This document shows, piece by piece, positions 1 through 64,000 of a stretch of DNA of 64,000 nt (positions are counted from its first letter, which is position 1; the number at the start of each line of letters is the position of its first letter). The notes below the pieces were generated by a model that saw only the letters and a list, made by a program, of their open reading frames with translations, was not told the DNA's origin and searched no databases. This stretch comes from Dyella acidisoli (GTDB lineage Bacteria; Pseudomonadota; Gammaproteobacteria; Xanthomonadales; Rhodanobacteraceae): the NCBI RefSeq assembly GCF_030160295.1, contig NZ_BSOB01000010.1:466901-530900 (forward strand), read 5' to 3'. A program made the position numbers and the translations under genes.

Positions 1-1118
1 AACCCTAAGCCGAACTTGCGTGGAATCGACGGCTCTTTATGCCGCTTGGCCAGCCAGCCCCACGCGAACGCCGTCACTGGCGCCAAGGCCACCACCCATA
101 GCGGCGTCATGGACTGGAACCAACCCACCGGGAACATCCAGCCACCGAACATCTGCCGATCAACAAGGTTTTCGGCCAGGAAGTTGAAGGTGGTGCCGAA
201 CAAGTAATAGAACACCCAGAACAGCACGTTGAACGCGAAGATGATCAGCATCGCGATCACCCGGTCGAGCTGCACACGATCATGGCGCTTCGCTTCGGCG
301 ATCAGCACCACCACCATGCCGACGAAGAGCAGTCCCATCACCCATTGCAAGCCTGCCGCGCCGAGCTTGGCGAGCAGCAGATACGTTGCAGGGACCGCCA
401 CCACCACCCCACCAATCACCTGCAACACGCGCATGCGGCTTTCGCTGCCAGGCGCCGGACGCCCCACGCCGCGCAAGCCACGCCGGCCAAACCAGAACCA
501 CAACAGGCTCAAGATCATGCCCACACCGGCTGCCGCGAAAACAACACGGAAGTTCTGCTGCAGCGGCGTCTTCGTGAAATAACTGGCCATCCAGCCCGTA
601 ACCAGCGGTGCCAGGAACGCACCGCAATTGATGCCCATGTAGAACAGCGTAAAGCCGCGATCGCGACGCTCGTCGCCGGGCGCGTACAACTGGCCCACCA
701 TCGAGGAGATGTTCGGTTTGAACAGGGCATCGCCCACGATGACCATCGCCAGGCCGAACAGCAAGGCATCACGACTGGGGATCATCAGCACAAACAAGCC
801 CGCGGACATGACGACTGCGCCGAGCAGGATCGAGCGCTGATAGCCGATGATCTTGTCAGCGACATATCCTCCGAACACACCGAAAGCAAACGCCAGCGCC
901 ACGTAGGCGCCGAAAATGCTGCTGGCCCAACCCTGCCCGGTGGGATCACCGTTATAGAACTGCGCCACCGCGTACAACGCCAACGCCCAGCTCAGGCTGT
1001 AGTAGGCGAAGCGCTCCCAGAACTCCGTCATGAACAGCATCCACAGCGGACGCGGATGACCGAACAGCTGCGGAAAGTCGGGCGTGGTTTGGACGCCGGC
1101 TTCGGAATGCTGGTTCAC
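1..1118 (-). CDS. POT/PTR2 family proton-dependent oligopeptide transporter (3' end outside window)
   Basis: Inner-membrane MFS symporter that imports di- and tripeptides with protons. The frame starts at a GTG at 1118 preceded by an AAGGGGAA ribosome binding site and runs off the left edge, so the C-terminus is missing. The N-terminus carries the family's proton-coupling motif ExxERFxYY (seen as EFWERFAYYS) in the first helix, and the PTR2 signature FYMGINCGAF follows about 100 residues later. Several hydrophobic helices are visible. It was missed by simple ATG-based calling because of the GTG start. Substrate range within the family cannot be told from sequence. Confidence 0.9.
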   Translation of the reverse strand, partial: MNQHSEAGVQTTPDFPQLFGHPRPLWMLFMTEFWERFAYYSLSWALALYAVAQFYNGDPTGQGWASSIFGAYVALAFAFGVFGGYVADKIIGYQRSILLGAVVMSAGLFVLMIPSRDALLFGLAMVIVGDALFKPNISSMVGQLYAPGDERRDRGFTLFYMGINCGAFLAPLVTGWMASYFTKTPLQQNFRVVFAAAGVGMILSLLWFWFGRRGLRGVGRPAPGSESRMRVLQVIGGVVVAVPATYLLLAKLGAAGLQWVMGLLFVGMVVVLIAEAKRHDRVQLDRVIAMLIIFAFNVLFWVFYYLFGTTFNFLAENLVDRQMFGGWMFPVGWFQSMTPLWVVALAPVTAFAWGWLAKRHKEPSIPRKFGLG

Positions 1119-1294
1119 TTAGGTTCCCCTTGGGATTGGACCCGGAAGATGTAACGGGCATGGTGCGTTCAAGTCAAACGCGATGCAGCAACTTTAGGGA
1201 ATGGTCATTCCGACAAAGGCCGGCGTGCGAGGAAGCATATGGACATGTTCGGCCTTGAGGGCGAGGAATCCCGCACAGAGCGCATAGGCTGGAG

Positions 1295-1344
1295 TGCAAA
1301 CCCCAACATCGGAATGTATCTGCACATGGGACGTTGGGTTTGCA
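1295..1344. repeat. Inverted repeat, GCAAACCCCAAC family
   Basis: Arms TGCAAACCCCAAC (1295-1307) and GTTGGGTTTGCA (1333-1344) are near-perfect inverted copies between the transporter and kynA. A compact relative of the same palindrome lies at 46515-46536. It looks like a dispersed REP-like element rather than a terminator, as no T-tract follows. Confidence 0.6.
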
Positions 1345-1351
1345 CCCTAAC

Positions 1352-2200
1352 CTAGGCGCCAAGCACCGTGCGCACATCCAGCAGCTCAGGAAAAAATTCC
1401 AACTCCAGCGCCTTCTTCAAGAACGCCACACCCGAGGAACCACCCGTACCACGCCGATGTCCGATGATGCGCTCCACCGTTTTCATATGACGGAAACGCC
1501 AAAGTTGGAAACTCTCTTCCACATCCACCAATTGCTCGCACATGTGGTACTCCGACCAGAACGCCGCACGCTGTTCATAGATGCGCTTGAACACCGCCAA
1601 TAAACCTTCATGGCGCTGATACGGTTCGCTCCAGTCGCGCTCCACTCGCTCCGCCGGCACGGCATGGCCGTGACGCGCGAGATAGCGCAGGAATTCGTCG
1701 TACAAACCCGGCGCCTCCAGCACTTCTCGCAACTGCGCCTGCGCCGAAGGGTCGTAATCGAACACCTTGAGCATCTGCGAATTCTTGTTGCCCAGCATGA
1801 ATTCGATCATGCGGTACTGAAGCGATTGAAAACCCGACGACGAACCCAGCGCGTCGCGAAATTCCAGATACTCCGACGGCGTCAGCGTCTCCAGCACCGC
1901 CCATTGCTCGAACAACTGCCGCTGCACATGTTTCACACGCGCAAGAATTTTCAGGCATTCGTTCACGTCGTCGATACGCAGATGCGCGATGGCTGCTTTC
2001 AGCTCATGGATGACCAGCTTCATCCACAGCTCCGCCACCTGATGCATCACGATGAAAAGCATTTCGTCGTGATGCGGCGGCTGGGTGACGGGCTGCTGCG
2101 CGGTAAGCAATTGATCCAGCCGCAGATAGCCGCCATAGGTCATTCGGCCGCTCAAGTCGAGCTCAATCCCTGCCTCGAGGTCCCGCTGGTTGTCCGTCAT
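1352..2200 (-). CDS. kynA: Tryptophan 2,3-dioxygenase
   Basis: Haem enzyme that opens the indole ring of L-tryptophan to N-formylkynurenine, the first step of the kynurenine pathway. The 282-residue product matches the usual bacterial length. Family landmarks are [11 protein letters not shown] near the N-terminus, the [19 protein letters not shown] helix holding the substrate-site histidine, [13 protein letters not shown] in the middle, and the haem-ligand region [14 protein letters not shown] with GTGGSSG near the end. The start at 2200 (MTDNQRD) was preferred to a longer ATG frame at 2296 because the extra 32 residues are not family-like, although no strong ribosome binding site is visible. 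No other kynurenine gene is adjacent. It is divergent from the dehydrogenase operon. Confidence 0.95.
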
Positions 2201-2471
2201 GGTTGCCCGCAAACCCGCAAAAAGATTGATGTTAACCGCTATCGCGAACGCCCACGTACGGGCTCGCATGCTGCAGTGTACCTTGCGACGCAACAAGGCC
2301 GCCTGCTATCAATTGGCGTTTGTCTGGGTCCAAAAGGCTGTTTTGACTGTACGGACAGCGTCAGTGATGACCACGTAAAATACGTCAAAGCATCCTCAAG
2401 TGCGTCCGGCCCCACTGGATGGGCCGCGCCTCCCCCGCAGCGTTTTCCCTACCCTCATCCGGGAGCGAGTC

Positions 2472-3557
2472 GTGTCCATCGCCGCCAAGTTTGAAATCGA
2501 ATATCTGCAGTATCTCGATGCCGAAGGCAAGCAGGTTCGGGATGACCTGCCCGAATTCACCAAAGATCTCGACCACATGGTCGAGCTGTACAAGCTGATG
2601 ATGTCCACCCGCGTGTTCGACGCGAAGTCGGTGGCGTTGCAACGTACCGGCAAGCTTGGCACGTACGCAAGCTGTCTCGGTCACGAAGCCTCGCACGTCG
2701 GCATCGGCAGCGCCATGAAGCCGGAAGATGTGCTCGCCGTGAGCTATCGCGAATACGGTGCACAGCTCTATCGCGGCGTGCAGCCGCGCGAGGTATACAT
2801 GTATTGGGGCGGCGACGAACGCGGCAACGATTATCAGAACGAGCCCGCACGTCATGACTTCGCCTGGTCGGTGCCGATCGCCACGCAATGCCTGCATGCA
2901 GCCGGTACCGCCTTGGCGTTCAAGATCCGCAACGAGAAGCGCGTAGCCGTGTGCACGATCGGCGACGGCGGTTCGTCTAAGGGCGACTTCTACGGCGCCA
3001 TCAACATCGCCGGTGCACAGAACCTGCCGATGGTGGCGGTGATCGTCAACAACCAGTGGGCCATCTCGGTACCGCGCAAGATCCAGTCCGGTGCGCCGAC
3101 CTTGGCGCAGAAAGGCATCGCTGCGGGTCTCTACTGCATCCAGGTGGACGGCAACGACATCATTGCCGTGCGCAAGGCGATGGAAGACGCGCTTGAGCGC
3201 GCGCGTAACGGCGAAGGCGGCAGCGTACTGGAGCTGGTCACCTATCGCCTGAGCGACCACACCACCGCCGATGACGCCCGTCGCTATCGCGGCGAGCAGG
3301 AAGTGAAGGACGCCTGGGCGAAGGAGCCGATGAAGCGCCTGCGCAACTGGCTGGTCGCCAAGAAAGTGTGGGACGACACGAAGGAAGAAGCCTGGAAAGC
3401 CGAGTGCGACGAGTGGATGGACAACGAGGTGAATGCCTACCTCCAGACCAAGACCCAGCCCGTCACGGCGATGTTCGATTACACCTTCGCCGAAGTTCCC
3501 GCGGATCTCGCCAAACAGCGCGATCTCGTGCTCTCGCTCGACAAGAAGGCGCACTAA
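2472..3557 (+). CDS. pdhA: 2-oxoacid dehydrogenase E1 component, alpha subunit (pyruvate or branched-chain type)
   Basis: Thiamine-diphosphate subunit that decarboxylates a 2-oxoacid and, with E1beta, passes the acyl group to the lipoyl arm of E2. The 361-residue product shows the thiamine-diphosphate motif GDGGSSKGDFYGAINIAG ending in NNQWAIS, and the HTTADDARRYR loop of the E1alpha family. The start is a GTG at 2472 with GGGAG about seven bases upstream; the ATG at 2400 would add residues unlike the family. The next gene follows after 3 nt. Sequence resembles Bacillus-type PdhA, but bacteria rich in iso-fatty acids use the same architecture for branched-chain oxoacids, so the physiological substrate is uncertain. 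Confidence 0.93.
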   Translation: MSIAAKFEIEYLQYLDAEGKQVRDDLPEFTKDLDHMVELYKLMMSTRVFDAKSVALQRTGKLGTYASCLGHEASHVGIGSAMKPEDVLAVSYREYGAQLYRGVQPREVYMYWGGDERGNDYQNEPARHDFAWSVPIATQCLHAAGTALAFKIRNEKRVAVCTIGDGGSSKGDFYGAINIAGAQNLPMVAVIVNNQWAISVPRKIQSGAPTLAQKGIAAGLYCIQVDGNDIIAVRKAMEDALERARNGEGGSVLELVTYRLSDHTTADDARRYRGEQEVKDAWAKEPMKRLRNWLVAKKVWDDTKEEAWKAECDEWMDNEVNAYLQTKTQPVTAMFDYTFAEVPADLAKQRDLVLSLDKKAH

Positions 3558-3560
3558 GCC

Positions 3561-4541
3561 ATGGCACAAATCACTCTTATCGAAGCCGTCACCCAGGCGC
3601 TTGCTTATGAAATGGCCCACGACGACAGCGTTGTCGTACTGGGCGAAGACGTCGGCGTCAACGGCGGCGTGTTCCGTGCCACGCAGGGTCTGCAGGAAAA
3701 ATTCGGCGCGCTGCGCGTGCTCGACACGCCACTGGACGAAACCACCATCGCCGGTGTCACCGTAGGCTTGGCCGCGGCAGGCATGAAGCCGGTCGCCGAA
3801 GCGCAGTTCGAAGGCTTCATCTATCCGATGATGGAGCAGATCGCTTGCCACGCCGCGCGCATGCGCAACCGCACGCGCGGCCGCATTACCGTGCCGGCTG
3901 TATGGCGCGCACCGTGGGGTGGCGGCATTCGTGCACCGGAACATCACTCCGAAGCGAACGAGCATCTGTTCACCAATATTCCTGGTCTGCGCGTGGTGAT
4001 GCCTTCGTCGCCCGCACGCGCTTACGGTCTGTTGCTCGCCGCGATCCGCGATCCGGATCCGGTGATGTTCTTCGAACCCAAGCGCATCTATCGCCAATAC
4101 AAAGAAGAAGTGCCGGATGACGGCGAAGCGCTACCGCTCGATGTGTGCTTCGTGCTGCGCGACGGCACCGACGTCACCATCGTGACCTGGGGCGCACAGG
4201 TGAAGGAAGCACTGGAAGCCGCCGATGCACTGGCCGAGGAAGGCATCAGTGCTGAGGTGATCGATGTAGCCACGCTTACCCCGCTGGATTTCGACACCAT
4301 CGCCGAATCGGTGCAGAAGACCGGCCGCTGCGTGATCCTGCACGAAGCACCCAAGACAGCTGGCTTTGGCGCCGAGATCGCCGCGCGCATCGCGGAGGAA
4401 TGCCTGTACGACCTGCTCGCGCCGGTGGAGCGCGTAACCGGCTGGGATACGCACATTCCGTTGTTCCGTCTGGAGATGAAATATCTGCCGAGCACGGAGC
4501 GCGTGGTGGAAGCCGCCAAGCGCACGCTCGCCGCATCCTGA
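3561..4541 (+). CDS. pdhB: 2-oxoacid dehydrogenase E1 component, beta subunit
   Basis: Second half of the E1 heterotetramer, contributing the pyrimidine-binding side of the thiamine-diphosphate site. The 326 residues are standard length. Visible landmarks are LGEDVGVNGGVFRAT near the N-terminus, the conserved FEGFIYPMMEQI and RAPWGGGIRAPEHHSE segments in the catalytic domain, and a transketolase C-terminal domain with VTWGAQVKEALEAA and HEAPKTAGFGAEIAARI. It lies 3 nt after E1alpha and 78 nt before E2, so the three genes are surely one operon. The same PDH versus branched-chain ambiguity applies. Confidence 0.95.
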   Translation: MAQITLIEAVTQALAYEMAHDDSVVVLGEDVGVNGGVFRATQGLQEKFGALRVLDTPLDETTIAGVTVGLAAAGMKPVAEAQFEGFIYPMMEQIACHAARMRNRTRGRITVPAVWRAPWGGGIRAPEHHSEANEHLFTNIPGLRVVMPSSPARAYGLLLAAIRDPDPVMFFEPKRIYRQYKEEVPDDGEALPLDVCFVLRDGTDVTIVTWGAQVKEALEAADALAEEGISAEVIDVATLTPLDFDTIAESVQKTGRCVILHEAPKTAGFGAEIAARIAEECLYDLLAPVERVTGWDTHIPLFRLEMKYLPSTERVVEAAKRTLAAS

Positions 4542-4619
4542 CGTCCTCGCTCCCTCCCTTGCCGCATGCACGGGAGGAAGCAAAAACCGAACACACACTC
4601 ACATTTCGGAACTCCGAAC

Positions 4620-5993
4620 ATGGCCGACATCAAGACGTTCTACCTGCCGGACCTCGGCGAAGGCCTACCCGACGCAACCATCGTCGAGTGGCACGTGAAG
4701 GAAGGCGATCAGATCAAACTCGACGCGCCGCTGGTATCGATGGAAACCGCCAAGGCGGTTGTCGACGTCCCCTCCCCGTACACGGGCAAGGTCGCCAAGT
4801 TGCATGGCGCAGCTGGCGACGTGATCGATACCGGTGCAGCGCTCGCCGAATTCGAGCCTGATCCGAACGCCAAGCAGCGTGCTGAAGCCGAATCCACCGG
4901 CCATCATCACGGCCCCAAGAAGGCCGCTGCCGCGGAGCCGAAGAAAGTCACCGCCTCCGACGAAGGTGGCGAGATCGAGACCAATGGCAAGGCGGATCGC
5001 GAAGACGAAGGCACCGTGGTCGGTGCGATGGTCAGCGGCAGCCACGTGCATGTGGAGCAGGCCTCCAGCGTCGGCGGCGTGAAGGCCGTACCGGCCGTGC
5101 GTGCATTGGCGAAGAAGCTCAAGGTCGACATCACGCGCGTGCGCGGTAGTGGCGCCGACGGCGTGGTGACCATGCAGGACGTGAAGAACGCCGCCGCCAA
5201 TGGCACCGCTGCGCTTGGCGCCGCGCCCGCGCGCGCCGTGCCGGCTTCCGCCGGCCGCCACCTCGCTCCAGAACTGCCGGAACCGGAACCGGCACGCACC
5301 CCCGTGTCGCTGGCCGGCAAACCGGTGCGTACTGCGCCCCCGAGCGTCAAAGCAAGCGGCCAGCCGGAGCAACTCAAAGGCGTTCGCCGCAACATGGCGC
5401 GCGTGATGGCCGAAGCACACGCCAACGTAGTGCCGACTACGCTGGTGGACGATGCGGATCTGCATGCCTGGATCGGCAAGCAGGACATCACCGCCCGTCT
5501 GATCCGCGCGATCGTGACGGCGTGCAAGACAGTGCCCGCGCTCAACGCATGGTTCGACGGCAAGAACCTCACTCGTACATTGCATCCGCACGTGGACATC
5601 GGCATTGCTGTCGACACGGAAGACGGCCTGTTCGTGCCCGCATTGCGTAACGCCGATGTGCTCGATGGTGCCGGCATCCGTGCAGGCATCCAGCGTCTGC
5701 GTACGCAGGTGGAAGACCGCACGATTCCATCTTCGGAACTCAGCGGCTACACCATCAGCCTGTCGAACTTCGGCATGTTCGCTGGCCGTTACGCAACACC
5801 GGTGGTAGTACCGCCGTGCGTGGCGATCATCGGTGCCGGCAAGCTGAGCCATGACGTTGTCGCCGTGATGGGTGGTATCGAAGTACATCGCCGCATGCCG
5901 ATCAGCCTCACGTTCGATCATCGCGCGGCGACCGGCGGTGAAGCTGCTCGCTTCCTGAAGGCGCTACTGGATAACCTGTCGCTGCCAAACTGA
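4620..5993 (+). CDS. Dihydrolipoamide acyltransferase, E2 component
   Basis: Core of the 2-oxoacid dehydrogenase complex; its lipoyl arm carries the acyl group to CoA. The 457 residues show one lipoyl domain (about 1-80, lipoyl lysine in SMETAKAVVDV), a linker rich in Ala, Glu and Lys, a peripheral-subunit binding domain (VPAVRALAKKLKVDITRVRG then DGVVTMQDV), a Pro/Ala linker, and the trimeric catalytic domain. The catalytic histidine is kept in FDHRAATGGEAARF, but the usual DHRxxDG reads DHRxxTGG. The start at 4620 begins with the typical E2 N-terminus; an in-frame ATG at 4566 is less likely. No E3 gene follows before the terminator, so E3 must be encoded elsewhere. Confidence 0.93.
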   Translation: MADIKTFYLPDLGEGLPDATIVEWHVKEGDQIKLDAPLVSMETAKAVVDVPSPYTGKVAKLHGAAGDVIDTGAALAEFEPDPNAKQRAEAESTGHHHGPKKAAAAEPKKVTASDEGGEIETNGKADREDEGTVVGAMVSGSHVHVEQASSVGGVKAVPAVRALAKKLKVDITRVRGSGADGVVTMQDVKNAAANGTAALGAAPARAVPASAGRHLAPELPEPEPARTPVSLAGKPVRTAPPSVKASGQPEQLKGVRRNMARVMAEAHANVVPTTLVDDADLHAWIGKQDITARLIRAIVTACKTVPALNAWFDGKNLTRTLHPHVDIGIAVDTEDGLFVPALRNADVLDGAGIRAGIQRLRTQVEDRTIPSSELSGYTISLSNFGMFAGRYATPVVVPPCVAIIGAGKLSHDVVAVMGGIEVHRRMPISLTFDHRAATGGEAARFLKALLDNLSLPN

Positions 5994-6017
5994 TCTATCA
6001 AGCCGCACAAAAAAAAG

Positions 6018-6041
6018 GCGCCCGCAATGGGCGCTTTTTTT
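6018..6041 (+). terminator. Rho-independent terminator after the E2 gene
   Basis: Stem GCGCCC (6018-6023) and GGGCGC (6029-6034) with a 5-nt loop, followed by seven T. An A-run at 6009-6016 makes it usable from the opposite side too. Confidence 0.9.
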
Positions 6042-6057
6042 GTGCCTTCCATCGCTA

Positions 6058-6297
6058 TCATTTTTGTTGCAAAAATGCGGTTACATGGGTGCCGACTGCT
6101 TCCGGCACATCTTCAAGGCAGTAATGCCCTACCCGTTCCAACTTGTATATGGTCGGTTGAGTGAAACGCACCCCATAAGCCGGCAACCAGGCATCGCTGA
6201 TCAACGCATGGTTCTGGAATCCACTGTGCTTCAGCGTGCTCAAGATGTTGAAACCGAGTTCGCCTAACACAATGTGATTGACTGCCGCTTCGATCAC
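6058..6297 (-). pseudogene. Remnant of an alpha/beta-hydrolase C-terminus
   Basis: A 79-codon frame starting at a GTG that overlaps the stop of the upstream sensor kinase (GTGA). Its second half reads like the end of a haloalkane-dehalogenase or OleB-type alpha/beta hydrolase: a segment HALISDAWLPAY, then VGHYCLEDVPEAVG with the catalytic-histidine context GHYxLED and the usual terminal helix ending in FLQQ. The nucleophile elbow and the first two thirds of a hydrolase are absent, since that DNA encodes the kinase. It is therefore probably a deletion remnant, though the overlapping start could still allow translation of a short peptide. Confidence 0.6.
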
Positions 6298-7664
6298 GCG
6301 TCTTCTGAAGGCGCCTGTGCCGGCAGATGCATGATGATCTCCAACCCGCCACCATCCACGTTGCGCGCTGCAACTTTGCCGCCATGCGCGTGCATCACGC
6401 GCTGAACAATCGCCAGGCCCAACCCGTGGCCAGTGGCTTGCTCGGCGTTGCTGCCGCGAAAGAACGGGCGGAATAACAGATCGAGCTCTTCTTCAGGCAC
6501 GCCCGGTCCGTGATCGCGAATACGTAGCTCCCACTGGGCAGCTAGCTCAGTCAATGCAATATGCACCACACCGTTCGATGGGCTGAACTTGATCGCATTG
6601 GCAAGCACATTGTCCAAAGCGCGTTCAAGCAGCAGGCCGCTGCCCTGCACCACCATCGACCCATTTCCGCTCATCTGCAGGACGATGCCGCGCGCCTCTG
6701 CATCAATACCTGCCGCCGCCACACGATCTTTGGCCAGTGCTGCCAGATCGACGGATTCACGCACCATGCCCGGCAGCCCGCCTTCCAGTCGCGACAGCGC
6801 CAGCATTTCCGCTGTCATACGATCCATGCGAGCAATCTCTTGCTCGGCACGCTGAAAATGGGCTGCCGCTTCGTGTGGATCGCTACTGTGTTGCGCCAGG
6901 TCCAGGATGAGATGCAGACGCGCCAGTGGCGAGCGCAGTTCGTGCGAGAGATCCTGCAACACGCCGCGATCGTGTGCGACGAGCATTTCGATGCGTTCGG
7001 CCATGGTATTGAAATCGTGAGCAAGCTGTCCGAGTTCATCGTGCTTGCTGATCCAACGCCGATCGACGCGTGTGGCAAATTCGCAGGACGCCATCAAACG
7101 CGTGGCCGTGCGCATGGCCTCTACCGGCCGCGATACACTGCGCGCCACCCACCAGCCGATGATGCCGATCATCAATAAGGAAAGCATGCCTTGCACAACG
7201 AGCAAAATCTTCTCTCGCGTGCGCGGTGGAATGCGGGTGCGCGAACTGCTTACGGCAACCATCTGCCGAGCATGGCCGTCGCTGCCCGTTACGTTCTGCA
7301 CGGCGATATAGAAGCCCGGCCATGGATTCAACGTGATGTCGTGCCCGGAAGACAACCAATCGGGCAGCGTGTGACGAATGGGCGATGGCAGGCGGATGTC
7401 GCGTAGCGGTTCGCCGTTTTCATACAGTGTGGCATCGACACCCTGCTCGCGTTGCTGCGTGACCCAAACATCCAGGCCGTCATGTCCGCCTTTTTCATAG
7501 GCTTCGTTGGCCGCTTGTGCCAAGGCCGGCCAATCGAATGCCTGCTGCATCGAATACGCAAAGTAACTGCGCGTAAGCAAACCTCCCAACATCAACACCA
7601 GCACGTTGGCGATGCAAACGGAGATCAATAAGCGCCAGAACAGTGGGCTGCGGAACGTATTCAT
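6294..7664 (-). CDS. cpxA: Envelope-stress sensor histidine kinase, CpxA-like
   Basis: Inner-membrane sensor that phosphorylates the partner regulator in response to envelope damage. The 456 residues show an N-terminal helix (about 9-32), a periplasmic sensor of about 130 residues, a second helix (about 155-175), a HAMP domain, and the phosphoacceptor box LSHELRSPLARL typical of CpxA. The ATP domain has N (DNVLANAIKFSP), G1 (DHGPGVPEEEL) and G2 (GHGLGLAIV) boxes. It overlaps the regulator by ATGA, indicating translational coupling. The CpxR-type box and the CpxP-like neighbour support the Cpx assignment, but it is by resemblance, not proof. Confidence 0.88.
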   Translation of the reverse strand: MNTFRSPLFWRLLISVCIANVLVLMLGGLLTRSYFAYSMQQAFDWPALAQAANEAYEKGGHDGLDVWVTQQREQGVDATLYENGEPLRDIRLPSPIRHTLPDWLSSGHDITLNPWPGFYIAVQNVTGSDGHARQMVAVSSSRTRIPPRTREKILLVVQGMLSLLMIGIIGWWVARSVSRPVEAMRTATRLMASCEFATRVDRRWISKHDELGQLAHDFNTMAERIEMLVAHDRGVLQDLSHELRSPLARLHLILDLAQHSSDPHEAAAHFQRAEQEIARMDRMTAEMLALSRLEGGLPGMVRESVDLAALAKDRVAAAGIDAEARGIVLQMSGNGSMVVQGSGLLLERALDNVLANAIKFSPSNGVVHIALTELAAQWELRIRDHGPGVPEEELDLLFRPFFRGSNAEQATGHGLGLAIVQRVMHAHGGKVAARNVDGGGLEIIMHLPAQAPSEDA

Positions 7665-8353
7665 GCCTGCGCACCGTTCGGTACCAGTACGTAACCCGCA
7701 CCACGCACTGAATCGATGCGTGGCGCCTGCGCCGAGGCCTCTGCCAGCTTGTGGCGCAGGCGGCTGACGTGCACGTCAATGCTGCGATCGAACCGCTCCA
7801 ACTCGCGACCCAGCGCTACGCGCGTGAGTGAAGTCTTGTCGATGACTTCGCCAGCGCGCTGCACCAGCATCAGCAGCAGGGCGAATTCGGCGCCGGTGAG
7901 ATTGAGTTCCTGCTCACCGGCGTACGCGCGTCGCTCACCTGGCAGCAGGCGCAATACGCCCGCGGTCAACTCACCCACGCTCTCCACGGTATGACGGCGT
8001 AGTTGTGCACGCACACGCGCAAGCAGTTCGCGCGGTAAGCATGGTTTGGAGAGATAGTCGTCCGCACCAAGCTCCAGCCCTACAACGCGATCCACCGGTT
8101 CTCCGCGGCCCGACAACATGATCACCGGCAAGCGATGTTGTGCGCGCAAGTCGCGTAGGGTATCCAGTCCACTGCGACCCGGCATCATCACGTCAAGAAT
8201 CAGCAGATCCGGACGCAATGCCGGATCACGCAGCCTTGCCAGCACACCCTCGCTGTCATGCACGACATCCACCTGTAATCCTTCGCGGCGCAAGTATTCG
8301 GCGAGCAATGCGCACAGCTCGCGGTCGTCATCACCAATCAGTATCCGGGACAT
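7661..8353 (-). CDS. cpxR: Response regulator, CpxR-like (OmpR family)
   Basis: Two-domain transcription factor of 230 residues. The receiver domain holds the acidic pocket DDDREL, the phosphoacceptor aspartate in LILDVMMPGRSG, and the lysine in YLSKPCLPREL. The C-terminal winged helix shows the OmpR-type pattern ending in DVHVSRLRHKLAE and RGAGYVLV. The start at 8353 (MSRILIGDDD) fits the family; an in-frame start at 8395 would add 14 unlikely residues. It is divergent from the CpxP-like gene, and the CpxR-type box at 8433-8447 lies between the two starts, suggesting autoregulation and control of the neighbour. Confidence 0.9.
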   Translation of the reverse strand: MSRILIGDDDRELCALLAEYLRREGLQVDVVHDSEGVLARLRDPALRPDLLILDVMMPGRSGLDTLRDLRAQHRLPVIMLSGRGEPVDRVVGLELGADDYLSKPCLPRELLARVRAQLRRHTVESVGELTAGVLRLLPGERRAYAGEQELNLTGAEFALLLMLVQRAGEVIDKTSLTRVALGRELERFDRSIDVHVSRLRHKLAEASAQAPRIDSVRGAGYVLVPNGAQA

Positions 8354-8432
8354 GCAGGCAGCCATCGACAGTACGTAGTTACTATCGCATGACAACCGGA
8401 AACGGCCGTAGGCTCGCTTGCGCTGGGCTGAC

Positions 8433-8447
8433 TTTACCCTTCTTTAC
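8433..8447 (-). promoter_or_regulatory. CpxR-type binding box
   Basis: On the minus strand the site reads GTAAA, 5 nt, GTAAA, which matches the enterobacterial CpxR consensus GTAAA-N5-GTAAA exactly. It lies 80 bp upstream of the regulator start and 77 bp upstream of the CpxP-like start, so it could serve both promoters. Confidence 0.75.
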
Positions 8448-8523
8448 ACCGCAGCAAAGATCTTCAACTCGCCCCTGCTTTCCAATAGTTACCACAATCC
8501 CTCACCCAAGCAGGAGCTTCACC

Positions 8524-9027
8524 ATGCGTAAGTCCATCACGTTGTCGCTTATCCTTTCCGCCGCCCTCGGCATTTCCGCGCTGGCCTTTGCCGGCGGCCC
8601 GGGCGAAGGTGGTTTCGACCATGGTCCCCGTGGTGGCCACGCGGAAGGAATGCTCGCCCTCCGCGGCCTGAATCTCACTGACGCGCAGAAGGCCCAGGTC
8701 AAGCAGATCGTTCAGCAGAGCTTCGCTTCGCTGAAGGCACAGGGACAGGCCGTGCACCAGCAGCGCGAAGCCTTCGAAGCCTTGTCGCCGAGCGCTTCCA
8801 ACTATCAGTCTTCGGCCGCCGCCCTTGCCCAAGCTGAAGCCAATTTCACCAGTGCGCGCATCATCGCCCGCGCGGCCGTCACGGCGCAGATCTACAACAG
8901 CGTGCTGACCAGCGCCCAGCAGAGCCAGTACACCACCCAGAAGGCCGCGTTCGAGGCCCGCAAGGCGCAATGGCAGCAGTTCAAGGCAGAACATCCGCTG
9001 CCGGCAACTGCGAGCTCCGCGCAGTAA
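8524..9027 (+). CDS. Periplasmic LTXXQ-motif protein, CpxP/Spy-like
   Basis: Small periplasmic helical protein of 167 residues. A clear signal peptide ends near AFA-GG. The mature part starts with a Gly/His-rich stretch (GGFDHGPRGGH) that could bind metal, followed by the family motif LTDAQKAQVKQI and a second LTSAQQSQYTT, as in CpxP, Spy and CnrX-type proteins. The start at 8524 has AGGAG upstream; the much longer open frame from 8140 crosses the promoter and is rejected. Divergence from cpxRA and the shared box suggest it is an induced chaperone or negative regulator of the sensor, as CpxP is in enterobacteria. Confidence 0.88.
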   Translation: MRKSITLSLILSAALGISALAFAGGPGEGGFDHGPRGGHAEGMLALRGLNLTDAQKAQVKQIVQQSFASLKAQGQAVHQQREAFEALSPSASNYQSSAAALAQAEANFTSARIIARAAVTAQIYNSVLTSAQQSQYTTQKAAFEARKAQWQQFKAEHPLPATASSAQ

Positions 9028-9083
9028 AACATAACAAGAACAGCGGTTAGCCGATCTTAGCGGACGTTCTAACCGACACTTGA

Positions 9084-9115
9084 GCGATCGCCGCTGCACC
9101 GGCGATCGCTTTTTT
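9084..9115 (+). terminator. Rho-independent terminator after the CpxP-like gene
   Basis: Perfect 10-bp stem GCGATCGCCG (9084-9093) with its complement at 9100-9109, a 6-nt loop and six T. Confidence 0.95.
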
Positions 9116-9221
9116 GTTGCGTGTCTGCCCTCTTTCCTCGCGAACGAACGCCACGCGCTGTCACGCTTTTGTCTTGCGCAGCACTTAGCTTTCATCGGGC
9201 TGACCACCGAAGGGCACGCCC

Positions 9222-10805
9222 ATGCAGACGGACGCCGCTGTTGCCAGTACCACCACCTCCACGCAAGGTTCCGGACGCGTGTTCGGCATTATCTTTGCGT
9301 TGATACTGCTGGTGGGAGCCGGTTATGCGGGCTTGCACCTGATCGATGATCTCTCCATCGTACGCTCGCATTCAACCGCGCCGTTCATCCTGTTGGGTGT
9401 GGCGTTACTGATCGCTCTAGGCTTTGAATTCGTCAACGGCTTTCACGACACCGCCAATGCGGTAGCTACGGTGATCTATACGCATTCGATGCCAGCCAAT
9501 CTTGCGGTGATCTGGTCGGGCATCTTCAATTTCCTGGGCGTGTTGACGTCCTCTGGCGCGGTCGCCTTCACCGTAGTGTCACTGTTACCGGTGGAATTGA
9601 TTCTGCAAGTCGGCAGTGGCGCAGGCTTTGCGATGGTGTTCGCACTGCTGTTCGCAGCCATCCTGTGGAATCTCGGCACCTGGTATTTCGGCTTGCCAAA
9701 CTCTTCATCGCATACGCTGATCGGATCGATCATCGGCGTGGGTCTGGCCAACCAGCTCACCGCAGTGAAAACCGGTACCAGCGGTGTGGACTGGAATGCC
9801 GCCATGGATGTGTTGAGAGGCTTGGTTTTTTCACCTATCGCAGGCTTTCTGCTTGCCGGCCTGTTGATGTTGTTGCTGAAAGCGTTGGTCAAGATTCCCG
9901 CGCTGTACCGTGCCCCGGAAGGCCGTAAGCCGCCGCCGTGGCCGATTCGCCTGCTACTGGTGCTCACCTGCACCGGTGTCAGCTTCAGTCATGGCTCCAA
10001 CGATGGCCAGAAAGGCATGGGCCTGATCATGCTGATCCTGATCGGTACCGTGCCCACCGCGTATGCCTTGAACGGCGCGGTATCCGGCAACCAGGTGAAA
10101 ACATTCCACGAGGTTTCCGTGGAAGTCCAACAGGTGCTGAGCGTGATCGATCACGGCGCACCGGTGAACGGCAATCCACGTGACATCGTCACCACGTCGC
10201 TGCAACAGCGGAAGTTGCTGCCTGACACAGTGCCGGCGCTTTCCGCACTCATCGCTCAAATTGACCAGCAGGTAGGCAATCGCCCATCGTTGCGCTCGGT
10301 ACCGCAGGAACAAATGGGCAACGTACGCAATGACATTTACCTCGCCAATTCCGCGATCCCTCTCGTGTTGTCACAGCCAGGTTTAAGCAGTGAACAAACC
10401 AGCACGCTCACTGCATGGCGTGGTCTGGGTGTCAAGGCAACTCAGTTCATTCCGGCATGGGTGAAGGTGGCGGTTGCGTTGGCATTGGGACTCGGCACGA
10501 TGGTGGGCTGGAAGCGCATCGTGGTAACGGTCGGCGAACGCATCGGCAAGGAACATCTCACGTATGCACAGGGCGCATCCGCTGAATTGGTGGCGATGAC
10601 CTTGATCCAGGCGGCCGACATGTATCACTTGCCGGTCAGCACCACACATGTGCTCACTTCGGGCGTCGCTGGCACGATGGCGGCGAACGGCTCGGGCCTG
10701 CAGTGGAGCACTGTGCGCAATCTTCTGTTGGCCTGGGTGTTGACGCTGCCAGCTTCGATTGTGCTTGCGGGCGTGCTCTTCATTGCGCTCAAGCATCTAT
10801 TCTGA
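9222..10805 (+). CDS. pitA: Low-affinity inorganic phosphate transporter, PiT family
   Basis: Inner-membrane symporter moving phosphate, probably as a metal-phosphate complex, with protons. The 527 residues carry the two inverted PHO4 signatures: GFEFVNGFHDTANAVATVIY in the N-terminal half, and GASAELVAMTLIQAADMYHLPVS with STTHVLTSGVAGTM in the C-terminal half. About ten membrane helices are visible, split by a hydrophilic insert of roughly 110 residues around 290-400. An AGGG motif precedes the ATG. It stands alone; no phoU-like gene is adjacent. Confidence 0.95.
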   Translation: MQTDAAVASTTTSTQGSGRVFGIIFALILLVGAGYAGLHLIDDLSIVRSHSTAPFILLGVALLIALGFEFVNGFHDTANAVATVIYTHSMPANLAVIWSGIFNFLGVLTSSGAVAFTVVSLLPVELILQVGSGAGFAMVFALLFAAILWNLGTWYFGLPNSSSHTLIGSIIGVGLANQLTAVKTGTSGVDWNAAMDVLRGLVFSPIAGFLLAGLLMLLLKALVKIPALYRAPEGRKPPPWPIRLLLVLTCTGVSFSHGSNDGQKGMGLIMLILIGTVPTAYALNGAVSGNQVKTFHEVSVEVQQVLSVIDHGAPVNGNPRDIVTTSLQQRKLLPDTVPALSALIAQIDQQVGNRPSLRSVPQEQMGNVRNDIYLANSAIPLVLSQPGLSSEQTSTLTAWRGLGVKATQFIPAWVKVAVALALGLGTMVGWKRIVVTVGERIGKEHLTYAQGASAELVAMTLIQAADMYHLPVSTTHVLTSGVAGTMAANGSGLQWSTVRNLLLAWVLTLPASIVLAGVLFIALKHLF

Positions 10806-11005
10806 AAACACTCGCGTGCGCTGCTCGCAACGATTGCACAACAATCGATTGCCGACATCACCACATCACTGAACGGACGCAACACTTCTTGGTGTTTTGC
10901 GACGCTGCTTTAACGCATGCCCTGTTGCCATGGACCCGCGGATCGACAGCGATGCGCCTGTTTGCACGCTGATGCAGGCAGTCCACAGCTCCGAGGAGAT
11001 TGCTC

Positions 11006-11479
11006 ATGCGTAATCTGACTTATCTGCGCAAATCCCTGATCACTGCTGGAATGACAATAGCGTTTGTCGCTGTGCCATTCTCATTGATGGCACAGAGCAC
11101 GCCATCATCCATGCCGCAGCAACAGACGCCGCCGTCGAACATGCAGCAACCCTCGACCATGCAGCAGTCGACACCGATGAACGATCAGTCGACCACCACC
11201 CGCAGCAACGAAACCGTGCCGGGCAAAGTCGACGACAGCTGGATCACCACCAAGGTGAAATCCAAGCTCGCTGCAGCGAAAGGCGTGAAGGCTTCCGATG
11301 TTTCTGTCAGCACGACCGACGGTGCCGTGACGTTAACGGGTACGGCAACATCCAAGGCGGAGAAGAATCGTGCGGTTCACATCGCGAAGGGAGTGAAGGG
11401 TGTGAAGAGTGTCGACGCCTCGGGCTTGACGGTGGGAGAGGCGAACTCCACGCCGAATAGCTCGTCCAGCGGCACATAA
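11006..11479 (+). CDS. Secreted BON-domain protein
   Basis: Periplasmic or outer-membrane-associated protein of 157 residues. A signal peptide (about 1-32, ending SLMAQS) is followed by a low-complexity Gln/Ser/Pro/Met spacer and one BON domain from about residue 73 (DSWITTKVKSKLAAAKGV, DGAVTLTGTA, ending in KSVDASGLTV). BON domains bind lipids and occur in OsmY-type stress proteins. The ATG at 11006 follows GAGGAG by 7 nt; a TTG two codons earlier is disregarded. It stands alone with about 200 bp upstream that may hold its promoter. Confidence 0.88.
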   Translation: MRNLTYLRKSLITAGMTIAFVAVPFSLMAQSTPSSMPQQQTPPSNMQQPSTMQQSTPMNDQSTTTRSNETVPGKVDDSWITTKVKSKLAAAKGVKASDVSVSTTDGAVTLTGTATSKAEKNRAVHIAKGVKGVKSVDASGLTVGEANSTPNSSSSGT

Positions 11480-11554
11480 ACTGGCTGCGTCATTTCCGCC
11501 TTGGTGCATTCCTATCCGGGGAAATTTTTACCTGGGTTGCCGAAATGCCTAAAT

Positions 11555-11640
11555 GTTCGTCGTCCCGGCGAAAGCCGGGACCCAGCGACTTGGATGTTCA
11601 TCAACGTCACTGGACCCCGGCCTTCGCCGGGGCGACGAAC
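11555..11640. repeat. Paired REP-like palindromes (CCCGGCGAAAGCCGGG type)
   Basis: Arms at 11555-11585 and 11610-11640 are imperfect inverted copies of each other, and each arm is itself a hairpin (GTCCCGGCGAAAGCCGGGAC and its relative). This is the double-REP layout of dispersed intergenic elements. It sits between the convergent BON and trpS genes and may also act as a bidirectional transcript end. Confidence 0.8.
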
Positions 11641-11758
11641 GGTGTTGTTGAAATTAAACGAAATTTCAGCAATCAAGCGATATGCAAAAAAATCTGACAT
11701 CGCTTCCCCAAACAACAATGCACTTTCGCGGGAATGATGCCACCGAGGCAAATACGAA

Positions 11759-13135
<1,377 letters not shown>

Positions 13136-13202
13136 GCGGCAATCCAAGGAAGATCAAACACCCGCGCACCCTGCGCGGATAGGAATTTTCAGTGTACGGG
13201 CT

Positions 13203-14126
13203 TTAATCCGGTTCACGCATCAGCGTGGACTTGCCGAACAGCGATTCGACCAATTCCACCGCCAGCCTCGCGGTGCGATTGCGCTTGTCGTAGGCAGGGT
13301 TCAATTCCACGATGTCCAGCGAAGCCAAGCGGCCGGTATCGGCAATCATTTCCATGCACAGCTGCGCTTCGCGATACGTGGGGCCACCGCGTACCGTAGT
13401 GCCCACGCCGGGAGCAATGGAAGGATCGAGAAAATCCACATCGAAACTCACGTGCAAATGCGTGTTTTCGTCGAGGCCATCGAGCGCTTCTTCCATCGTG
13501 CGCTTCATGCCCACTTCGTCGATGTGGCGCATGTCGTAGATGTCCATCCCTGCCTGACGCACCAGCCTTTTTTCGCCTTCGTCCACGGAGCGGATGCCGA
13601 TCTGGCGGAACACATCGGGCGTTACAGCAGGTACGCGATCGCCGATTTCCACCAGCTCGCGCGGACCATTGCCGCAAAGGCACGCCACCGGCATGCCATG
13701 GATGTTGCCTGATGGCGTGACTTCCGACGTGTTGAAGTCGGCGTGTGCATCCAGCCACAGCACACGCAGCTTGCGGTCCTGCTCGTTGCAATGGCGCGCC
13801 ACTGCGCTGATCGAACCGATCGCCAAGCTATGGTCACCACCCAGCATGATCGGCAAGCGGCCGGCCTGCAGCTCCTGATGAATCGCCACATGCACGGCGA
13901 GGTTCCACGCGACCACTTCCGGCAAATGCCGGTAACCCTCCTCCGGCGGCTGCCAGGGGTTCATCGGGCCATGCAGATTGCCGCGATCGATCACATTCAC
14001 GCCACGGCGGCGCAACTTCTCTGCCAGTTGCGCCACGCGCAGGGCCTCTGGCCCCATCGAGGCTCCGCGATGCCCCGCACCAATGTCGGTCGGCACGCCG
14101 ACCAGTGCAACCGCTTGTTTTTTCAT
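13203..14126 (-). CDS. rocF: Arginase
   Basis: Binuclear manganese enzyme that hydrolyses L-arginine to ornithine and urea. The 307 residues carry all three metal-ligand motifs: GGDHSLAIGS, WLDAHADFNT and SFDVDFLDPS, plus the GHRGASMGPEALR opening typical of the arginase branch. The N-terminus MKKQAVALVGVPTDIG is canonical. It is co-oriented with trpS 68 nt further on but shows no functional link. No urease or ornithine gene is adjacent. Confidence 0.95.
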   Translation of the reverse strand: MKKQAVALVGVPTDIGAGHRGASMGPEALRVAQLAEKLRRRGVNVIDRGNLHGPMNPWQPPEEGYRHLPEVVAWNLAVHVAIHQELQAGRLPIMLGGDHSLAIGSISAVARHCNEQDRKLRVLWLDAHADFNTSEVTPSGNIHGMPVACLCGNGPRELVEIGDRVPAVTPDVFRQIGIRSVDEGEKRLVRQAGMDIYDMRHIDEVGMKRTMEEALDGLDENTHLHVSFDVDFLDPSIAPGVGTTVRGGPTYREAQLCMEMIADTGRLASLDIVELNPAYDKRNRTARLAVELVESLFGKSTLMREPD

Positions 14127-14243
14127 GCTGTTTTGCTCGTGCTCTTATGCATGGGCCTGCAAGTGTAACGGGTCGAAAGCTCCATGCGCTTACTGCACGA
14201 ATGGCAATCAGCGCCTTGTGAGAGCCCTACCGAATGCTTTTTA

Positions 14244-14263
14244 TTGTATCTAAAAGGATACAA
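14244..14263. promoter_or_regulatory. Palindromic operator of the toxin-antitoxin pair
   Basis: Inverted repeat TTGTATC (14244-14250) and GATACAA (14257-14263) sits directly before the toxin start. Its position fits the autoregulatory operator bound by HigA-type antitoxins. Confidence 0.65.
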
Positions 14264-14268
14264 TAACC

Positions 14269-14568
14269 ATGAAGTAGGGTATCAAGCAGACAGAAGAGTT
14301 CGCCGTCTGGCTTAAAGGATTGCGAGATGTGCAGGCGCACGCAGCGATTACCCGCCGCCTGGATCGTGCAGCCAATGGCAATCTGGGTGATGTCCAAACC
14401 ATTCGCGAGGGCATTTCAGAGATGCGCGTGGACATGGGCAAAGGTTATCGGCTGTATTTCGTTACGCGCGGCCGAACCATGATCGTGCTGCTATGCGGTG
14501 GCCATAAGAAGACTCAGCGAACTGATATCAAACGAGCGCTGCAACTGGTTCAGGAGTATCGACTATGA
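14269..14568 (+). pseudogene. HigB/RelE-type toxin with in-frame stop at codon 3
   Basis: From the ATG at 14269 the frame reads Met-Lys-stop (TAG at 14275), then continues as Gly-Ile-Lys-Gln-Thr-Glu-Glu-Phe-Ala-Val-Trp-Leu, the usual N-terminus of addiction-module killer proteins. The rest is intact, with ISEMRVDMGKGYRLYFV and IVLLCGGHKKTQ near the end, both typical of the family. Replacing the TAG by a tyrosine codon would give a standard toxin of about 99 residues. The only later in-frame start, a TTG at 14320, would lose the first strand and helix. The gene overlaps the antitoxin by ATGA. It is probably a recently inactivated toxin, unless TAG is read through. Confidence 0.75.
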
Positions 14569-14858
14569 AAAAGAAACTGCTTCCCTTCGATCCTTCCGAA
14601 CTGCTCGACAGCGATGAAGCGATCGCCGCCTACCTCACGCAGGTATTGGCCGATGGCGATACGGACGAACTGTTGCGAGCCATCGGCTACGTAGCAAAAG
14701 CTCGCGGCATGGCACATATTGCGGAAGAAACGGGACTTGGTCGCGAGAGTCTTTATAAAGCGCTTCGCCCGGGTTCCAATCCGCGTTTCGATACCATCCT
14801 GAAGGTTTGCCAGGCCATCGGCATTCAATTTACAGCTCACCCGGCCGCACACGCGTGA
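14565..14858 (+). CDS. HigA-type antitoxin, putative addiction module antidote
   Basis: DNA-binding antitoxin of 97 residues. The C-terminal half is a helix-turn-helix (GMAHIAEETGLGRESLYKAL, then FDTILKVCQAIGIQF). The N-terminus KLLPFDPSELL with DEAIAAYLTQVL is the toxin-binding part of this family. It overlaps the toxin frame by 4 nt, so it was translated by coupling. It remains intact although the toxin does not, as expected if antitoxin loss was harmful before toxin inactivation, or if it regulates other promoters. Confidence 0.88.
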   Translation: MKKKLLPFDPSELLDSDEAIAAYLTQVLADGDTDELLRAIGYVAKARGMAHIAEETGLGRESLYKALRPGSNPRFDTILKVCQAIGIQFTAHPAAHA

Positions 14859-15025
14859 GGCGCGAAAGCGTATGCTGATGGTTCAACTCGAACAAGCCTT
14901 GAATGGATGACAGCACCAAGAGCATGCTGAGCTCGCGCAAGATTCAATTCAAACAATGACTACGGCGAGCAGTTCTGGCAGGTCTTTGCTAGATTGACGC
15001 ACCGCGCTCAAGCAGGGGACCTTGT

Positions 15026-16138
15026 GTGCCGTACCGCCTGGCTGTTTACCTTTTTCTGATAGGCCTGATATCCAGCGCCACGCCGGCTGGCGCGCAACAG
15101 ATACCGCCACCACCTCCGCCGCCTTACGGCATGCGCGGCACACCACCACCGGGCATGCCGCCACCTCCGCCGCCTGGCGCGTGGTTGCCCCCACCGCGAC
15201 GGTTGCCGCCGGCACCCTTACCATCACCCCCTTCTGCTTCCGTGATCCCAAGTCCGGCGACGGTATCCGCGGGGGATCAAACCAGCCATACGCCAGTCTC
15301 GATCACCTCGCCAGCAGATGCGGCATCGTCGCCACATCCTCCCGCAGTCGAACAACCCTCCGCACCAGCAGTCGTCGAACACACCCATGCAATGGCGGAC
15401 ACTCCGCGTCCGCCAAAAAACCATCTGCCATGGTTGCTGCTGGCCGCCCTGGCCGGCAGTTTGCTGGCATGGTGGGCTACCGCTCGAAAGAGCCGGCAGC
15501 TCTCGCTAGAAACCGAACGGTTGTCGCGGCGAGAGCGATTCCTGCATTCGGCTCATCAACAATTGCAGCAGAAATCGAAGACGCTGCAGCAGCTGTCCAT
15601 GCACGACCCTTTGACCGGCGTACTAAACCGACACGCCTTCGCAGCAGAACTTCGCGAGCGCCTGGATCACTTGGCGCGCTATAACCAACCACTCAATCTG
15701 CTGCTGCTCGATCTGGATCACTTCAAAGCGATCAACGACCGTTACGGTCATCTAGTGGGCGATACAGCGCTGTGTCGGATCGCCGGCGTAGTGCGCGAAC
15801 AATTGACCAGCGATGATCTGCTTGGCCGATTCGGCGGCGACGAATTCATGATCGCTTGCGCTGGACGCAGTCTCGACGAGTGCGTAACGCTGGCCAACGC
15901 GATTCGCACCGGCCTCGCCAAACAATCATCCACCGCTGAACCTGCCACCCCTACGCTGACGCTCAGCATCGGCATTGCACAGGCCAACGCGCAGACCAGC
16001 TATCAGCCGGAAGAGTTGTTCGCACGGGCGGATACTGCGCTGTATGCCGTCAAGCAGCGTGGGCGCGATGGCGTTGCAGTGGCCGATGAGGATTTGCCGC
16101 CTATGCCAGCGACGAATACGCTGCGGCGGCATCTCTAA
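15026..16138 (+). CDS. Membrane-anchored diguanylate cyclase with proline-rich periplasmic region
   Basis: Enzyme making cyclic di-GMP from two GTP. The 370 residues start at a GTG with AGGGG upstream. Order of parts: signal peptide or anchor (1-23), a periplasmic Pro-rich region (about 25-115) with runs of six or seven prolines, a membrane helix (about 132-150), a short coiled coil with many Gln, and a GGDEF domain (about 195-350). The active site is intact at RFGGDEF (about 268-274). The inhibitory site RxxD is absent: the arginine position is threonine in TSDD. No known sensor domain is present, so the Pro-rich part may sense the wall or bind a partner. Confidence 0.9.
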   Translation: MPYRLAVYLFLIGLISSATPAGAQQIPPPPPPPYGMRGTPPPGMPPPPPPGAWLPPPRRLPPAPLPSPPSASVIPSPATVSAGDQTSHTPVSITSPADAASSPHPPAVEQPSAPAVVEHTHAMADTPRPPKNHLPWLLLAALAGSLLAWWATARKSRQLSLETERLSRRERFLHSAHQQLQQKSKTLQQLSMHDPLTGVLNRHAFAAELRERLDHLARYNQPLNLLLLDLDHFKAINDRYGHLVGDTALCRIAGVVREQLTSDDLLGRFGGDEFMIACAGRSLDECVTLANAIRTGLAKQSSTAEPATPTLTLSIGIAQANAQTSYQPEELFARADTALYAVKQRGRDGVAVADEDLPPMPATNTLRRHL

Positions 16139-16160
16139 CGCAAGGGCTAGAGCTAAGGAA

Positions 16161-16236
16161 TGGTGCCGACAGTCTGACTCGAACAGACGACCTACCGCTT
16201 ACAAGGCGGTTGCTCTACCAACTGAGCTATGCCGGC
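16161..16236 (-). tRNA. tRNA-Thr (anticodon TGT)
   Basis: The minus strand folds into a full cloverleaf: acceptor GCCGGCA pairing with TGTCGGC (one G-U), D-arm with AGCTCAGTTGGTAGAGC, anticodon stem ACCGC/GCGGT with loop CTTGTAA, T-arm with GTTCGAGTC, and an encoded CCA end. The anticodon TGT (complement at 16201-16203) reads ACA threonine codons. Confidence 0.97.
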
Positions 16237-16269
16237 ACTGGGCCGTAGATTCTAACAGAGCATCCCTAT

Positions 16270-16992
16270 CTAAAAGCAGCCCGTGCTGTGCGAACCGATG
16301 GCCGGGTCATGGACGCGACTGCGCCAGTCGAAGTGCTTGCTATCGGTCGGGATCAGGTCCAGCCAGTATTCGGGCACGGTTTCGGTGCGCTCGGTCATCT
16401 GCACCTGGAAGCCAGCGGCGACGATTTCGTCGCGGCGTTTGCGCGCATTGGCCGGGTCCTTGAACAGACCTAGCGATACGGTGTTCTGGTTGTCGCCCGC
16501 ACTCACCACGAAATAGTCCTGGATGTTGCGCGCGCCAAGCTGACGCGCCTGGGCCAAGGCAGCCGCGTGATTCGGGCTGGGTGGCAGATGCACCCACCAG
16601 CCACGGGTTTGCGTGGTCTGCTCCTGCCGGGCTCGCATGCGCTGAACTTGTGCGCCGAGCGCGGTGCGCGCGATACGCAGATCCTCCTGCGTAGCGAACG
16701 GTCCCAGCGCCATGCACGTATAGCTGAGTGCGTTGGCATTGGTCGACGCGGCCGGCGCATTTGCGGTGGCAGGTGCTGTGGATGAAGGTGTAGCGGTCGT
16801 CGCCGACGGCGCCGCTGAAGCGGCTTGCGCAACGGTGGTGGCGGGCGGCGGCAATTCCGAAAGCAGGCGCAGTTTGGGAACGCCCGGATCGGTGGAGAAA
16901 CGGGCGTGCGTATCTGTCTGACCCAGCAGCAACCACGCACCAACAGCGATATTGAGAGCGATCAGCAGAACGAACAGCAGACGCAGAACCAT
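16270..16992 (-). CDS. Membrane-anchored SPOR-domain protein
   Basis: Protein of 240 residues with one N-terminal membrane helix (LRLLFVLLIALNIAVGAWLL), an Ala/Thr/Pro-rich periplasmic linker (about 45-90) and a C-terminal domain that looks like SPOR: CMALGPFATQEDL, then DNQNTVSLGLFKDPANARKR and a final AGFQVQMTER strand. SPOR domains bind denuded peptidoglycan at the septum. The ATG at 16992 has GGGGGAAG upstream; an earlier frame from 17058 overlaps coaX. It is the third gene of the birA-coaX operon, 29 nt after coaX. Confidence 0.85.
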   Translation of the reverse strand: MVLRLLFVLLIALNIAVGAWLLLGQTDTHARFSTDPGVPKLRLLSELPPPATTVAQAASAAPSATTATPSSTAPATANAPAASTNANALSYTCMALGPFATQEDLRIARTALGAQVQRMRARQEQTTQTRGWWVHLPPSPNHAAALAQARQLGARNIQDYFVVSAGDNQNTVSLGLFKDPANARKRRDEIVAAGFQVQMTERTETVPEYWLDLIPTDSKHFDWRSRVHDPAIGSHSTGCF

Positions 16993-17021
16993 CAGCCACT
17001 TCCCCCAAGGATGATCGGATT

Positions 17022-17777
17022 CTAGGAGGATGGACGCGGCGGATGTGCGCTCGCCCACACATTGAGACCACGCAGCACGCTGTCCGCGGCAAGCTCGGCA
17101 CGCGCGTCAAGCAGCGGCAGCAAGGCCACCGCATCGCCTCCATCCAGCAGCAGACGCTGTGCGCCGCCGGATTGCCTGGCGACATGGGTAGCAAAGCGCT
17201 CGATCAGAGCGGCTACCGCTTGCCAGCACCCCGAAACCACCGCGTCGGCCGTGTTGTCCGCGATATCACGTATCGCGCCGGGATGGTCCGGCCGCACGCG
17301 AGCGGTCGCACCGAGCAGGGATTGCTGCATCAGCAGTGGCCCGGGGGCAATCAAACCGCCCAGGTGTTGGCCGTCTGCGGTCAGCGCGTCGAGCGTCAAC
17401 GCGGTGCCGATGCCCGCCAATATGCATGGCGCTTGCGCCTCCGCATGCGCAGCGACCATCGCAAGAAAGCGATCGACACCCAGCCGTGATGGTTCGGCGT
17501 AAGCGATACGCACGCCACAGGCTTCGGCCGGTGTGCGCACCCACTCAACCTGGCGCCCAAAACACTCAGTGACGACGCGTTCGATCTGACTTTCGCGAGA
17601 CGTATCCACCACCGATGCGCCCAGTACGCGATCCGGCTGTTCCAGATCGGACCATGCGCGAGCCAGCACTACCGAAACATCCTCGTCCCACGCTACAGCA
17701 CCGCGCTCACCCCAGTTGTCGGCGGACACCATCGCCCATTTCAATCGCGTGTTGCCTAGATCGAGCAGCAGCTTCAT
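17022..17777 (-). CDS. coaX: Type III pantothenate kinase
   Basis: Catalyses ATP-dependent phosphorylation of pantothenate, the first step of CoA synthesis; type III enzymes need a monovalent cation and resist CoA feedback. The 251 residues show the phosphate-1 motif LLLDLGNTRLKWA, the pantothenate-site context SRLGVDRFLAMVAA, the glycine-rich GIGTALTLDALTADG and GGLIAPGPLLM, and GGDA near the end, all typical of CoaX. It overlaps birA by ATGA, the usual birA-coaX pairing in Xanthomonadales and Pseudomonas. Confidence 0.95.
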   Translation of the reverse strand: MKLLLDLGNTRLKWAMVSADNWGERGAVAWDEDVSVVLARAWSDLEQPDRVLGASVVDTSRESQIERVVTECFGRQVEWVRTPAEACGVRIAYAEPSRLGVDRFLAMVAAHAEAQAPCILAGIGTALTLDALTADGQHLGGLIAPGPLLMQQSLLGATARVRPDHPGAIRDIADNTADAVVSGCWQAVAALIERFATHVARQSGGAQRLLLDGGDAVALLPLLDARAELAADSVLRGLNVWASAHPPRPSS

Positions 17778-18745
17778 GCGCGTCGCACCGTGACGTCAGC
17801 GCTGTCGATGCCACGCAGGCCCGCCGCTGTTTGCAACTGCAACGCGCCACGCGCATCGATACCCGCGCCGATACCGTCGAGATCACCTGTCGGGCTACTC
17901 ACGCGCAGCGGCACGCCACGCAAGGCATCGTGCTCGGTGTATTCGTCGACGAACGCTACGAAGCCGTCACGCTCGAACTGGTCAAGGCCTTCGACCATGC
18001 TGGTGATCAACGCGGCGGCCGCACGGTTGCGATCGGGAGGCGTGCCGTGAGCGAGCGCGGCCAGGTCGCATACCGGCTGACCCGCCTGCTCGCGCAACGC
18101 CTCGGTAAGCCGCAAATTGATGCCCACGCCGATGATGGCCGCGCATGGCCCCTGATATTCGCCACTCAGCTCGACCAGGATGCCCGCGAGCTTGCCGCCA
18201 TCCGCCAGCACGTCGTTGGGCCATTTCAAGCGAGGTCCATGAATGCCCAGCGCCTGCAGTGCACGCAGCACGATGACGCCAGTGGCCAGTGACAAGCCCG
18301 ACAGCGATGCGAAGCCCGCCTCGAACCGCTTCAGGCACGAGAGATAGATGTTCAAGCCCGGCGGTGACAGCCAGCTGCGCCCTCGCCTGCCGCGGCCCGC
18401 GGTCTGCGTCTCGGCCATCACGATGCTGTAATCAGGTGCGGAAGCAGCCCGACGCTGCAATTCGCTGGAGGTGGAATCAAGCTCCCAGGCGACTTCCAGC
18501 GCCCCCAGCCGAGGCACAACGTTGACTGGCAACACGGAACGGATCGCTTGCTCGTCCAGCATCTGCACCGGCCAGGGCAGTCGGTAGCCCGCCGTGCCGG
18601 CTGATTCGACCGGAACCCCGCGATGGCGCAGGGCTTCGATCTGCTTCCAGATGGCAGCGCGCGTGACGCCCGCCTCGGTGGCCAGGCGTGCCCCGGAAAG
18701 CGTCTCCCCGGAAGCCAGGGTGGCGAGAAGCTGTTGCGGCTGCAT
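17774..18745 (-). CDS. birA: Biotin-protein ligase / biotin operon repressor
   Basis: Activates biotin to biotinyl-AMP and attaches it to carboxyl-carrier proteins; the N-terminal winged helix (about 5-60, LATEAGVTRAAIWKQIEALR) suggests it also represses biotin genes. The 323 residues include the nucleotide loop GRGRRGRSWLSPPG, the LKWPNDVLADGGKLAGILVE segment in the catalytic core, and a C-terminal SH3-like domain. The start at 18745 is placed at the family N-terminus, since the frame from 18808 adds unlikely residues. It is first in the birA-coaX-SPOR operon. Confidence 0.95.
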   Translation of the reverse strand: MQPQQLLATLASGETLSGARLATEAGVTRAAIWKQIEALRHRGVPVESAGTAGYRLPWPVQMLDEQAIRSVLPVNVVPRLGALEVAWELDSTSSELQRRAASAPDYSIVMAETQTAGRGRRGRSWLSPPGLNIYLSCLKRFEAGFASLSGLSLATGVIVLRALQALGIHGPRLKWPNDVLADGGKLAGILVELSGEYQGPCAAIIGVGINLRLTEALREQAGQPVCDLAALAHGTPPDRNRAAAALITSMVEGLDQFERDGFVAFVDEYTEHDALRGVPLRVSSPTGDLDGIGAGIDARGALQLQTAAGLRGIDSADVTVRRA

Positions 18746-18843
18746 GGGTCTAGTGATCCCAGGAACCAGCGGATCGCGACGGCTGCAGAGAGATAGGAAA
18801 AAGAGCAACTGGCATGGATGAAAATAAACTCAAGGTTTAGAAC

Positions 18844-18859
18844 GACAACAAATGTTGTC
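18844..18859. promoter_or_regulatory. Palindrome GACAACA-2-TGTTGTC upstream of birA
   Basis: Perfect 7-bp arms separated by AA, about 100 bp upstream of birA. A near-identical palindrome lies 134 bp further right. The pair looks like binding sites for one dimeric repressor. The regulator is not identified. Confidence 0.5.
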
Positions 18860-18977
18860 AGCTGCGCCGACCAAGACTTCCTCCTAAAAATCAAAAAGTT
18901 GCCTTCCAGTAGAGTCATCACTTCGGCATGGGATGAACTATAAGTTTATCGCTTCATCAATATTTGTTTACTTTGCT

Positions 18978-18994
18978 GTCAACAAAATGTTGAC
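18978..18994. promoter_or_regulatory. Palindrome GTCAACA-3-TGTTGAC
   Basis: Perfect 7-bp arms separated by AAA, about 85 bp upstream of the serine-rich secreted protein and differing from the 18844 palindrome by swapped bases. The surrounding 18746-19079 gap is AT-richer than its neighbours and holds no gene that I can support. Confidence 0.5.
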
Positions 18995-19079
18995 GAGCGC
19001 CATACCAGGCACTGGCATCCAGCCCAAGTTTCTGGGACGATCAGGAGGCTAGGCTGTTGCCTTTGGGGGCTTGATCGCC

Positions 19080-19454
19080 ATGCGCGCCACGACGCTGTTG
19101 CTCGGATGCTTGCTGAGTCTTGGGGCCATCGCCAACGCGGCGGCCGCAGGCGCTGCTGCGTCCGCGGGTGCCATGAACGCCAGCGCTAACTGCACTGACC
19201 ATAGCAGTGGTGGCAGCGAACACAGCAGCAGCCACGACACCTCTTCGTCCAACGGCGATGCGATGAACGTGCCACACAGCGTGAGTTCCTCTTCCTCGCC
19301 GTCATCCAGCAATAGACGCTCCAGCAGCACTAGCGGCAGCAGCAACATGGATGACAGCCCTACACGCTTCGGCGCCGATAGTTCGCCTGACGGGTCTTCG
19401 CACAGTTCATCCGGCCTTGGCTGGCAATCACTGCTGCCCGGTTCGATCCAGTAA
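19080..19454 (+). CDS. Secreted serine-rich low-complexity protein
   Basis: Protein of 124 residues with a strong signal peptide (about 1-22, LLGCLLSLGAIANAAAA), then a mature part dominated by Ser, Asp, Gly and Asn, with serine clusters of up to five. No fold is recognisable. The plus frame was chosen over an overlapping open frame on the other strand because of the signal peptide, GGGGG ribosome binding site, and codons ending in G or C. It ends 27 nt before the convergent PhoQ-like gene. Function is unknown; it may be an envelope or matrix spacer protein. Confidence 0.65.
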   Translation: MRATTLLLGCLLSLGAIANAAAAGAAASAGAMNASANCTDHSSGGSEHSSSHDTSSSNGDAMNVPHSVSSSSSPSSSNRRSSSTSGSSNMDDSPTRFGADSSPDGSSHSSSGLGWQSLLPGSIQ

Positions 19455-19481
19455 CCGTCTTCGGTCAAACCCTACTTCGAA

Positions 19482-20909
19482 TCATGTGGCTGGTAATGCT
19501 ACGCTGAAGCGCGCGCCGTTGAATTCCGCTGAACGGTCCACCGTCAGCTCACCGTTATAAGCACGCACAATGTCCTGCACGATCGACAGGCCGATGCCAT
19601 GGCCTTTCACGCGCTCGTCGCCACGCACGCCACGCTGCAGGATTTTTTCGATCATGTCTGTTTCGATACCGGGGCCGTCGTCTTCGACGCTGAGCAGCAG
19701 ACCCGGTCGTGGGCGTCCCGGTTGACGCTGCGCCTTCACCACCAACAGCACGTGGTGGTTAGCCCACTTGAACGCGTTTTCCAGCAGGTTGCCCATAAGC
19801 TCCAACAAATCGCCCTGCTCGCCGTAGAACGCTGCGCCGTCTTCGATATCGAATTCGCACAGCACGTTCTTAGCGGCATAGACCTTTTCCAGGCTTTGCA
19901 CCAAGTCTTCGGCATAACCGGCAATGGGCACCGCACTTGCGGCGAAGGTCTGACGTCCCGTGGTCGCCGCGCGCGCAAGCTGATACGCAACCAGTTCGTC
20001 CATGCGCCGCACCTGGTCGAGCACTGGCGCACGCACGGGCGGCGGCAGTTCGCTGGCTTCTACCTGCGAGCGAATCACTGCCAGCGGCGTTTTCAAGCTA
20101 TGTGCAAGATCAGCGAGCGTGTTGCGATAGCGCGTGCGCTGCTCGCGCTCGCTGTCGACGAAAGCATTGATGCGATCGGTAAGGCCGGTGAGTTCGACCG
20201 GATACTGGCTATCCAGATGATCGCTCTGGCCACGCTCGACGCGGCTCATATCGCTGGCCACTTTGCGTAACGGCGTAAGGCTCCAGCGCAACAGCAGCAA
20301 CTGCAGCACGATCAGCATCACGCCCAGCGTGGCGAGCCAGCCCACCAGGCTGCGCCGATAGACGGCGGTGTTGCTCTCCAGTTCGTCTTCCGTCTGCGCC
20401 ACCGTAAAGGTGAGACGCACCGCAGGTCGCTCGGGCACGTCCAGTGCCACACCGAAGCTGTAGTAATAAAGACGTCCAAGCTCGGTATCGACCGGCCCGA
20501 TGAATTGCGACTGCCCCGGCTGCAGTGGATGCAAAAAGCTGAAGTCGCGCCCAAGCGCAGAGGATGATTCCCAGTGGAAACCATCGTCGCCCAGCACCAC
20601 GGCATACAAGCCGGAGCCGGGGCGGGAGAACATGGGATCGGGCGGCGTATCAGGCATCAGCGGCGTGCCATCGCGCCGCGGGTCGGTACCGGCGATATAG
20701 GTTATGACGTAATCGTGCAGCCGGCCTTGCAGCTTGTTGATTTCGCTGGCGTTGTAGGTGCGCGACAAGGTCCAGCCGATGGCGCCCAGGAAGGCAGCCA
20801 ACACGAGGCCGGTGGTAAGCGCTGCTCGCGCCGCCAGCGAGAACGGGCGGCGCTCCGCTGCATCATTCGTCTTCGCTGCGAGGGATGGCAAAGCGGTATC
20901 CGCGTCCAC
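19482..20909 (-). CDS. phoQ: Sensor histidine kinase, PhoQ-like
   Basis: Inner-membrane sensor of 475 residues: helix 1 (about 28-48), periplasmic sensor (about 50-180), helix 2 (about 185-205), HAMP, phosphoacceptor box LAHSLKTPLAVIRSQ and an ATP domain with N (GNLLENAFKWAN), G1 (EDDGPGIETDMI) and G2 (GHGIGLSIVQDIV) boxes. The HSLKTPL form of the H-box is the PhoQ subtype. The start overlaps the end of the regulator by 47 nt; no later in-frame ATG or GTG before the first helix removes this overlap. PhoPQ systems sense low magnesium or cationic peptides, but the acidic patch of enteric PhoQ was not verified here. Confidence 0.87.
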   Translation of the reverse strand: MDADTALPSLAAKTNDAAERRPFSLAARAALTTGLVLAAFLGAIGWTLSRTYNASEINKLQGRLHDYVITYIAGTDPRRDGTPLMPDTPPDPMFSRPGSGLYAVVLGDDGFHWESSSALGRDFSFLHPLQPGQSQFIGPVDTELGRLYYYSFGVALDVPERPAVRLTFTVAQTEDELESNTAVYRRSLVGWLATLGVMLIVLQLLLLRWSLTPLRKVASDMSRVERGQSDHLDSQYPVELTGLTDRINAFVDSEREQRTRYRNTLADLAHSLKTPLAVIRSQVEASELPPPVRAPVLDQVRRMDELVAYQLARAATTGRQTFAASAVPIAGYAEDLVQSLEKVYAAKNVLCEFDIEDGAAFYGEQGDLLELMGNLLENAFKWANHHVLLVVKAQRQPGRPRPGLLLSVEDDGPGIETDMIEKILQRGVRGDERVKGHGIGLSIVQDIVRAYNGELTVDRSAEFNGARFSVALPAT

Positions 20910-21549
20910 GCACCGTCTCGATCGGCTTCAGAGTGCCTTCCGAATCCAACTTTCTACGCAGACGGCCAATGAAGACCTCGAGCACGTTCGAATCGCGATC
21001 GAAATCCTGTTGATAGATGTGCTCGGTGAGGTCGGCTTTCGACACCAGCTCGCCAGCGTGGAGCATGAGGTATTCCAGCACCTTGTACTCGTAGCTGGTG
21101 AGGTCCACCGGCTTGCCTTCCACCGACACGGTTTGCGCGGTGGTGTCCAGCTTGATCGGGCCACAAGCCAGTACCGGCTTGGACCATCCGCTCGCACGGC
21201 GCACCAGCGCGTTGATGCGCGCCAGCAGCTCTTCGACGTGGAACGGCTTGACCAGGTAATCGTCGGCCCCGTGCTTCAAGCCTTCGACCTTGTCCTGCCA
21301 GCTACCGCGTGCGGTAAGGATAAGAATGGGGTAGCGCTGACCAGCTTCGCGCAGTGCCTTGACCAGATCCATGCCCGACATCTTGGGCAAGCCAAGATCG
21401 ATGATGGCCAGATCGAACGGCACTTCACGGCCCAGGTAGATGCCTTCTTCGCCGTCCTGGGCGGTATCCACGGCAAACCCGTCGCGTTTGAGTCGAGCCG
21501 CCAGCGTCTCGCGCAGCGGCGCTTCGTCTTCGACCAGGAGGATGCGCAT
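20863..21549 (-). CDS. phoP: Response regulator, PhoP-like (OmpR family)
   Basis: Transcription factor of 228 residues. Receiver domain: MRILLVEDEAPLRE, phosphoacceptor aspartate in AIIDLGLPKMSGMDLVK, and lysine in DDYLVKPFHVEELLAR. Winged helix: LTSYEYKVLEYLMLHAGE, then NVLEVFIGRLRRKLDSEG and VRGRGYRFAIP. The sequence resembles PhoP of Xanthomonas and Pseudomonas. It shares one base with the upstream PepSY gene stop (TGATG), so all three are one operon. Confidence 0.92.
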   Translation of the reverse strand: MRILLVEDEAPLRETLAARLKRDGFAVDTAQDGEEGIYLGREVPFDLAIIDLGLPKMSGMDLVKALREAGQRYPILILTARGSWQDKVEGLKHGADDYLVKPFHVEELLARINALVRRASGWSKPVLACGPIKLDTTAQTVSVEGKPVDLTSYEYKVLEYLMLHAGELVSKADLTEHIYQQDFDRDSNVLEVFIGRLRRKLDSEGTLKPIETVRGRGYRFAIPRSEDE

Positions 21550-21878
21550 CAGTGTTTCTCCTTTTTGCTTCCGCCGTTAGGGGATTTCTTGGTGGGAGAT
21601 TGTGCCGCAGGCGGCACGTGCGTGGCATCAGACGGCACGGCTATCACGCGTACGTGCCCCTCGGGCGTAAGCACCTTGATGCGGTATTCCACCTTCCGCC
21701 CGATGTGGCGCGGCTCGGCCGACAGCACCTTGCCGCCCACCCTTTGCTGTACTTGCGTAACGGCCTGGTCCAGGCTCAGACCGGTCTGTGGTGGCGATGA
21801 CTGGGCGGCGACCACGCCGGTCGCCAACAGCCCGGCCGCGGCCATCCATGCGAGTTGCTTCAAAGCCTTAAGTCCCAT
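21549..21878 (-). CDS. Periplasmic PepSY-domain protein, first gene of the phoPQ operon
   Basis: Secreted protein of 109 residues with signal peptide MGLKALKQLAWMAAAG ending VVAAQ, then a single PepSY-like unit: LSLDQAVTQVQQRVGGKVLSAE followed by VEYRIKVLTPEGHVRVIAV. The tail is Pro/Ser/Lys-rich. PepSY proteins often modulate peptidases or sensors in the periplasm. The tight junction with phoP suggests that it tunes PhoQ, which is inference. The frame extends upstream to 22007 but the signal peptide fixes the start at 21878. Confidence 0.85.
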   Translation of the reverse strand: MGLKALKQLAWMAAAGLLATGVVAAQSSPPQTGLSLDQAVTQVQQRVGGKVLSAEPRHIGRKVEYRIKVLTPEGHVRVIAVPSDATHVPPAAQSPTKKSPNGGSKKEKH

Positions 21879-21958
21879 GTTGAATACCGGAGCGATCCGG
21901 CTGACGGAACATACTGCGCAACCTGGGCTGAATAATGACCGGCCGGCTGAACGCCGCT

Positions 21959-22939
21959 TCACGCCGCCGCAGCCATCGGTGCCATGGCGCGCTGGATCAG
22001 CGACCATCCCGCACCATCCAAGTGCGCGCCCTCACTCAACGTGCGACGGAAACCGCGCGCCCCCGGTTCGCCCTGGTACAAGCCAAGCAGGTGACGACAG
22101 ATGTGCTTGAGTGCCGTGCCTCTTGCCAACTCTGCCTCGACGTAAGGACGCATGTGCTGCAGCACGCTCTCGCGCGAAGGCAGCGGCACGTCGTAAAGCG
22201 CCGCCTCGACTCGCGCGAGTACATAAGGGTCGTGATAGGCCGCACGCCCCAACATCACGCCGTCCACGTGTGCCAGATGCTCGCGCACCGCATCCACAGT
22301 CGTAATGCCGCCATTGATCACCACCACCAGCTGCGGGAATTCACGCTTGAGGCGATAAACGCGCTGGTAATCCAGCGGTGGAATCTCGCGATTCTCCTTC
22401 GGCGACAACCCTTGCAGCCACGCTTTGCGTGCATGCACCACCAACACTTCCACGCCGGCTTCCAGCATGGTTTCAGTGAAGTGCTGCAAATCCGCGTATT
22501 CGTCTTGATCGTCCACACCGATGCGGCACTTCACCGTAACCGGCACGGAGACTGCATCGCGCATCGCCTTGACGCAATCGCCAACCAACACCGGCTCACG
22601 CATCAGGCACGCACCGAAACGACCGGATTGCACGCGGTCGGAAGGACAACCGACGTTGAGATTGATCTCATCGTAGCCGGCCACTGCGCCGTGTCGCGCC
22701 GCTTCTGCCAACTCCTGCGGATCACTGCCGCCCAATTGCAACGCCACGGGATGTTCCTGCTGGCTATGTTCCAGCAACCGCAGTTGCTTGCCGCGCACCA
22801 ATGCCGCGCTGGTCACCATCTCGGTGTACAGGCGGGCATGGGGTGAAAGCAGGCGATGAAAGTAGCGGCAGTGCCTGTCCGTCCAGTCCATCATGGGCGC
22901 TACGGACAGGTGCCAATTGTGGGGGTTGATGCGGTGCAT
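21959..22939 (-). CDS. dusA: tRNA-dihydrouridine synthase A
   Basis: FMN enzyme reducing uridines in the D-loop of tRNAs (positions 20/20a for DusA). The 326 residues show the DusA opening HLSVAPMMDWTDRHCRYF, the catalytic-cysteine region NVGCPSDRVQSGRFGACLM, FMN-phosphate motifs NGGI and GRAAYHDPYVL, and a helical RNA-binding C-terminus. The start at 22939 matches the usual short DusA N-terminus; in-frame starts at 22948 and 22990 are possible. Confidence 0.95.
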   Translation of the reverse strand: MHRINPHNWHLSVAPMMDWTDRHCRYFHRLLSPHARLYTEMVTSAALVRGKQLRLLEHSQQEHPVALQLGGSDPQELAEAARHGAVAGYDEINLNVGCPSDRVQSGRFGACLMREPVLVGDCVKAMRDAVSVPVTVKCRIGVDDQDEYADLQHFTETMLEAGVEVLVVHARKAWLQGLSPKENREIPPLDYQRVYRLKREFPQLVVVINGGITTVDAVREHLAHVDGVMLGRAAYHDPYVLARVEAALYDVPLPSRESVLQHMRPYVEAELARGTALKHICRHLLGLYQGEPGARGFRRTLSEGAHLDGAGWSLIQRAMAPMAAAA

Positions 22940-23017
22940 GGTGCGCATTCTACCCGGCCAATCATCGGATCGGCCCGTTGCAACCTGCACGCCCCTCGTA
23001 GTGTGTGTGCAGCACCA

Positions 23018-23923
23018 CTACTGCGGATGAGCATCCCCCTGCGATTGATCCGTCGAAGAAGCTGGCGGCGTTGAAGGTGTCAGGAGTAACGAACTGTTGC
23101 TCACGTTCTCCAATGGTCCAACCTTGACGGCAGCCTTCCAAAAACTATCGGCCGCCTTAAAGTACATGGAAGAGTTCCAGCGATTGTCGGCCCAATAATC
23201 CCCGCAGCCAGTGATCGCACCACCCTCGATCGGACTGAGATCGCACCGGGGAAACTGACCTCCAGAGTCAAGCCCAGTAGCTCCTGTGGTGGGTGGTATT
23301 ACCAAATTGCGAGGGGTCGAACCGCTAGAACCCAAACTGTTTGAAAACTGTGCAAGGGTGCCTGCCGCTAGATCGCCCCCAACGCCGGCGGGCGAACCGG
23401 TCATATGCAGCTTTTCTTGTTGAAATATGGCCATCAGGCGCCGCTTCGCAACAGCGTCCCCGTATTCGGTCGTGAGTTGCTTGAGAATCTCATTGGCCTT
23501 TTCTCGCTGCTGGGGATCGAGCTGCGCCCAAAGGCTATCGCGTGTAGCCACAAACTGCGGATAGTTGCGTTCCGCGGAAAGTGCTACCCATGCGTATGCC
23601 GTAGCGGGATCTTTAGCAACGCCCTGACCGTTGAAATACATCAAGCCAATATTTAGTTGCGACACCTTGTCTGCATAACGAGCACCGGAGAGGAAGTATT
23701 TCATCGCCCCGGCGTAATCACCTTTTTCGTAACGAAGAAGGCCTCCAAATTGGCCATGCAAATCAGGATGACCTTCGGTCGAATTTGCGCTCATCGACTC
23801 CAGCATGTGCTGCATTTGCTTGTCGGATAGCGCAGGCGCGTTGTTGCCGTCGGAGGCAAAAGTGATGGAGGGACCGAATCCGAGCACAACACTACAGATG
23901 ATTGCACGACGTAGAGCTTTCAT
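23018..23923 (-). CDS. Secreted Sel1-like repeat protein
   Basis: Protein of 301 residues with a signal peptide (about 1-23) and an alpha/alpha-repeat region at about 55-115: DYAGAMKYFLSGARYADKVSQ, then LNIGLMYFNGQGVAKDPATAYAW, a clear Sel1-like unit. The C-terminal 130 residues are Gly/Ser/Pro-rich with paired cysteines (FPRCDLSP, ITGCGDYW) and match nothing I know. AGGGGG lies before the ATG. It stands alone. Sel1 repeats act as protein-interaction scaffolds, so a specific role cannot be given. Confidence 0.75.
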   Translation of the reverse strand: MKALRRAIICSVVLGFGPSITFASDGNNAPALSDKQMQHMLESMSANSTEGHPDLHGQFGGLLRYEKGDYAGAMKYFLSGARYADKVSQLNIGLMYFNGQGVAKDPATAYAWVALSAERNYPQFVATRDSLWAQLDPQQREKANEILKQLTTEYGDAVAKRRLMAIFQQEKLHMTGSPAGVGGDLAAGTLAQFSNSLGSSGSTPRNLVIPPTTGATGLDSGGQFPRCDLSPIEGGAITGCGDYWADNRWNSSMYFKAADSFWKAAVKVGPLENVSNSSLLLTPSTPPASSTDQSQGDAHPQ

Positions 23924-24089
23924 GACGCCCCCTTAGCCCACGGCAAAAGGCAAGTCGAACGAGCAATACGCAAGGCAGCGAGTCTACTCCCGGCGATGCG
24001 GGCCGTGTTACGAAATTGTTGAATCCCATTGTGACCCGATGTCCCCTGCAAACTTGCAGACGTCCAACTCCATCGACAGCATCAGCGGT

Positions 24090-24800
24090 CTACATGCTTG
24101 GCGCAGCCGTGCCGTCCGACCATTTGCCCACCGCTATCATCAGCACATTGATCGGCTCGGGCTCCCCATGAAACTGGGGATTCAACATGACAGGCGATCC
24201 GGCCTGATCAGCACCCCAATCCACATTGGTGGCCGTATAAAACATCAAGTGCGACATCCAATGACCGTATTGGTCATCGAGATAGCCTTGCTTGGACATC
24301 ATGTAAGACATCGCTCCGGGTTCCAGCGGCGGCAGCTGCTTTGCGGCGAACGCAGCCGTCATGTCCTTTTTGATTTCTTCCCTGGATTTTCCACTCAGCA
24401 CGAGAGCGGTTCTTTTAAGCGTGATGGGCAGGATGGATTTGACGGCCGGTGGGTTGAAACATATCGGCCCGCGCAGTTTCGGATTCCAGAACTGTGGCGC
24501 ATCGAAGGGCGACATCCATCCCCGTTCCACGACACACACATAGCCATTCGTACCTTCCGCCGCCGTTACGTAACCATGCGACTGCAACACCAGCACCGTG
24601 GCGTGATCGGAAATAGCCGCTGGCGCCGCGCTTCGCGCCAGCTTTATTTCGGCGTCCCGATCCGTCATCACGTATTGGGAAAACGGCGCCATGCTCGGAT
24701 AGCTGTGCTGCGCTTGCTGGGCGGAGGCGGCAGGGCCGGCAACCAGCGCGGCGAGCATGCATGATTCAAGCAAACGGCTGAAAGAATGGGCTTTTTTCAT
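24090..24800 (-). CDS. Secreted protein of unknown function
   Basis: Protein of 236 residues with signal peptide MKKAHSFSRLLESCMLAALV ending in SAQQ. The mature part is soluble with conserved-looking features: VLVLQSHGYVTAAEGTNGYV, VERGWMSPF, and a late segment YGHWMSHLMFYTAT with WGADQAGSPV. I recognise no catalytic family. The ribosome binding site AAGGGGAG precedes the ATG. It is probably a periplasmic protein conserved in soil bacteria. Confidence 0.7.
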   Translation of the reverse strand: MKKAHSFSRLLESCMLAALVAGPAASAQQAQHSYPSMAPFSQYVMTDRDAEIKLARSAAPAAISDHATVLVLQSHGYVTAAEGTNGYVCVVERGWMSPFDAPQFWNPKLRGPICFNPPAVKSILPITLKRTALVLSGKSREEIKKDMTAAFAAKQLPPLEPGAMSYMMSKQGYLDDQYGHWMSHLMFYTATNVDWGADQAGSPVMLNPQFHGEPEPINVLMIAVGKWSDGTAAPSM

Positions 24801-25184
24801 CTTGCTTCACTCCCCTTGTTCGTTGCTGTGACGGATGTTCGAAGCGCAGGCAAGCTACCGAACCTGACTCGCGCCTGGCCGGCAACCCACTGTGCTAGTA
24901 AACGACGAAGGCGTAGAGAGAAAATCGACATCTAAAGCCTTCAACATGACGCAAGCTGCAGGGGCCTCGAACCTAATGCTCTGTGCATCCCCTTGTCTCG
25001 CCCACCCAAATCCCCATGTGTGAGGGGCATTAACGCGGGCACAGGGCAAATGGCGTAACCTATGCGGCTTGTCCCGTGGCATACACGGCGCTCGCAAGGC
25101 AACGGCCCCGCCTCTCCCCGCGAGTTTTCGCTGTTTCATGCAGCGCGCAGTCCCCCTGTTCCACAACCCGAGAAGACAACGACC
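24801..25184. other. Intergenic stretch between divergent genes
   Basis: 384 bp with no gene that I can support. It must hold promoters for the secreted unknown (minus) and the ferredoxin-NADP reductase (plus), but no convincing -35/-10 pair or regulator site stood out. Confidence 0.5.
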
Positions 25185-25961
25185 ATGGTGGCTTTGGCGA
25201 CCGAGCAAGTTATTGACGTTCACCACTGGAACGGCAGCCTTTTCAGCTTCCGCACCACGCGCGATCCGAGCTTCCGCTTTGATAGCGGGCAGTTCGTGAT
25301 GATCGGCCTGGAAGTGGATGGCCGTCCGCTGATGCGCGCGTATTCGATCGCCAGCGCCAGTTGGGAAGAGCACCTGGAATTCTTCTCCATCAAGGTGGAG
25401 AACGGCCCCCTTACCTCGCGGCTGCAGCACCTGAAGCCAGGTGATCGCCTCACGGTGAGTCGCAAGCCCACCGGCACGCTGGTGCTCACCGATCTCAAGC
25501 CCGGCAAGCATCTGTATCTGCTCGGTACGGGCACCGGCCTGGCGCCGTTCATGAGCATCATCCGTGATCCGGAAACCTACGAGCGCTTCGACAAGATTGT
25601 GCTGGCCCACGGCGTGCGCAACATCAGCGACCTGGCCTATTCGGACTACCTGCAGAACGAACTGCCGCAGCACGAATACCTGGGCGAGCTGGTGCGCGAG
25701 AAGCTGATCTACTATCCCACTGTTACGCGCGAACCGTTCCGCAATCGCGGCCGCATCACGGATAACATCGTGGATGGCGCGATGGCCGCAACCATCGGAC
25801 TGCCGACGCTCAATCCTGAGACGGACCGCGTAATGCTGTGCGGCAGCCCTGCGATGCTGGATGATCTTTGTGCACTGCTGGATGCACGCGGGTTCCATGC
25901 TTCACCCCGTACGCGCGAGCCGGGCGATTACGTGATCGAGCGGGCGTTCGTCGAAAAGTAA
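25185..25961 (+). CDS. fpr: Ferredoxin--NADP+ reductase
   Basis: FAD flavoprotein passing electrons between NADPH and ferredoxin or flavodoxin, often in oxidative-stress defence. The 258 residues are the standard length of bacterial subclass I/II Fpr. The FAD motif RAYSIASASW, the NADP-binding GTGTGLAPFMSIIRDP and MLCGSPAMLDDL, and the C-terminus ending VIERAFVEK are all present. The ATG at 25185 is the natural start; the frame open from 25062 adds a non-family leader. Confidence 0.95.
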   Translation: MVALATEQVIDVHHWNGSLFSFRTTRDPSFRFDSGQFVMIGLEVDGRPLMRAYSIASASWEEHLEFFSIKVENGPLTSRLQHLKPGDRLTVSRKPTGTLVLTDLKPGKHLYLLGTGTGLAPFMSIIRDPETYERFDKIVLAHGVRNISDLAYSDYLQNELPQHEYLGELVREKLIYYPTVTREPFRNRGRITDNIVDGAMAATIGLPTLNPETDRVMLCGSPAMLDDLCALLDARGFHASPRTREPGDYVIERAFVEK

Positions 25962-25993
25962 TCAAAGACGAGAATGCATACGCAACCCTCGCA

Positions 25994-26025
25994 GCCGTTA
26001 TTCCCGCTTTCGCAAGAATGACGGC
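25994..26025. repeat. REP-like palindrome, GTCATTCCCGC family (decayed)
   Basis: Imperfect hairpin GCCGTTATTCCCGC...AAGAATGACGGC. It is a degenerate copy of the perfect element at 36802-36833, located between the convergent fpr and kinase-like genes. Confidence 0.7.
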
Positions 26026-26043
26026 CATCGGGGCTATGAAGGT

Positions 26044-26694
26044 CTAATCACGCACGCGTCCCTTACCTTCGTTATCCCAATACCCGAAAACCCTTCGCGC
26101 AATCAGCTTGTAAAGCCGCTTGCCCGTTGCACGCCACAAGCGCGAATGCGGTGCGGGCGTATTCAACATCACCTGCTGGCGTGCGCTGAGCGCATGCGCG
26201 CAATAGGTACGCTTATGCTTGAGCAGATGGCGCAGATCCTCGCGCGCCAATAGTCGGAACAAACGGCCGCGTTTTCCGCGTGTCCAGGCAATCTGGAAAT
26301 CGACCAGCGCCGGACGCCCATCCGTGCGCACCAACCAGTTGGGCTCCTTCGCCAGATCGTTGTGCACGATGCCGTGTCGATGCAGTTGTGCCAGCAGGCG
26401 CAGCGCGTCGCGGTAGTAGGCAGGATCGCGTGGTTGCGCCTGCTGCATCGGCCTGCCGTCGATATAGCCACGCAACAGTTCATGGCCGTTCCACGCGAGC
26501 AACGCGGGCACACCGTCGACACCTCCCAGCTTGGCCAGCGCACGCGCTTCGCGCTTCGCCGCACGATAGGCGAACGCATACGCCCACCAGCGCGCCGCAC
26601 GAATATCACGGCGAATACAACGCACGCCGTTGCGCTCGACGATCTCGATGCGGCCCAGTTCGTCGGCCTTCAGCAGCGTGGTGTTATCTGGCAC
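26044..26694 (-). CDS. Small RIO/Kdo-kinase-like protein kinase
   Basis: Protein of 216 residues with the core of a eukaryotic-like or lipopolysaccharide-kinase fold. The catalytic loop reads HGIVHNDLAKEPNWLV (HxDxxxxN pattern), and the metal-binding motif is VDFQ in place of DFG or DFD. A lysine-containing ARALAKLGGVDGVPALL and hinge HELLRGYIDG come earlier. The N-lobe is short and a glycine-rich loop is not obvious. It resembles WaaP/InaA-type kinases that phosphorylate LPS sugars, but a protein substrate is possible. It stands alone. Confidence 0.75.
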   Translation of the reverse strand: MPDNTTLLKADELGRIEIVERNGVRCIRRDIRAARWWAYAFAYRAAKREARALAKLGGVDGVPALLAWNGHELLRGYIDGRPMQQAQPRDPAYYRDALRLLAQLHRHGIVHNDLAKEPNWLVRTDGRPALVDFQIAWTRGKRGRLFRLLAREDLRHLLKHKRTYCAHALSARQQVMLNTPAPHSRLWRATGKRLYKLIARRVFGYWDNEGKGRVRD

Positions 26695-26783
26695 AGGTTC
26701 ACCCAGGAAGTAACGTGTCCGCCGCGAAACGGCGACAGACTATTGTGGCCGATTCACGGCCGAGCCGCTCCAAGGACCACTAC

Positions 26784-27278
26784 ATGTTTTTCATGGACAT
26801 CGCCCTGTACGCACTCGCCATTGCCCTGATCCTGGGTGGCCTGATTGGCACCGTGCTGCCGAACGTGCCAGGCATTCCGATGATCTTCGGCGGTGTCTGG
26901 CTGGCCGCGGCCCTGGACGATTACCAGCACCTGGGTGTTATCTGGCTGATTGTTCTCGGCGCATTGGCCGCCTTCGGCGTGGCGATGGATTTTATCGCCG
27001 CGTCGCTGGGCGCCAAACGCGTAGGGGCCAGCTCGACGGCAGTCTGGGGCGCATCGATCGGCACCTTCGTCGGCATGTTCCTCGGCATTCCCGGCCTTAT
27101 CCTCGGCCCCTTCGTCGGCGCCCTCGCCGGCGAGCTCATTTCCAGCAAAAGCGTACTGCGTTCCGCGCACGTGGGTATCGGTACGTGGCTGGGGCTGCTC
27201 TTCGGCACGCTGGTGAAGCTGGTGCTGTCGGTGGTGATGGTGGCGCTGGCAGCAGGGGTGTGGCTGCTGAATCTGTAA
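26784..27278 (+). CDS. DUF456 family membrane protein
   Basis: Integral membrane protein of 164 residues with about four to five helices. The family pattern is clear: LIGTVLPNVPGIPMIFGGVWLAA, a central IAASLGAKRVGASSTAVWGA and GMFLGIPGLILGPFVGALAGEL with LGLLFGTLVKL following. AAGGA lies before the ATG. The open frame from 26280 is antisense to the kinase gene and is not part of the protein. The molecular role of DUF456 proteins is unknown. Confidence 0.9.
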   Translation: MFFMDIALYALAIALILGGLIGTVLPNVPGIPMIFGGVWLAAALDDYQHLGVIWLIVLGALAAFGVAMDFIAASLGAKRVGASSTAVWGASIGTFVGMFLGIPGLILGPFVGALAGELISSKSVLRSAHVGIGTWLGLLFGTLVKLVLSVVMVALAAGVWLLNL

Positions 27279-27368
27279 CCCAAGTAACCCAAGCTTCTGG
27301 GCCATGGCACGGAGTCGGTCATAACGAATAAGCTCGCGCGACCAACCGACCCCACAGGGATATCCATC

Positions 27369-29138
27369 ATGATGAAACGTCTCGTCTTGGCCGCGGCAAT
27401 CGCCCTGGCTGCCACCGGATCGGCGTATGCACAAGGCACGCAAACGCCGTCCTGGGTCGAACGCAGCAACGGGGATGCCAAGGCGCTGCTCGACGCGCTG
27501 GCCCAATTCAATCCTGAAAACGCCACGCAGATCGGCCTCGCCGGCTACGACGACAAAGTCACCGATCTGAAACCCGACGCTGACGCACGCCAGCGCAAAG
27601 TGTTGCTCGACGCCAAGGCAACACTGCAGGGCAAGCTGGCCGCGGAGCAAGATCCGAATGTACGCCAGGATCTGCAGATCATGATCAAGTTCGCCGACCT
27701 GTCGGTCGAAGGCATCGACCTCAACGACAAATACATGCTGCCCTACCAGGACATGGGTCAACTGATCTTCAACGGCGAATTCGCCTTGCTGCGCGACGAA
27801 GTGGATGCCAAGCGCAGGCCGAACGCACTCAAGCGCCTACAGTGCTACGTCGGCCAAGCACCAGGCTGCACACCACTCACCAAGCTGGCAGAAGCACAAA
27901 CCGCAGCGCGCTTGTCCGATCAGCATCTGCTTGGCCCCTACAAGGGCAACGTGGATCAGCAGCTCTCCAACAGCCAGCGTTATGCGCAAGGCGTGCGACA
28001 GTTGTTCGACAAGTACAAACTCAACGATGCCCAAAGCAAGGCGGCGCTCGATGCGCTTGATGCGCAGCTGAAGGAATACGACGCGTGGGTGCACACAACC
28101 ATCGTGCCGCGCCAGCGCACCGACTTCCGCCTGCCCGAGCCGATGTACGCCTATAACCTCAAACAAACCGGCATCGACATTGCTCCCGAAGAACTGATCA
28201 AGCAGGCGCAGCTGGAATTCTCGGAAGTGCGTCAGGGCATGCAGATGATGGCGCCGATCGTCGCCAAGGAAGAAGGTATTTCTTCCAACGATTACCGCGA
28301 CGTACTCAAGGCACTTAAAAAACAACAGCTGGGCAAAGATCAGGTAATGCCGTGGTATCACGAAGTGATCGGCAAGATCCAGGACACCATTCGCAGCGAA
28401 CACATCGCCACCCTGCCGCAACGCGAAATGCAGATACACATGGCTTCCGACGCCGAGGCCGCCGCCACGCCCGCACCGCACATGGATCCACCGCCGCTCA
28501 TCAACAATCATGGCGAACGCGGCACCTTCGTGCTGACGATGGGCAACCCATCCGCAGACGGTTCTACGGATGCGTATGACGATTTCACCTACAAGGCCGC
28601 CGCTTGGCCGCTCACCTCACACGAAGGCCGCCCTGGCCACGAACTGCAATACTCGGCGATGGTGGAACGTGGCGTATCGGTGGCGCGCAGCCTGTTCGCA
28701 TTCAACAGCGTGAACGTGGAAGGTTGGGCGCTCTATTCGGAAGCGGAGATGCTGCCGTATGAGCCACCAGCCGGGCAATTCGTCACGCTGCAGCTTCGCC
28801 TGGTGCGTGCGGCGCGTGCGTTCCTCGACCCGATGTTGAACCTTGGCTTGATCAGCAAGGAACGCGCGCATGACGTGCTGCGCTACGACGTAGGCCTGTC
28901 CGAAGCCATGACACGCGAGGAGCTGGATCGCTACACCTTCAACAGCCCCGGTCAGGCGACGGCGTATTTCTACGGCTACATGCACATCCAGCAACTGCGC
29001 CTGCAGACCGAACTGGCCTTGGGCAACAAGTTCAACCGCCAGGCGTTCAATGATTTCCTGATCGGCCAGGGCGTGTTGCCGCCGGATCAGATGGCGGAAG
29101 CGGTGCGCACGCAGTTCATTCCATCGCAGAAGAAGTAA
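27369..29138 (+). CDS. Secreted DUF885 family metallopeptidase-like protein
   Basis: Exported protein of 589 residues with signal peptide MMKRLVLAAAIALAATG ending AYAQG. DUF885 proteins are helical zinc-peptidase relatives. Here the zinc motif is SHEGRPGHELQYS (HExxxxH, near residue 418), and the third ligand is likely in NVEGWALYSEAEM about 40 residues on. A C-terminal FNSPGQATAYFYG with a helix rich in Leu and Gln completes the family pattern. It stands alone and is followed by terminator-like hairpins. Substrates are unknown, probably peptides in the periplasm. Confidence 0.9.
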   Translation: MMKRLVLAAAIALAATGSAYAQGTQTPSWVERSNGDAKALLDALAQFNPENATQIGLAGYDDKVTDLKPDADARQRKVLLDAKATLQGKLAAEQDPNVRQDLQIMIKFADLSVEGIDLNDKYMLPYQDMGQLIFNGEFALLRDEVDAKRRPNALKRLQCYVGQAPGCTPLTKLAEAQTAARLSDQHLLGPYKGNVDQQLSNSQRYAQGVRQLFDKYKLNDAQSKAALDALDAQLKEYDAWVHTTIVPRQRTDFRLPEPMYAYNLKQTGIDIAPEELIKQAQLEFSEVRQGMQMMAPIVAKEEGISSNDYRDVLKALKKQQLGKDQVMPWYHEVIGKIQDTIRSEHIATLPQREMQIHMASDAEAAATPAPHMDPPPLINNHGERGTFVLTMGNPSADGSTDAYDDFTYKAAAWPLTSHEGRPGHELQYSAMVERGVSVARSLFAFNSVNVEGWALYSEAEMLPYEPPAGQFVTLQLRLVRAARAFLDPMLNLGLISKERAHDVLRYDVGLSEAMTREELDRYTFNSPGQATAYFYGYMHIQQLRLQTELALGNKFNRQAFNDFLIGQGVLPPDQMAEAVRTQFIPSQKK

Positions 29139-29163
29139 TTCGTCTGAGCTCACGATGATCCGC

Positions 29164-29187
29164 CCCTCCCCTGCTCGCAGGGGAGGG
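29164..29187. repeat. REP-like palindrome, CCCTCCCC family
   Basis: Perfect 10-bp stem CCCTCCCCTG / CAGGGGAGGG with loop CTCG. It belongs to the same family as elements at 36733, 38845 and 42424. The gap 29139-29504 otherwise holds only this repeat and two terminators. Confidence 0.85.
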
Positions 29188-29403
29188 AACTGCATCTCGC
29201 ATAGCACAGCAACCTGTCCCCCTTTAACGAAGCCGTTGGTTTCCATCGGCAGAGCCTCCAACGATGGATCACCGGAATTGCGGCCAGGATCACAAGACCC
29301 GGTTCGTGAAGATGATCGTCACGCGAACTCCACGGTTCATCAAGCTCCCTTTCTGGAAGATAACTGCCACGGATATCGCCTCCCCGATATCCGTTAATCC
29401 TGC

Positions 29404-29431
29404 AACCCCGCACCCCCGCGGGGTTTTTTTT
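29404..29431 (+). terminator. Rho-independent terminator, plus strand
   Basis: 8-bp stem AACCCCGC / GCGGGGTT with a 6-nt loop and eight T. It is 266 nt beyond the DUF885 stop, so its transcript may include an unrecognised 3' RNA. Confidence 0.85.
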
Positions 29432-29452
29432 GGGGCTAAAAAAGTTTGGGCT

Positions 29453-29487
29453 AAAAAAAAGCTCCCCCGCCTGTTTGAGACGGGGGA
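29453..29487 (-). terminator. Rho-independent terminator for the minus-strand secreted protein
   Basis: On the minus strand, stem TCCCCCG / CGGGGGA (29481-29487 with 29463-29469) is followed by GC and eight T, 18 nt after the stop codon at 29505. Confidence 0.88.
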
Positions 29488-29504
29488 ACCGGATAACGCT
29501 TGGA

Positions 29505-30500
29505 TCAATATCTCAAGGTCACGCTGCTCGACGTGGTGGAGACGTTATAGCTGCACTGTGGCGACGTGGAACCCACCGGATAATCCGCGCCCCATGGCGT
29601 ATTGGAAATTTTGGTGAAGGCGGTGTTGTAAACGGCAATGCTCGAATACGTCAGTGGCGAGCTTGCCGGTAGCTGATTACAACTGCTGACGCCGTACACC
29701 TCCATCACGCCACCGAACACCCAAAGCAGATTGCCGTAAGGCTTCGTGGTGAGCGTGGTGCTCGTGTTGGTCGTCACATCCTTGGAGGTAATCGTCCAGG
29801 TGCTGCAGCTATTGGCAGCCTTGCACTGGGTGGTGCCAAGAATCGTATCGCCCGCTTTTACGTTGATCGGGCCGCTGTAGTAAGTCGTGCCGCTCACGCA
29901 GCAGTTCCAGCTCGACAGCGTCCACACGGTGCCACTAAATGCGCCGTAGCCGAGTACCGGTTGCAGGATGCTCTCCACAGTCGGCAACTGCTCCAGTCCA
30001 GGGAAGAAGTAATCGGTTTGTCCGGACTGGTTGGTCGGCGTGCTAGGTACTTTCCAGGTTGCCACAATCTTGCCAATGTTCACCGAGCTTGAGTAATTGG
30101 CGTCTTCCACCCAGCCGTTGATGGTCGGTTGGCGCGCCTGGATCGGCGGCAGGGAGAAACTGCCATTCGGCTCAACACGCGAGCCGTCGAAGCGATAGTG
30201 CGCTTGCGTGCAAAGCGCCGGCTTGCGCACCACGCCGTTCGCAGCTTCGATGCTGCCATCGGCATGCAAGGTTTCACCTTCTTCCACGCGCTGCACACAG
30301 GATGGCGAGAAAAAGCCGTTCGGTGTCACGACGTAATCAGTCGGCACGCCTTGCGGGCGCTGACTCGCTTCGAACTCGCTGACACCTTTCGGTGTAAATG
30401 TTTGCACCGCATTGTCCGCTGCAAACGCCACGCCGCACACGGCCATGACAAGCAGCGCGCATGCACTCTTCCACGTTATCCGCTGTGTAAATGGTTTCAT
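29505..30500 (-). CDS. Secreted beta-rich protein of unknown function
   Basis: Exported protein of 331 residues. The signal peptide (ACALLVMAVCGVAFAAD) fixes the start at 30500, preceded by GAGGG. The N-terminal third carries FFSPSCVQRVEEGETLHADGS. The C-terminal two thirds are rich in Thr, Ser and aromatic residues, with TDYFFPGLEQLP, LSSWNCCVSGTTYYSGP and VKAGDTILGTT, a pattern reminiscent of lectin-like or G1-peptidase-like beta-sandwiches. The catalytic residues of G1 peptidases could not be assigned. Adjacent cysteines (NCC, QCK, NSC) suggest disulphides. Confidence 0.72.
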   Translation of the reverse strand: MKPFTQRITWKSACALLVMAVCGVAFAADNAVQTFTPKGVSEFEASQRPQGVPTDYVVTPNGFFSPSCVQRVEEGETLHADGSIEAANGVVRKPALCTQAHYRFDGSRVEPNGSFSLPPIQARQPTINGWVEDANYSSSVNIGKIVATWKVPSTPTNQSGQTDYFFPGLEQLPTVESILQPVLGYGAFSGTVWTLSSWNCCVSGTTYYSGPINVKAGDTILGTTQCKAANSCSTWTITSKDVTTNTSTTLTTKPYGNLLWVFGGVMEVYGVSSCNQLPASSPLTYSSIAVYNTAFTKISNTPWGADYPVGSTSPQCSYNVSTTSSSVTLRY

Positions 30501-30837
30501 GATTCGCGTATCCCTCTTCAATGTGAGTGAACGCGCTCCTTCGCATACGAAGGGTTTTTCACCGCTCGAGGTGAAGCACGAAACACAGATCCCCGATGGG
30601 GTAAGTCCCGGAACAGTCCCTGTCATCACCCCGGCAGACGGGGCCGGGGCACTTTCCGGATGAGGGTGTGCATTGGGGGTGAAGAACGCGCTGTTTTTTC
30701 ACACAATTTGGACGGCTATTGCACAAACCCGAAAAGCAGGCATACGCTGGAGCCGCACCGGCCACGATCCCCCCGTGTCCCCACACGGCGTGCAACCGAT
30801 GCATACAACTCACATCGTTCTGTCAGGAGGTCGTCCT
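30501..30837. other. Divergent intergenic region with a GC hairpin
   Basis: 337 bp separating the secreted protein (minus) and the TonB-like gene (plus). The only structure seen is CCCCGGC-7-GCCGGGG at about 30631-30652, without a T-tract. Promoters for both genes must lie here but are not resolved. Confidence 0.45.
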
Positions 30838-31503
30838 ATGTCGTCCGCAGGCCTGGCTGTCGTTCGTCGTGCGCATCATCCGGATATGGATATGATGCGC
30901 GTTGCCGCACTTAGCGCGGCTATCACCCTCAACCTTGCTGCACTCATCTTCGCCATGCGTCCGCTGGCGCCGCAGATTGCCGAAGTCATTGAATCGGTAA
31001 AACCCACCACGATCCACATCTTCCGAGATCCGCCACCGCCCCCACCACCGCCGGATATCGTGCTCAAGCCGTTGCCCAAATCGATGCCGGTCACCGCACC
31101 GGTACACGTGATGCAGAAGGTGTCTCCACCGACCCCAACGGCACCTCCCACGATAGAACCTTCGGACAACCCGAGGCCTGCCCCACCACCGGTAAACGTG
31201 ACACCGCCACCTAGCATTGCGCCAGGTGTGGTGTCGCTTGCCTATCGTGCTTCACCGCTGCATTTCCCGGTCCAGGCGGTGCGCATGCACATGCAAGGCA
31301 CGGTATTGCTGCGCGTACTGGTGGATGAAAACGGCAAGCCGATCGATGTGGTTGTCGAGCACAGCAGCGGCTACTCCGCGTTGGATAAAAGTGCGCGAGA
31401 ACAAGTGTTGTCGAGCTGGCTATTCCAACCCGCCGTCATCGATGGCCACGCAGTAAAAGCGTGGGCGCAGGTACCCGTCGACTTCGTGCTGCGAGATATG
31501 TAA
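30838..31503 (+). CDS. TonB-like energy transducer
   Basis: Links the inner-membrane proton motive force to outer-membrane receptors. The 221 residues show an N-terminal anchor helix (LSAAITLNLAALIFAM), a Pro-rich periplasmic spacer starting with a run of eight prolines, and a C-terminal TonB domain: ASPLHFPVQAVRMHMQGTV, then LLRVLVDENGKPIDVVVEHSSGYS with LDKSAREQVLSSWLF. A CAGGAGG site lies 7 nt before the ATG at 30838. No exbB or exbD is adjacent, so it is an extra TonB copy or one dedicated to a particular receptor. Confidence 0.88.
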   Translation: MSSAGLAVVRRAHHPDMDMMRVAALSAAITLNLAALIFAMRPLAPQIAEVIESVKPTTIHIFRDPPPPPPPPDIVLKPLPKSMPVTAPVHVMQKVSPPTPTAPPTIEPSDNPRPAPPPVNVTPPPSIAPGVVSLAYRASPLHFPVQAVRMHMQGTVLLRVLVDENGKPIDVVVEHSSGYSALDKSAREQVLSSWLFQPAVIDGHAVKAWAQVPVDFVLRDM

Positions 31504-31515
31504 CGAAAGCGATGA

Positions 31516-31573
31516 GGGAGTAGGGAGTACATCAACGGCACTGCCTTGGGTGCCGACGGTATTCCCTACTCCC
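31516..31573. terminator. Nested inverted repeat between convergent genes
   Basis: Outer arms GGGAGTAGGGAGTAC (31516-31530) and GTATTCCCTACTCCC (31559-31573), inner arms CGGCAC / GTGCCG. It lies just after the TonB-like stop and before the stop of the convergent membrane protein. There is no T-tract, so termination is likely but not certain. Confidence 0.55.
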
Positions 31574-31583
31574 GATTCGCGCT

Positions 31584-31868
31584 TCAGCGCGACACCGGCG
31601 TGGCAGTTGGCCGGCGTGCGAGATGGACGATCGTCCAGACCAGCCCGAACAACAGCAGAGCTGGCAACAGCACAGGCAGCAGCGATAGTGCAATCAGCGG
31701 CAACACCAGCAGCATGACCAAGCCACCAATAAAAAACCCGAGCGCGCCTGCGAGCAAGCTAAAGATGCCGCCGATCAGGCCGAAGGTCACTTTGAAGACA
31801 AGGCCGATCAACGAACCAACCAGCCACAGAGCGCCCACCACCAACAAGATTGCCATCAGCTCGATCAT
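31584..31868 (-). CDS. Small membrane protein
   Basis: Protein of 94 residues, almost entirely hydrophobic, with two or three helices rich in Leu, Gly and Ile (LLVVGALWLVGSLIGLVF, FFIGGLVMLLVLPLIALSLL) and a short basic C-terminal tail. GGAGGAAC precedes the ATG. It has the look of phage-shock or general membrane-stress proteins, but I recognise no named family. Confidence 0.75.
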   Translation of the reverse strand: MIELMAILLVVGALWLVGSLIGLVFKVTFGLIGGIFSLLAGALGFFIGGLVMLLVLPLIALSLLPVLLPALLLFGLVWTIVHLARRPTATPVSR

Positions 31869-32126
31869 GTCCGTTCCTCCGACGTCGGTGCACGGTTAGA
31901 TGCGCGTAGGTGCGGTCATGGTTTAAAGCACTGCATGCAGTCAAACAAAAGCATTAAAAATTTGTCTGCAAGCGCTGCATTGCCGCAACCATGGTCAGTC
32001 ATAAGCATAGGCTGATGCGATCTGTCCTTCATGCCTCGAAAGTCATAGCCGATTGCTTCGACCTTACGACCATTTAACGGTACGCATGCTCCACTTCGAA
32101 TCATCTCCGGTCTGCTTACGAGCCCT

Positions 32127-32705
32127 ATGCGTACATACCGACACAGTCTCAAGAGCTTGCGTGATATTGCGCTCGCGTATTCGCTAGAAAAAAATCCGGA
32201 TCTCGCTTCGCTCTCGCGTGAACTTGGCGCCATCGTCCATCGCGACGCGAAGGCGCTTGGCGATGGTTTGTACGACTTGCGTGCGCGCAATCGCGGTTTC
32301 GAACGTTGGCTGCTGGGACGCCGTGGCCGTCCGGGCGTGAGCGTGTTGGTGATGGCGTGGCCGCCTGGCTATAGCTCACCGTCGCACGATCATGCGGGTT
32401 TGTGGGGAATTGAATTGAGCTTGTATGGCGCACTCGAAGTGGAGTCCTGGTCGCGTGCAACCACCAACGATCCGTGGCAATTGCGAGGACGCGATTGGCT
32501 AGGCCCTGGCGATGCAACCTGGTTCGACACCGACCCGCCGTACATGCATCGCTGCCGCAATCTTTCGCGACAAGAGACTGCGTTGACACTGCATGTTTAT
32601 GGCGGCGATCTTGACGATTACGCCACCTACGAGCAGGTCGAAGCTGAACCGTACTGGTTGAGCTTGCCGCAGCGCGCACGGATTGCCGGACCGATTCGCG
32701 TCTGA
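32127..32705 (+). CDS. Cysteine-dioxygenase-like cupin protein
   Basis: Protein of 192 residues in the cysteine dioxygenase type I fold group. These are iron cupins that oxidise a thiol such as cysteine to its sulfinate. The iron motif reads SPSHDHAGLWGIELSLYGALEVE (the HxHxxx(W)xxxxxxxG cupin box 1), and the third histidine is likely in PPYMHRCRNLS. The predicted product is followed 43 nt later by an FAD oxidoreductase with its own AAGGAG site, suggesting a two-gene operon. Substrate identity within the family is uncertain. Confidence 0.82.
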   Translation: MRTYRHSLKSLRDIALAYSLEKNPDLASLSRELGAIVHRDAKALGDGLYDLRARNRGFERWLLGRRGRPGVSVLVMAWPPGYSSPSHDHAGLWGIELSLYGALEVESWSRATTNDPWQLRGRDWLGPGDATWFDTDPPYMHRCRNLSRQETALTLHVYGGDLDDYATYEQVEAEPYWLSLPQRARIAGPIRV

Positions 32706-32748
32706 TATCAACGTAAAGCCCAGGCTTACCTCTTCATCAAGGAGTGAC

Positions 32749-34155
32749 ATGTTTCGACGCGTCGCCATCATTGGCGGCGGCGCTGCGGGAGCCACGCTGC
32801 TCAGCGAACTGCTGGAGCGCCCCGTAGCGCAGCCGTTGCACCTGGACTGGTACACCGGTGGCGGCACGCCTGGTCGTGGCATTGCCTACGGCACGCGTTC
32901 GGAACGTCATCTGTTGAATGTACGCGCCGCATCGATGGGCATGTTCGCCAACCGTCCCGGCGGTTTTCTGGAATACATACAGAAGCGCAATCCGAAGGTT
33001 TCCGGCACAGATTTCCTACCGCGATGTTGGTACGGCGATTATCTTGAAGCCGAAACCGCCAGCGCGCTCGCCCGCGCCAAGAGTCAAGGCCACGACGTAC
33101 ACGTCATACCGTACAACGTCGACGCAATGGTGCCGGAAAACGACGGCGTCACCATCTTCCAGGGGGAAACTTCCACACGTGTCGAAGCTGCCGTGCTCGC
33201 GCTCGGCACGTTGCCTCCGCGCCCGCTTTCGCAAGTCAGCGATGCAGCATTAGCCAGCGGACGCTACGTCACGCAGCCCTGGTCTTTGCTGGCTGAGGCA
33301 AAGCCAGATACCCAGGCCCACCATGTAGCGATCATCGGGCTTGGACTTACCGCGGTCGACATCATCATCGAACTGGCCGCGCTGTGGCCCAACGCGCGCT
33401 TCACCGCCGTTTCCCGTCACGGCCTGCTGCCAGAAGTGCATGCAGCCAGCGCAGCGCTGCCCTACGAGGACAGCGACGAATTGATCGAAGCGATGCGCGA
33501 TGCGCCCGACATCCGCACTTGGATGCATCTGTTGCGCGACGCTGTTGCGCACACCGATGACTGGCGCCGCGTGATCGACTGCCTGCGTCCACATACTTCA
33601 GCGCTGTGGGGATCGCTGCCGCACGCCGATCGCGCGCGCTTCCTGCGTCATGCGCGCTGGGCATGGGAACGCTCGCGCCATCGTCTGCCGCCGCAAGTAG
33701 CACAGGCCATTGGCAAGCTGGAGCGCGAAGGGCGGTTGACGCGCCTGAGTGGTCATCTGCATGGCGTTGCTTCGGCAGATCGTGGTTTGGAACTGCAATA
33801 CGTACCTCGGGGTGGGCAACAGGTAGGCGCGCTCGATGCGGACTTGGTCGTGCAAAGCACCGGCCTCGATAACGATGTGCGTCGCGCTCAACATCCCCTG
33901 CTGCTGCAACTGGTCACCAACGGCCACATCCGCCCCGACCCCTTCGGCCTGGGCATCCAAGCCACTCCGGACGGCCATCTGTTGCACAACGGCAGCGCCT
34001 GGCCGCGGTTGTTCGCCATCGGCTCCATGCTTCGCGGCACCTTGTGGGAATCGACCGCGATGCCGGAAGTCCGTCAACAGGCCCGACAGTTGGCGGATCA
34101 TCTGCTCGAACGGGAAGAGCAACGCAAGTTGGGCAAGGCGCACGCCGAACCCTGA
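32749..34155 (+). CDS. FAD/NAD(P)-binding oxidoreductase (YdhS-like)
   Basis: Flavoprotein of 468 residues. The N-terminal dinucleotide fold has VAIIGGGAAGATLLSELLE. A second Rossmann signature VAIIGLGLTAVDIIIELAAL lies near residue 205, and a C-terminal LVVQSTGLDND and FAIGSMLRGTLWESTAMPEVR are the ATG-like and final FAD contacts of this family. HLLNVRAASMGMFANRPGGFLEY is typical of the COG4529/YdhS group, sometimes annotated as hydroxyacylglutathione or amine-oxidising proteins. It follows the thiol-dioxygenase-like gene, so a role in sulfur or thiol chemistry is possible but inferred. Confidence 0.83.
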   Translation: MFRRVAIIGGGAAGATLLSELLERPVAQPLHLDWYTGGGTPGRGIAYGTRSERHLLNVRAASMGMFANRPGGFLEYIQKRNPKVSGTDFLPRCWYGDYLEAETASALARAKSQGHDVHVIPYNVDAMVPENDGVTIFQGETSTRVEAAVLALGTLPPRPLSQVSDAALASGRYVTQPWSLLAEAKPDTQAHHVAIIGLGLTAVDIIIELAALWPNARFTAVSRHGLLPEVHAASAALPYEDSDELIEAMRDAPDIRTWMHLLRDAVAHTDDWRRVIDCLRPHTSALWGSLPHADRARFLRHARWAWERSRHRLPPQVAQAIGKLEREGRLTRLSGHLHGVASADRGLELQYVPRGGQQVGALDADLVVQSTGLDNDVRRAQHPLLLQLVTNGHIRPDPFGLGIQATPDGHLLHNGSAWPRLFAIGSMLRGTLWESTAMPEVRQQARQLADHLLEREEQRKLGKAHAEP

Positions 34156-34240
34156 CATGGTCATCTGCACGACTGCGCTGGGGTTCGGGTAGGCTTCCTC
34201 AACCTACCCGTGCGCGCCAGGGAATGCTTTACTCGCTGCC

Positions 34241-35641
34241 ATGACCCTGCCGCACATCCTGCCCCTGCTCGCCTTCCTGCTGCACCTGGCTGGCATTCTC
34301 GCCGCCATGCATGCAGTGATGAACACGCGCACGGCGCAAGGTGCGTTCGCATGGGCGCTGGGGCTGTCGTTGCTGCCCTATGTCACCCTGGTGCCTTACC
34401 TGTATCTCGGACGCAGCCACTTCCACGGTTATGTCACGCTGCACCGTGCTCATCACCGACGACTCTCGCAAACAACACGACGTGGGGAGCGTGTCGGCGT
34501 TCCGGAATCGTGCGTGCGCTACAGCGAAATGGCGCAGATGGTGCGCGGCACGTTTCATCCTGGCCAGCAGCTGAAATTACTGGTCGGTGGCGAAGCCGCT
34601 TTCGAGGCGATGTTCCAGGCGATCGCTCGCGCCGAACAGTGCATCCTGATGCAGTTCTTCATCTTCCACGACGACATGCTTGGCCAGCGCATGCAACACG
34701 CGTTGCTCGAACGTGCGTCGGCAGGTGTGCGCGTGTTCGTGCTGTTCGATGGCATCGGCAGCCACGCCCTGCCCGGCCATTACGTGGAGACACTGCGGAA
34801 AGGTGGTGTGGTCATCTATCCGTTTGCCACACGGCGGCGGCCCAATCGATTCCAGCTCAATTTCCGCAACCACCGCAAGATCGTGGTGGTCGACGGATCG
34901 CTGGGTTTTCTTGGCGGTCTCAACGTAGGCGACGAATACCTCGGCCTGAAACCACCGCTTGCGCCATGGCGCGATACCCATCTGCAACTGGCCGGCCCGG
35001 CCGTGGTCGAGTTGCAACGCAGCTTCGCGGTGGACTGGCATTGGGTGACGGGCGAACTGCCGCCCATGCTCCCATCGAGCCCCGCACAAGGCAGCGCGCA
35101 TACGCTGATCGCCGCCACCGGCCCAGCCGACCCGCAGGAAACCTGTTCGCTGTTTTTCACGGCGGCGATCAATGCGGCACACAAGCGGCTATGGCTGACC
35201 ACGCCCTACTTCGTGCCCGACCAAGCGGTGATGTCGGCACTGCGCCTGGCCGTGATGCGCGGTGTCGATGTGCGCGTACTGCTGCCCTCGCGCCCCGATC
35301 ATTTCACCGTGTTTCTTGCCTCCACCCTGCACGCTCGCGATGCCATCGCAGCAGGCATCCGCATCTACCGTTACCAACCGGGTTTCATGCATCAAAAGGT
35401 CATCTTGATCGACGACGACACGGCGTGCGTCAGCAGCATGAATCTGGACAACCGCTCGTTCCGGCTGAATTTCGAAATCGGTGCACTGAACGTGGATCGC
35501 GCATTCGCTGCCGATGTGGAGCGCATGCTGACGGAGGATTTCGGCAAAGCGGTGGAAATCACACGCGAGGAATATCGCCGATCGCCCTATGTGCGTCGGC
35601 TGGCGATGCACGTGGCGCGGCTATTCGATCCGATCCTTTGA
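34241..35641 (+). CDS. cls: Cardiolipin synthase
   Basis: Membrane phospholipase-D-type enzyme that makes cardiolipin from phosphatidylglycerol. The 466 residues start with two N-terminal helices (ILPLLAFLLHLAGILAAMHAV, FAWALGLSLLPYVTLVPYLYLG), then two HKD motifs: NHRKIVVVDGSLGFLGG at about 209-225 and MHQKVILIDDDTACVSSMNLD at about 382-402. Both His-Lys-Asp triads are intact. It ends a few bases before a convergent membrane protein. Confidence 0.95.
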   Translation: MTLPHILPLLAFLLHLAGILAAMHAVMNTRTAQGAFAWALGLSLLPYVTLVPYLYLGRSHFHGYVTLHRAHHRRLSQTTRRGERVGVPESCVRYSEMAQMVRGTFHPGQQLKLLVGGEAAFEAMFQAIARAEQCILMQFFIFHDDMLGQRMQHALLERASAGVRVFVLFDGIGSHALPGHYVETLRKGGVVIYPFATRRRPNRFQLNFRNHRKIVVVDGSLGFLGGLNVGDEYLGLKPPLAPWRDTHLQLAGPAVVELQRSFAVDWHWVTGELPPMLPSSPAQGSAHTLIAATGPADPQETCSLFFTAAINAAHKRLWLTTPYFVPDQAVMSALRLAVMRGVDVRVLLPSRPDHFTVFLASTLHARDAIAAGIRIYRYQPGFMHQKVILIDDDTACVSSMNLDNRSFRLNFEIGALNVDRAFAADVERMLTEDFGKAVEITREEYRRSPYVRRLAMHVARLFDPIL

Positions 35642-35645
35642 AAGG

Positions 35646-36029
35646 TCAATCTCCACGTAGAGCCCCACGCCAATCGCCGCCGCGCAGAATCCAGCCCACA
35701 CCCGCGCCTACCAACGCACCGACCATTTCCCAGAACACGCGCAGCCCGATGTTGTCCGGATCGTGCACCTCGGCCAGCTTCGCCTTCAAGAACTGGATCG
35801 AATCCATGCGTGTGTAGTTGAAATAAATCAGATCCCACATATCGCCACTGGCGGTAAGCAGCAAGGAAAGCAGGAACGCGATGGCGATCATTTGTAGCGG
35901 CACCCAGCCCTGCCGACGGCCGATCGCGTACACGACCAGGTACAACAGGAAGGCGACGACAGCGCTGATCGCGCCTGCCTCCAGACCGCCTACCAGTCCG
36001 TACCCCATCCACGATTGGTCGTAATGCAT
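35646..36029 (-). CDS. Small integral membrane protein
   Basis: Protein of 127 residues with three helices: AISAVVAFLLYLVVYAIG, MIAIAFLLSLLLTASGDMW and a C-terminal VFWEMVGALVGAGVGWIL. Between the last two lies a polar loop (YFNYTRMDSIQFLKAKLAEV). No family is recognised. It is convergent with cls and divergent from the nicotinamidase gene. Confidence 0.72.
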   Translation of the reverse strand: MHYDQSWMGYGLVGGLEAGAISAVVAFLLYLVVYAIGRRQGWVPLQMIAIAFLLSLLLTASGDMWDLIYFNYTRMDSIQFLKAKLAEVHDPDNIGLRVFWEMVGALVGAGVGWILRGGDWRGALRGD

Positions 36030-36090
36030 CAGTCGCCGTTCCCGAAGTGTTCGCTTGCATTATGCCGTCGATCCGCGGTGGAATCTTGCA

Positions 36091-36729
36091 ATGCATCAGC
36101 AAGCCGCACTTATCCTCGTCGACGTCCAACCTGACTTCATGCCCGGCGGCACACTCGCCTGTCATGAAGGGGACGCCATCGTTCCAGGCATTGACCAGTT
36201 ACTGCGCCGCCACCTGTTCCAGCAAACGGTAGCCACGCAGGACTGGCATCCGCGCGGGCACGTTTCCTTCGCGAGCGTGCATGCAGGCATGGCACCGTTC
36301 CAGCAGATCCAGCTCTACGGCCAGCCGCAAACCCTGTGGCCGGATCATTGCGTGCAGGACACTGCCGGTGCGGCGTTGCATCCGGGCATAGACTGGTCGT
36401 CTGCGGACTTGATCCTGCGCAAAGGCAACCGCCCGGATGTGGACTCCTACAGCGCCTTCCAGGAAAACCATGGCCCCGACGGCAGCCGGCCCAGTACCGG
36501 CTTGGCCGGCTGGCTGCGCGAACGTGGCGTGCATGAGATATACGCAGCAGGCCTGGCACGCGATGTATGTGTGCTATGGACCGTGCAGGATGCGCTGGCA
36601 CTGGGTTTCCGGGCCAACGTGGTGTGGGATCTTACGCGGCCGGTGACGCCGGAGAGCGATGCGGCTACACGGACGACGTTGGGAGAGTTGGGTGTTGGAA
36701 TCGTGCAATCCGCTGAGTTGCGTGCTTAG
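36091..36729 (+). CDS. pncA: Nicotinamidase
   Basis: Hydrolyses nicotinamide to nicotinate in NAD salvage. The 212 residues carry the isochorismatase-fold triad: aspartate in LILVDVQPDFMPGG, lysine in LILRKGNRPDVDSYSAF, and cysteine in AGLARDVCVLWTVQDAL. Metal ligands are in TQDWHPRGHVSF. WPDHCVQDTAGA is family-typical. The start at 36091 fits other PncA proteins; a frame open from 36055 adds twelve residues with no support. No other NAD-salvage gene is adjacent. Confidence 0.94.
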   Translation: MHQQAALILVDVQPDFMPGGTLACHEGDAIVPGIDQLLRRHLFQQTVATQDWHPRGHVSFASVHAGMAPFQQIQLYGQPQTLWPDHCVQDTAGAALHPGIDWSSADLILRKGNRPDVDSYSAFQENHGPDGSRPSTGLAGWLRERGVHEIYAAGLARDVCVLWTVQDALALGFRANVVWDLTRPVTPESDAATRTTLGELGVGIVQSAELRA

Positions 36730-36732
36730 CGC

Positions 36733-36755
36733 CCCTCTCCCCTCCGGGGAGAGGG
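36733..36755. repeat. REP-like palindrome, CCCTCTCCC family
   Basis: Perfect 10-bp stem CCCTCTCCCC / GGGGAGAGGG with a 3-nt loop, directly after pncA. It may also end the pncA transcript. Confidence 0.85.
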
Positions 36756-36801
36756 CTGGGGTGAGGGGTCAACCTCGCCGAATGCCCGCCTATGCTCTAT
36801 G

Positions 36802-36833
36802 GCCGTCATTCCCGCGAAAGCGGGAATGACGGC
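36802..36833. repeat. REP-like palindrome, GTCATTCCCGC family
   Basis: Perfect 14-bp stem GCCGTCATTCCCGC with loop GAAA. This is the best-preserved copy in the window; relatives lie at 25994, 44128 and 44211. Confidence 0.9.
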
Positions 36834-36884
36834 TTTCCAGGTACACCGATCATGCCGTTTCCACACAAGCACGCGCAGCAAAAC

Positions 36885-37079
36885 TCAAACCTCGTCTTCC
36901 CCCGCCACATTCACATGCACATCCTCATCCGCGCCGATCCATACCTCAACACTGATCGGCCTGCAGCACACCTGGCAATCCTCGATGTAATGCTGATCGC
37001 CCGCTGAGGCATCGACCAAAATCTCGATGCGCTCACCGCAATACGGACATTGGATGGTGCGCGGCGTAAGCATGCTCAA
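36885..37079 (-). CDS. CPXCG-motif cysteine-rich small protein
   Basis: Protein of 64 residues with two Cys pairs, CPYCGERIEI and CQVCCRPISV, forming a likely zinc ribbon, and an acidic C-terminus. It matches the small CPXCG cysteine-rich proteins of gammaproteobacteria. Its start overlaps the HAD hydrolase stop by ATGA, so the two are translationally coupled. Function is unknown. Confidence 0.85.
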   Translation of the reverse strand: MSMLTPRTIQCPYCGERIEILVDASAGDQHYIEDCQVCCRPISVEVWIGADEDVHVNVAGEDEV

Positions 37080-37795
37080 GCTGCCGCGCGTGCAGCGAGC
37101 TGCGCGATCGCCGCAGGAATGGCGGAAGGTTCATCTACCGTGAGCATGCGCGGCGCATCCGCCTCGCCAAGGCTGTTCTCCAGCTCGTGTTCCCACGTCA
37201 CGTGATAGGGCATGTGCACGCCCCATCCCCCAAGGCGGATCACCGGCTCGATATCCGAACGCAGCGAATTACCTACCATCGCGAATTGCTCCGGCTGCAA
37301 CGAGAACTCATTGAGCACGCGGCGATATGTCGACGCATCCTTCTCCGACACGATTTCGATGCGATGGAACAAATCCGCCATGCCTGACTGCGCCACTTTC
37401 TTTTCCTGGTGGAACAGATCGCCCTTGGTAATCAGCACCACCGCGTGATGCTCTGCGACCGCAGCGACTGCTTCGCGCACGCCCGGCAGCAATTCCACCG
37501 GATGCTGCAGCACGGTCTTGCCAATCTCCACCAACTGGTGGATATCGGTGGCGGAAATACGGCCCTCGGTGATCGCGATGGCCGTCTCCACCATCGACAA
37601 GGTCATGCCCTTCGCGCCGTAGCCGAATAGCTTGAGGTTGCGCCGCTCGGTGGCCAGCATCCCGGCCTGCACATGGGTATCGCCCACGTCCACGTAGCGA
37701 CCGATGATCTCGACGAAGCGCGTGCTGGCCTCGCGGTAATAGCCCTCGCTATGCCAGAGCGTGTCGTCGCCGTCAAAGCCGATGAGCTTGAGCAT
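37076..37795 (-). CDS. HAD-superfamily hydrolase
   Basis: Phosphatase-type protein of 239 residues. Motif I is GFDGDDTLWHSE (DxDDT nucleophile and acid), motif II VLITKGD, motif III likely the lysine in FHRIEIVSEKD, and motif IV VGNSLRSDIEPVIRLGG. A helical cap lies between motifs I and II, giving the subclass I layout. The start at 37795 removes five residues of a longer frame. The CPXCG protein follows in the same operon. Substrate unknown. Confidence 0.88.
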   Translation of the reverse strand: MLKLIGFDGDDTLWHSEGYYREASTRFVEIIGRYVDVGDTHVQAGMLATERRNLKLFGYGAKGMTLSMVETAIAITEGRISATDIHQLVEIGKTVLQHPVELLPGVREAVAAVAEHHAVVLITKGDLFHQEKKVAQSGMADLFHRIEIVSEKDASTYRRVLNEFSLQPEQFAMVGNSLRSDIEPVIRLGGWGVHMPYHVTWEHELENSLGEADAPRMLTVDEPSAIPAAIAQLAARAAA

Positions 37796-37920
37796 GAGCC
37801 TTGCCTTCAAGTGGGGTCGGCAAGCTTACCGCGCCCGCCAGCCGGGTGCATGGCCGATGCCAGAGCGCGTCACGCGGACGCTACAATTCCTTCACGGCAT
37901 CGGCTGCAAGGAGTTTCACC

Positions 37921-38832
37921 ATGAACCGCAAGCGGGTTGTGTCTTTCTGGCAACGGCCGCGTGTCGTGCACATTGGTGGCCGGCCATTCCTATCTCAAGG
38001 TTTGAACGAACGCTTCTGGGATGACTTCTATCACCGCGCACTGATCATGAGCTGGCCCGGATTCTTCGGGGTCGCCGTCAGCGTGTTCCTGATGTTCAAC
38101 GCCCTGTTCGCCATGATCTACCAGCTCGACCCAACCGGCATCGCCAACCAATATCCGAAAGGGATCGCCGGCGCGTTCTTCTTCAGCGTGGAAACGCTCG
38201 CCACGGTGGGCTACGGCGACATGCATCCACAGTCGGTCTACACGCACGTCGTCGCCACGGCAGAGATCATTCTGGGCATGGGCAATATCGCCGTATTCAC
38301 CGGCCTGATCTTCGCCCGCTTCTCGCGCCCGCGCGCCAAGATCCTGTTCGGCCAGCATCCGGTTGTGCGCATGATCGACGGCAAGCAAACGCTGATGTTA
38401 CGTGCCGCCAACATGCGGCAGAACTTGATTGCACAGGCTTCCGCGCAGTTACATCTAATCCGCCAGCACGCTTCGCCGGAAGGGTTCCAGATCCGTCGCA
38501 TCGAAGACATGAAACTGGTGCGCGACGAACATCCCATTTTCATGCTGAGCTGGAACGTGATGCATGTGATCGATGAGGAAAGCCCGCTGTACAACGCCAC
38601 GCCCGAGAGCCTGGAAGCCAGCGAAGCGGCATTGCTGCTCACCATCGAAGGTGTCGACGAAACCACCTCGCAATCGATGCTGGCGCGCCATCAATGGGGC
38701 ATCAAGGAAGTGCGTTGGAATTACCGCTATGTCGATCTGGTCAGGAAGGACAGCAACGGCGTCAGCGTGATTGACTACACCGTCTTCCATGACGTGCTGC
38801 CGCTGGATGAGGAAAAACAGAAGCTGACGTGA
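37921..38832 (+). CDS. Inward-rectifier potassium channel, KirBac type
   Basis: Tetrameric membrane channel of 303 residues. The slide helix DDFYHRALIMSWPGFFG leads into outer helix M1 (VAVSVFLMFNALFAMIYQL). The pore helix and selectivity filter are AFFFSVETLATVGYGDMHP, and the inner helix M2 is IILGMGNIAVFTGLIFARFSRPRAKILF. The remaining 150 residues form the cytoplasmic immunoglobulin-like domain (LMLRAANMRQNLIAQASAQL, then FMLSWNVMHVIDEESPLY) that gates the channel. All Kir landmarks are present. The gene stands alone. Confidence 0.93.
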   Translation: MNRKRVVSFWQRPRVVHIGGRPFLSQGLNERFWDDFYHRALIMSWPGFFGVAVSVFLMFNALFAMIYQLDPTGIANQYPKGIAGAFFFSVETLATVGYGDMHPQSVYTHVVATAEIILGMGNIAVFTGLIFARFSRPRAKILFGQHPVVRMIDGKQTLMLRAANMRQNLIAQASAQLHLIRQHASPEGFQIRRIEDMKLVRDEHPIFMLSWNVMHVIDEESPLYNATPESLEASEAALLLTIEGVDETTSQSMLARHQWGIKEVRWNYRYVDLVRKDSNGVSVIDYTVFHDVLPLDEEKQKLT

Positions 38833-38844
38833 TCGCCGCAAACT

Positions 38845-38964
38845 CCCTCCCCTGCTTGCAGGGGAGGGCTGGGGTGGGGTTGCATGAGCTTGCGGTGTTG
38901 CTTGAATTCAACGCGAGGTTGCTTCACCCCACCCTAACCCTCCCCTACTGCACGTAGGGGAGGG
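38845..38964. repeat. Paired REP-like palindromes, CCCTCCCC family
   Basis: Two palindromes in inverted orientation: CCCTCCCCTG/CAGGGGAGGG at 38845-38868, and CCCTCCCCTAC/GTAGGGGAGGG at 38938-38964. Flanking CTGGGGTGGGGTTGC and its complement extend the pairing. This is the double-REP layout. Confidence 0.85.
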
Positions 38965-38988
38965 AACCGCTACGGCGCAATCTAGGCT

Positions 38989-39363
38989 TCACGCTCCGAC
39001 GCGCTTACGCTCCGCATCGATATCCCTCACCGGCCGCACCTCGATGCATCCGGTCGCCGCCCACGGGAACGTCTGCGCAATGCGTACCGCCTCGTCGATG
39101 TCTGCCGCTTCGATCAGGTTGAAGCCCCCCAGATACTCACGCGCTTCCGTAAACGGCCCGTCGATCACCGTAGTGCGGTTGTTGCGCACGCGCACAGTCT
39201 TGGTCCGCGCCGGGGGCTCCAGTTGCATGGAATCGAGCAAATGACCCTCGGCACGCAACTCGTCGGCATGCTTGAAACAGCCGTTCATCATCGTGTCGAA
39301 CTGGCCTGGCGGAAGGGCGTCCAGCAGGGTGTCGTCGTTATAGATCATCACCAGGAATTTCAT
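38989..39363 (-). CDS. YciI/DGPF-domain protein
   Basis: Small dimeric alpha/beta protein of 124 residues. It shows the family opening KFLVMIYNDD and the name motif VIDGPFTEAREYLGGFNLIEA, then the conserved DEAVRIAQTFPWA. DGPF-motif proteins often sit beside ECF sigma factors and may bind small ligands, but none is adjacent here. The start at 39363 is the natural N-terminus. Confidence 0.9.
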   Translation of the reverse strand: MKFLVMIYNDDTLLDALPPGQFDTMMNGCFKHADELRAEGHLLDSMQLEPPARTKTVRVRNNRTTVIDGPFTEAREYLGGFNLIEAADIDEAVRIAQTFPWAATGCIEVRPVRDIDAERKRVGA

Positions 39364-39563
39364 GGGCTTCTCACGGGAACATGGGGAAGACAACCGACAG
39401 CCGGCGCAGGGTAGGCCAAGCCGGGGACAGGGTCCAGGCCCAGTTTTCATGGGGTTACGCTCACCGTTCGAGACGGAGCAGGCACGCCTGCCTTATAGTT
39501 CGCCTATCAAGTCTTTGAATTCGGGGCGGAGCCCTTCCGCCTTCGGCCACCCGAGTAATATGA

Positions 39564-39863
39564 ATGGGAACGTTTAACAACGCCTGGCTCGTGCTGGGTT
39601 TGATCGGCCAGACGGTGTTTTCCGGTCGTTTTCTGCTGCAGTGGCTCTATAGCGAGTACAAGCGGCGCAGCGTCATACCCATGGCGTTCTGGTATGCCAG
39701 CATCGTTGGCGCCCTGCTGTTGCTGTGCTACGCCTGCTACAAGAAAGATCCGGTATTCATCGTCGGCCAGGCCAGCGGCCTGCTGATCTATTGGCGCAAC
39801 CTGCAAATGCGCAAGCGCGACAAGAAAGAACCGGAAGCCGCACCCTCGGAAGTCACCTCATGA
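39564..39863 (+). CDS. LAB_N-domain membrane protein (first of a tandem pair)
   Basis: Membrane protein of 99 residues with three helices, matching the lipid-A-biosynthesis N-terminal (LAB_N) domain: GLIGQTVFSGRFLLQWLYSE, RRSVIPMAFWYASIVGALLL and DPVFIVGQASGLLIYWRNL. The tail is charged. LAB_N proteins are often found beside glycosyltransferases acting on polyprenyl-linked sugars. Here the neighbour is a second LAB_N gene 46 nt downstream, so they probably form a heteromeric membrane unit. Confidence 0.85.
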   Translation: MGTFNNAWLVLGLIGQTVFSGRFLLQWLYSEYKRRSVIPMAFWYASIVGALLLLCYACYKKDPVFIVGQASGLLIYWRNLQMRKRDKKEPEAAPSEVTS

Positions 39864-39909
39864 ATACCTTCGAGCCTGTAGCAAAGCCGAGCCTTGCCTG
39901 GAGAACGCC

Positions 39910-40185
39910 GTGACGCTGGACCACCAAACCCTTTGGATCGGCGCCGGGTTGATGGGGCAAGTCCTGTTCGGCGTGCGCTTTCTGGTGCAATGGCTGTACA
40001 GCGAAGCGCGTGGGCAGAGCCTGATTCCCCCGGCATTCTGGTACCTCAGCGTGGCCGGCGGTGTGATCCTGCTGAGTTACGCAATCCATCAGCGCGAGGC
40101 TGTATTCATCATCGGCGAAGCGGTGACCCTGGCCATTTTCCTGCGCAACCTGATCATGCTGCGCAAGCAACCCGAGTCGGACTGA
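39910..40185 (+). CDS. LAB_N-domain membrane protein (second of a tandem pair)
   Basis: Membrane protein of 91 residues, paralogous to the preceding gene: GLMGQVLFGVRFLVQWLYSE, SLIPPAFWYLSVAGGVILL and EAVFIIGEAVTLAIFLRNL align nearly position by position with it. It starts at a GTG at 39910 with GGAGAAC upstream. The gene ends 25 nt before a secreted GH89 enzyme on the same strand. Confidence 0.85.
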   Translation: MTLDHQTLWIGAGLMGQVLFGVRFLVQWLYSEARGQSLIPPAFWYLSVAGGVILLSYAIHQREAVFIIGEAVTLAIFLRNLIMLRKQPESD

Positions 40186-40210
40186 TACCTCGCCCGCAAC
40201 GCCACGAACC

Positions 40211-42388
40211 ATGCGCAACTATCCGTTCTTGCCCTGGTTCGCTGCCGTTGCACTGCTGATCGCGAGATCGGGTTCAGCCAGCACTTTCGACACACGTCCC
40301 GAACAAGCCGTGCTCGCGCGCCTGTTGCCGCAGCAGGCGCAACAGTTCGAACTCGGTACGCTCACCGCTGAAAACGGCCACGAACGCTTTCGTATCTCAC
40401 AGGCGAACGGCCATATCCGCGTGGAAGGCAGCACGCCAAGCGCATTGCTGTTCGGCGTCAACTGGTACCTGAAATATGTGGCACATGTGCAGATCTCGCC
40501 CAACGGCGATCGCATTGGCAATGCGCCATTTCCGCTACCGGCGAGCACGATCGAACAGGAAACGCCTTACGCCTATCGCTATGCGCTGAACGAGAACGTC
40601 GACGGCTACACCACGGCTTATTGGGATTGGCCGCGCTGGCAACGCGAAATCGATGTGCTGGCGCTGTCCGGCATCAATGCGGTGCTGATCGAACGCGGCA
40701 TGGATACCGTGCTCTACCAGACGTTCCGCGATGTCGGCTATTCCGATGACGAGATTCGTCAATGGATCACCCAGCCCGCGCACCAGAATTGGCAGCTGAT
40801 GGGCAATCTGTGCTGCTTCAACGGACCGATCAGCACGGCGTTGATGCATAAGCGCGCAGAGTCCGCGCAAAAAATCATCGCACGCTTGCGCGAACTCGGT
40901 ATCACGCCGGTGCTACCCGGCTTTTATGGCATCGTGCCCGCGGATTTCCAGCGCAAGTTTCCCAAAGCACACGTGGTGCCGCAGGGTGAGTGGGCCGGCC
41001 TTACGCGGCCAGGCTGGCTCGATCCGCGTGATCCCATATTCGCCAAGATGGCTGCTGCGCTCTATCGCCATCAACGCGAGCTGTTCGGCGACAGCAGCGT
41101 CTACGACATGGAAGTGTTCCAGGAAGGCGGCGATGCCGGCAACGTGCCGGTGCCAGAAGCTGCACGGGACGTGCAGAGCGCTTTGCTCACTGCACATCCC
41201 GGCGCGCGCTGGATGATGCTCGCGTGGCAGGGCAATCCGCGACAGGATCTGCTTAGCGGCGTTGATCGCAAGCATCTGCTGATCATCGACATCGATCACG
41301 ATCGCGTGCCACGCGACAACCGGCAAAAAGATTTTCAGGACGCGCCATTCCTGTTCGGCGGCATTTGGGAATTCGGTGGCCGCACCACGTTGGGCGCGAA
41401 TACCCGCAACATCACCGAACGCCTGCAACGCCTGGGCCGCAGCAACGACAACATGGTCGGCACAGCCGTGTTCACCGAAGGCATGGATACCAATCCGTTC
41501 GCCTTCGATCTCTTTACCGAAATGGCCTGGCACAGCAAGCCTGTCGATCTTGAAGCGTGGACAGCTGACTACGTGCAGCGCCGTTATGGCGCCGCCGATC
41601 CACACGCATTGGCAGCATGGAATGTACTGCTGCATACGGCCTACGACATTCACATCGACCAGGTCGTGTTCAACAGCGAGCGCGATGCCGCGCAGGAATC
41701 CCTGTTCAACGCGCAGCCGAGCCTTACTGCGAATCGCGCATCGAATTGGTCGCCCGAAGCAATGCGCTACAGCGCCGAGGCATTCAAGCACGCGCTGCCC
41801 GAGATGCTGCAAGTTACCCCTGCCCTGCGCGGTAGCGACACCTATCACTACGATCTGGTGGATATCGCACGCCAAACACTGGCCAACGAAAACCGCCTGC
41901 TTTTGCCGCAGATAAAAGCAGCCTACGATGCCAAGGATCGTTCACGCTTCGAAACGCTCACGCAGCGCTGGCTGCACTTGATGGATCTGCAAGATCAACT
42001 GCTCGCTACCAACCGTTTCTTCCTTGTCGGCAACTGGCTGTCGCAAGTACAGCCTTGGGCCACAACACCCGAAGAACGCGCACGGCTCGATTACGACGCC
42101 CGCTCGCTGCTCACCACCTGGGGCGATCGCAAAGCCAGCGAAGGTGCCAGCCTGCACGATTATGGCAACAAGGACTGGGCCGGCCTTACCCACGATTACT
42201 ATCGGGTGCGGTGGCAGACGTATTTCGCCACTCTGGACGAAGCATTGCGCACGGGCACGCCGCCCAAGTCGATGGATTGGTTCGACATGGGTGACGCGTG
42301 GAATCGTGGTACGCAGCATTACACCGATCAGCCCATCGGCGATGCCTACGAAATCGCAACGCAGATCGCCAGAACCTTGAACCCGTAG
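40211..42388 (+). CDS. Alpha-N-acetylglucosaminidase, GH89
   Basis: Secreted glycosidase of 725 residues related to human NAGLU, removing terminal alpha-linked N-acetylglucosamine. After an N-terminal signal sequence comes a small domain (SALLFGVNWYLKYVAHVQIS), then the catalytic barrel with WDWPRWQREIDVLALSGINAVL, QNWQLMGNLCCFNGPIS, YDMEVFQEGGDAGNVPVPEAA and FLFGGIWEFGGRTTLGAN, all GH89 hallmarks, and a helical C-terminal domain. It follows the LAB_N pair by 25 nt and could share their transcript. A natural substrate might be a bacterial or host glycan. Confidence 0.94.
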   Translation: MRNYPFLPWFAAVALLIARSGSASTFDTRPEQAVLARLLPQQAQQFELGTLTAENGHERFRISQANGHIRVEGSTPSALLFGVNWYLKYVAHVQISPNGDRIGNAPFPLPASTIEQETPYAYRYALNENVDGYTTAYWDWPRWQREIDVLALSGINAVLIERGMDTVLYQTFRDVGYSDDEIRQWITQPAHQNWQLMGNLCCFNGPISTALMHKRAESAQKIIARLRELGITPVLPGFYGIVPADFQRKFPKAHVVPQGEWAGLTRPGWLDPRDPIFAKMAAALYRHQRELFGDSSVYDMEVFQEGGDAGNVPVPEAARDVQSALLTAHPGARWMMLAWQGNPRQDLLSGVDRKHLLIIDIDHDRVPRDNRQKDFQDAPFLFGGIWEFGGRTTLGANTRNITERLQRLGRSNDNMVGTAVFTEGMDTNPFAFDLFTEMAWHSKPVDLEAWTADYVQRRYGAADPHALAAWNVLLHTAYDIHIDQVVFNSERDAAQESLFNAQPSLTANRASNWSPEAMRYSAEAFKHALPEMLQVTPALRGSDTYHYDLVDIARQTLANENRLLLPQIKAAYDAKDRSRFETLTQRWLHLMDLQDQLLATNRFFLVGNWLSQVQPWATTPEERARLDYDARSLLTTWGDRKASEGASLHDYGNKDWAGLTHDYYRVRWQTYFATLDEALRTGTPPKSMDWFDMGDAWNRGTQHYTDQPIGDAYEIATQIARTLNP

Positions 42389-42423
42389 CCATCAGCACTC
42401 GCCACGAACGTCGTGAGTGAGTC

Positions 42424-42573
42424 CCTCTCCCTCCGGGAGAGGAGCCTGCCCTCGACTCGATCAGAGGCGGGTGAGGGTTCGGGCGAAGCGCGATGTCAAC
42501 CTCTCGCACAAGCCTTGATGATTACGCGCTGATCGTACTCTCACCCCCAGCCCCTCTCCCGGAGGGAGAGGGG
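42424..42573. repeat. Paired REP-like palindromes, CCCTCTCCC family
   Basis: Hairpins at 42424-42442 (CCTCTCCC/GGGAGAGG) and 42551-42573 (CCCCTCTCCC/GGGAGAGGGG) in inverted layout, with about 110 bp between. They fill most of the gap between the convergent GH89 and racemase genes. Confidence 0.82.
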
Positions 42574-42611
42574 CTCATTGTGCACGGTGCAATCACAACC
42601 TACACGGCAAC

Positions 42612-43301
42612 TCATTCAAGCGCCCATTCCACAGCCTTGTGCGCGTGAATCGCCGTGGTATCGAACAACGGCACGGTAGCGTCCTGCGGCCCTATCAGCA
42701 TAGAGAGTTCAGTACAGCCAAGAATAATCGCCTGCGCGCCCCGCGCGACCATATCCGCCATGATCCTGCGGTACTCCGTACGCGAAGCATCGACGGTCTT
42801 GCCGAGGCACAGTTCTTCATAGATCACGCGATGCACCAAGTCACGATCCGTCTGATCCGGCGTCAATACTTCCAGACCGTGCTGCCGTAGATGATCTGCA
42901 TAGAACGGATGCTCCATCGTAAAGCGCGTACCTAGCAGACCGACTTTGTTGAAGCCTGCCGCGCGGATTTCCCCAGCGACTGCATCCACCACGTGCAACA
43001 CCGGAATACGCACAGCGGCTTCAATGGCAGGTGCCACTTTGTGCATGGTGTTCGCACAGATCAGCAGTGCATTCGCACCGGCTGCCTCCAGCCGTTGCGC
43101 TGCGTCGGCAAGCACACGCCCGGCCGTGTCCCAATCGCCGGCATGTTGCAACTGGGCGATCTCATCGAAATCTACGCTGTAAAGCACCAGCTTTGCCGAG
43201 TGCAGACCACCCAGCCTTGCTTTGATCGCCTCGTTGATGAACCGGTAGTAGGGAACCGTGGATTCCCAGCTCATGCCGCCGATCAGCCCAAGGGTTTTCA
43301 T
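42612..43301 (-). CDS. Aspartate/glutamate racemase family protein
   Basis: Cofactor-independent amino-acid racemase fold, 229 residues. The opening LGLIGGMSWESTVPYYRFIN is typical, and both catalytic cysteines are present: LLICANTMHKVA and IILGCTELSMLIG. This resembles broad-range racemases such as YgeA. It stands alone, and the amino-acid substrate cannot be deduced. Confidence 0.92.
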   Translation of the reverse strand: MKTLGLIGGMSWESTVPYYRFINEAIKARLGGLHSAKLVLYSVDFDEIAQLQHAGDWDTAGRVLADAAQRLEAAGANALLICANTMHKVAPAIEAAVRIPVLHVVDAVAGEIRAAGFNKVGLLGTRFTMEHPFYADHLRQHGLEVLTPDQTDRDLVHRVIYEELCLGKTVDASRTEYRRIMADMVARGAQAIILGCTELSMLIGPQDATVPLFDTTAIHAHKAVEWALE

Positions 43302-43479
43302 CCGTCCATCCTTCTGCCACGACAGCGCTTAGCATGCCTTATAGACGAGGCCATGTAAGGATAGAAATCGGGCCATTCAGCGCCCCGGCACTGTATGACT
43401 GAAGTTTCCCAGCAAGCCGCCGATAGCCTTGTTGAGTCCGCGACTACTACGCCGCCGACGGCTTTTCCTGGAGACCCGC

Positions 43480-44097
43480 ATGATCTGCACCCGCCCCAAT
43501 CTCGCTTACCTCAAGGCTGCCTGGGCAGCGCACGCCAGTATCAGCGCCGAGAACTGCAAGCAGAGTTACGAAGAAGCGGGGATTTCATTCGAGCGCGTCA
43601 ATCATTCCTGGATCGTGCACAAGAACGAGACCCAGGTCTCCACCATGCCGCTGCGCTATACCCGTCAGGAGCTGCGCATGGGCTTTCTGGGACGCATCGA
43701 GATGGAGGCGCGCAAAGCCGCGGCCGAAATCGAAGCCGTGCTGCTGCGGGATCTGGATCTGCCGGAAGGCCACACGCTGATCGTGGAGCTGGAGGAATCC
43801 ATGCGTCATCTGCGTCGCAACGGCAGTCGTGCGCTGGCGATCTTCATGCTGCCCACCGCGGAAGCGTCCGAGCGCATCGGTGTGGAAATCCAAACGTTTC
43901 TGGATGCACCACGTGCCTGCCTTTATGCGCATCGCGTGACCGGCGAAGGTTATTCCGGCCCCGACCTGCTCGACGGCTTCACCAAGCGCGAACGCCATCC
44001 TCGCGCCGCTACCTATACCGAGCTGGCGCAACACATTGCGCAAACGCTCAATAGAGCGTTGGAGAGAATCTCAGCTCCATCTGCGCACGTGCAGTAG
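43480..44097 (+). CDS. Conserved protein of unknown function
   Basis: Soluble protein of 205 residues with no signal peptide. The middle and C-terminal parts are strongly charged and helical: RIEMEARKAAAEIEAVLLRDL, then EGHTLIVELEESMRHLRRNG and AEASERIGVEIQTFL. The start at 43480 has GGAG upstream; the frame opens earlier at 43429. I recognise no domain. The dense helices suggest an oligomer. Confidence 0.65.
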   Translation: MICTRPNLAYLKAAWAAHASISAENCKQSYEEAGISFERVNHSWIVHKNETQVSTMPLRYTRQELRMGFLGRIEMEARKAAAEIEAVLLRDLDLPEGHTLIVELEESMRHLRRNGSRALAIFMLPTAEASERIGVEIQTFLDAPRACLYAHRVTGEGYSGPDLLDGFTKRERHPRAATYTELAQHIAQTLNRALERISAPSAHVQ

Positions 44098-44127
44098 TTG
44101 CCGCGCGTAACAATATCTAGCCCTCAC

Positions 44128-44237
44128 GGTCGTCATTCCCGCGAAAGCGGAGGTGCTTTTCAACAGCGAAGCTGGTCAATCCATCTTCGCCTTTCCATTA
44201 CAGCAAATGGATTCCCGCTTTCACGGGAATGACGGCC
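44128..44237. repeat. Paired REP-like palindromes, GTCATTCCCGC family
   Basis: A left unit GTCATTCCCGCGAAAGCGG (44128-44150) and a right unit in inverted orientation (44211-44237, ending GGGAATGACGGCC) enclose about 60 bp of unrelated sequence. This has the layout of a mobile double-REP element. Confidence 0.82.
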
Positions 44238-44326
44238 ATGGGGGATACGCGCCATGTATGATCCAACGCGCACCGTAATTTAAAACCGATTGTCGAACAT
44301 CTCCCCTCTCCCCAAGGAAGCTGCCG

Positions 44327-44833
44327 ATGAAATCGATCTTCTTAGCCTCAGCACTCGCGTTGCTGACCGGCGCATCGTTCGCCGCCGATCAACCCGATAA
44401 CGTGCAGCGTATCAATCCTGCCACCCTGAGCACGCCACACGGCTATACACACGTCATCAGCGTCTATGGCGGTCGCACGATCTACATCGCCGGTCAGGTG
44501 CCGCTCGATCAGCATGGCGCGCTCGTTGGCGCTGGTGATTTCGCCGCGCAGGTACGGCAAACCTTCGAAAACCTGAAAGCCGCCTTGGCAGCCAGTGGCG
44601 CCGGTTTTTCCGACGTGGTGGAGATGACCACCTACGTGACTGACATGTCGCAAGTCGATACGTATCGCAAAATCCGCAACGAATACATGCACGATCCTTT
44701 GCCTACTGCGACCCTGGTGGAAGTGAAAGGCTTATTCCGCAGCGATGTGATGATTGAAGTAAGCGCAGTAGCGGTAATGCCAGTCGCACCTAACAACCTG
44801 GTAAGGCCTGCCGAGCACACGTCGAAAGGCTGA
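44327..44833 (+). CDS. Secreted RidA/YjgF-family protein
   Basis: RidA-fold protein of 168 residues, but with a signal peptide (ALLTGASFAAD), so exported. Family features: YTHVISVYGGRTIYIAGQVPLD, FENLKAALAASGAGFSDVVEMTTYVTD and an ending DVMIEVSAVAVMP. Cytoplasmic RidA deaminates reactive enamine intermediates; the arginine of its active site is normally in the C-terminal RxxVEV, and here the equivalent reads FRSDVMIEVSA, keeping R four residues from the valine. Exported versions are known but their role is unclear. A perfect terminator follows. Confidence 0.87.
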   Translation: MKSIFLASALALLTGASFAADQPDNVQRINPATLSTPHGYTHVISVYGGRTIYIAGQVPLDQHGALVGAGDFAAQVRQTFENLKAALAASGAGFSDVVEMTTYVTDMSQVDTYRKIRNEYMHDPLPTATLVEVKGLFRSDVMIEVSAVAVMPVAPNNLVRPAEHTSKG

Positions 44834-44860
44834 GCTCCAAGTCGTCAAAAAGTCACGAAA

Positions 44861-44886
44861 AAAGGCGGCTCAGGGCCGCCTTTTTT
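44861..44886. terminator. Bidirectional rho-independent terminator
   Basis: Stem GGCGGC / GCCGCC with a 5-nt loop, flanked by A-run and T-run. It can end both the RidA gene (plus) and the SEC-C gene (minus), whose stop codon overlaps the T-run edge. Confidence 0.93.
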
Positions 44887-45115
44887 ATCGCACGTAATAA
44901 TGGCGTCCGGCACCATCGAACTTGCCGTTGCGCATGCAGCAGTTCTTGAAACAATCTCGCAGAACCGCAGGGGCAAGGATCATTGCGGCCGAGTTTCTCG
45001 AAACAACTCCTTGTCGCCGTGCACGATACGTACACCTTTTTTGACACGCTGCTCGGAAGGGAACCCCTTACGGCGTTTACTACTGCGCTCGAAAGCAGAA
45101 GTTATGGAATGACAT
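44885..45115 (-). pseudogene. SEC-C zinc-binding protein gene interrupted by three +1 shifts
   Basis: From an ATG at 45115 with a perfect AAGGAG site 7 nt upstream, the encoded protein becomes coherent only if one base is skipped at three places. Each place is the tetranucleotide TTTC, read as one Phe codon (minus strand 45094-45091, 45003-45000 and 44951-44948). The restored product is 75 residues: basic N-terminus with KRRKGF, then [20 protein letters not shown], and a SEC-C zinc motif [10 protein letters not shown]...FKNCCM (CxC-8-CC), ending HYYVR at a TAA. Unshifted frames end early. Two of the three shifts precede CGA. Decay, sequencing error and recoding are all possible. Confidence 0.6.
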
Positions 45116-45268
45116 GGCACATCTCCTTGGCCTGCCCGTTAGCGGGCGCGGCATGATAGCCCGGATGCTCCCTTCATTCGCACATGCCCCGGCTCACCCA
45201 AGAGCGCATGATGGGCGAGCAGCCCGGGCGCTGTGCCCGCTGCCACCGTTCATAGCGAGGGCCTTCCC

Positions 45269-45613
45269 ATGCTCGACTGGCTGGACTACCGCAAACAACT
45301 CATGGGCCGCATCGGCGAGATCGGCAAACTCAGCCCCGACACTGTCGCCGGCTACCAGACCCTGTCCCACGCCGCCCAGAAAACCGGCCGCCTGGACGCC
45401 AAGACCCGCGAATTGATCGCCCTGGCCGTGGCCGTGACCACCCGCTGCGACGGCTGCATTACCGTGCACACCGGCGAAGCCTTGAAGCACGGTGCCAGCC
45501 ACGAGGAAATCGCCGAGGCGCTGGGCGTGGCTATTGCCCTCAACGCCGGCGCGGCATTGGTGTACTCGGCCCGGGTGATGGATGCGGTCAGCGCGCACGA
45601 GGCGGGGCGCTAG
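45269..45613 (+). CDS. Carboxymuconolactone decarboxylase / AhpD-like protein
   Basis: Small helical protein of 114 residues with the redox motif TRCDGCITVHTGEAL (CxxCxxxH) as in AhpD-type peroxidase-cycle proteins. KTRELIALAVAVTT precedes it and HGASHEEIAEALGVAIALNAG follows, both standard. The start at 45269 is preferred to earlier in-frame codons. It stands alone. Confidence 0.92.
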   Translation: MLDWLDYRKQLMGRIGEIGKLSPDTVAGYQTLSHAAQKTGRLDAKTRELIALAVAVTTRCDGCITVHTGEALKHGASHEEIAEALGVAIALNAGAALVYSARVMDAVSAHEAGR

Positions 45614-45727
45614 GGCACCAGGGATTCGGCGTCACCATTTCAAAATTCGGGAAGCCAAACGTCTCCACTAGGTCAGGCCCCCTCTGACCGATGACCTTGG
45701 CTACCCGAAGACGGTGATGCTGTGCCC

Positions 45728-45970
45728 ATGACCATCCCAGAAATCGAACTGCAACTGACCAGCCTGCAAAGCGCCATGCCACGCCTGCTCCAGGACAATC
45801 TGGGCACCGAGTTCTGGATCGAGTTTCTGGACCGCGCCGACGCCATCCGCAACCACGTGTCGCTCGACCATTACGACTGGGTTACCGAGCGGATCTACGA
45901 AGTGCTGGCCAGCTACGGCATTTCGACGCCATCCCAGTGGATCCTTTCCGCAGCCGCCAAGGCAGACTGA
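45728..45970 (+). CDS. Small protein of unknown function
   Basis: Soluble protein of 80 residues (82 if the GTG at 45722 is used). It is acidic and helical, with LTSLQSAMPRLLQDN and FWIEFLDRADAIRNHVSLDHYDWVTERIYEVL. No family is recognised, but the composition and codon use look real. Confidence 0.6.
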   Translation: MTIPEIELQLTSLQSAMPRLLQDNLGTEFWIEFLDRADAIRNHVSLDHYDWVTERIYEVLASYGISTPSQWILSAAAKAD

Positions 45971-46047
45971 AGCGACTTAAGGGATCTGCCGTTCGGCCGA
46001 TAGGGTCATCAAGGGGCCTATTCATGCGGGACCCGGGGGGCTTCACC

Positions 46048-46224
46048 ATGACCGCACCAACCGCCGTCGCTGTGCTGATGCTGCACAACCAATCCTGTTC
46101 CCAATGCCGTGTGGGTGAACCCTGCGTGGTCACCGAGCGCATTCTGGATGATTGGATGCGCCGACAAGCGGCCACCTCACCCGAGCCCGAAGCAGCATGC
46201 ATGGCCACCGAGGACGCCGCCTGA
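46048..46224 (+). CDS. Very small cysteine-containing protein
   Basis: Frame of 58 codons starting at an ATG with GGGGGG 8 nt upstream; it opens in frame at 46024 too. A motif CSQCRVGEPC lies near residue 20, followed by helices. No homologue is known to me, so the call rests on the ribosome binding site and cysteines. Confidence 0.4.
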   Translation: MTAPTAVAVLMLHNQSCSQCRVGEPCVVTERILDDWMRRQAATSPEPEAACMATEDAA

Positions 46225-46303
46225 CCGCGGCACATACCATCGTCCCATTCCCTCGCTAAGCTAGGCCCACTCCGATACGGAGCCAACGGGGAGTAAGGGG
46301 CTT

Positions 46304-46492
46304 ATGCATCCGCATCCGTTATTCGGCCTGGTCGCCGCCATCCTGGCAGTGATTCCCGCCTGGAAAATCGTCGCCAAAGCCGGCTACAACGGCGCCTGGT
46401 CACTACTGATCTTTGTGCCGTTGATCAACATCATCATGATGTACGTGTTTGCGTTCAGTCAGTGGCCGACAGAGAAGTCGAGAGCGCCTTAG
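46304..46492 (+). CDS. Small two-helix membrane protein
   Basis: Protein of 62 residues with two hydrophobic helices (LFGLVAAILAVIPAWKIV, WSLLIFVPLINIIMMYVFAF) joined by a short AKAGYNGA turn. GGGGAGTAAGGGG lies upstream of the ATG. Resembles the small membrane proteins often found beside DUF805-like genes. Function unknown. Confidence 0.7.
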   Translation: MHPHPLFGLVAAILAVIPAWKIVAKAGYNGAWSLLIFVPLINIIMMYVFAFSQWPTEKSRAP

Positions 46493-46514
46493 CCTGCAGC
46501 AAGCCATGCGTATA

Positions 46515-46536
46515 GGTTGGGGCGCAAACCCCAACC
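46515..46536. repeat. Palindrome, GCAAACCCCAAC family
   Basis: Stem GGTTGGGG / CCCCAACC with loop CGCAAA. It is related to the wider inverted repeat at 1295-1344. Confidence 0.65.
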
Positions 46537-46612
46537 CACGTAATCGCTGCAATGGACCACACGAAGCACTCCAAACGTCCTTGAGTGCTTCGCACTTCTA
46601 TCCGATAAAACC

Positions 46613-46993
46613 TTATGGCGGCGAAGCACCCAGCAGCCCCACCTTGTAACCCGCCTCACGCAGCCGGCTGGTGGCCTTCATGCTCAACACCACCAGGATC
46701 ACCAGACCCACGAGCGGAACAAAGCACCCGATAATCAGCAGCACCTTGGTGCCGGTGGAATATCCCAAGCCCCCGCAAACGCGAGCGACGCCGATCAGCG
46801 CCATGACAATGGCAACAAGAGCCAAGGCCAACGCCAGACCACCTGAGTGCTGTAACGCGATGGTCAGAAAGTTCAGGATGATCGAATAAATAATCAGCTT
46901 CTGCCCACTGGCAACCTGCTGCAATTCGTCGGTGTTGGAAAAACCATTATCAACCTGCGAACGCGGTGCTTCGTACGGATTGTTGCTGCTCAT
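46613..46993 (-). CDS. Membrane protein with NPYEAP N-terminus
   Basis: Protein of 126 residues beginning SSNNPYEAPRSQV, a pattern common to small Xanthomonadales and Lysobacter membrane proteins. Three helices follow: LIIYSIILNFLTIAL, GLALALALVAIVMALIGVA and VLLIIGCFVPLVGLVILVVL, then a charged tail. AGGGGGAAGC precedes the ATG. No function is known. Confidence 0.75.
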   Translation of the reverse strand: MSSNNPYEAPRSQVDNGFSNTDELQQVASGQKLIIYSIILNFLTIALQHSGGLALALALVAIVMALIGVARVCGGLGYSTGTKVLLIIGCFVPLVGLVILVVLSMKATSRLREAGYKVGLLGASPP

Positions 46994-47395
46994 GCTTCCC
47001 CCTATCAGCGTTAAGAAACCTGCCAGCGGTATGCAGGCAAGCATTAAAAAAACGTCAGACCCCTAGTGATTTACTGCAAAACTTTCAGTGCATCGCCGGG
47101 TATTCCCCGAACACCGAGCGACAGGCTTGCTTGTTATACAACAAAGATTATCTGGCGCGCTTTTCAATAAGCCTGCCAAGTTAGTCGAGACTCTCCCCTC
47201 CTCCCCCGGGATAAGGAGCGAAACCCCGGAAAAACCTCAGGTTATACCTCCCTATTCTGCGACTAAAGCCGCCCAATTAATGAATCAAAACAACCTTTCA
47301 TGACTTAATCGGCACCCACCCCTGAAAGTCCCTTTCAGCCAGGGGACGGCTGTCATCAATACGGCAACACGTTTGCTAGCGAGGTGGTCGACTAC
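46994..47395. other. AT-rich intergenic stretch
   Basis: 402 bp without a supportable gene, clearly AT-richer than neighbours and at the left edge of the methyltransferase/flavin-reductase-like pair. No obvious att site or repeat was found. Confidence 0.5.
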
Positions 47396-48025
47396 ATGCA
47401 CACTGGAGAGCAGTACCACAACCTCATCCTGACTTCGCGGCGAGATCGAGTGGTGCGGGACAGATTCCAGAAGACGGCGCTGGATTTGCTTCCTGAGGGA
47501 GCAGATGTACTCGACTTTGGTGCCGGCACCGGTATTGATGCAAAAATATTCGCCGCTAAAGGACATCGTACTTTCGTGTATGAGCCCTCGCAGGCGATGA
47601 GCGAATACCTGACCCGATATTGCAGCGATGACATCGATCGTAAAAGCATTGTCACGGTGACATCGCCGCTTGCATGCAAGGTGCAAGCCGTCACAGCAAA
47701 CTTCGCGGTGCTCAATCACTTCGCGAGTCACACGCTGCTTTTTGAAGAGTTGTCGCGCGTAGTCCACCATGGTGGCTTTGTCCTAGCCAGCATGCTCAAC
47801 CCGTATTACCTCGGGGATGCGCGTTACAGCTGGTGGCGGGCAAATCTCATAAACCTCATACGGCACGGCCACTACGCCATCGAAAGTGAAAGCCGCATCC
47901 ATCGTTTTACGCCGCGCTCCGTAGCGCGAGCAGCAACACCGCATTTCCAACTTGAGCGCTTGACCCCGCGTGGCTTCGGGCTGGCCACTCAGCTCTACAT
48001 GTTCCTGCTATTTCGGCGCGGCTAA
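47396..48025 (+). CDS. SAM-dependent methyltransferase (class I)
   Basis: Protein of 209 residues with the SAM-binding motif VLDFGAGTGIDAKIFAAKG, acidic loop VYEPSQAM, and motif HGGFVLASMLNP. A GAGGTGG site lies 8 nt before the ATG; an upstream in-frame GTG at 47384 is possible. The C-terminus adds FTPRSVARAATPHFQLERLTP. The neighbour begins one nt after the stop, so both form an operon. The substrate is unknown; it resembles O-methyltransferases of small-molecule pathways. Confidence 0.85.
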   Translation: MHTGEQYHNLILTSRRDRVVRDRFQKTALDLLPEGADVLDFGAGTGIDAKIFAAKGHRTFVYEPSQAMSEYLTRYCSDDIDRKSIVTVTSPLACKVQAVTANFAVLNHFASHTLLFEELSRVVHHGGFVLASMLNPYYLGDARYSWWRANLINLIRHGHYAIESESRIHRFTPRSVARAATPHFQLERLTPRGFGLATQLYMFLLFRRG

Positions 48026-48026
48026 C

Positions 48027-48950
48027 ATGTGGAAAGATTGGATCAGGCCGTTCGTGCGCCCACTTCCGCAATGGTCTCCGGTGGCCATAGCACCTCCGTC
48101 GCAACTGGTCACCGCCACCTTGCGCTGGAACGGAAAATCGACAGATGTTACGGCAGACCACACCGTGGCTTCGCTCAGGCCGCTTACGATTGCGACCAGC
48201 TTTGACGCCGGCCAGCATCCCGTACTCGAGTACATCGATAGCACTACAGAAAAGCGGCTCGGCGTCTTGCGCCTGGTGCGAGCTGGGACGGTCAATACCG
48301 AAGATTCGTCAATTGCCCTCTACCACGTTGCATCAGGCGAACATCACTGCCTCACGTGGCCGCGACGCTCGTGGAACGCATGGCTTCAAAACCGTAGCAT
48401 GCTGAAAAATCGCGCATCAAGTCACTTGAATATGGAACCTGCAGCGGCACAGCAGCTCATGATTGCTTATCTGTGTCCGCGGCCAGTCATCCTTGTCTCT
48501 GTCAATGCGCCAGGCCACCAAAATATCTTCCCGATGGATTTAATTGGCCCGCTAAAACGCAGCGGATTTTTTTCGCTAGCATTGCGCAGCACCAACGTTT
48601 CTCAGCCTGTGATGCGCGAAGTACGCCGAGTTGCGCTGTCAAACATCCCTGCGGCAATGAAGGGGATTGTTTACAAGCTCAGCGAGCACCATAAGCAGCC
48701 GCTTCAGGATTGGAGTTCGCTTCCGTTCCCGGTTCAACAGTCGCGGGAATTTGGCATTCCCGCCGTTGCTGCAGCACTCCGTGTTCAAGAGCTGGCCATT
48801 GTGCACAGCCAGGAAATTGGTTCGCACACATTCTTCCTTGGCCGCGTTATTTCTGAGGAACATTGGTCGGAAGGCGCGCAGCTGCATCACACGGCGGGCT
48901 TTCATCAAATTTATCGCCGCAAGCGGGATATTCCGTTTACAGAGGTCTAG
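48027..48950 (+). CDS. Flavin-reductase-like FMN-binding protein
   Basis: Protein of 307 residues. The second half resembles the FMN-binding split barrel of flavin reductases: RPVILVSVNAPGHQNIFPMD, then FFSLALRSTNVSQPVMREV and IGSHTFFLGRVISEEHW. The first 110 residues are an added domain with no recognised family. It starts one nt after the methyltransferase stop, so co-expression is strongly indicated. Together they could belong to a modification pathway, but nothing else around supports a product. Confidence 0.78.
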   Translation: MWKDWIRPFVRPLPQWSPVAIAPPSQLVTATLRWNGKSTDVTADHTVASLRPLTIATSFDAGQHPVLEYIDSTTEKRLGVLRLVRAGTVNTEDSSIALYHVASGEHHCLTWPRRSWNAWLQNRSMLKNRASSHLNMEPAAAQQLMIAYLCPRPVILVSVNAPGHQNIFPMDLIGPLKRSGFFSLALRSTNVSQPVMREVRRVALSNIPAAMKGIVYKLSEHHKQPLQDWSSLPFPVQQSREFGIPAVAAALRVQELAIVHSQEIGSHTFFLGRVISEEHWSEGAQLHHTAGFHQIYRRKRDIPFTEV

Positions 48951-49173
48951 CCTAAGCGCTATTCCACTAGGTCAAAAACCGCACGGGCAAAGCTCTTAGC
49001 CACCGTAGCCAGCCCTCTTTGGCAACAGAGGTCGTCACAATGCTGACACAGATGGACGCCATAACGATGACGCGTCCATGTGTCGGATCTTCGGCCTTTG
49101 CAACAAAATACGGCCTGCATGGCGTCCCCATGCATCTAAGCCCCGAAGAGAGAATGCGCGATCAGAGGCCTCC

Positions 49174-49659
49174 ATGAACACCCTTTTTCCAGCTCTTTTC
49201 AGCCTCGTATTTATTTGCATTGGCGCAGGCATTATCAGCTTTGGGCGAAATACAGCAGCCAAGGCGAAGCGCAGCTCGTCCTGGCCCACGACTGAAGGGG
49301 AAATTGCGCATTCGGCGGTTCTCTTTCAGACGGACACATCCAGTACGGGCAATGCATCAACGTATAAGGCCGATATCGTCTATCGATACAAAGTGCACGG
49401 CAGGAGTTATTCGTCTTCCAAAATCTCCTTTTTGGATCTCGCTACCTCTGCAACCAATCGCGCACAAAATCTAGTGGACCGTTACCCCGACAATTCCACA
49501 GTTCAGGTCTACTACAACCCTGCCAACCCCTCCGAATCGGTGTTGGAGCCGGGCGACGCGAGCGGCATCACGTTCCTATACCTTGTCGGGTCTCTGTTCG
49601 CTGCGGGCGGCCTTTTCTTCCTGATCATGAGCTTGACGGGACACGTGCACGTACGTTGA
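49174..49659 (+). CDS. DUF3592 family membrane protein
   Basis: Protein of 161 residues with one helix at each end (LFPALFSLVFICIGAGIISF and FLYLVGSLFAAGGLFFLIMS) and a soluble middle with the family signature WPTTEGEIAHSAV, DIVYRYKVHGRSYSSSKI and VQVYYNPANPSESVLEPG. The start at 49174 follows CAGAGG. Function of DUF3592 is unknown. Confidence 0.85.
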   Translation: MNTLFPALFSLVFICIGAGIISFGRNTAAKAKRSSSWPTTEGEIAHSAVLFQTDTSSTGNASTYKADIVYRYKVHGRSYSSSKISFLDLATSATNRAQNLVDRYPDNSTVQVYYNPANPSESVLEPGDASGITFLYLVGSLFAAGGLFFLIMSLTGHVHVR

Positions 49660-49899
49660 GTCGGAGCGGAAACTCTTAACTCATCGGGCCGTGAATAGAA
49701 GCATTGGCACTGTCTCGCACCGTCTTCTAAATCGTAGACCGCTTCAGAAAAACGGATCACGCTCTATAGCCACACCGCTTTCCGTAAGCGGAACGCTCAG
49801 CGACTTCACCCACCCCGTTCAATCGCCTTAAAGCCACATCTTCCATGGCTACGCCCTGTGCACGCGCTTGAAAATCTCTCCGGAAACATTGGCCGAGAC

Positions 49900-50526
49900 T
49901 CACTCGTCCGTCGTCTTCTGCTCCACGAAATGATTGAGCAGCACGTGACGACTCGCCGCCATGATTTCCTCGGCAAACGCCGCATCTGCACTCACGACGG
50001 AACGGGAAAGAATGAGTGCACCGACCATTTCGCAGCAGAACGCAATGGCCATTCGTCGAGTCTCCTCCTGGTTGTTACCTTCAGGAAGGTGCTCGGCCAC
50101 GGGACCCGCAAGGATCTCGATCATCGCGTTGAGACCCTTGGAGAAAATTGTCTGCGCCTGATCACCTAAACGACGCACATCGGCGGAAAGACCTGCCACG
50201 GCGCAGCCATGCTCGATGTCACTGCAATGGGTGCCGGATAGATAGAAATCCACTTGCCGCTGAAGCCGATCACCGTCTGGCGACAGCGGGGCTGCGATGG
50301 CGTCTTTGAGATCCTGGTTTGCTTTTTCCATGGCGCTGGCCACCACTTCGGCCGCTAGTGCCTCCTTCGACTGGAAGTGGTTGTAAAAGCCGCCCTGTGT
50401 AAAACCTGCAGCTTTCATCAGCGCGTTCAGGCCAACACCGTCGATCCCGTGCTCGCGGAACAACTTCTCTGAGGCCTCAATGATGGCCTTACGGTTTTCC
50501 GCGGCCTTCTGTCTCGACACACCCAT
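49900..50526 (-). CDS. TetR/AcrR-family transcriptional regulator
   Basis: Repressor of 208 residues. The N-terminal HTH (about 10-55) reads RKAIIEASEKLFREHG and LNALMKAAGFTQGGFYNHFQSKEAL. The ligand domain carries two Cys near residue 95 and one late. It is divergent from an SDR dehydrogenase, and two palindromes of 18 bp in the shared 245-bp interval are the likely operators. Therefore it probably controls the SDR/NTF2 genes and itself. The start at 50526 is the family N-terminus. Confidence 0.9.
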   Translation of the reverse strand: MGVSRQKAAENRKAIIEASEKLFREHGIDGVGLNALMKAAGFTQGGFYNHFQSKEALAAEVVASAMEKANQDLKDAIAAPLSPDGDRLQRQVDFYLSGTHCSDIEHGCAVAGLSADVRRLGDQAQTIFSKGLNAMIEILAGPVAEHLPEGNNQEETRRMAIAFCCEMVGALILSRSVVSADAAFAEEIMAASRHVLLNHFVEQKTTDE

Positions 50527-50582
50527 GGCAAACACCTTTCGTCACGACCAGTGATGGGAATTATAGCCGCGATCGAAAATAA

Positions 50583-50600
50583 CAATGGTGATCGCCATTG
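50583..50600. promoter_or_regulatory. Palindromic operator 1 for the TetR regulator
   Basis: CAATGG...CCATTG, 18 bp with one mismatched base pair, centred about 65 bp from the regulator start. Confidence 0.6.
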
Positions 50601-50625
50601 ACAATTCGTCCCAGGCGTCTAAACT

Positions 50626-50643
50626 CAATGTCGTTCACCATTG
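50626..50643. promoter_or_regulatory. Palindromic operator 2 for the TetR regulator
   Basis: CAATG...CATTG, matching operator 1 at 13 of 18 positions and starting 43 bp from it, about four helical turns. It lies about 130 bp before the SDR gene. Confidence 0.55.
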
Positions 50644-50771
50644 TGTTTCCGGAAGAACCAGTCAGCCTTAGAAATGTTAATAAAATCAATCAAATAAGAC
50701 CAAGTATGCGGCCATCGAACTGCGAAACCTGAGTCTTTCCATCCACATCCATCTCGCAAAAGGACCATCCC

Positions 50772-51518
50772 ATGAAACTCACAGGCAACACTATCTTCAT
50801 CACCGGCGGCGGCTCTGGCATCGGTCGCGGCTTGGCCGAGGCGTTTCACAAACTGGGCAACCAAGTGATCATCTCTGGCCGTCGTGCCGAGCGCCTGAAG
50901 GCAACCATCGACGCCAATCCAGGCATGCAGGCCGTCGAGCTCGACATCACCGACCCTGCGAGCATCAAAGCCGTCGCGAATAAGTTGATAGCCGACCACC
51001 CTGACCTGAACGTGCTCATCAACAACGCCGGTGTCATGTTTCCCGATGGCGCCGCCGGCCCTGTTGACGATGATCTTCTGACATCGACGGTTGCCACTAA
51101 CGTGCTGGGGCCGATTCGCATGACTTCTGCGCTTATCGAGCATTTGAAGTCAAAAGATCGGGCAGTCATCGCCAACGTCGCATCCGTGCTTGGCTATGTA
51201 CCTTTGGCCATCACGGCCGTCTATAGCGCGACCAAAGCAGCACTGCATTCGTACACGCTGTCGCAGCGTTATCTGCTCAAAGACACCAACGTGTCGGTCA
51301 TCGAAATTGCGCCACCGTGGGTGCGTACTGAACTCTTGAATAGCAGCGAAGAAGAGCGTGCGATGCCACTTGATGAGTTCATCGCCGGAGCAATGCAGCA
51401 GCTAGGTACTGATACCAACGAAATACTTGTTGGACAGGCACCGGCGATGCGTGCAAACCCCGGCCCCCATGAACACGCCTTCGTCAACCAGTTCAACGAC
51501 ATGTTTGCCGCCGGTTGA
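50772..51518 (+). CDS. Short-chain dehydrogenase/reductase
   Basis: NAD(P)-dependent oxidoreductase of 248 residues. The cofactor motif is FITGGGSGIGRGLAEAF, NAG is NNAGVMFPDG, and the catalytic site is NVASVLG with YSATKAALHSY (Tyr and Lys). DltE-like members of the family share this layout. A clear start follows a weak ribosome binding site. It is under probable TetR control and precedes an NTF2-like gene by 70 nt. Confidence 0.92.
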   Translation: MKLTGNTIFITGGGSGIGRGLAEAFHKLGNQVIISGRRAERLKATIDANPGMQAVELDITDPASIKAVANKLIADHPDLNVLINNAGVMFPDGAAGPVDDDLLTSTVATNVLGPIRMTSALIEHLKSKDRAVIANVASVLGYVPLAITAVYSATKAALHSYTLSQRYLLKDTNVSVIEIAPPWVRTELLNSSEEERAMPLDEFIAGAMQQLGTDTNEILVGQAPAMRANPGPHEHAFVNQFNDMFAAG

Positions 51519-51588
51519 TGAGTTGGCGAACACCCTGTTCGCTCCTCATAACGCCCAAGCCACTTAATTTCCCATTGAGGAAAGTGCT

Positions 51589-51990
51589 ATGTCCAAGACC
51601 ACCCCTGAGCAAAACAAGGCGCTTGTGCTCAAAGCGTTCGACACGCTTTTCAACAAACGCGATTACGACGCCGCTGAGCGTTTCTGGTCGGAAAAATATA
51701 TCCAGCACAGCGCCCACATCCCACCCGGCCGCAACGGCTTGTTCAATTTGATTCGCAGCCTCCCCGCCACCCTGCGCTATGAGCCGGGAGTGATCTTTGC
51801 TGAAGGTGACTATGTGATGGTGCACGGTCGCTTTTCAGGCACCGGCCGGCCGACGGCCTGGATCGCTGCGGATGTTCTGCGCGTCGAAAACGGCGTCTTT
51901 GCCGAACACTGGGACGTATTGCAGGACGAGGCTACACAAGCCGAATCCCAGAGTGGCCTGCCGATGTTTGGAACGCGTTTCCCTGCATGA
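51589..51990 (+). CDS. NTF2/SnoaL-like protein
   Basis: Small protein of 133 residues with the cone-shaped NTF2-like fold: LKAFDTLFNKRDYDAAERFW, YIQHSAHIPPGRNGLFNLIRSLP and the late FAEHWDVLQDEATQ. SnoaL-like proteins act as cyclases, isomerases or ligand binders. With the SDR it forms a probable two-gene operon controlled by the divergent TetR regulator. GAGG precedes the ATG. Confidence 0.88.
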   Translation: MSKTTPEQNKALVLKAFDTLFNKRDYDAAERFWSEKYIQHSAHIPPGRNGLFNLIRSLPATLRYEPGVIFAEGDYVMVHGRFSGTGRPTAWIAADVLRVENGVFAEHWDVLQDEATQAESQSGLPMFGTRFPA

Positions 51991-52004
51991 TGGGGAACCT
52001 GCAA

Positions 52005-52058
52005 AGGATCAGGTTCACTTTCAAGGTTGAGTGAAAGTAAACAGGTGAACCTGATCCT
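52005..52058. repeat. Long nested inverted repeat
   Basis: Perfect 14-bp arms AGGATCAGGTTCAC (52005-52018) and GTGAACCTGATCCT (52045-52058) enclose smaller arms ACTTTC / GAAAGT. It lies between convergent genes. There is no T-tract on either side, so it may be a REP-like or RNA-structure element rather than a terminator. Confidence 0.7.
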
Positions 52059-52204
52059 ACCTTTGTAACGATTGTTCTGGGTCCGAAGCGGGTACTGACC
52101 GACCCAATAGTGCCGGATGCTCAAAACCCTCTTGCTTGAGTGTTCTAACTTTGGGAAGCGCTCTTACCTCTTCTTGCTTGATGGCCTGGCCCATCCCCGG
52201 CGCT

Positions 52205-53767
52205 TTACTTGGCGCTTTTCAACCACTCAAGGGCGCGCCGCGTCCATGCTTCCGTCTGGCTCGTGTTCCATACGAAGGTCGCCACGCTTTGCGGAGGCAT
52301 CGTGTATTCGAAACGAGTCTGGCCTTGCGCGACCGAGACGGGGTGCGCATCCGTATTACTGTTCACCATCACCAAGACGATCGATCCGTCGGAAGCGTTC
52401 TGGAATGCCACATTAGCGAAGCCCTTGTCGGTCAACGTGGATTCCACCCGAACGGCACCGGGCAAGACGAACCTGCTGAAGTGCGCCAACGCGTAGTATT
52501 CGTCGTTGCGACTCACCGCGCCTGTGCGCGAATCGATCGTAATCACTCCCTTGCAGGCATCACAACCGCCGAAATGCGGGCCGTGTTGCTCATCGAGCGC
52601 CAGGTTCCAGTAAATGACGCCACGAGCCCACTGCCTGATACCTGTGACAAGCAGCTCTCGTGTAAACCAGAGCAGCTCGCCATTTATGCTCGACGCCCAA
52701 TCGCCCCCGGAACACTCGGTGATGTAGGTGTCCTTTGTGGGATACGCACGATGGACGCGACTTTGCGCATACTGGCTGCCGTCATAGCAATGCCAGGCAA
52801 CGCCATCGATATAACCGGATGCATCGGGGGTTGCCAACACGCTCAATGCTTGTTCGGGCTGATTCCAGTTGTGATCCCATTCCAAGATCTGTGTTTTTTG
52901 CTTGCGGCTTGCCAACTTCGGGCCGAGATATTGAGCAACGATGCGCGCTCGCGTAGCCGCAGGCATTTCCATGCCAGGATACGTAATGGGTACGAAGCCG
53001 GGCTCATTCTGCAAAGTCAATGCGAAGATCGGGATGCCATAGCCCAGGTACGTGTCGAGATACTTGACGAGATAGTCCGCATACGTACTTTCGTACTGCG
53101 GCAGCAACTCCCCGCCAATCAGGTTTTCGCTGGTCTTCATCCATGCTGGCGCGCTCCATGGCGATGCGACGATGCGCAGCCCCGGATCGATGGCAAGGAT
53201 CTGGCGCACCGTCGGTACCACGTCGTGCACAGTGGGCGTGACATTGAAATGCAGCAGCTGCGGATCGACCTGGCCGAAAGGAACATCATCCAGGGTATAC
53301 GGCTTCAACGAGAAATCCGAAGCACCAATGGTCAGGCGCATCATGTTCAAGCCAAGATTGGGTGGTGGACCATATAGCTCGTGCAACAAGGCCCTGCGCT
53401 GAAAGAAATTCAGCTTGTTCTGAAGCAACCACGCCGACGAGTCCGTCATAGCCGCACCAAAACCGACCATGGTTTGATACTTCTTCTGGACGTCGATAAC
53501 GATATCGGCCGGCAACGAGCCGCGGGCGGTCATTTCAATGTCGGACTGCTGCTGCAGCTTCAGTCGACGATTTGCCGTGCTCAGCCACAGCTCGACAGTG
53601 GGCGTGACCGGCCGCGTCGAAGGAGTAGCTTTAGGTTTTACTGCGGGTTGCTTGAAGCGTGGCGCATAAAGCGCGGCCAACGTAAGCAGGATGAGCAATG
53701 CGATGACGACGATGACCGTTCGATGGAAATCCAACCTGCGCTCATTCATGGAACGCAGATCACCCAT
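52205..53767 (-). CDS. GH30-type glycoside hydrolase (glucosylceramidase family)
   Basis: Membrane-anchored or secreted beta-glycosidase of 520 residues. An N-terminal helix (VIVVIALLILLTLAALYAP) precedes a Pro/Thr linker. The GH30 barrel has VDFGAAMTDSSAW-like QTMVGFGAAMTDSSAW, LNMMRLTIGASDFSL, SPWSAPAWMK, the acid/base glutamate in LTLQNEPG (near residue 252) and the nucleophile glutamate in YITECSGGDW (near residue 347). A final beta domain follows. The start may be 53749 rather than 53767. Substrates range from glucosylceramide to beta-1,6-glucan. Confidence 0.92.
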   Translation of the reverse strand: MGDLRSMNERRLDFHRTVIVVIALLILLTLAALYAPRFKQPAVKPKATPSTRPVTPTVELWLSTANRRLKLQQQSDIEMTARGSLPADIVIDVQKKYQTMVGFGAAMTDSSAWLLQNKLNFFQRRALLHELYGPPPNLGLNMMRLTIGASDFSLKPYTLDDVPFGQVDPQLLHFNVTPTVHDVVPTVRQILAIDPGLRIVASPWSAPAWMKTSENLIGGELLPQYESTYADYLVKYLDTYLGYGIPIFALTLQNEPGFVPITYPGMEMPAATRARIVAQYLGPKLASRKQKTQILEWDHNWNQPEQALSVLATPDASGYIDGVAWHCYDGSQYAQSRVHRAYPTKDTYITECSGGDWASSINGELLWFTRELLVTGIRQWARGVIYWNLALDEQHGPHFGGCDACKGVITIDSRTGAVSRNDEYYALAHFSRFVLPGAVRVESTLTDKGFANVAFQNASDGSIVLVMVNSNTDAHPVSVAQGQTRFEYTMPPQSVATFVWNTSQTEAWTRRALEWLKSAK

Positions 53768-54004
53768 GGCTCACGTTGCAGCGCACTTGGATCATGAAGC
53801 TTCCTGGTTTCCGCAGAATAGTAGCAAAGTGCTTTTTCTACATGAGAAACGCGCCGTGAGCTAGCCCTGTTTCCGCGGATGATTTCATCGATCACCTCAA
53901 ACATTCTCTCGAATGTTTCGTGTAAGCGATATGGGCATGTTCGTTCTGGGTCGGAAGCAAACATGAGGATCTACCACAAGCTGAGCCGACCGGAGACAGC
54001 TTCT

Positions 54005-54787
54005 TCAAGGCTCAATGACAACATCCTTATCCTCGCCCATTCCATGGTATCCACCGGGAGCGATCACGGTGACGTGCCCTGGATCATCAGCCCGGTAGAC
54101 GTTTGTGTAGATAGAGGTCGCCACCGTTCCTGAGCAGTCGTCGAACGTTAATGTGTTGTCGATCTTCCCACTCGCGATATTAACCAAGCGCAGGTCAACC
54201 ATGGATACCGGGCAGTTTTTCGAGCGCCGATAAACACCCAGCAACATATGATTTTTGGCGTGATGCCACATGGGGATTTCGACAACGCCTTCTAGCAAAG
54301 GACCATTGCTTACGGTGTCATCGAGGCGTCCTACCTGGTTCAAGGCAATGGGGAGGCTCTTCTTGCCATCATTCCATTCGCCGGTCGCACCGTTGTCGGT
54401 AATGGTCAATGTGATGGGACATGGCTGGGGATGCTGCGGTGAACGGGCCGGAACGTGAGGCCCTTCAGCGAACGATGTGGGTTCCAGCGCCTCACACAGC
54501 ACCATTTTTCCATCGGGATTGAGATGGCCCTGCAACGGAATGGGAATGCGATGGGCATCGTAGTAGTAACTTCCGTCGGCGTGATATTGGTTTGGTTGGT
54601 TATGGTCGAGGACGTCGTAGGTTTGCAAGGACACATGGACAGGAAGGCTTCCAATGGTGCCGGCATAGTTTCTGACTTGATACCATCCCGCGTGTGCAGA
54701 TGATGCAACTACCAAAAGCAAATAAGGGGCAAGCCCGAATAGAATGCGTTTTACTGTCATCGGATGGGTCGCTTCAATAATCATCAT
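54005..54787 (-). CDS. Secreted protein of unknown function, second of a homologous pair
   Basis: Protein of about 260 residues with signal peptide (FGLAPYLLLVVASSAHAG). The N-terminal part YAGTIGSLPVHVSLQTYD, then YYYDAHRIPIPLQG, resembles the same region of the upstream neighbour. Cysteines at CEALE, PCPIT and NCPVS suggest disulphides. It overlaps the neighbour by ATGA, so both are co-translated. The start is at 54787 or a few codons on. Function is unknown. Confidence 0.75.
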   Translation of the reverse strand: MMIIEATHPMTVKRILFGLAPYLLLVVASSAHAGWYQVRNYAGTIGSLPVHVSLQTYDVLDHNQPNQYHADGSYYYDAHRIPIPLQGHLNPDGKMVLCEALEPTSFAEGPHVPARSPQHPQPCPITLTITDNGATGEWNDGKKSLPIALNQVGRLDDTVSNGPLLEGVVEIPMWHHAKNHMLLGVYRRSKNCPVSMVDLRLVNIASGKIDNTLTFDDCSGTVATSIYTNVYRADDPGHVTVIAPGGYHGMGEDKDVVIEP

Positions 54788-55914
54788 GGATAGCGGGCTA
54801 GATCAGTGCGGATCGATGCGACATTCGCACGGCCTTTGTCATTCAACATAGGGATGATCTCGGCAAAGGGAACCTGGACTGTACAAGGCCTCATCGATCC
54901 GGCTCCCAGCCAAAAAACAAATCCCTTGGCATCCATGCTGACGTCGATATCGTCACTTACACCCATTGAGTCGTCGCACGCCACAACGTCTTCATCGGAT
55001 TCCTCATCCCGCGCAACGCTCTTTTCCATGTGTCGCCCAATGATCAGTTCCAATGATTTTGTAGCGGTTTTTTTGCCCGAGCCAAACCAGGACCACAAAT
55101 CGGTCATTTTCTCGCCCGTCACGCGGTTCCATAACACGCCTCCGCGTTCGGGAACCTCAGCAGACCCGCACGAACCCGGATAGAAAACCCACGTTGCATA
55201 CACCCAGTGCTCTGTGAGAAAGACGGGTTCCAACTCACCACTGCCTGGACTCTCCGTCGCCGCGCTATCGTTGTTGTCGCCGGATGGGCAATACGTGGGT
55301 GAGTCGGGCATGACGTCGAGAAGGTCTGCATTGATCTTCGCGGTGATCTTGTCTTTCCCTACTAGCCGTATGAGCATGCTAGGACGCTCGTTGCGAAATT
55401 CGTCGGCGTTCATGTAGCTCAGCTTCACGTAGTGGATGCCGCTGACTTTGTCGATTTCCGTGCTGGCCACCGGAAAGTGGATGCCGTCGATAAATGATTT
55501 GTCGCCGCAGTTACCACTATTTCTAACGCGGTTCAGCCGTATCGCAAGCTCCTTGCCATGGCCCGACCAGATGGCGACCAGTCGCTCCGCGTCAGCGGTA
55601 CGTATGGTCCAGACGCTATCAGCCTGATTTTCTTTGTGACCGGGCGACGCTTCCTTGAAGCGAAGTTGCGCAGCATTTACGTCTGGAAGATTCGCTGGGA
55701 CGTAAAGCGACAATCTTATTGGCGTGGCGTGCTTGTCGTAATAGTAGAAACCATACTCCGCCGATGTGTAGCACGCAGTGATCGGCTGCGCCCCCAACGT
55801 TCCCTTCCAAATGCCACTAATCGATGGTGGATTCGCAGCACGCGCATAGCCGGCGCATAAAAACAGCACCAGCATGCCGGTCCATTGTGCAAAGGCGATA
55901 GTGACGCGACTCAT
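54784..55914 (-). CDS. Secreted protein of unknown function, first of a homologous pair
   Basis: Protein of 376 residues with a signal peptide (GMLVLFLCAGYARAAN). Its N-terminal domain GIWKGTLGAQPITACYTS, then YYYDKHATPIRLSLY, matches the second gene. The C-terminal two thirds carry several cysteines and acidic patches (EESDEDVVACDD). The ATG at 55914 is preferred to a TTG three codons upstream. An inhibitor or scavenger role is conceivable because the GxxG...YYYD motif looks like a compact beta-fold, but this is a guess. Confidence 0.72.
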   Translation of the reverse strand: MSRVTIAFAQWTGMLVLFLCAGYARAANPPSISGIWKGTLGAQPITACYTSAEYGFYYYDKHATPIRLSLYVPANLPDVNAAQLRFKEASPGHKENQADSVWTIRTADAERLVAIWSGHGKELAIRLNRVRNSGNCGDKSFIDGIHFPVASTEIDKVSGIHYVKLSYMNADEFRNERPSMLIRLVGKDKITAKINADLLDVMPDSPTYCPSGDNNDSAATESPGSGELEPVFLTEHWVYATWVFYPGSCGSAEVPERGGVLWNRVTGEKMTDLWSWFGSGKKTATKSLELIIGRHMEKSVARDEESDEDVVACDDSMGVSDDIDVSMDAKGFVFWLGAGSMRPCTVQVPFAEIIPMLNDKGRANVASIRTDLARYP

Positions 55915-56141
55915 CTCGTCCAATCCTAGTTAGGTCAGGTAGCCAGCATCTGTCTCGAACAAAAGAATAAATAGCAGCCAAGACCCATAGCATTTGCGAT
56001 CAAGCAGGACGCTGCCGCTTTGGGCGTTCTCATATTTACTACTATCTCTTGGGGATCATAGCGCTGAGCGAGGGCAAGCTCGTGCGGTAGATATGGCGAC
56101 TAGCTGGCACGCGGCACGTGCCCGCGATTCAGCCACTGACG

Positions 56142-57062
56142 CTACTTGGCAAGTGGCGCAAGCCATTGCAGCACCGCACGCGAAAGCTCAACACGCTGAT
56201 CGGAATAGGCATGGTCGGTGGCCAAGTGCGTGGTGCTCACCTGTGTATCGCCTGCTTTCCGAAGCGACGCGGCGAAAGCTTCATTTGCATTCGTAAAGCC
56301 GTCGTCGGATGTGACGATCAACGCTGGTCGGCTCTTAAGCGCATCGACCTTTGACCGGAAGACCCAAGTTGATGCGTGATCCGCCAGCTCTTTGGCAAGT
56401 CCGTCCGCAGTGCATCCGCTGAGTGGGGCCATTCCTTCCGAGGCTAATCCTGCGCTCATGTCATGCAAGGCGGATTGTTGGGAGCCTTGTGCCGACATCT
56501 GCTCAAACACGCCGCCCATGTCAGCTGCCGAGATCATCGCAATTCCTTTGATGGCTGGGTCCGCTGAAGCGGCCTGGACCGTCATGAAGCCGCCCATGCT
56601 GTGTCCCACGAGGACGATGCGTGTCGGATCCAGACGCAGTCGCTTGGCGTTCGCGGGTTGCCGCAGATAGGCAAGCACGGCTGCGGTGTCTTCGATGCCG
56701 TGCGAGAACGAGAAAGCCCCAGACGAACCCCAGGCTCCGCGGTAGTTGAAGTAGACGACGTCCCATCCTGCGCGCCGGATGTCCTGCGCCAAATCCAGAT
56801 TGCGCTCATTCCCCGGGAAGCCGTGCAGAAGAACTACTGTTGGATGTGGCTCGGCGCCTGCCGCAACGTAGACCAAGGCATTCATCTGTGCGCCATGGCT
56901 GGGGATCTGCATGGCTTCCATGGAGGCCCGGTTCTCGGTCTGGGGCTTCTTAACGATGCTCGTTTTGTCTGTTGTCGTTTCTGCATGCGCACAGGCAGGA
57001 GCCAGAGTAAGGCCCACGAACAAACAGGCTGCCAAGAACACAGATGTCATGCAAATCTTCAT
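56142..57062 (-). CDS. Secreted alpha/beta hydrolase
   Basis: Exported serine hydrolase of 306 residues with signal peptide ending CAHAE. The oxyanion loop is LLHGFPGNERN, the nucleophile elbow VLVGHSMGGFMTV, acid likely in TSDDGFTNANE, and histidine in LATDHAYSDQR. YFNYRGAWGSSGAFSF is typical of dipeptidyl-peptidase-like or esterase-like hydrolases. It lies between the unknown pair and the exporter, all on the minus strand but with spaces of over 100 bp. Confidence 0.9.
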   Translation of the reverse strand: MKICMTSVFLAACLFVGLTLAPACAHAETTTDKTSIVKKPQTENRASMEAMQIPSHGAQMNALVYVAAGAEPHPTVVLLHGFPGNERNLDLAQDIRRAGWDVVYFNYRGAWGSSGAFSFSHGIEDTAAVLAYLRQPANAKRLRLDPTRIVLVGHSMGGFMTVQAASADPAIKGIAMISAADMGGVFEQMSAQGSQQSALHDMSAGLASEGMAPLSGCTADGLAKELADHASTWVFRSKVDALKSRPALIVTSDDGFTNANEAFAASLRKAGDTQVSTTHLATDHAYSDQRVELSRAVLQWLAPLAK

Positions 57063-57170
57063 GTAGTCCCCACTAAATGAATAGCCAAGCTTCCACGAAA
57101 ATTTGAATGGAAGCGCGAATGTGTTGCGGGTGCGAGCGTTGGTGCGGGAAAAGGACGCCGATCGGGATTG

Positions 57171-58778
57171 TCATCTATTTCTAGCAGAATCGAACGCTTC
57201 ATGCGTCACATGCTTCCCCTCGATGAGAATCCACGCACTGACTGCACTCAACAGCGCGAGTGCCGAGGAAACTAGCATCACCCGCCGAAAACCTGAAACA
57301 AATGACACGTTCACCGCATGTCTCAATGCGACCACCGTCGCATCCGGATAGCCGCCGGGAATCACCATACCCGCGAGTTTCTGACGTTGCCCCACAACTG
57401 CGGAAACCAACGCTGCCGGTGCATGCAGGCTTTGGAGTTCGGTGTCCAATGTTGCATTGAAAGCCAGATTAAGCATGAGCCCAAACAGCGCGATGGCGAG
57501 CAGAGCCGCTGCGCGCGACACCGCGTTGTTAATGCCTGACGCCGTGCCTGCCAGCTCTTTTCCCACCGCATTCATGACAGTCGTGGTCAGCGGCGCCACC
57601 GTGACACTCATGCCAACGCCGAGCACACAAATAGCGGGAAAGAACGCCTTCCAATAGCCGCTCTCGGTTGAAGATAGCGCGAACATGGCGAATCCGATCG
57701 CCGCTATGGCCGGCCCTGTCACCAGCGGAAGCTTGGAGCCAAACCGGTCTACTAAGCGACCCGTCCAGCGCGACAACAGAAACATGATCGCAATAAACGG
57801 CAGTAACGCGGCGCCTGCTGCGGTGGCGCCATAGCCCTGCACCTGAATCAAGTTCAGTGGCAGAAAGAACAGGCTTCCACCCAGCGCCGCATAGAGCAGC
57901 AACGTCAGCATATTTGCGCCTGCAAAGTTGCGCTCGCGGAAGAGCGTCATGGAAAGCATGGGCGATGCTGCCCGCATCTCGACGCGCACGAATAGCAGTA
58001 GTGCGAAGATGCCGATAGCAGCGGCCATCCAGATCGGAGTTGCCGTCCAGCCACGAGATGGCGCCTCGATGAAAGCGAATACCATTCCCGCCAAGCCAAT
58101 GGTCACCAAGCTGGCACCAAGCGTGTCGATGGGACCAGCATTCGTGCTTCCCTTGCTTTCGGGGACCTTCGCCATGCATATCGCTAGCAGTACGACGCCC
58201 ACAGGCGCGTTGATCAGGAAGGCCCAGGGCCATGAGTAGTGCTCTACGAGAAAGCCCCCGATGACTGGACCGATCGCCGCGGTGATGCCACTGAACGCAG
58301 ACCATGTGCCGATGGCTGCACCGCGTTCTGATTGCGGAAAGGTCGCACTGATCAACGCCAAGCTACCTGGCACCAGCAAGGCCGCGCCAATGCCTTGAAT
58401 GGCGCGAGCAGTAATCAATGGCCCCACTCCAGAGGACAACGCACAACCGATCGACGCCAACATAAATACGCCCGCGCCGATCATGAAAATACGCTTGCGA
58501 CCGAAGCGGTCTCCCAACGCCCCACCTACCAACAGCAGCGAAGCAAGAAACAGAGCATAAGACTCCATCACCCATTGGGCATCTGATGCCGTGGCACCCA
58601 GCGTTCGCTGGATAGTTGGAAGCGCCACGTTAACCACTGTGCCGTCGATGAAAGCAAGGCTGGAACCAAGGATCGCGGCCACAAGCGTCCAATGTCGCGA
58701 TGGCGCCGAACAAGGTACTGCCTTTGCGCCGCTAAGGATCGCACCTTCATCGCAAGGAGGTCTTCCAATCTGGCTCAT
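57171..58778 (-). CDS. DHA2-family MFS drug exporter (EmrB/QacA type)
   Basis: Proton-driven exporter of 535 residues with 14 predicted helices. MFS motif A is GALGDRFGRKRIFMIG, motif C is GPVIGGFLVEHYSWPWAFLINAPVG, and motif D1 is FIDGTVVNVALPTIQRTL in helix 1, as in QacA, EmrB and LfrA. No membrane-fusion or outer-membrane partner is adjacent, so it may be a single-component exporter. The ATG has only a weak ribosome binding site. Confidence 0.93.
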   Translation of the reverse strand: MSQIGRPPCDEGAILSGAKAVPCSAPSRHWTLVAAILGSSLAFIDGTVVNVALPTIQRTLGATASDAQWVMESYALFLASLLLVGGALGDRFGRKRIFMIGAGVFMLASIGCALSSGVGPLITARAIQGIGAALLVPGSLALISATFPQSERGAAIGTWSAFSGITAAIGPVIGGFLVEHYSWPWAFLINAPVGVVLLAICMAKVPESKGSTNAGPIDTLGASLVTIGLAGMVFAFIEAPSRGWTATPIWMAAAIGIFALLLFVRVEMRAASPMLSMTLFRERNFAGANMLTLLLYAALGGSLFFLPLNLIQVQGYGATAAGAALLPFIAIMFLLSRWTGRLVDRFGSKLPLVTGPAIAAIGFAMFALSSTESGYWKAFFPAICVLGVGMSVTVAPLTTTVMNAVGKELAGTASGINNAVSRAAALLAIALFGLMLNLAFNATLDTELQSLHAPAALVSAVVGQRQKLAGMVIPGGYPDATVVALRHAVNVSFVSGFRRVMLVSSALALLSAVSAWILIEGKHVTHEAFDSARNR

Positions 58779-58960
58779 GGGCTTTACCGTAATTGGGATT
58801 CGGCTGAGCTTACTCTGCTATCAGTAGGGGAACCGACGAGAAGGGCGCTCGACGAACGAGAACGATAGAACGCAGCATTTGCCCGCCCTTACGCCCCGTT
58901 TCTACGGCAGCCAGCTTCGCGCGACTATCCTTATAAGCGGATGAGACTGGAGATGCCGCC

Positions 58961-59239
58961 ATGTCCGAGAATACGAAGACTCCACTCGAACACGTCAACG
59001 ACGTCCTTGCGCAACTCAAAGAGATGCGTCATTACGCGAAGAACAACGTCGAAACCCTGACGGCGCAGTGGCTGCTGTTCGATGGCGAACTCAAGAAACT
59101 CAAGCAGAGCGGGCCAATCGAAACGTTGATGACGCGTCAAAGCGAGCTGCACGATGCGCTGGAAGAAGAGATCGCCACGCTTGAGAAACTGGCGGCGACG
59201 CTACAGCCTCCTCCGGAGGAGACTAGCCCTCAGGCTTGA
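58961..59239 (+). CDS. Small coiled-coil protein
   Basis: Protein of 92 residues, largely helical with heptad-like Leu/Ile positions: HVNDVLAQLKEMRHYAKNNVE, LFDGELKKLKQSG and HDALEEEIATLEKLAATL. GGAG precedes the ATG. Its 3' end overlaps the end of the convergent LOG-like gene by 17 nt. No family is recognised. Confidence 0.7.
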   Translation: MSENTKTPLEHVNDVLAQLKEMRHYAKNNVETLTAQWLLFDGELKKLKQSGPIETLMTRQSELHDALEEEIATLEKLAATLQPPPEETSPQA

Positions 59240-59747
59240 TCAAACGCAGCGTGTTGAGCTGACGCTCAAGGGCTTCCATAGAGTCCCAGGGCAAGATGGG
59301 TGAATTTTGCCTTTCGTCGGGCGGATTCTTTGGCAGCCCATCAGACCAGCCACCACAGCCCACAAGCGGTAGCAGTGGCCGGTGATGAAGCCACGCAAAG
59401 CAAACTTCCGAGATGGTGCCGGCACGACCTCCGATGACGATACATGCATCGCCGGCAAGCGCCATGATCAGATTTCTGGCATCGCCCATTCCGCAGGGTA
59501 TGACCACTGTTGCCGGCCAATCCGGCGCAGGCATGTCGGCATCCGTGATGATGCTGACGACCACTCCACCGGCGGCCTTGGCCCGTTCTGCCGCTACACG
59601 TGTCGCGGGACTTCCGCAACCGCTGATCACGGTAACTCCTAAACGAGCGAGTAACTCCCCAGCCTGTCCAGCCAAGTCGTATGCCTTGGACCCCGGCTCT
59701 GCACTTCCCAACACGCAAACTTGAGGCTGGCGAGTTCCACTGAACAT
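59223..59747 (-). CDS. TIGR00725/LOG-like Rossmann protein
   Basis: Protein of 174 residues in the SLOG (lysine-decarboxylase-like) fold. CVLGSAEPGS opens the fold, and the signature is VIGGRAGTISEVCFAWLHHRPLLPL, a variant of the GGxGTxxE motif with Arg-Ala in place of Gly. Relatives include nucleotide-processing LOG enzymes and the TIGR00725 group. It ends over the coiled-coil gene on the other strand by 17 nt. Confidence 0.85.
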   Translation of the reverse strand: MFSGTRQPQVCVLGSAEPGSKAYDLAGQAGELLARLGVTVISGCGSPATRVAAERAKAAGGVVVSIITDADMPAPDWPATVVIPCGMGDARNLIMALAGDACIVIGGRAGTISEVCFAWLHHRPLLPLVGCGGWSDGLPKNPPDERQNSPILPWDSMEALERQLNTLRLIKPEG

Positions 59748-59819
59748 GTCTGTCCTTGTGCTTGGTTCTTTAACTGCTGTGGCTGTTATGGAACGGGAGC
59801 GAACTTTGCCTATTCAACA

Positions 59820-60236
59820 TCACGCCGCAACTTCCCTCGGCCATCTCCACGCATACCGGACGACAAGGACCGTCAGCGCCATCTCAATCACGCCTAGAAC
59901 AATATAAAAAATCCACGCTCCCGGCATGGTGATCAGCATGATTGCGGTGTAGATCACACCAAGAATAATGTTTAGTAGACGATTCGTTCTCGGGGGCAAT
60001 ACCAGTGAAAGGAATACCATGACGCCTGGAATCGCCATCAGAACAGCGACAGGCACCAACGACGATTGACTTGTTGGGCCGATGGGGCCTTGTCCCGCCA
60101 ACATTCCCTTGAGCTGCCCAGGCACATAAAGCCCGAAATAGTCGCCGTAGATGTAGCAAAACATCACCGCTGCCCACAGCGCTGACAGCTTCAGCTTCAC
60201 ATGAACCTTCATGTCTTGCAGCGTGATAGAGCTCAT
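59820..60236 (-). CDS. DUF6326 family membrane protein
   Basis: Membrane protein of 138 residues with four helices. The family opening VKLKLSALWAAVMFCYIYGDYFGLYVPGQLKGMLAG is unmistakable, followed by three hydrophobic stretches. Function is unknown. Confidence 0.88.
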   Translation of the reverse strand: MSSITLQDMKVHVKLKLSALWAAVMFCYIYGDYFGLYVPGQLKGMLAGQGPIGPTSQSSLVPVAVLMAIPGVMVFLSLVLPPRTNRLLNIILGVIYTAIMLITMPGAWIFYIVLGVIEMALTVLVVRYAWRWPREVAA

Positions 60237-60393
60237 ACCCTTTCCCCCGCCTCGACTGAACGGAACGAAGCCTTTTCGTTGCGTCTAACTAATGTGCCGC
60301 GGACGTTTCTGAACTACGCGTGCCAAAAGTACTCCGCTCCAACCGCCATAGGGACAGCGGACTTATGCTTAACGTAGTCACCAACCCATGCGC

Positions 60394-60789
60394 TTAATTT
60401 TCCACTGCAGCCCTGAGTGCTGCCACATCCGCTTTCGACAAGTAGCGTTCGAGCGGTGACGCCGGGTTGGGCGCGTAGAAGTATGCTGTCGCGGTGCCAT
60501 CTTTTGACTCGAATAAGTTCAAGGTGGTCTGTCCGCCGCTTGGATCGCGCATGACAATGGCTAAGGCAATTGGCGCGGGAGGTGTTCCCATCAATCCTCT
60601 CCATCCGGCGTCGTGCGCTTTCATCCACGTCGACAGTCGCGCCACTTCTTGCGGGCTTAACGATCCACCGGAAACTTGAGGGCCATAGACGGACGCCGTT
60701 GCAATGTCGGGCATTTTGATAATCCTGTAGCAACCTGCCAGATCAAGCACTAGCGTAACGATGAGAGCGATTCGCACCATGACACGCAT
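60394..60789 (-). CDS. Putative lipoprotein
   Basis: Protein of 131 residues with a lipobox-like LVLDLAGCYR at about 14-21. The mature domain holds LSPQEVARLSTWMKAHDAGW, PIALAIVMRDPSGGQTTLN and TAYFYAPNPASPLERYLS, resembling small inhibitor-like folds. An AAGGAGGTG ribosome binding site lies before the ATG at 60789; a second ATG follows three codons on. Function is unknown. Confidence 0.75.
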   Translation of the reverse strand: MRVMVRIALIVTLVLDLAGCYRIIKMPDIATASVYGPQVSGGSLSPQEVARLSTWMKAHDAGWRGLMGTPPAPIALAIVMRDPSGGQTTLNLFESKDGTATAYFYAPNPASPLERYLSKADVAALRAAVEN

Positions 60790-60948
60790 AACACCTCCTT
60801 CCTCCCCTTGCGGCTCAAGTCTGAGTCACTCCCGGATCAACACCCCATAAATACGCACAGCATGCTCAGGCAATTTTTTGAGTCACCTACTTTAGTGGCC
60901 TCGATCATGTGATCGCAGACTTCAAACCTGAGCCGCCACCCTGCCTTT

Positions 60949-62157
60949 CTACTTATCTGCCTTTGAATCCTCTGTTTTTGTCGCCAGATCGCGCTCATGC
61001 ACCGCCTTGGCTATCGCTTTCAGCGCGCCCTCGGTACCTTCGCAAGCATCATTGGCCAGTAACACAAAGCCTTCGTGCTGCTTCGGATAGAGTACTACCT
61101 GGCTGGACATGCCGAAGCTTCCGCCACCGTGCCAGATAACGGGCTGACCTTGATCGTTTCCGAGGTTCCAGGCCATGGCATCGCCGTCGTTCGCGTTACC
61201 TATCAAAACCTGGTGGGATAGACGGACGGAGGCATCACTGTCATCCAGTTGCCAGCGGACGTATTTCGCCATGTCCTCGGTGGATGCATACAGCCCCCAC
61301 GCCGCGCCTGCGTTTTGTGGGCGATATGGGGTACCGCGGCCATAGCGGTCGTAGCCGTTGACGAGGCGCGATTGTTCGTTGCTATCCAACATGAAGCCGG
61401 TGGACGCCATTCCCAGCGGTTGCGTGATGTATTGGCGCAACAACTCGTTGAACGGCTTGCCGTATACCTCTTCCACGCCAAGCCCGATCACGAGAAAACC
61501 GGCGTTGGAGTAAACCTGCTTTTCGCCGGGCGCACTACGCAGTTTGGTGTCGTGCAACGCAGCCAGGAACTGCTCGCGGCCGAAGCCCTGGTTGAGGGCG
61601 ACCATGCGAGCGTTGAAGTCGGGCGCATTCTTGTTCGCAAAGAGCGCATCGGTATCGGGGATATCGCGCGGCATACCGGAGTAATGCGTGACTAATGTGC
61701 GCAAGGTGATCGGCTGGCCGCTCCAGGCAAGGTTGCGGTAGTCGCCCGGCAGATCATTGCGGAAGTCACCATTCAAGCTCATGCGGCCGTCGGCGATCGC
61801 TCGCGCTGCCAACGTTGCGGTAAATGTTTTAGTGACCGAGGCCAGCTCGTAGATGCTTCGCGGGGTTGGCTTCTCGGCTTTGCTGCGCGATGTGCTGCCG
61901 TAGTCGTAGAAGTAGGATTGGCCCGCCTCCACCACCGTAATCGAAACGCCAACATGGCAGCGGTTGCGGAAGTAATCGTTGGCTGCCTTGTCAACGGCAA
62001 TATCCAGTGCCGAGTGGCGCGGGTTGTCGCTGGGTATTCCGCTCGCTGCGGCGGATGTGCAAACGGCGGTGGCCAAGTAAAGCAACACCAGAACGCACCC
62101 CATCCACCGCTTGCTTGTCTTCGCAGATTTAGAGCTCTGCGCCATCCGTCGAGGCAT
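60949..62157 (-). CDS. Secreted serine hydrolase (class C beta-lactamase/penicillin-binding fold)
   Basis: Exported protein of 402 residues: signal (WMGCVLVLLYLATAVCTSAAA), then a beta-lactamase-like domain. The nucleophile is in YELASVTKTFTATL (SxxK), the YxN motif is VYSNAGFLVIG, and the third motif is WHGGGSFG. Family members are esterases or peptidases rather than true lactamases, and resistance is not implied. It ends the long minus-strand block. Confidence 0.92.
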   Translation of the reverse strand: MPRRMAQSSKSAKTSKRWMGCVLVLLYLATAVCTSAAASGIPSDNPRHSALDIAVDKAANDYFRNRCHVGVSITVVEAGQSYFYDYGSTSRSKAEKPTPRSIYELASVTKTFTATLAARAIADGRMSLNGDFRNDLPGDYRNLAWSGQPITLRTLVTHYSGMPRDIPDTDALFANKNAPDFNARMVALNQGFGREQFLAALHDTKLRSAPGEKQVYSNAGFLVIGLGVEEVYGKPFNELLRQYITQPLGMASTGFMLDSNEQSRLVNGYDRYGRGTPYRPQNAGAAWGLYASTEDMAKYVRWQLDDSDASVRLSHQVLIGNANDGDAMAWNLGNDQGQPVIWHGGGSFGMSSQVVLYPKQHEGFVLLANDACEGTEGALKAIAKAVHERDLATKTEDSKADK

Positions 62158-62234
62158 AACCGTTCCTTCAATGGGAAGCTGTTGTGGAAGCCGATAAAGA
62201 CATGCAAGCAGCGCGTAAGAACTTCAGCGAAGAC

Positions 62235-62321
62235 TTATGCCAGCATCGCGGCCAGGGTCGACACACAGATCACTACGCAGACGGCAAAGAAGCTGTTGAG
62301 CATCAGGGTTTCAAATTTCAT
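62235..62321 (-). CDS. 28-residue single-helix membrane protein
   Basis: A short frame ATG (62319-62321) to TAA (62235-62237) preceded by GGAGAG. The 28 residues are Met-Lys-Phe-Glu-Thr then a hydrophobic helix (FFAVCVVICVSTLAAMLA), a typical bacterial one-helix membrane peptide. It lies 78 nt upstream of the serine hydrolase start and could be co-transcribed with it. No homologue is recognised by name. Confidence 0.6.
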   Translation of the reverse strand: MKFETLMLNSFFAVCVVICVSTLAAMLA

Positions 62322-62449
62322 GGTGGCTCTCCGTTCGATAAGTTAGTGAGGCTTTCGAGATAGGTGTTGCAAGGCCGATGCCAACTGCATCAACGCTTCG
62401 AAAACCGCATAACGGCGCCATTTGTGACGGAGAGTGGAGATATGCCGCT

Positions 62450-62495
62450 TTGTCCGCGGACAGTTGTCTGCGTTGTCCGGACGGTGCACGGACAA
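62450..62495. promoter_or_regulatory. Cluster of TTGTCCG boxes
   Basis: Boxes TTGTCCG at 62450-62456 (immediately followed by its inverted half CGGACA) and 62473-62479, a close variant TTGTCTG at 62464-62470, and the inverted CGGACAA at 62489-62495. The layout suggests a multi-site operator for an unknown regulator, about 130-175 bp upstream of the small membrane peptide. The rest of the 62322-62700 gap holds no supportable gene. Confidence 0.5.
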
Positions 62496-62649
62496 AACTA
62501 TTTCAGGAAGGTCACGCCACGATTGCTTATAAAATAGAAAAGAGTGCGATCAATCCGCACTTTTCTTAGAGTTAGGTGAGACAGTCCATTTCTTGAGTGG
62601 ATCAAGCTTGCCAAGTGGCATCGACTGCAAAAATAGACGAAATGGGAAG

Positions 62650-62685
62650 GGGCGGAGTGCTTTTCTATAGAAGAGCACTCCGCCC
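62650..62685 (-). terminator. Hairpin after the right-edge gene
   Basis: Perfect 12-bp stem GGGCGGAGTGCT / AGCACTCCGCCC enclosing a 12-nt loop, 15 nt beyond the stop. The following minus-strand sequence is CTTCCCATTT, a poor T-tract, so termination may be weak. Confidence 0.65.
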
Positions 62686-62700
62686 TCTTCATTACATGCC

Positions 62701-64000
62701 CTAGTGCGAACCCACCACTATCGAACGCCGGTACATATCGTTATTCGTCGGCCAATTCACTTCCGGGTCTGAGTAGTACAGGTAAGAAACATTGTTGATC
62801 TTTACCAGCTGCGGATATCCCATCCAGCAACTTCCCGAATCATGCGCCTTCAGGATGGGATTGTTCGGCGACTGTACCCACGCAGCGGGATTGGAAAGGT
62901 TGCCTTCATAGACCCTGGACAGGCCAATACCCCAATGGCCGCTGCAGTTATATGCATCCGCTCCTTCGGCCACCATGTAGTAATAGCCATCCTCGTATAG
63001 CACGCCGCCAGAACCATTGTTGTTCGCATTCCACGATCCTGTCGGCGGCTGCGGCAAGGCGCCATAAGTCGGATCCGACCATATAGCTGCTGCTGCGGGC
63101 CAGACGGCGTTACTGTTCCACGTCTGCAGGTAATTCATCGACGCTTGATGCCGTGACGTGATACTAGCTGTGCTGTTCACATCGACCCATTGCAGATAGA
63201 GCGCCTGCGTATTCACATCTTGGATGACATTGGGCGTACTCGCGCTGCTGTTGTAATCAGGAGGCGTCACCAAAGCCCCTTGTACGGTCCAATTGTTGAC
63301 GCCGTCCCCTGAGTAGGCGAGCAGCGAAGAAAATGGATGCGAGCCGGCACCTTCAAATACCAGGTAATAGCCATTACTAGTCTTGTAAGCCGTACCGTCG
63401 TAGGCAGTCACCAAGGTACCAAATCCGGGTACGGTGGGATTCGGCGTCACTGAAATAATCGGCGAAGGCTGTGCGGCAAAGCTTGCTCCGCCGTCACTGG
63501 ATATGCCCATGTGTTCTTCGAAATTACCGTTAGACAGTTGCTGCCTGTAGTACCCGTACAACTGCCCACTACCGTTGGAGACAACGGAAAGCCTTCCAGG
63601 CGAGCTGGTAAGGGCCGATGTCGACGGGGAACCCTGCGTATAAAATCCGATCTGCTGATATCCGCTCGATTGAGGGCTTACGAGTTGAAGCCTGATCGAG
63701 TCGACGGCCAGTCCCGGGTCCGACCAATCCGCCAGCACAACCCCTTGGCCATTGTATGTAAACGTATTGAGGGCTTTGTACCATTGGTAGCCCGTGGATG
63801 ACACCGCCGTACCTTGCGAAGCGACGGTTTGATTCTGAGACGTCGCAATCAGTCCGTAATTATGCGATTGACCATCGGTGGAGCGCATTCTGACGTCGAC
63901 GCTGTATTGCGCACCCGACACCAACCCAGTGGCTGGAACATTCCACCATAGGTAAATGCCCGTGGAGCTGCGCGTTACAGATTGACCATCGCTGGCTGCG
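62701..64000 (-). CDS. Large secreted beta-propeller protein, GH43/sialidase-like (5' end outside window)
   Basis: The reading frame is open to the right edge; a GTG at 63924 is an internal codon. The visible 432 residues start with a beta-sandwich part (STGIYLWWNVPATGLVSGAQ, DWSDPGLAVDSIRLQL) then a beta-propeller whose blades repeat motifs such as EEHMGISSDGGASF, YYLVFEGAGSHPF, YYYMVAEGADAYN, and SNPAAWVQSPNNPILKAHD. Propellers of this type occur in GH32, GH43 and sialidase-like enzymes acting on glycans. Catalytic residues were not assigned. Thr/Ser/Asn-rich composition and secretion are likely. Confidence 0.75.
   Translation of the reverse strand, partial: AASDGQSVTRSSTGIYLWWNVPATGLVSGAQYSVDVRMRSTDGQSHNYGLIATSQNQTVASQGTAVSSTGYQWYKALNTFTYNGQGVVLADWSDPGLAVDSIRLQLVSPQSSGYQQIGFYTQGSPSTSALTSSPGRLSVVSNGSGQLYGYYRQQLSNGNFEEHMGISSDGGASFAAQPSPIISVTPNPTVPGFGTLVTAYDGTAYKTSNGYYLVFEGAGSHPFSSLLAYSGDGVNNWTVQGALVTPPDYNSSASTPNVIQDVNTQALYLQWVDVNSTASITSRHQASMNYLQTWNSNAVWPAAAAIWSDPTYGALPQPPTGSWNANNNGSGGVLYEDGYYYMVAEGADAYNCSGHWGIGLSRVYEGNLSNPAAWVQSPNNPILKAHDSGSCWMGYPQLVKINNVSYLYYSDPEVNWPTNNDMYRRSIVVGSH

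What the first reader, a model, noticed from the sequence alone, without database searches (positions are those of the whole stretch)
44885..45115. SEC-C zinc-protein gene needs three +1 shifts, all at the same UUU-C site
Seen: an ATG with a perfect AAGGAG site 7 nt upstream, a stop and a terminator frame a coherent 75-residue protein only when one base is skipped three times. Every skip is at TTTC, where one Phe codon is expected (minus strand 45094-45091, 45003-45000, 44951-44948). The other four Phe codons of the gene need no shift. Two sites read UUU-CGA, the context of the known influenza PA-X +1 slip (UUU-CGU), where Phe-tRNA can slide from UUU to UUC before a slow arginine codon. The restored protein keeps the SEC-C zinc motif and basic core with no missense damage visible. 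Random decay would not choose the same tetranucleotide three times. The main alternative is homopolymer-type sequencing error, though no other gene in the window shows it.
Basis: partly seen in the sequence, partly recalled or inferred. Interest (0 to 1): 0.78.

Follow-up and report, generated by a model that had tools for sequence, protein, structure and literature searches.

The report
Bacterial gene needing three ribosomal frameshifts
A small zinc-motif gene found in many kinds of bacteria can be read into a whole protein only if the ribosome skips one base about three times, each time at a UUU phenylalanine codon, which would make it a natural test bed, and perhaps a natural sensor, for reading-frame slips.

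Summary
The window gene (45115-44885, minus) reads as one 75-residue SEC-C protein only with three +1 shifts, each at TTTC. Seven of 15 same-genus genomes, one of them a single contig, and Rudaea carry it with the same three offsets and no indel; in the shifted frames substitutions favour third codon positions. Sequencing error and simple decay are excluded. The gene belongs to a family, unnamed in the libraries I searched, spread over many phyla. Of 109 distinct loci, 0 give a full protein by the standard code. The rule "UUU before a pyrimidine is Phe, four bases long" gives it in 89; the best other codon gives 7. Most of the decoded genes (66 of 89) have three sites, but which Phe is used changes. 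Best reading: programmed +1 ribosomal frameshifting by peptidyl-tRNA-Phe at UUU-Y, next to a stop or CGA, CAA, CAG, CCG. Conservation and the decoding rule are shown; translation, efficiency and function are inferred. Ordinary genes use UUU-Y freely, so what makes this mRNA slip is open.

The parts
45123..45128 (-). Shine-Dalgarno AAGGAG, 7 nt before the ATG
   Evidence: start codons of 88 decoded relatives have mean anti-SD pairing of -10.2 kcal/mol
45095..45115 (-). first segment, start frame, 7 codons (MSFHNFC)
45091..45094 (-). shift site 1: UUU-C, zero-frame next codon CGA
   Evidence: a site here in 83 of 89 decoded loci
45004..45093 (-). second segment (+1), [30 protein letters not shown]
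   Evidence: third-position bias 4/6/25
45007..45012 (-). Shine-Dalgarno-like AAGGAG, 3 nt before the slip codon of site 2, the spacing given for prfB
   Evidence: 6 of 8 sites of this class pair with anti-SD at -6 kcal/mol or better against 7.4% of 6298 control positions; prfB spacing from PMC12421855 passages
45000..45003 (-). shift site 2: UUU-C, next codon CGA (mostly the Dyella group)
44952..45002 (-). third segment (+2 overall), [17 protein letters not shown]
   Evidence: third-position bias 1/0/13
44930..44987 (-). SEC-C zinc motif, residues 43-61, interrupted by shift site 3
   Evidence: PF02810, E 2.1e-9; SecA and YchJ C-terminal peptides of solved structures match residues 40-59
44948..44951 (-). 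shift site 3: UUU-C, next codon CAA
   Evidence: a site here in 80 of 89 decoded loci
44885..44950 (-). fourth segment, back in the start frame, FKNCCMRNGKFDGAGRHYYVR and stop
   Evidence: third-position bias 10/6/18
44858..44886 (-). terminator-like hairpin and T tail
   Evidence: not significant alone; also aligned in the relatives

Best explanation
This is a functional gene of a widespread but unannotated small SEC-C protein family whose translation needs about three programmed +1 ribosomal frameshifts. Shown: the gene is conserved and only the shifted reading gives the conserved protein; the shift places are UUU followed by a pyrimidine, next to a zero-frame stop, CGA, CAA, CAG or CCG. Inferred: at each site peptidyl-tRNA-Phe (anticodon GAA) on UUU waits for a slow or stop codon in the A site, lets go and re-pairs one base on with UUC or UUU, and translation goes on in the +1 frame. 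At site 2, and partly at site 3, a Shine-Dalgarno-like sequence 3 nt upstream helps as in prfB. Ribosomes that do not slip stop within a few codons, so the full protein should be scarce or conditional, rising steeply when slippage rises.
For: Same offsets, no gaps and third-position bias in nine loci, including a genome in a single contig. In 109 distinct loci (113 less 4 duplicates) from many phyla: 0 full by the standard code, 89 by UUUY, at most 7 for any other of 60 codon+Y rules. Frameshift-tolerant alignment that does not use the rule (its profile was made from rule-decoded proteins): 202 events +1, 1 event +2, none -1; 187 of 203 have TTTY at the event. With the narrower rule UUU before YRR or CCG, 91 of 109 decode, with 250 sites: CGA 71, CAA 70, UGA 46, UAG 28, CAG 15, CCG 13, UAA 7; the YRR/CCG class is set by the rule, the lack of CGG and UGG is not. 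Mechanism in print: peptidyl-tRNA-Phe slips at a UUU-CAA site when the Gln tRNA is scarce (PMC3617221, passages). prfB shows one such shift can reach 52.7% in B. subtilis (PMC12421855, section 12).
Against: No peptide, ribosome or RNA data. UUU-Y is common in ordinary genes: 1085 of 6118 Phe codons in neighbouring ORFs, 73 of 471 in window ORFs, so UUU-Y alone cannot be enough. Shine-Dalgarno help is absent at sites 1, 4 and 5. Three slips in series would give little protein unless each is very efficient. Five loci carry an unshifted UUU-CC at the GFPSE Phe, and six Lysobacteraceae-type loci seem to shift at AAG-G instead; three loci use AUU-C.
Confidence: 0.84

Rival explanations
1. RNA polymerase slippage or RNA editing removes one U at each site, so that ribosomes read in frame.
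For: The sites are short U runs; a few are long (seven T in L138 and in viral contig L196).
Against: About half of the site 1 words and most site 3 words have only three U (TTTC 42 of 84 and 70 of 80), too short for slippage as usually described (recalled). The dependence on the next zero-frame codon and the prfB-like Shine-Dalgarno spacing at site 2 point to ribosomes.
Confidence: 0.06
2. A special tRNA or protein factor reads UUUY as a true four-base codon in the A site, perhaps only under some condition.
For: The rule behaves almost like a four-base codon (89 of 109 loci).
Against: In the window genome 48 tRNA matches gave one tRNA-Phe gene, with the ordinary loop TTGAAAA (only this loop was read by eye). 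Ordinary genes keep UUU-Y.
Confidence: 0.06
3. The gene is a pseudogene that kept its protein similarity by accident.
For: The standard reading breaks in every one of 109 loci.
Against: Third-position bias after every shift, identical offsets, only +1 events, the same site type across phyla.
Confidence: 0.02
4. Sequencing or assembly error at short T runs.
For: None beyond the homopolymer character.
Against: Same offsets in independent genomes, including a single-contig genome; errors would not be +1 only nor choose stop-codon contexts.
Confidence: 0.01
5. Only the short zero-frame peptide matters: the region works as a regulatory leader, and the shifted reading is not made.
For: Unshifted ribosomes stop early (window: 11 codons).
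Against: Selection acts on the shifted frames to the C terminus; no conserved downstream gene (largest neighbour cluster 5 of 80 loci).
Confidence: 0.01

Closest known systems
Release factor 2 gene prfB, programmed +1 frameshift
   Same: Bacterial, +1, peptidyl-tRNA re-pairs on the overlapping codon before a slow or stop codon; Shine-Dalgarno-like element 3 nt upstream, seen here at site 2 and weakly at site 3; also widely conserved.
   Different: prfB has one site, CUU-U before UGA. Here two to four sites per gene, UUU-Y, sense or stop codons, mostly without Shine-Dalgarno help; the protein is not a release factor.
UUU-pyrimidine slip sites studied in E. coli (Schwartz and Curran 1997; title seen only through papers that cite it, content recalled) and the UUU-CAA slip (PMC3617221, passages)
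   Same: Same slip codon, same direction, dependence on the following codon.
   Different: Those are test constructs or errors; here the sites are conserved and required.
Influenza PA-X +1 slip at UUU-CGU (recalled)
   Same: UUU-CG slip site.
   Different: One site, eukaryotic ribosomes, makes an extra product and not the only full one.
SEC-C proteins (SecA C-terminal tail, YchJ; PF02810)
   Same: CxC...CC zinc motif, matching residues 40-59.
   Different: Those examples are ordinary reading frames (general knowledge); the KRRKG...PSE...VHGDKEL part matched no NCBIfam model above its cut-off and no other Pfam model at E 1.

Membership tests
Programmed +1 ribosomal frameshifting | Reading-frame offset conserved between species and under protein-level selection on both sides | tested here: met
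Programmed +1 ribosomal frameshifting | Slip codon whose tRNA can re-pair in the +1 frame | tested here: met
   UUU-C/U with tRNA-Phe GAA; the few AUU-C and AAG-G sites re-pair less well
Programmed +1 ribosomal frameshifting | Slow or stop codon next in the zero frame | tested here: met
   81 of 250 are stops, the rest CGA, CAA, CAG, CCG; that these are slow is general knowledge, except that CGA is 11% of Arg codons in window ORFs
Programmed +1 ribosomal frameshifting | Trans-frame protein made by ribosomes on an unchanged mRNA | not testable with these tools
   needs mass spectrometry, RNA sequencing, ribosome profiling
prfB-type shift cassette | Internal Shine-Dalgarno-like element 3 nt before the slip codon | tested here: inconclusive
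   fraction of sites at -6 kcal/mol or better is 0.75 of 8 (site 2), 0.29 of 79 (site 3), 0.08 of 83, 0.07 of 27 and 0.02 of 51 (sites 1, 4, 5), control 0.074 of 6298
prfB-type shift cassette | CUU-U before UGA in a release factor gene | tested here: not met
   UUU-Y, SEC-C protein
SEC-C motif proteins (PF02810) | SEC-C profile above the curated cut-off | tested here: met
   37.5 bits, cut-off 20.4
Four-base decoding by a suppressor tRNA | tRNA with an enlarged anticodon loop | tested here: not met
   only tRNA-Phe of the window genome has a seven-base loop

The most novel reading that the evidence does not exclude
The mRNA is a cooperative sensor of reading-frame slippage. Because about three slips in series are needed, output goes roughly as the third power of the slip rate at UUU, so a modest rise in slippage (undermodified A37 of tRNA-Phe, shortage of tRNA for CGA/CAA, weak termination) turns the gene on sharply, and the ribosome-binding-type SEC-C protein then answers it. 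Selection keeps the number of slips near three while letting the places move.
Probability: 0.25. Interest if true: 0.97.

Novelty: new variant of a known kind. Interest (0 to 1): 0.93.

Why it matters
In the bacterial cases that I know (recalled) and in the papers searched, a gene has one programmed shift. A conserved family in which a chain of under 90 residues needs two to four +1 shifts, with exchangeable sites obeying one simple word rule, gives dozens of natural sites to learn what makes UUU slip, and raises the question how such a chain can be made at all. The family carried no annotation in the two plasmid records that held it and no name in the libraries searched, so gene finders probably miss it. 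If it is a slippage sensor it would be a new way to monitor translation quality.

Tried and rejected
Sequencing error and decay: rejected by relatives. Special tRNA in the own genome: not found. Conserved neighbour or operon: none; largest neighbour cluster 5 of 80 loci. Shine-Dalgarno stimulation as the general cause: only site 2 and part of site 3. A general four-base reading of UUU-Y in the genome: rejected, as ordinary genes use it. Strict 'every UUUY shifts': fails in 20 of 109 loci for several reasons: unshifted UUU-CC in L070, L113, L118, L119, L139; AUU-C in L060, L064 (and L143); AAG-G in L042, L052, L056, L058, L059, L127; truncation, start choice or damage in others (L051, L061, L075, L091, L120, L123, L145 were not all resolved). 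Adding AAG-G as a further general four-base word lowered the yield to 50 of 109, so it is no general rule. Plasmids: two records; phages: none. Papers: ten searches in an open-licence library showed no description of this family or of a bacterial gene needing three shifts; passages only of PMC5009743 (its last third is not held), PMC3711429, PMC12421855 (one section in full), PMC3617221, PMC3980101. Subscription papers and preprints were not searchable.

Full report
What is there. On the minus strand, 45115-44885, an ATG with a good Shine-Dalgarno site starts a frame that stops after 11 codons; reading three TTTC words as one Phe each gives a 75-residue protein with the SEC-C zinc motif and a stop.

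Conservation in the genus. A DNA search of 60 relatives found near full-length matches in seven of 15 same-genus genomes and in one other genus. All nine sequences align with no gap over 231 nt and need the same three +1 offsets. Variable columns by codon position are 4/6/25, 1/0/13 and 10/6/18 in the shifted segments; the 7-codon first segment shows 6/1/4. One of the genomes is a single contig. Error and decay cannot give this. In two relatives site 1 is UUU-UGA, a stop in the zero frame; in Rudaea site 2 is AUU-CGA. Rudaea also holds a second, N-terminally incomplete copy.

A wide family. A search with the 30 residues between sites 1 and 2, which does not look at the shift sites, found 467 related stretches among GTDB species genomes (best 80 kept), labelled Acidobacteria, Verrucomicrobia, Alpha-, Beta- and Gammaproteobacteria, Planctomycetes, Chloroflexi, Melainabacteria, Gemmatimonadetes and others; labels of metagenome bins may be wrong. 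In samples it is patchy: 33 of 398 genomes of the order and 7 of 398 of the phylum, two of those weak partial matches.

The rule. For 109 distinct loci (113 fetched from these searches, four duplicates removed) I asked which single rule turns a start codon near the match into a complete protein. Standard code: 0 full, 4 partial. UUU followed by a pyrimidine read as four bases: 89 full, 2 partial. TTTC alone 57, TTTT alone 13, UUU before a purine 3. The best of the 60 other codon+pyrimidine rules gave 7. A frameshift-tolerant alignment without the rule, though with a profile made from rule-decoded proteins, called 203 events: 202 are +1, one +2, none -1, and 187 have TTTY at the event. It leaves 31 TTT-Y Phe codons without a neighbouring shift: 19 are at the last Phe, where the local alignment ends, 7 in T runs at site 1, and 5 are real exceptions at the GFPSE Phe (L070, L113, L118, L119, L139). 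Requiring YRR or CCG after UUU decodes 91 of 109 and removes four of these five; allowing AUU too gives 94.

The sites. Of the 250 sites so defined the next zero-frame codon is CGA 71, CAA 70, UGA 46, UAG 28, CAG 15, CCG 13, UAA 7, so 81 of 250 are stops. Part of this follows from the rule and from the acidic or basic residue that comes after the Phe. In the 89 loci decoded by the plain rule, unshifted Phe codons are 150 TTC and 29 TTT before a purine; that none is TTT before a pyrimidine follows from the rule. In neighbouring ORFs 1085 of 6118 Phe codons are TTT-Y, and in window ORFs 73 of 471.

Where and how many. Five places are used: the Phe before E (1), in ELF-EK (2), in the F-K of the zinc motif (3), before DG (4) and near the C terminus (5). 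Among 89 loci the sets are 135 in 42, 134 in 13, 13 in 9, 123 in 8, and 17 others; 66 have three sites, 21 two, 2 four. The variance of the count is 0.21 against 0.68 when sites are shuffled independently, and 0 of 5000 shuffles were as low. This control ignores shared ancestry and overstates the case, but a Chloroflexi locus has the Dyella set 123, and the sets 134 and 135 each recur in several phyla. Two of the two-site loci are undercounted (L037 start choice, L143 with AUU-C).

Stimulators. Pairing with the anti-Shine-Dalgarno at -6 kcal/mol or better occurs upstream of 75% of 8 site 2 words and 29% of 79 site 3 words, but at 8%, 7% and 2% for sites 1, 4 and 5, against 7.4% of 6298 control positions. 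At site 2 the element AAGGAG-UUG-UUU has the spacing that PMC12421855 gives for prfB. In six Lysobacteraceae-type loci site 3 lacks UUU-Y; there GGAGG stands three bases before AAG-G, where the frame changes. This looks like another ribosomal solution for the same place.

Mechanism. Peptidyl-tRNA-Phe slips forward at UUU-CAA when the Gln tRNA is scarce, by peptide sequencing (PMC3617221, passages). That is the site 3 word. A review says that the bulky base 37 of tRNA-Phe may inhibit such slips (PMC5009743, passage). The window genome has one tRNA-Phe with an ordinary loop and no candidate four-base decoder among 48 tRNA matches. So the best reading is ordinary tRNA-Phe slipping in the P site. 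What is not explained is efficiency: ordinary genes tolerate UUU-Y, so either this mRNA has a further signal, or the protein is meant to be scarce or conditional. The serial design would make output a steep function of slip rate; that is my boldest reading and it is untested.

Other facts. Within Dyella the gene stands in different neighbourhoods: 5 of 6 compared 10-kb regions share nothing with the window beyond the gene, while some Acidobacteria, Melainabacteria and Caulobacterales loci are syntenic. Three viral contigs carry it: one decodes fully; one needs its last UUU-U left unshifted; one on a 532-kb contig decodes fully only with a shift at the GFPSE Phe, which is unshifted elsewhere, and two shifts in a seven-T run.

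Noticed in passing
L196:2961-3200 (viral contig of 532,729 bases): A copy on a very large viral contig has no site 1 but is decoded fully if UUU-C at the GFPSE Phe and two UUU-Y words in a seven-T run are read as shifts.
   Followed up: partly
L042, L052, L056, L058, L059, L127, about 110-170 nt after the FE start: Site 3 lacks UUU-Y; the frame changes at AAG-G with GGAGG three bases upstream, perhaps a second kind of +1 site.
   Followed up: partly
window 44853-45130 against L063, L067, L073, L081, L065, L064: Even within one genus the gene with its start region and hairpin lies in different neighbourhoods (5 of 6 regions share nothing else), as if it moved alone.
   Followed up: partly
L029 (Rudaea, G023 C1:878663-878790): A second copy in the same genome, lacking the N-terminal part but keeping sites 2 (AUU-C) and 3.
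   Followed up: no
L065 (CAJCJD010000076.1): Record titled Candidatus Eremiobacteraeota carries a Dyella-like copy and is placed in the window's genus in the genome set; the title is probably wrong.
   Followed up: no
L189 (G000 C46:396900-397350): Adjacent low-scoring extra tRNA-Asn and tRNA-His genes, end to end, in the window genome.
   Followed up: no
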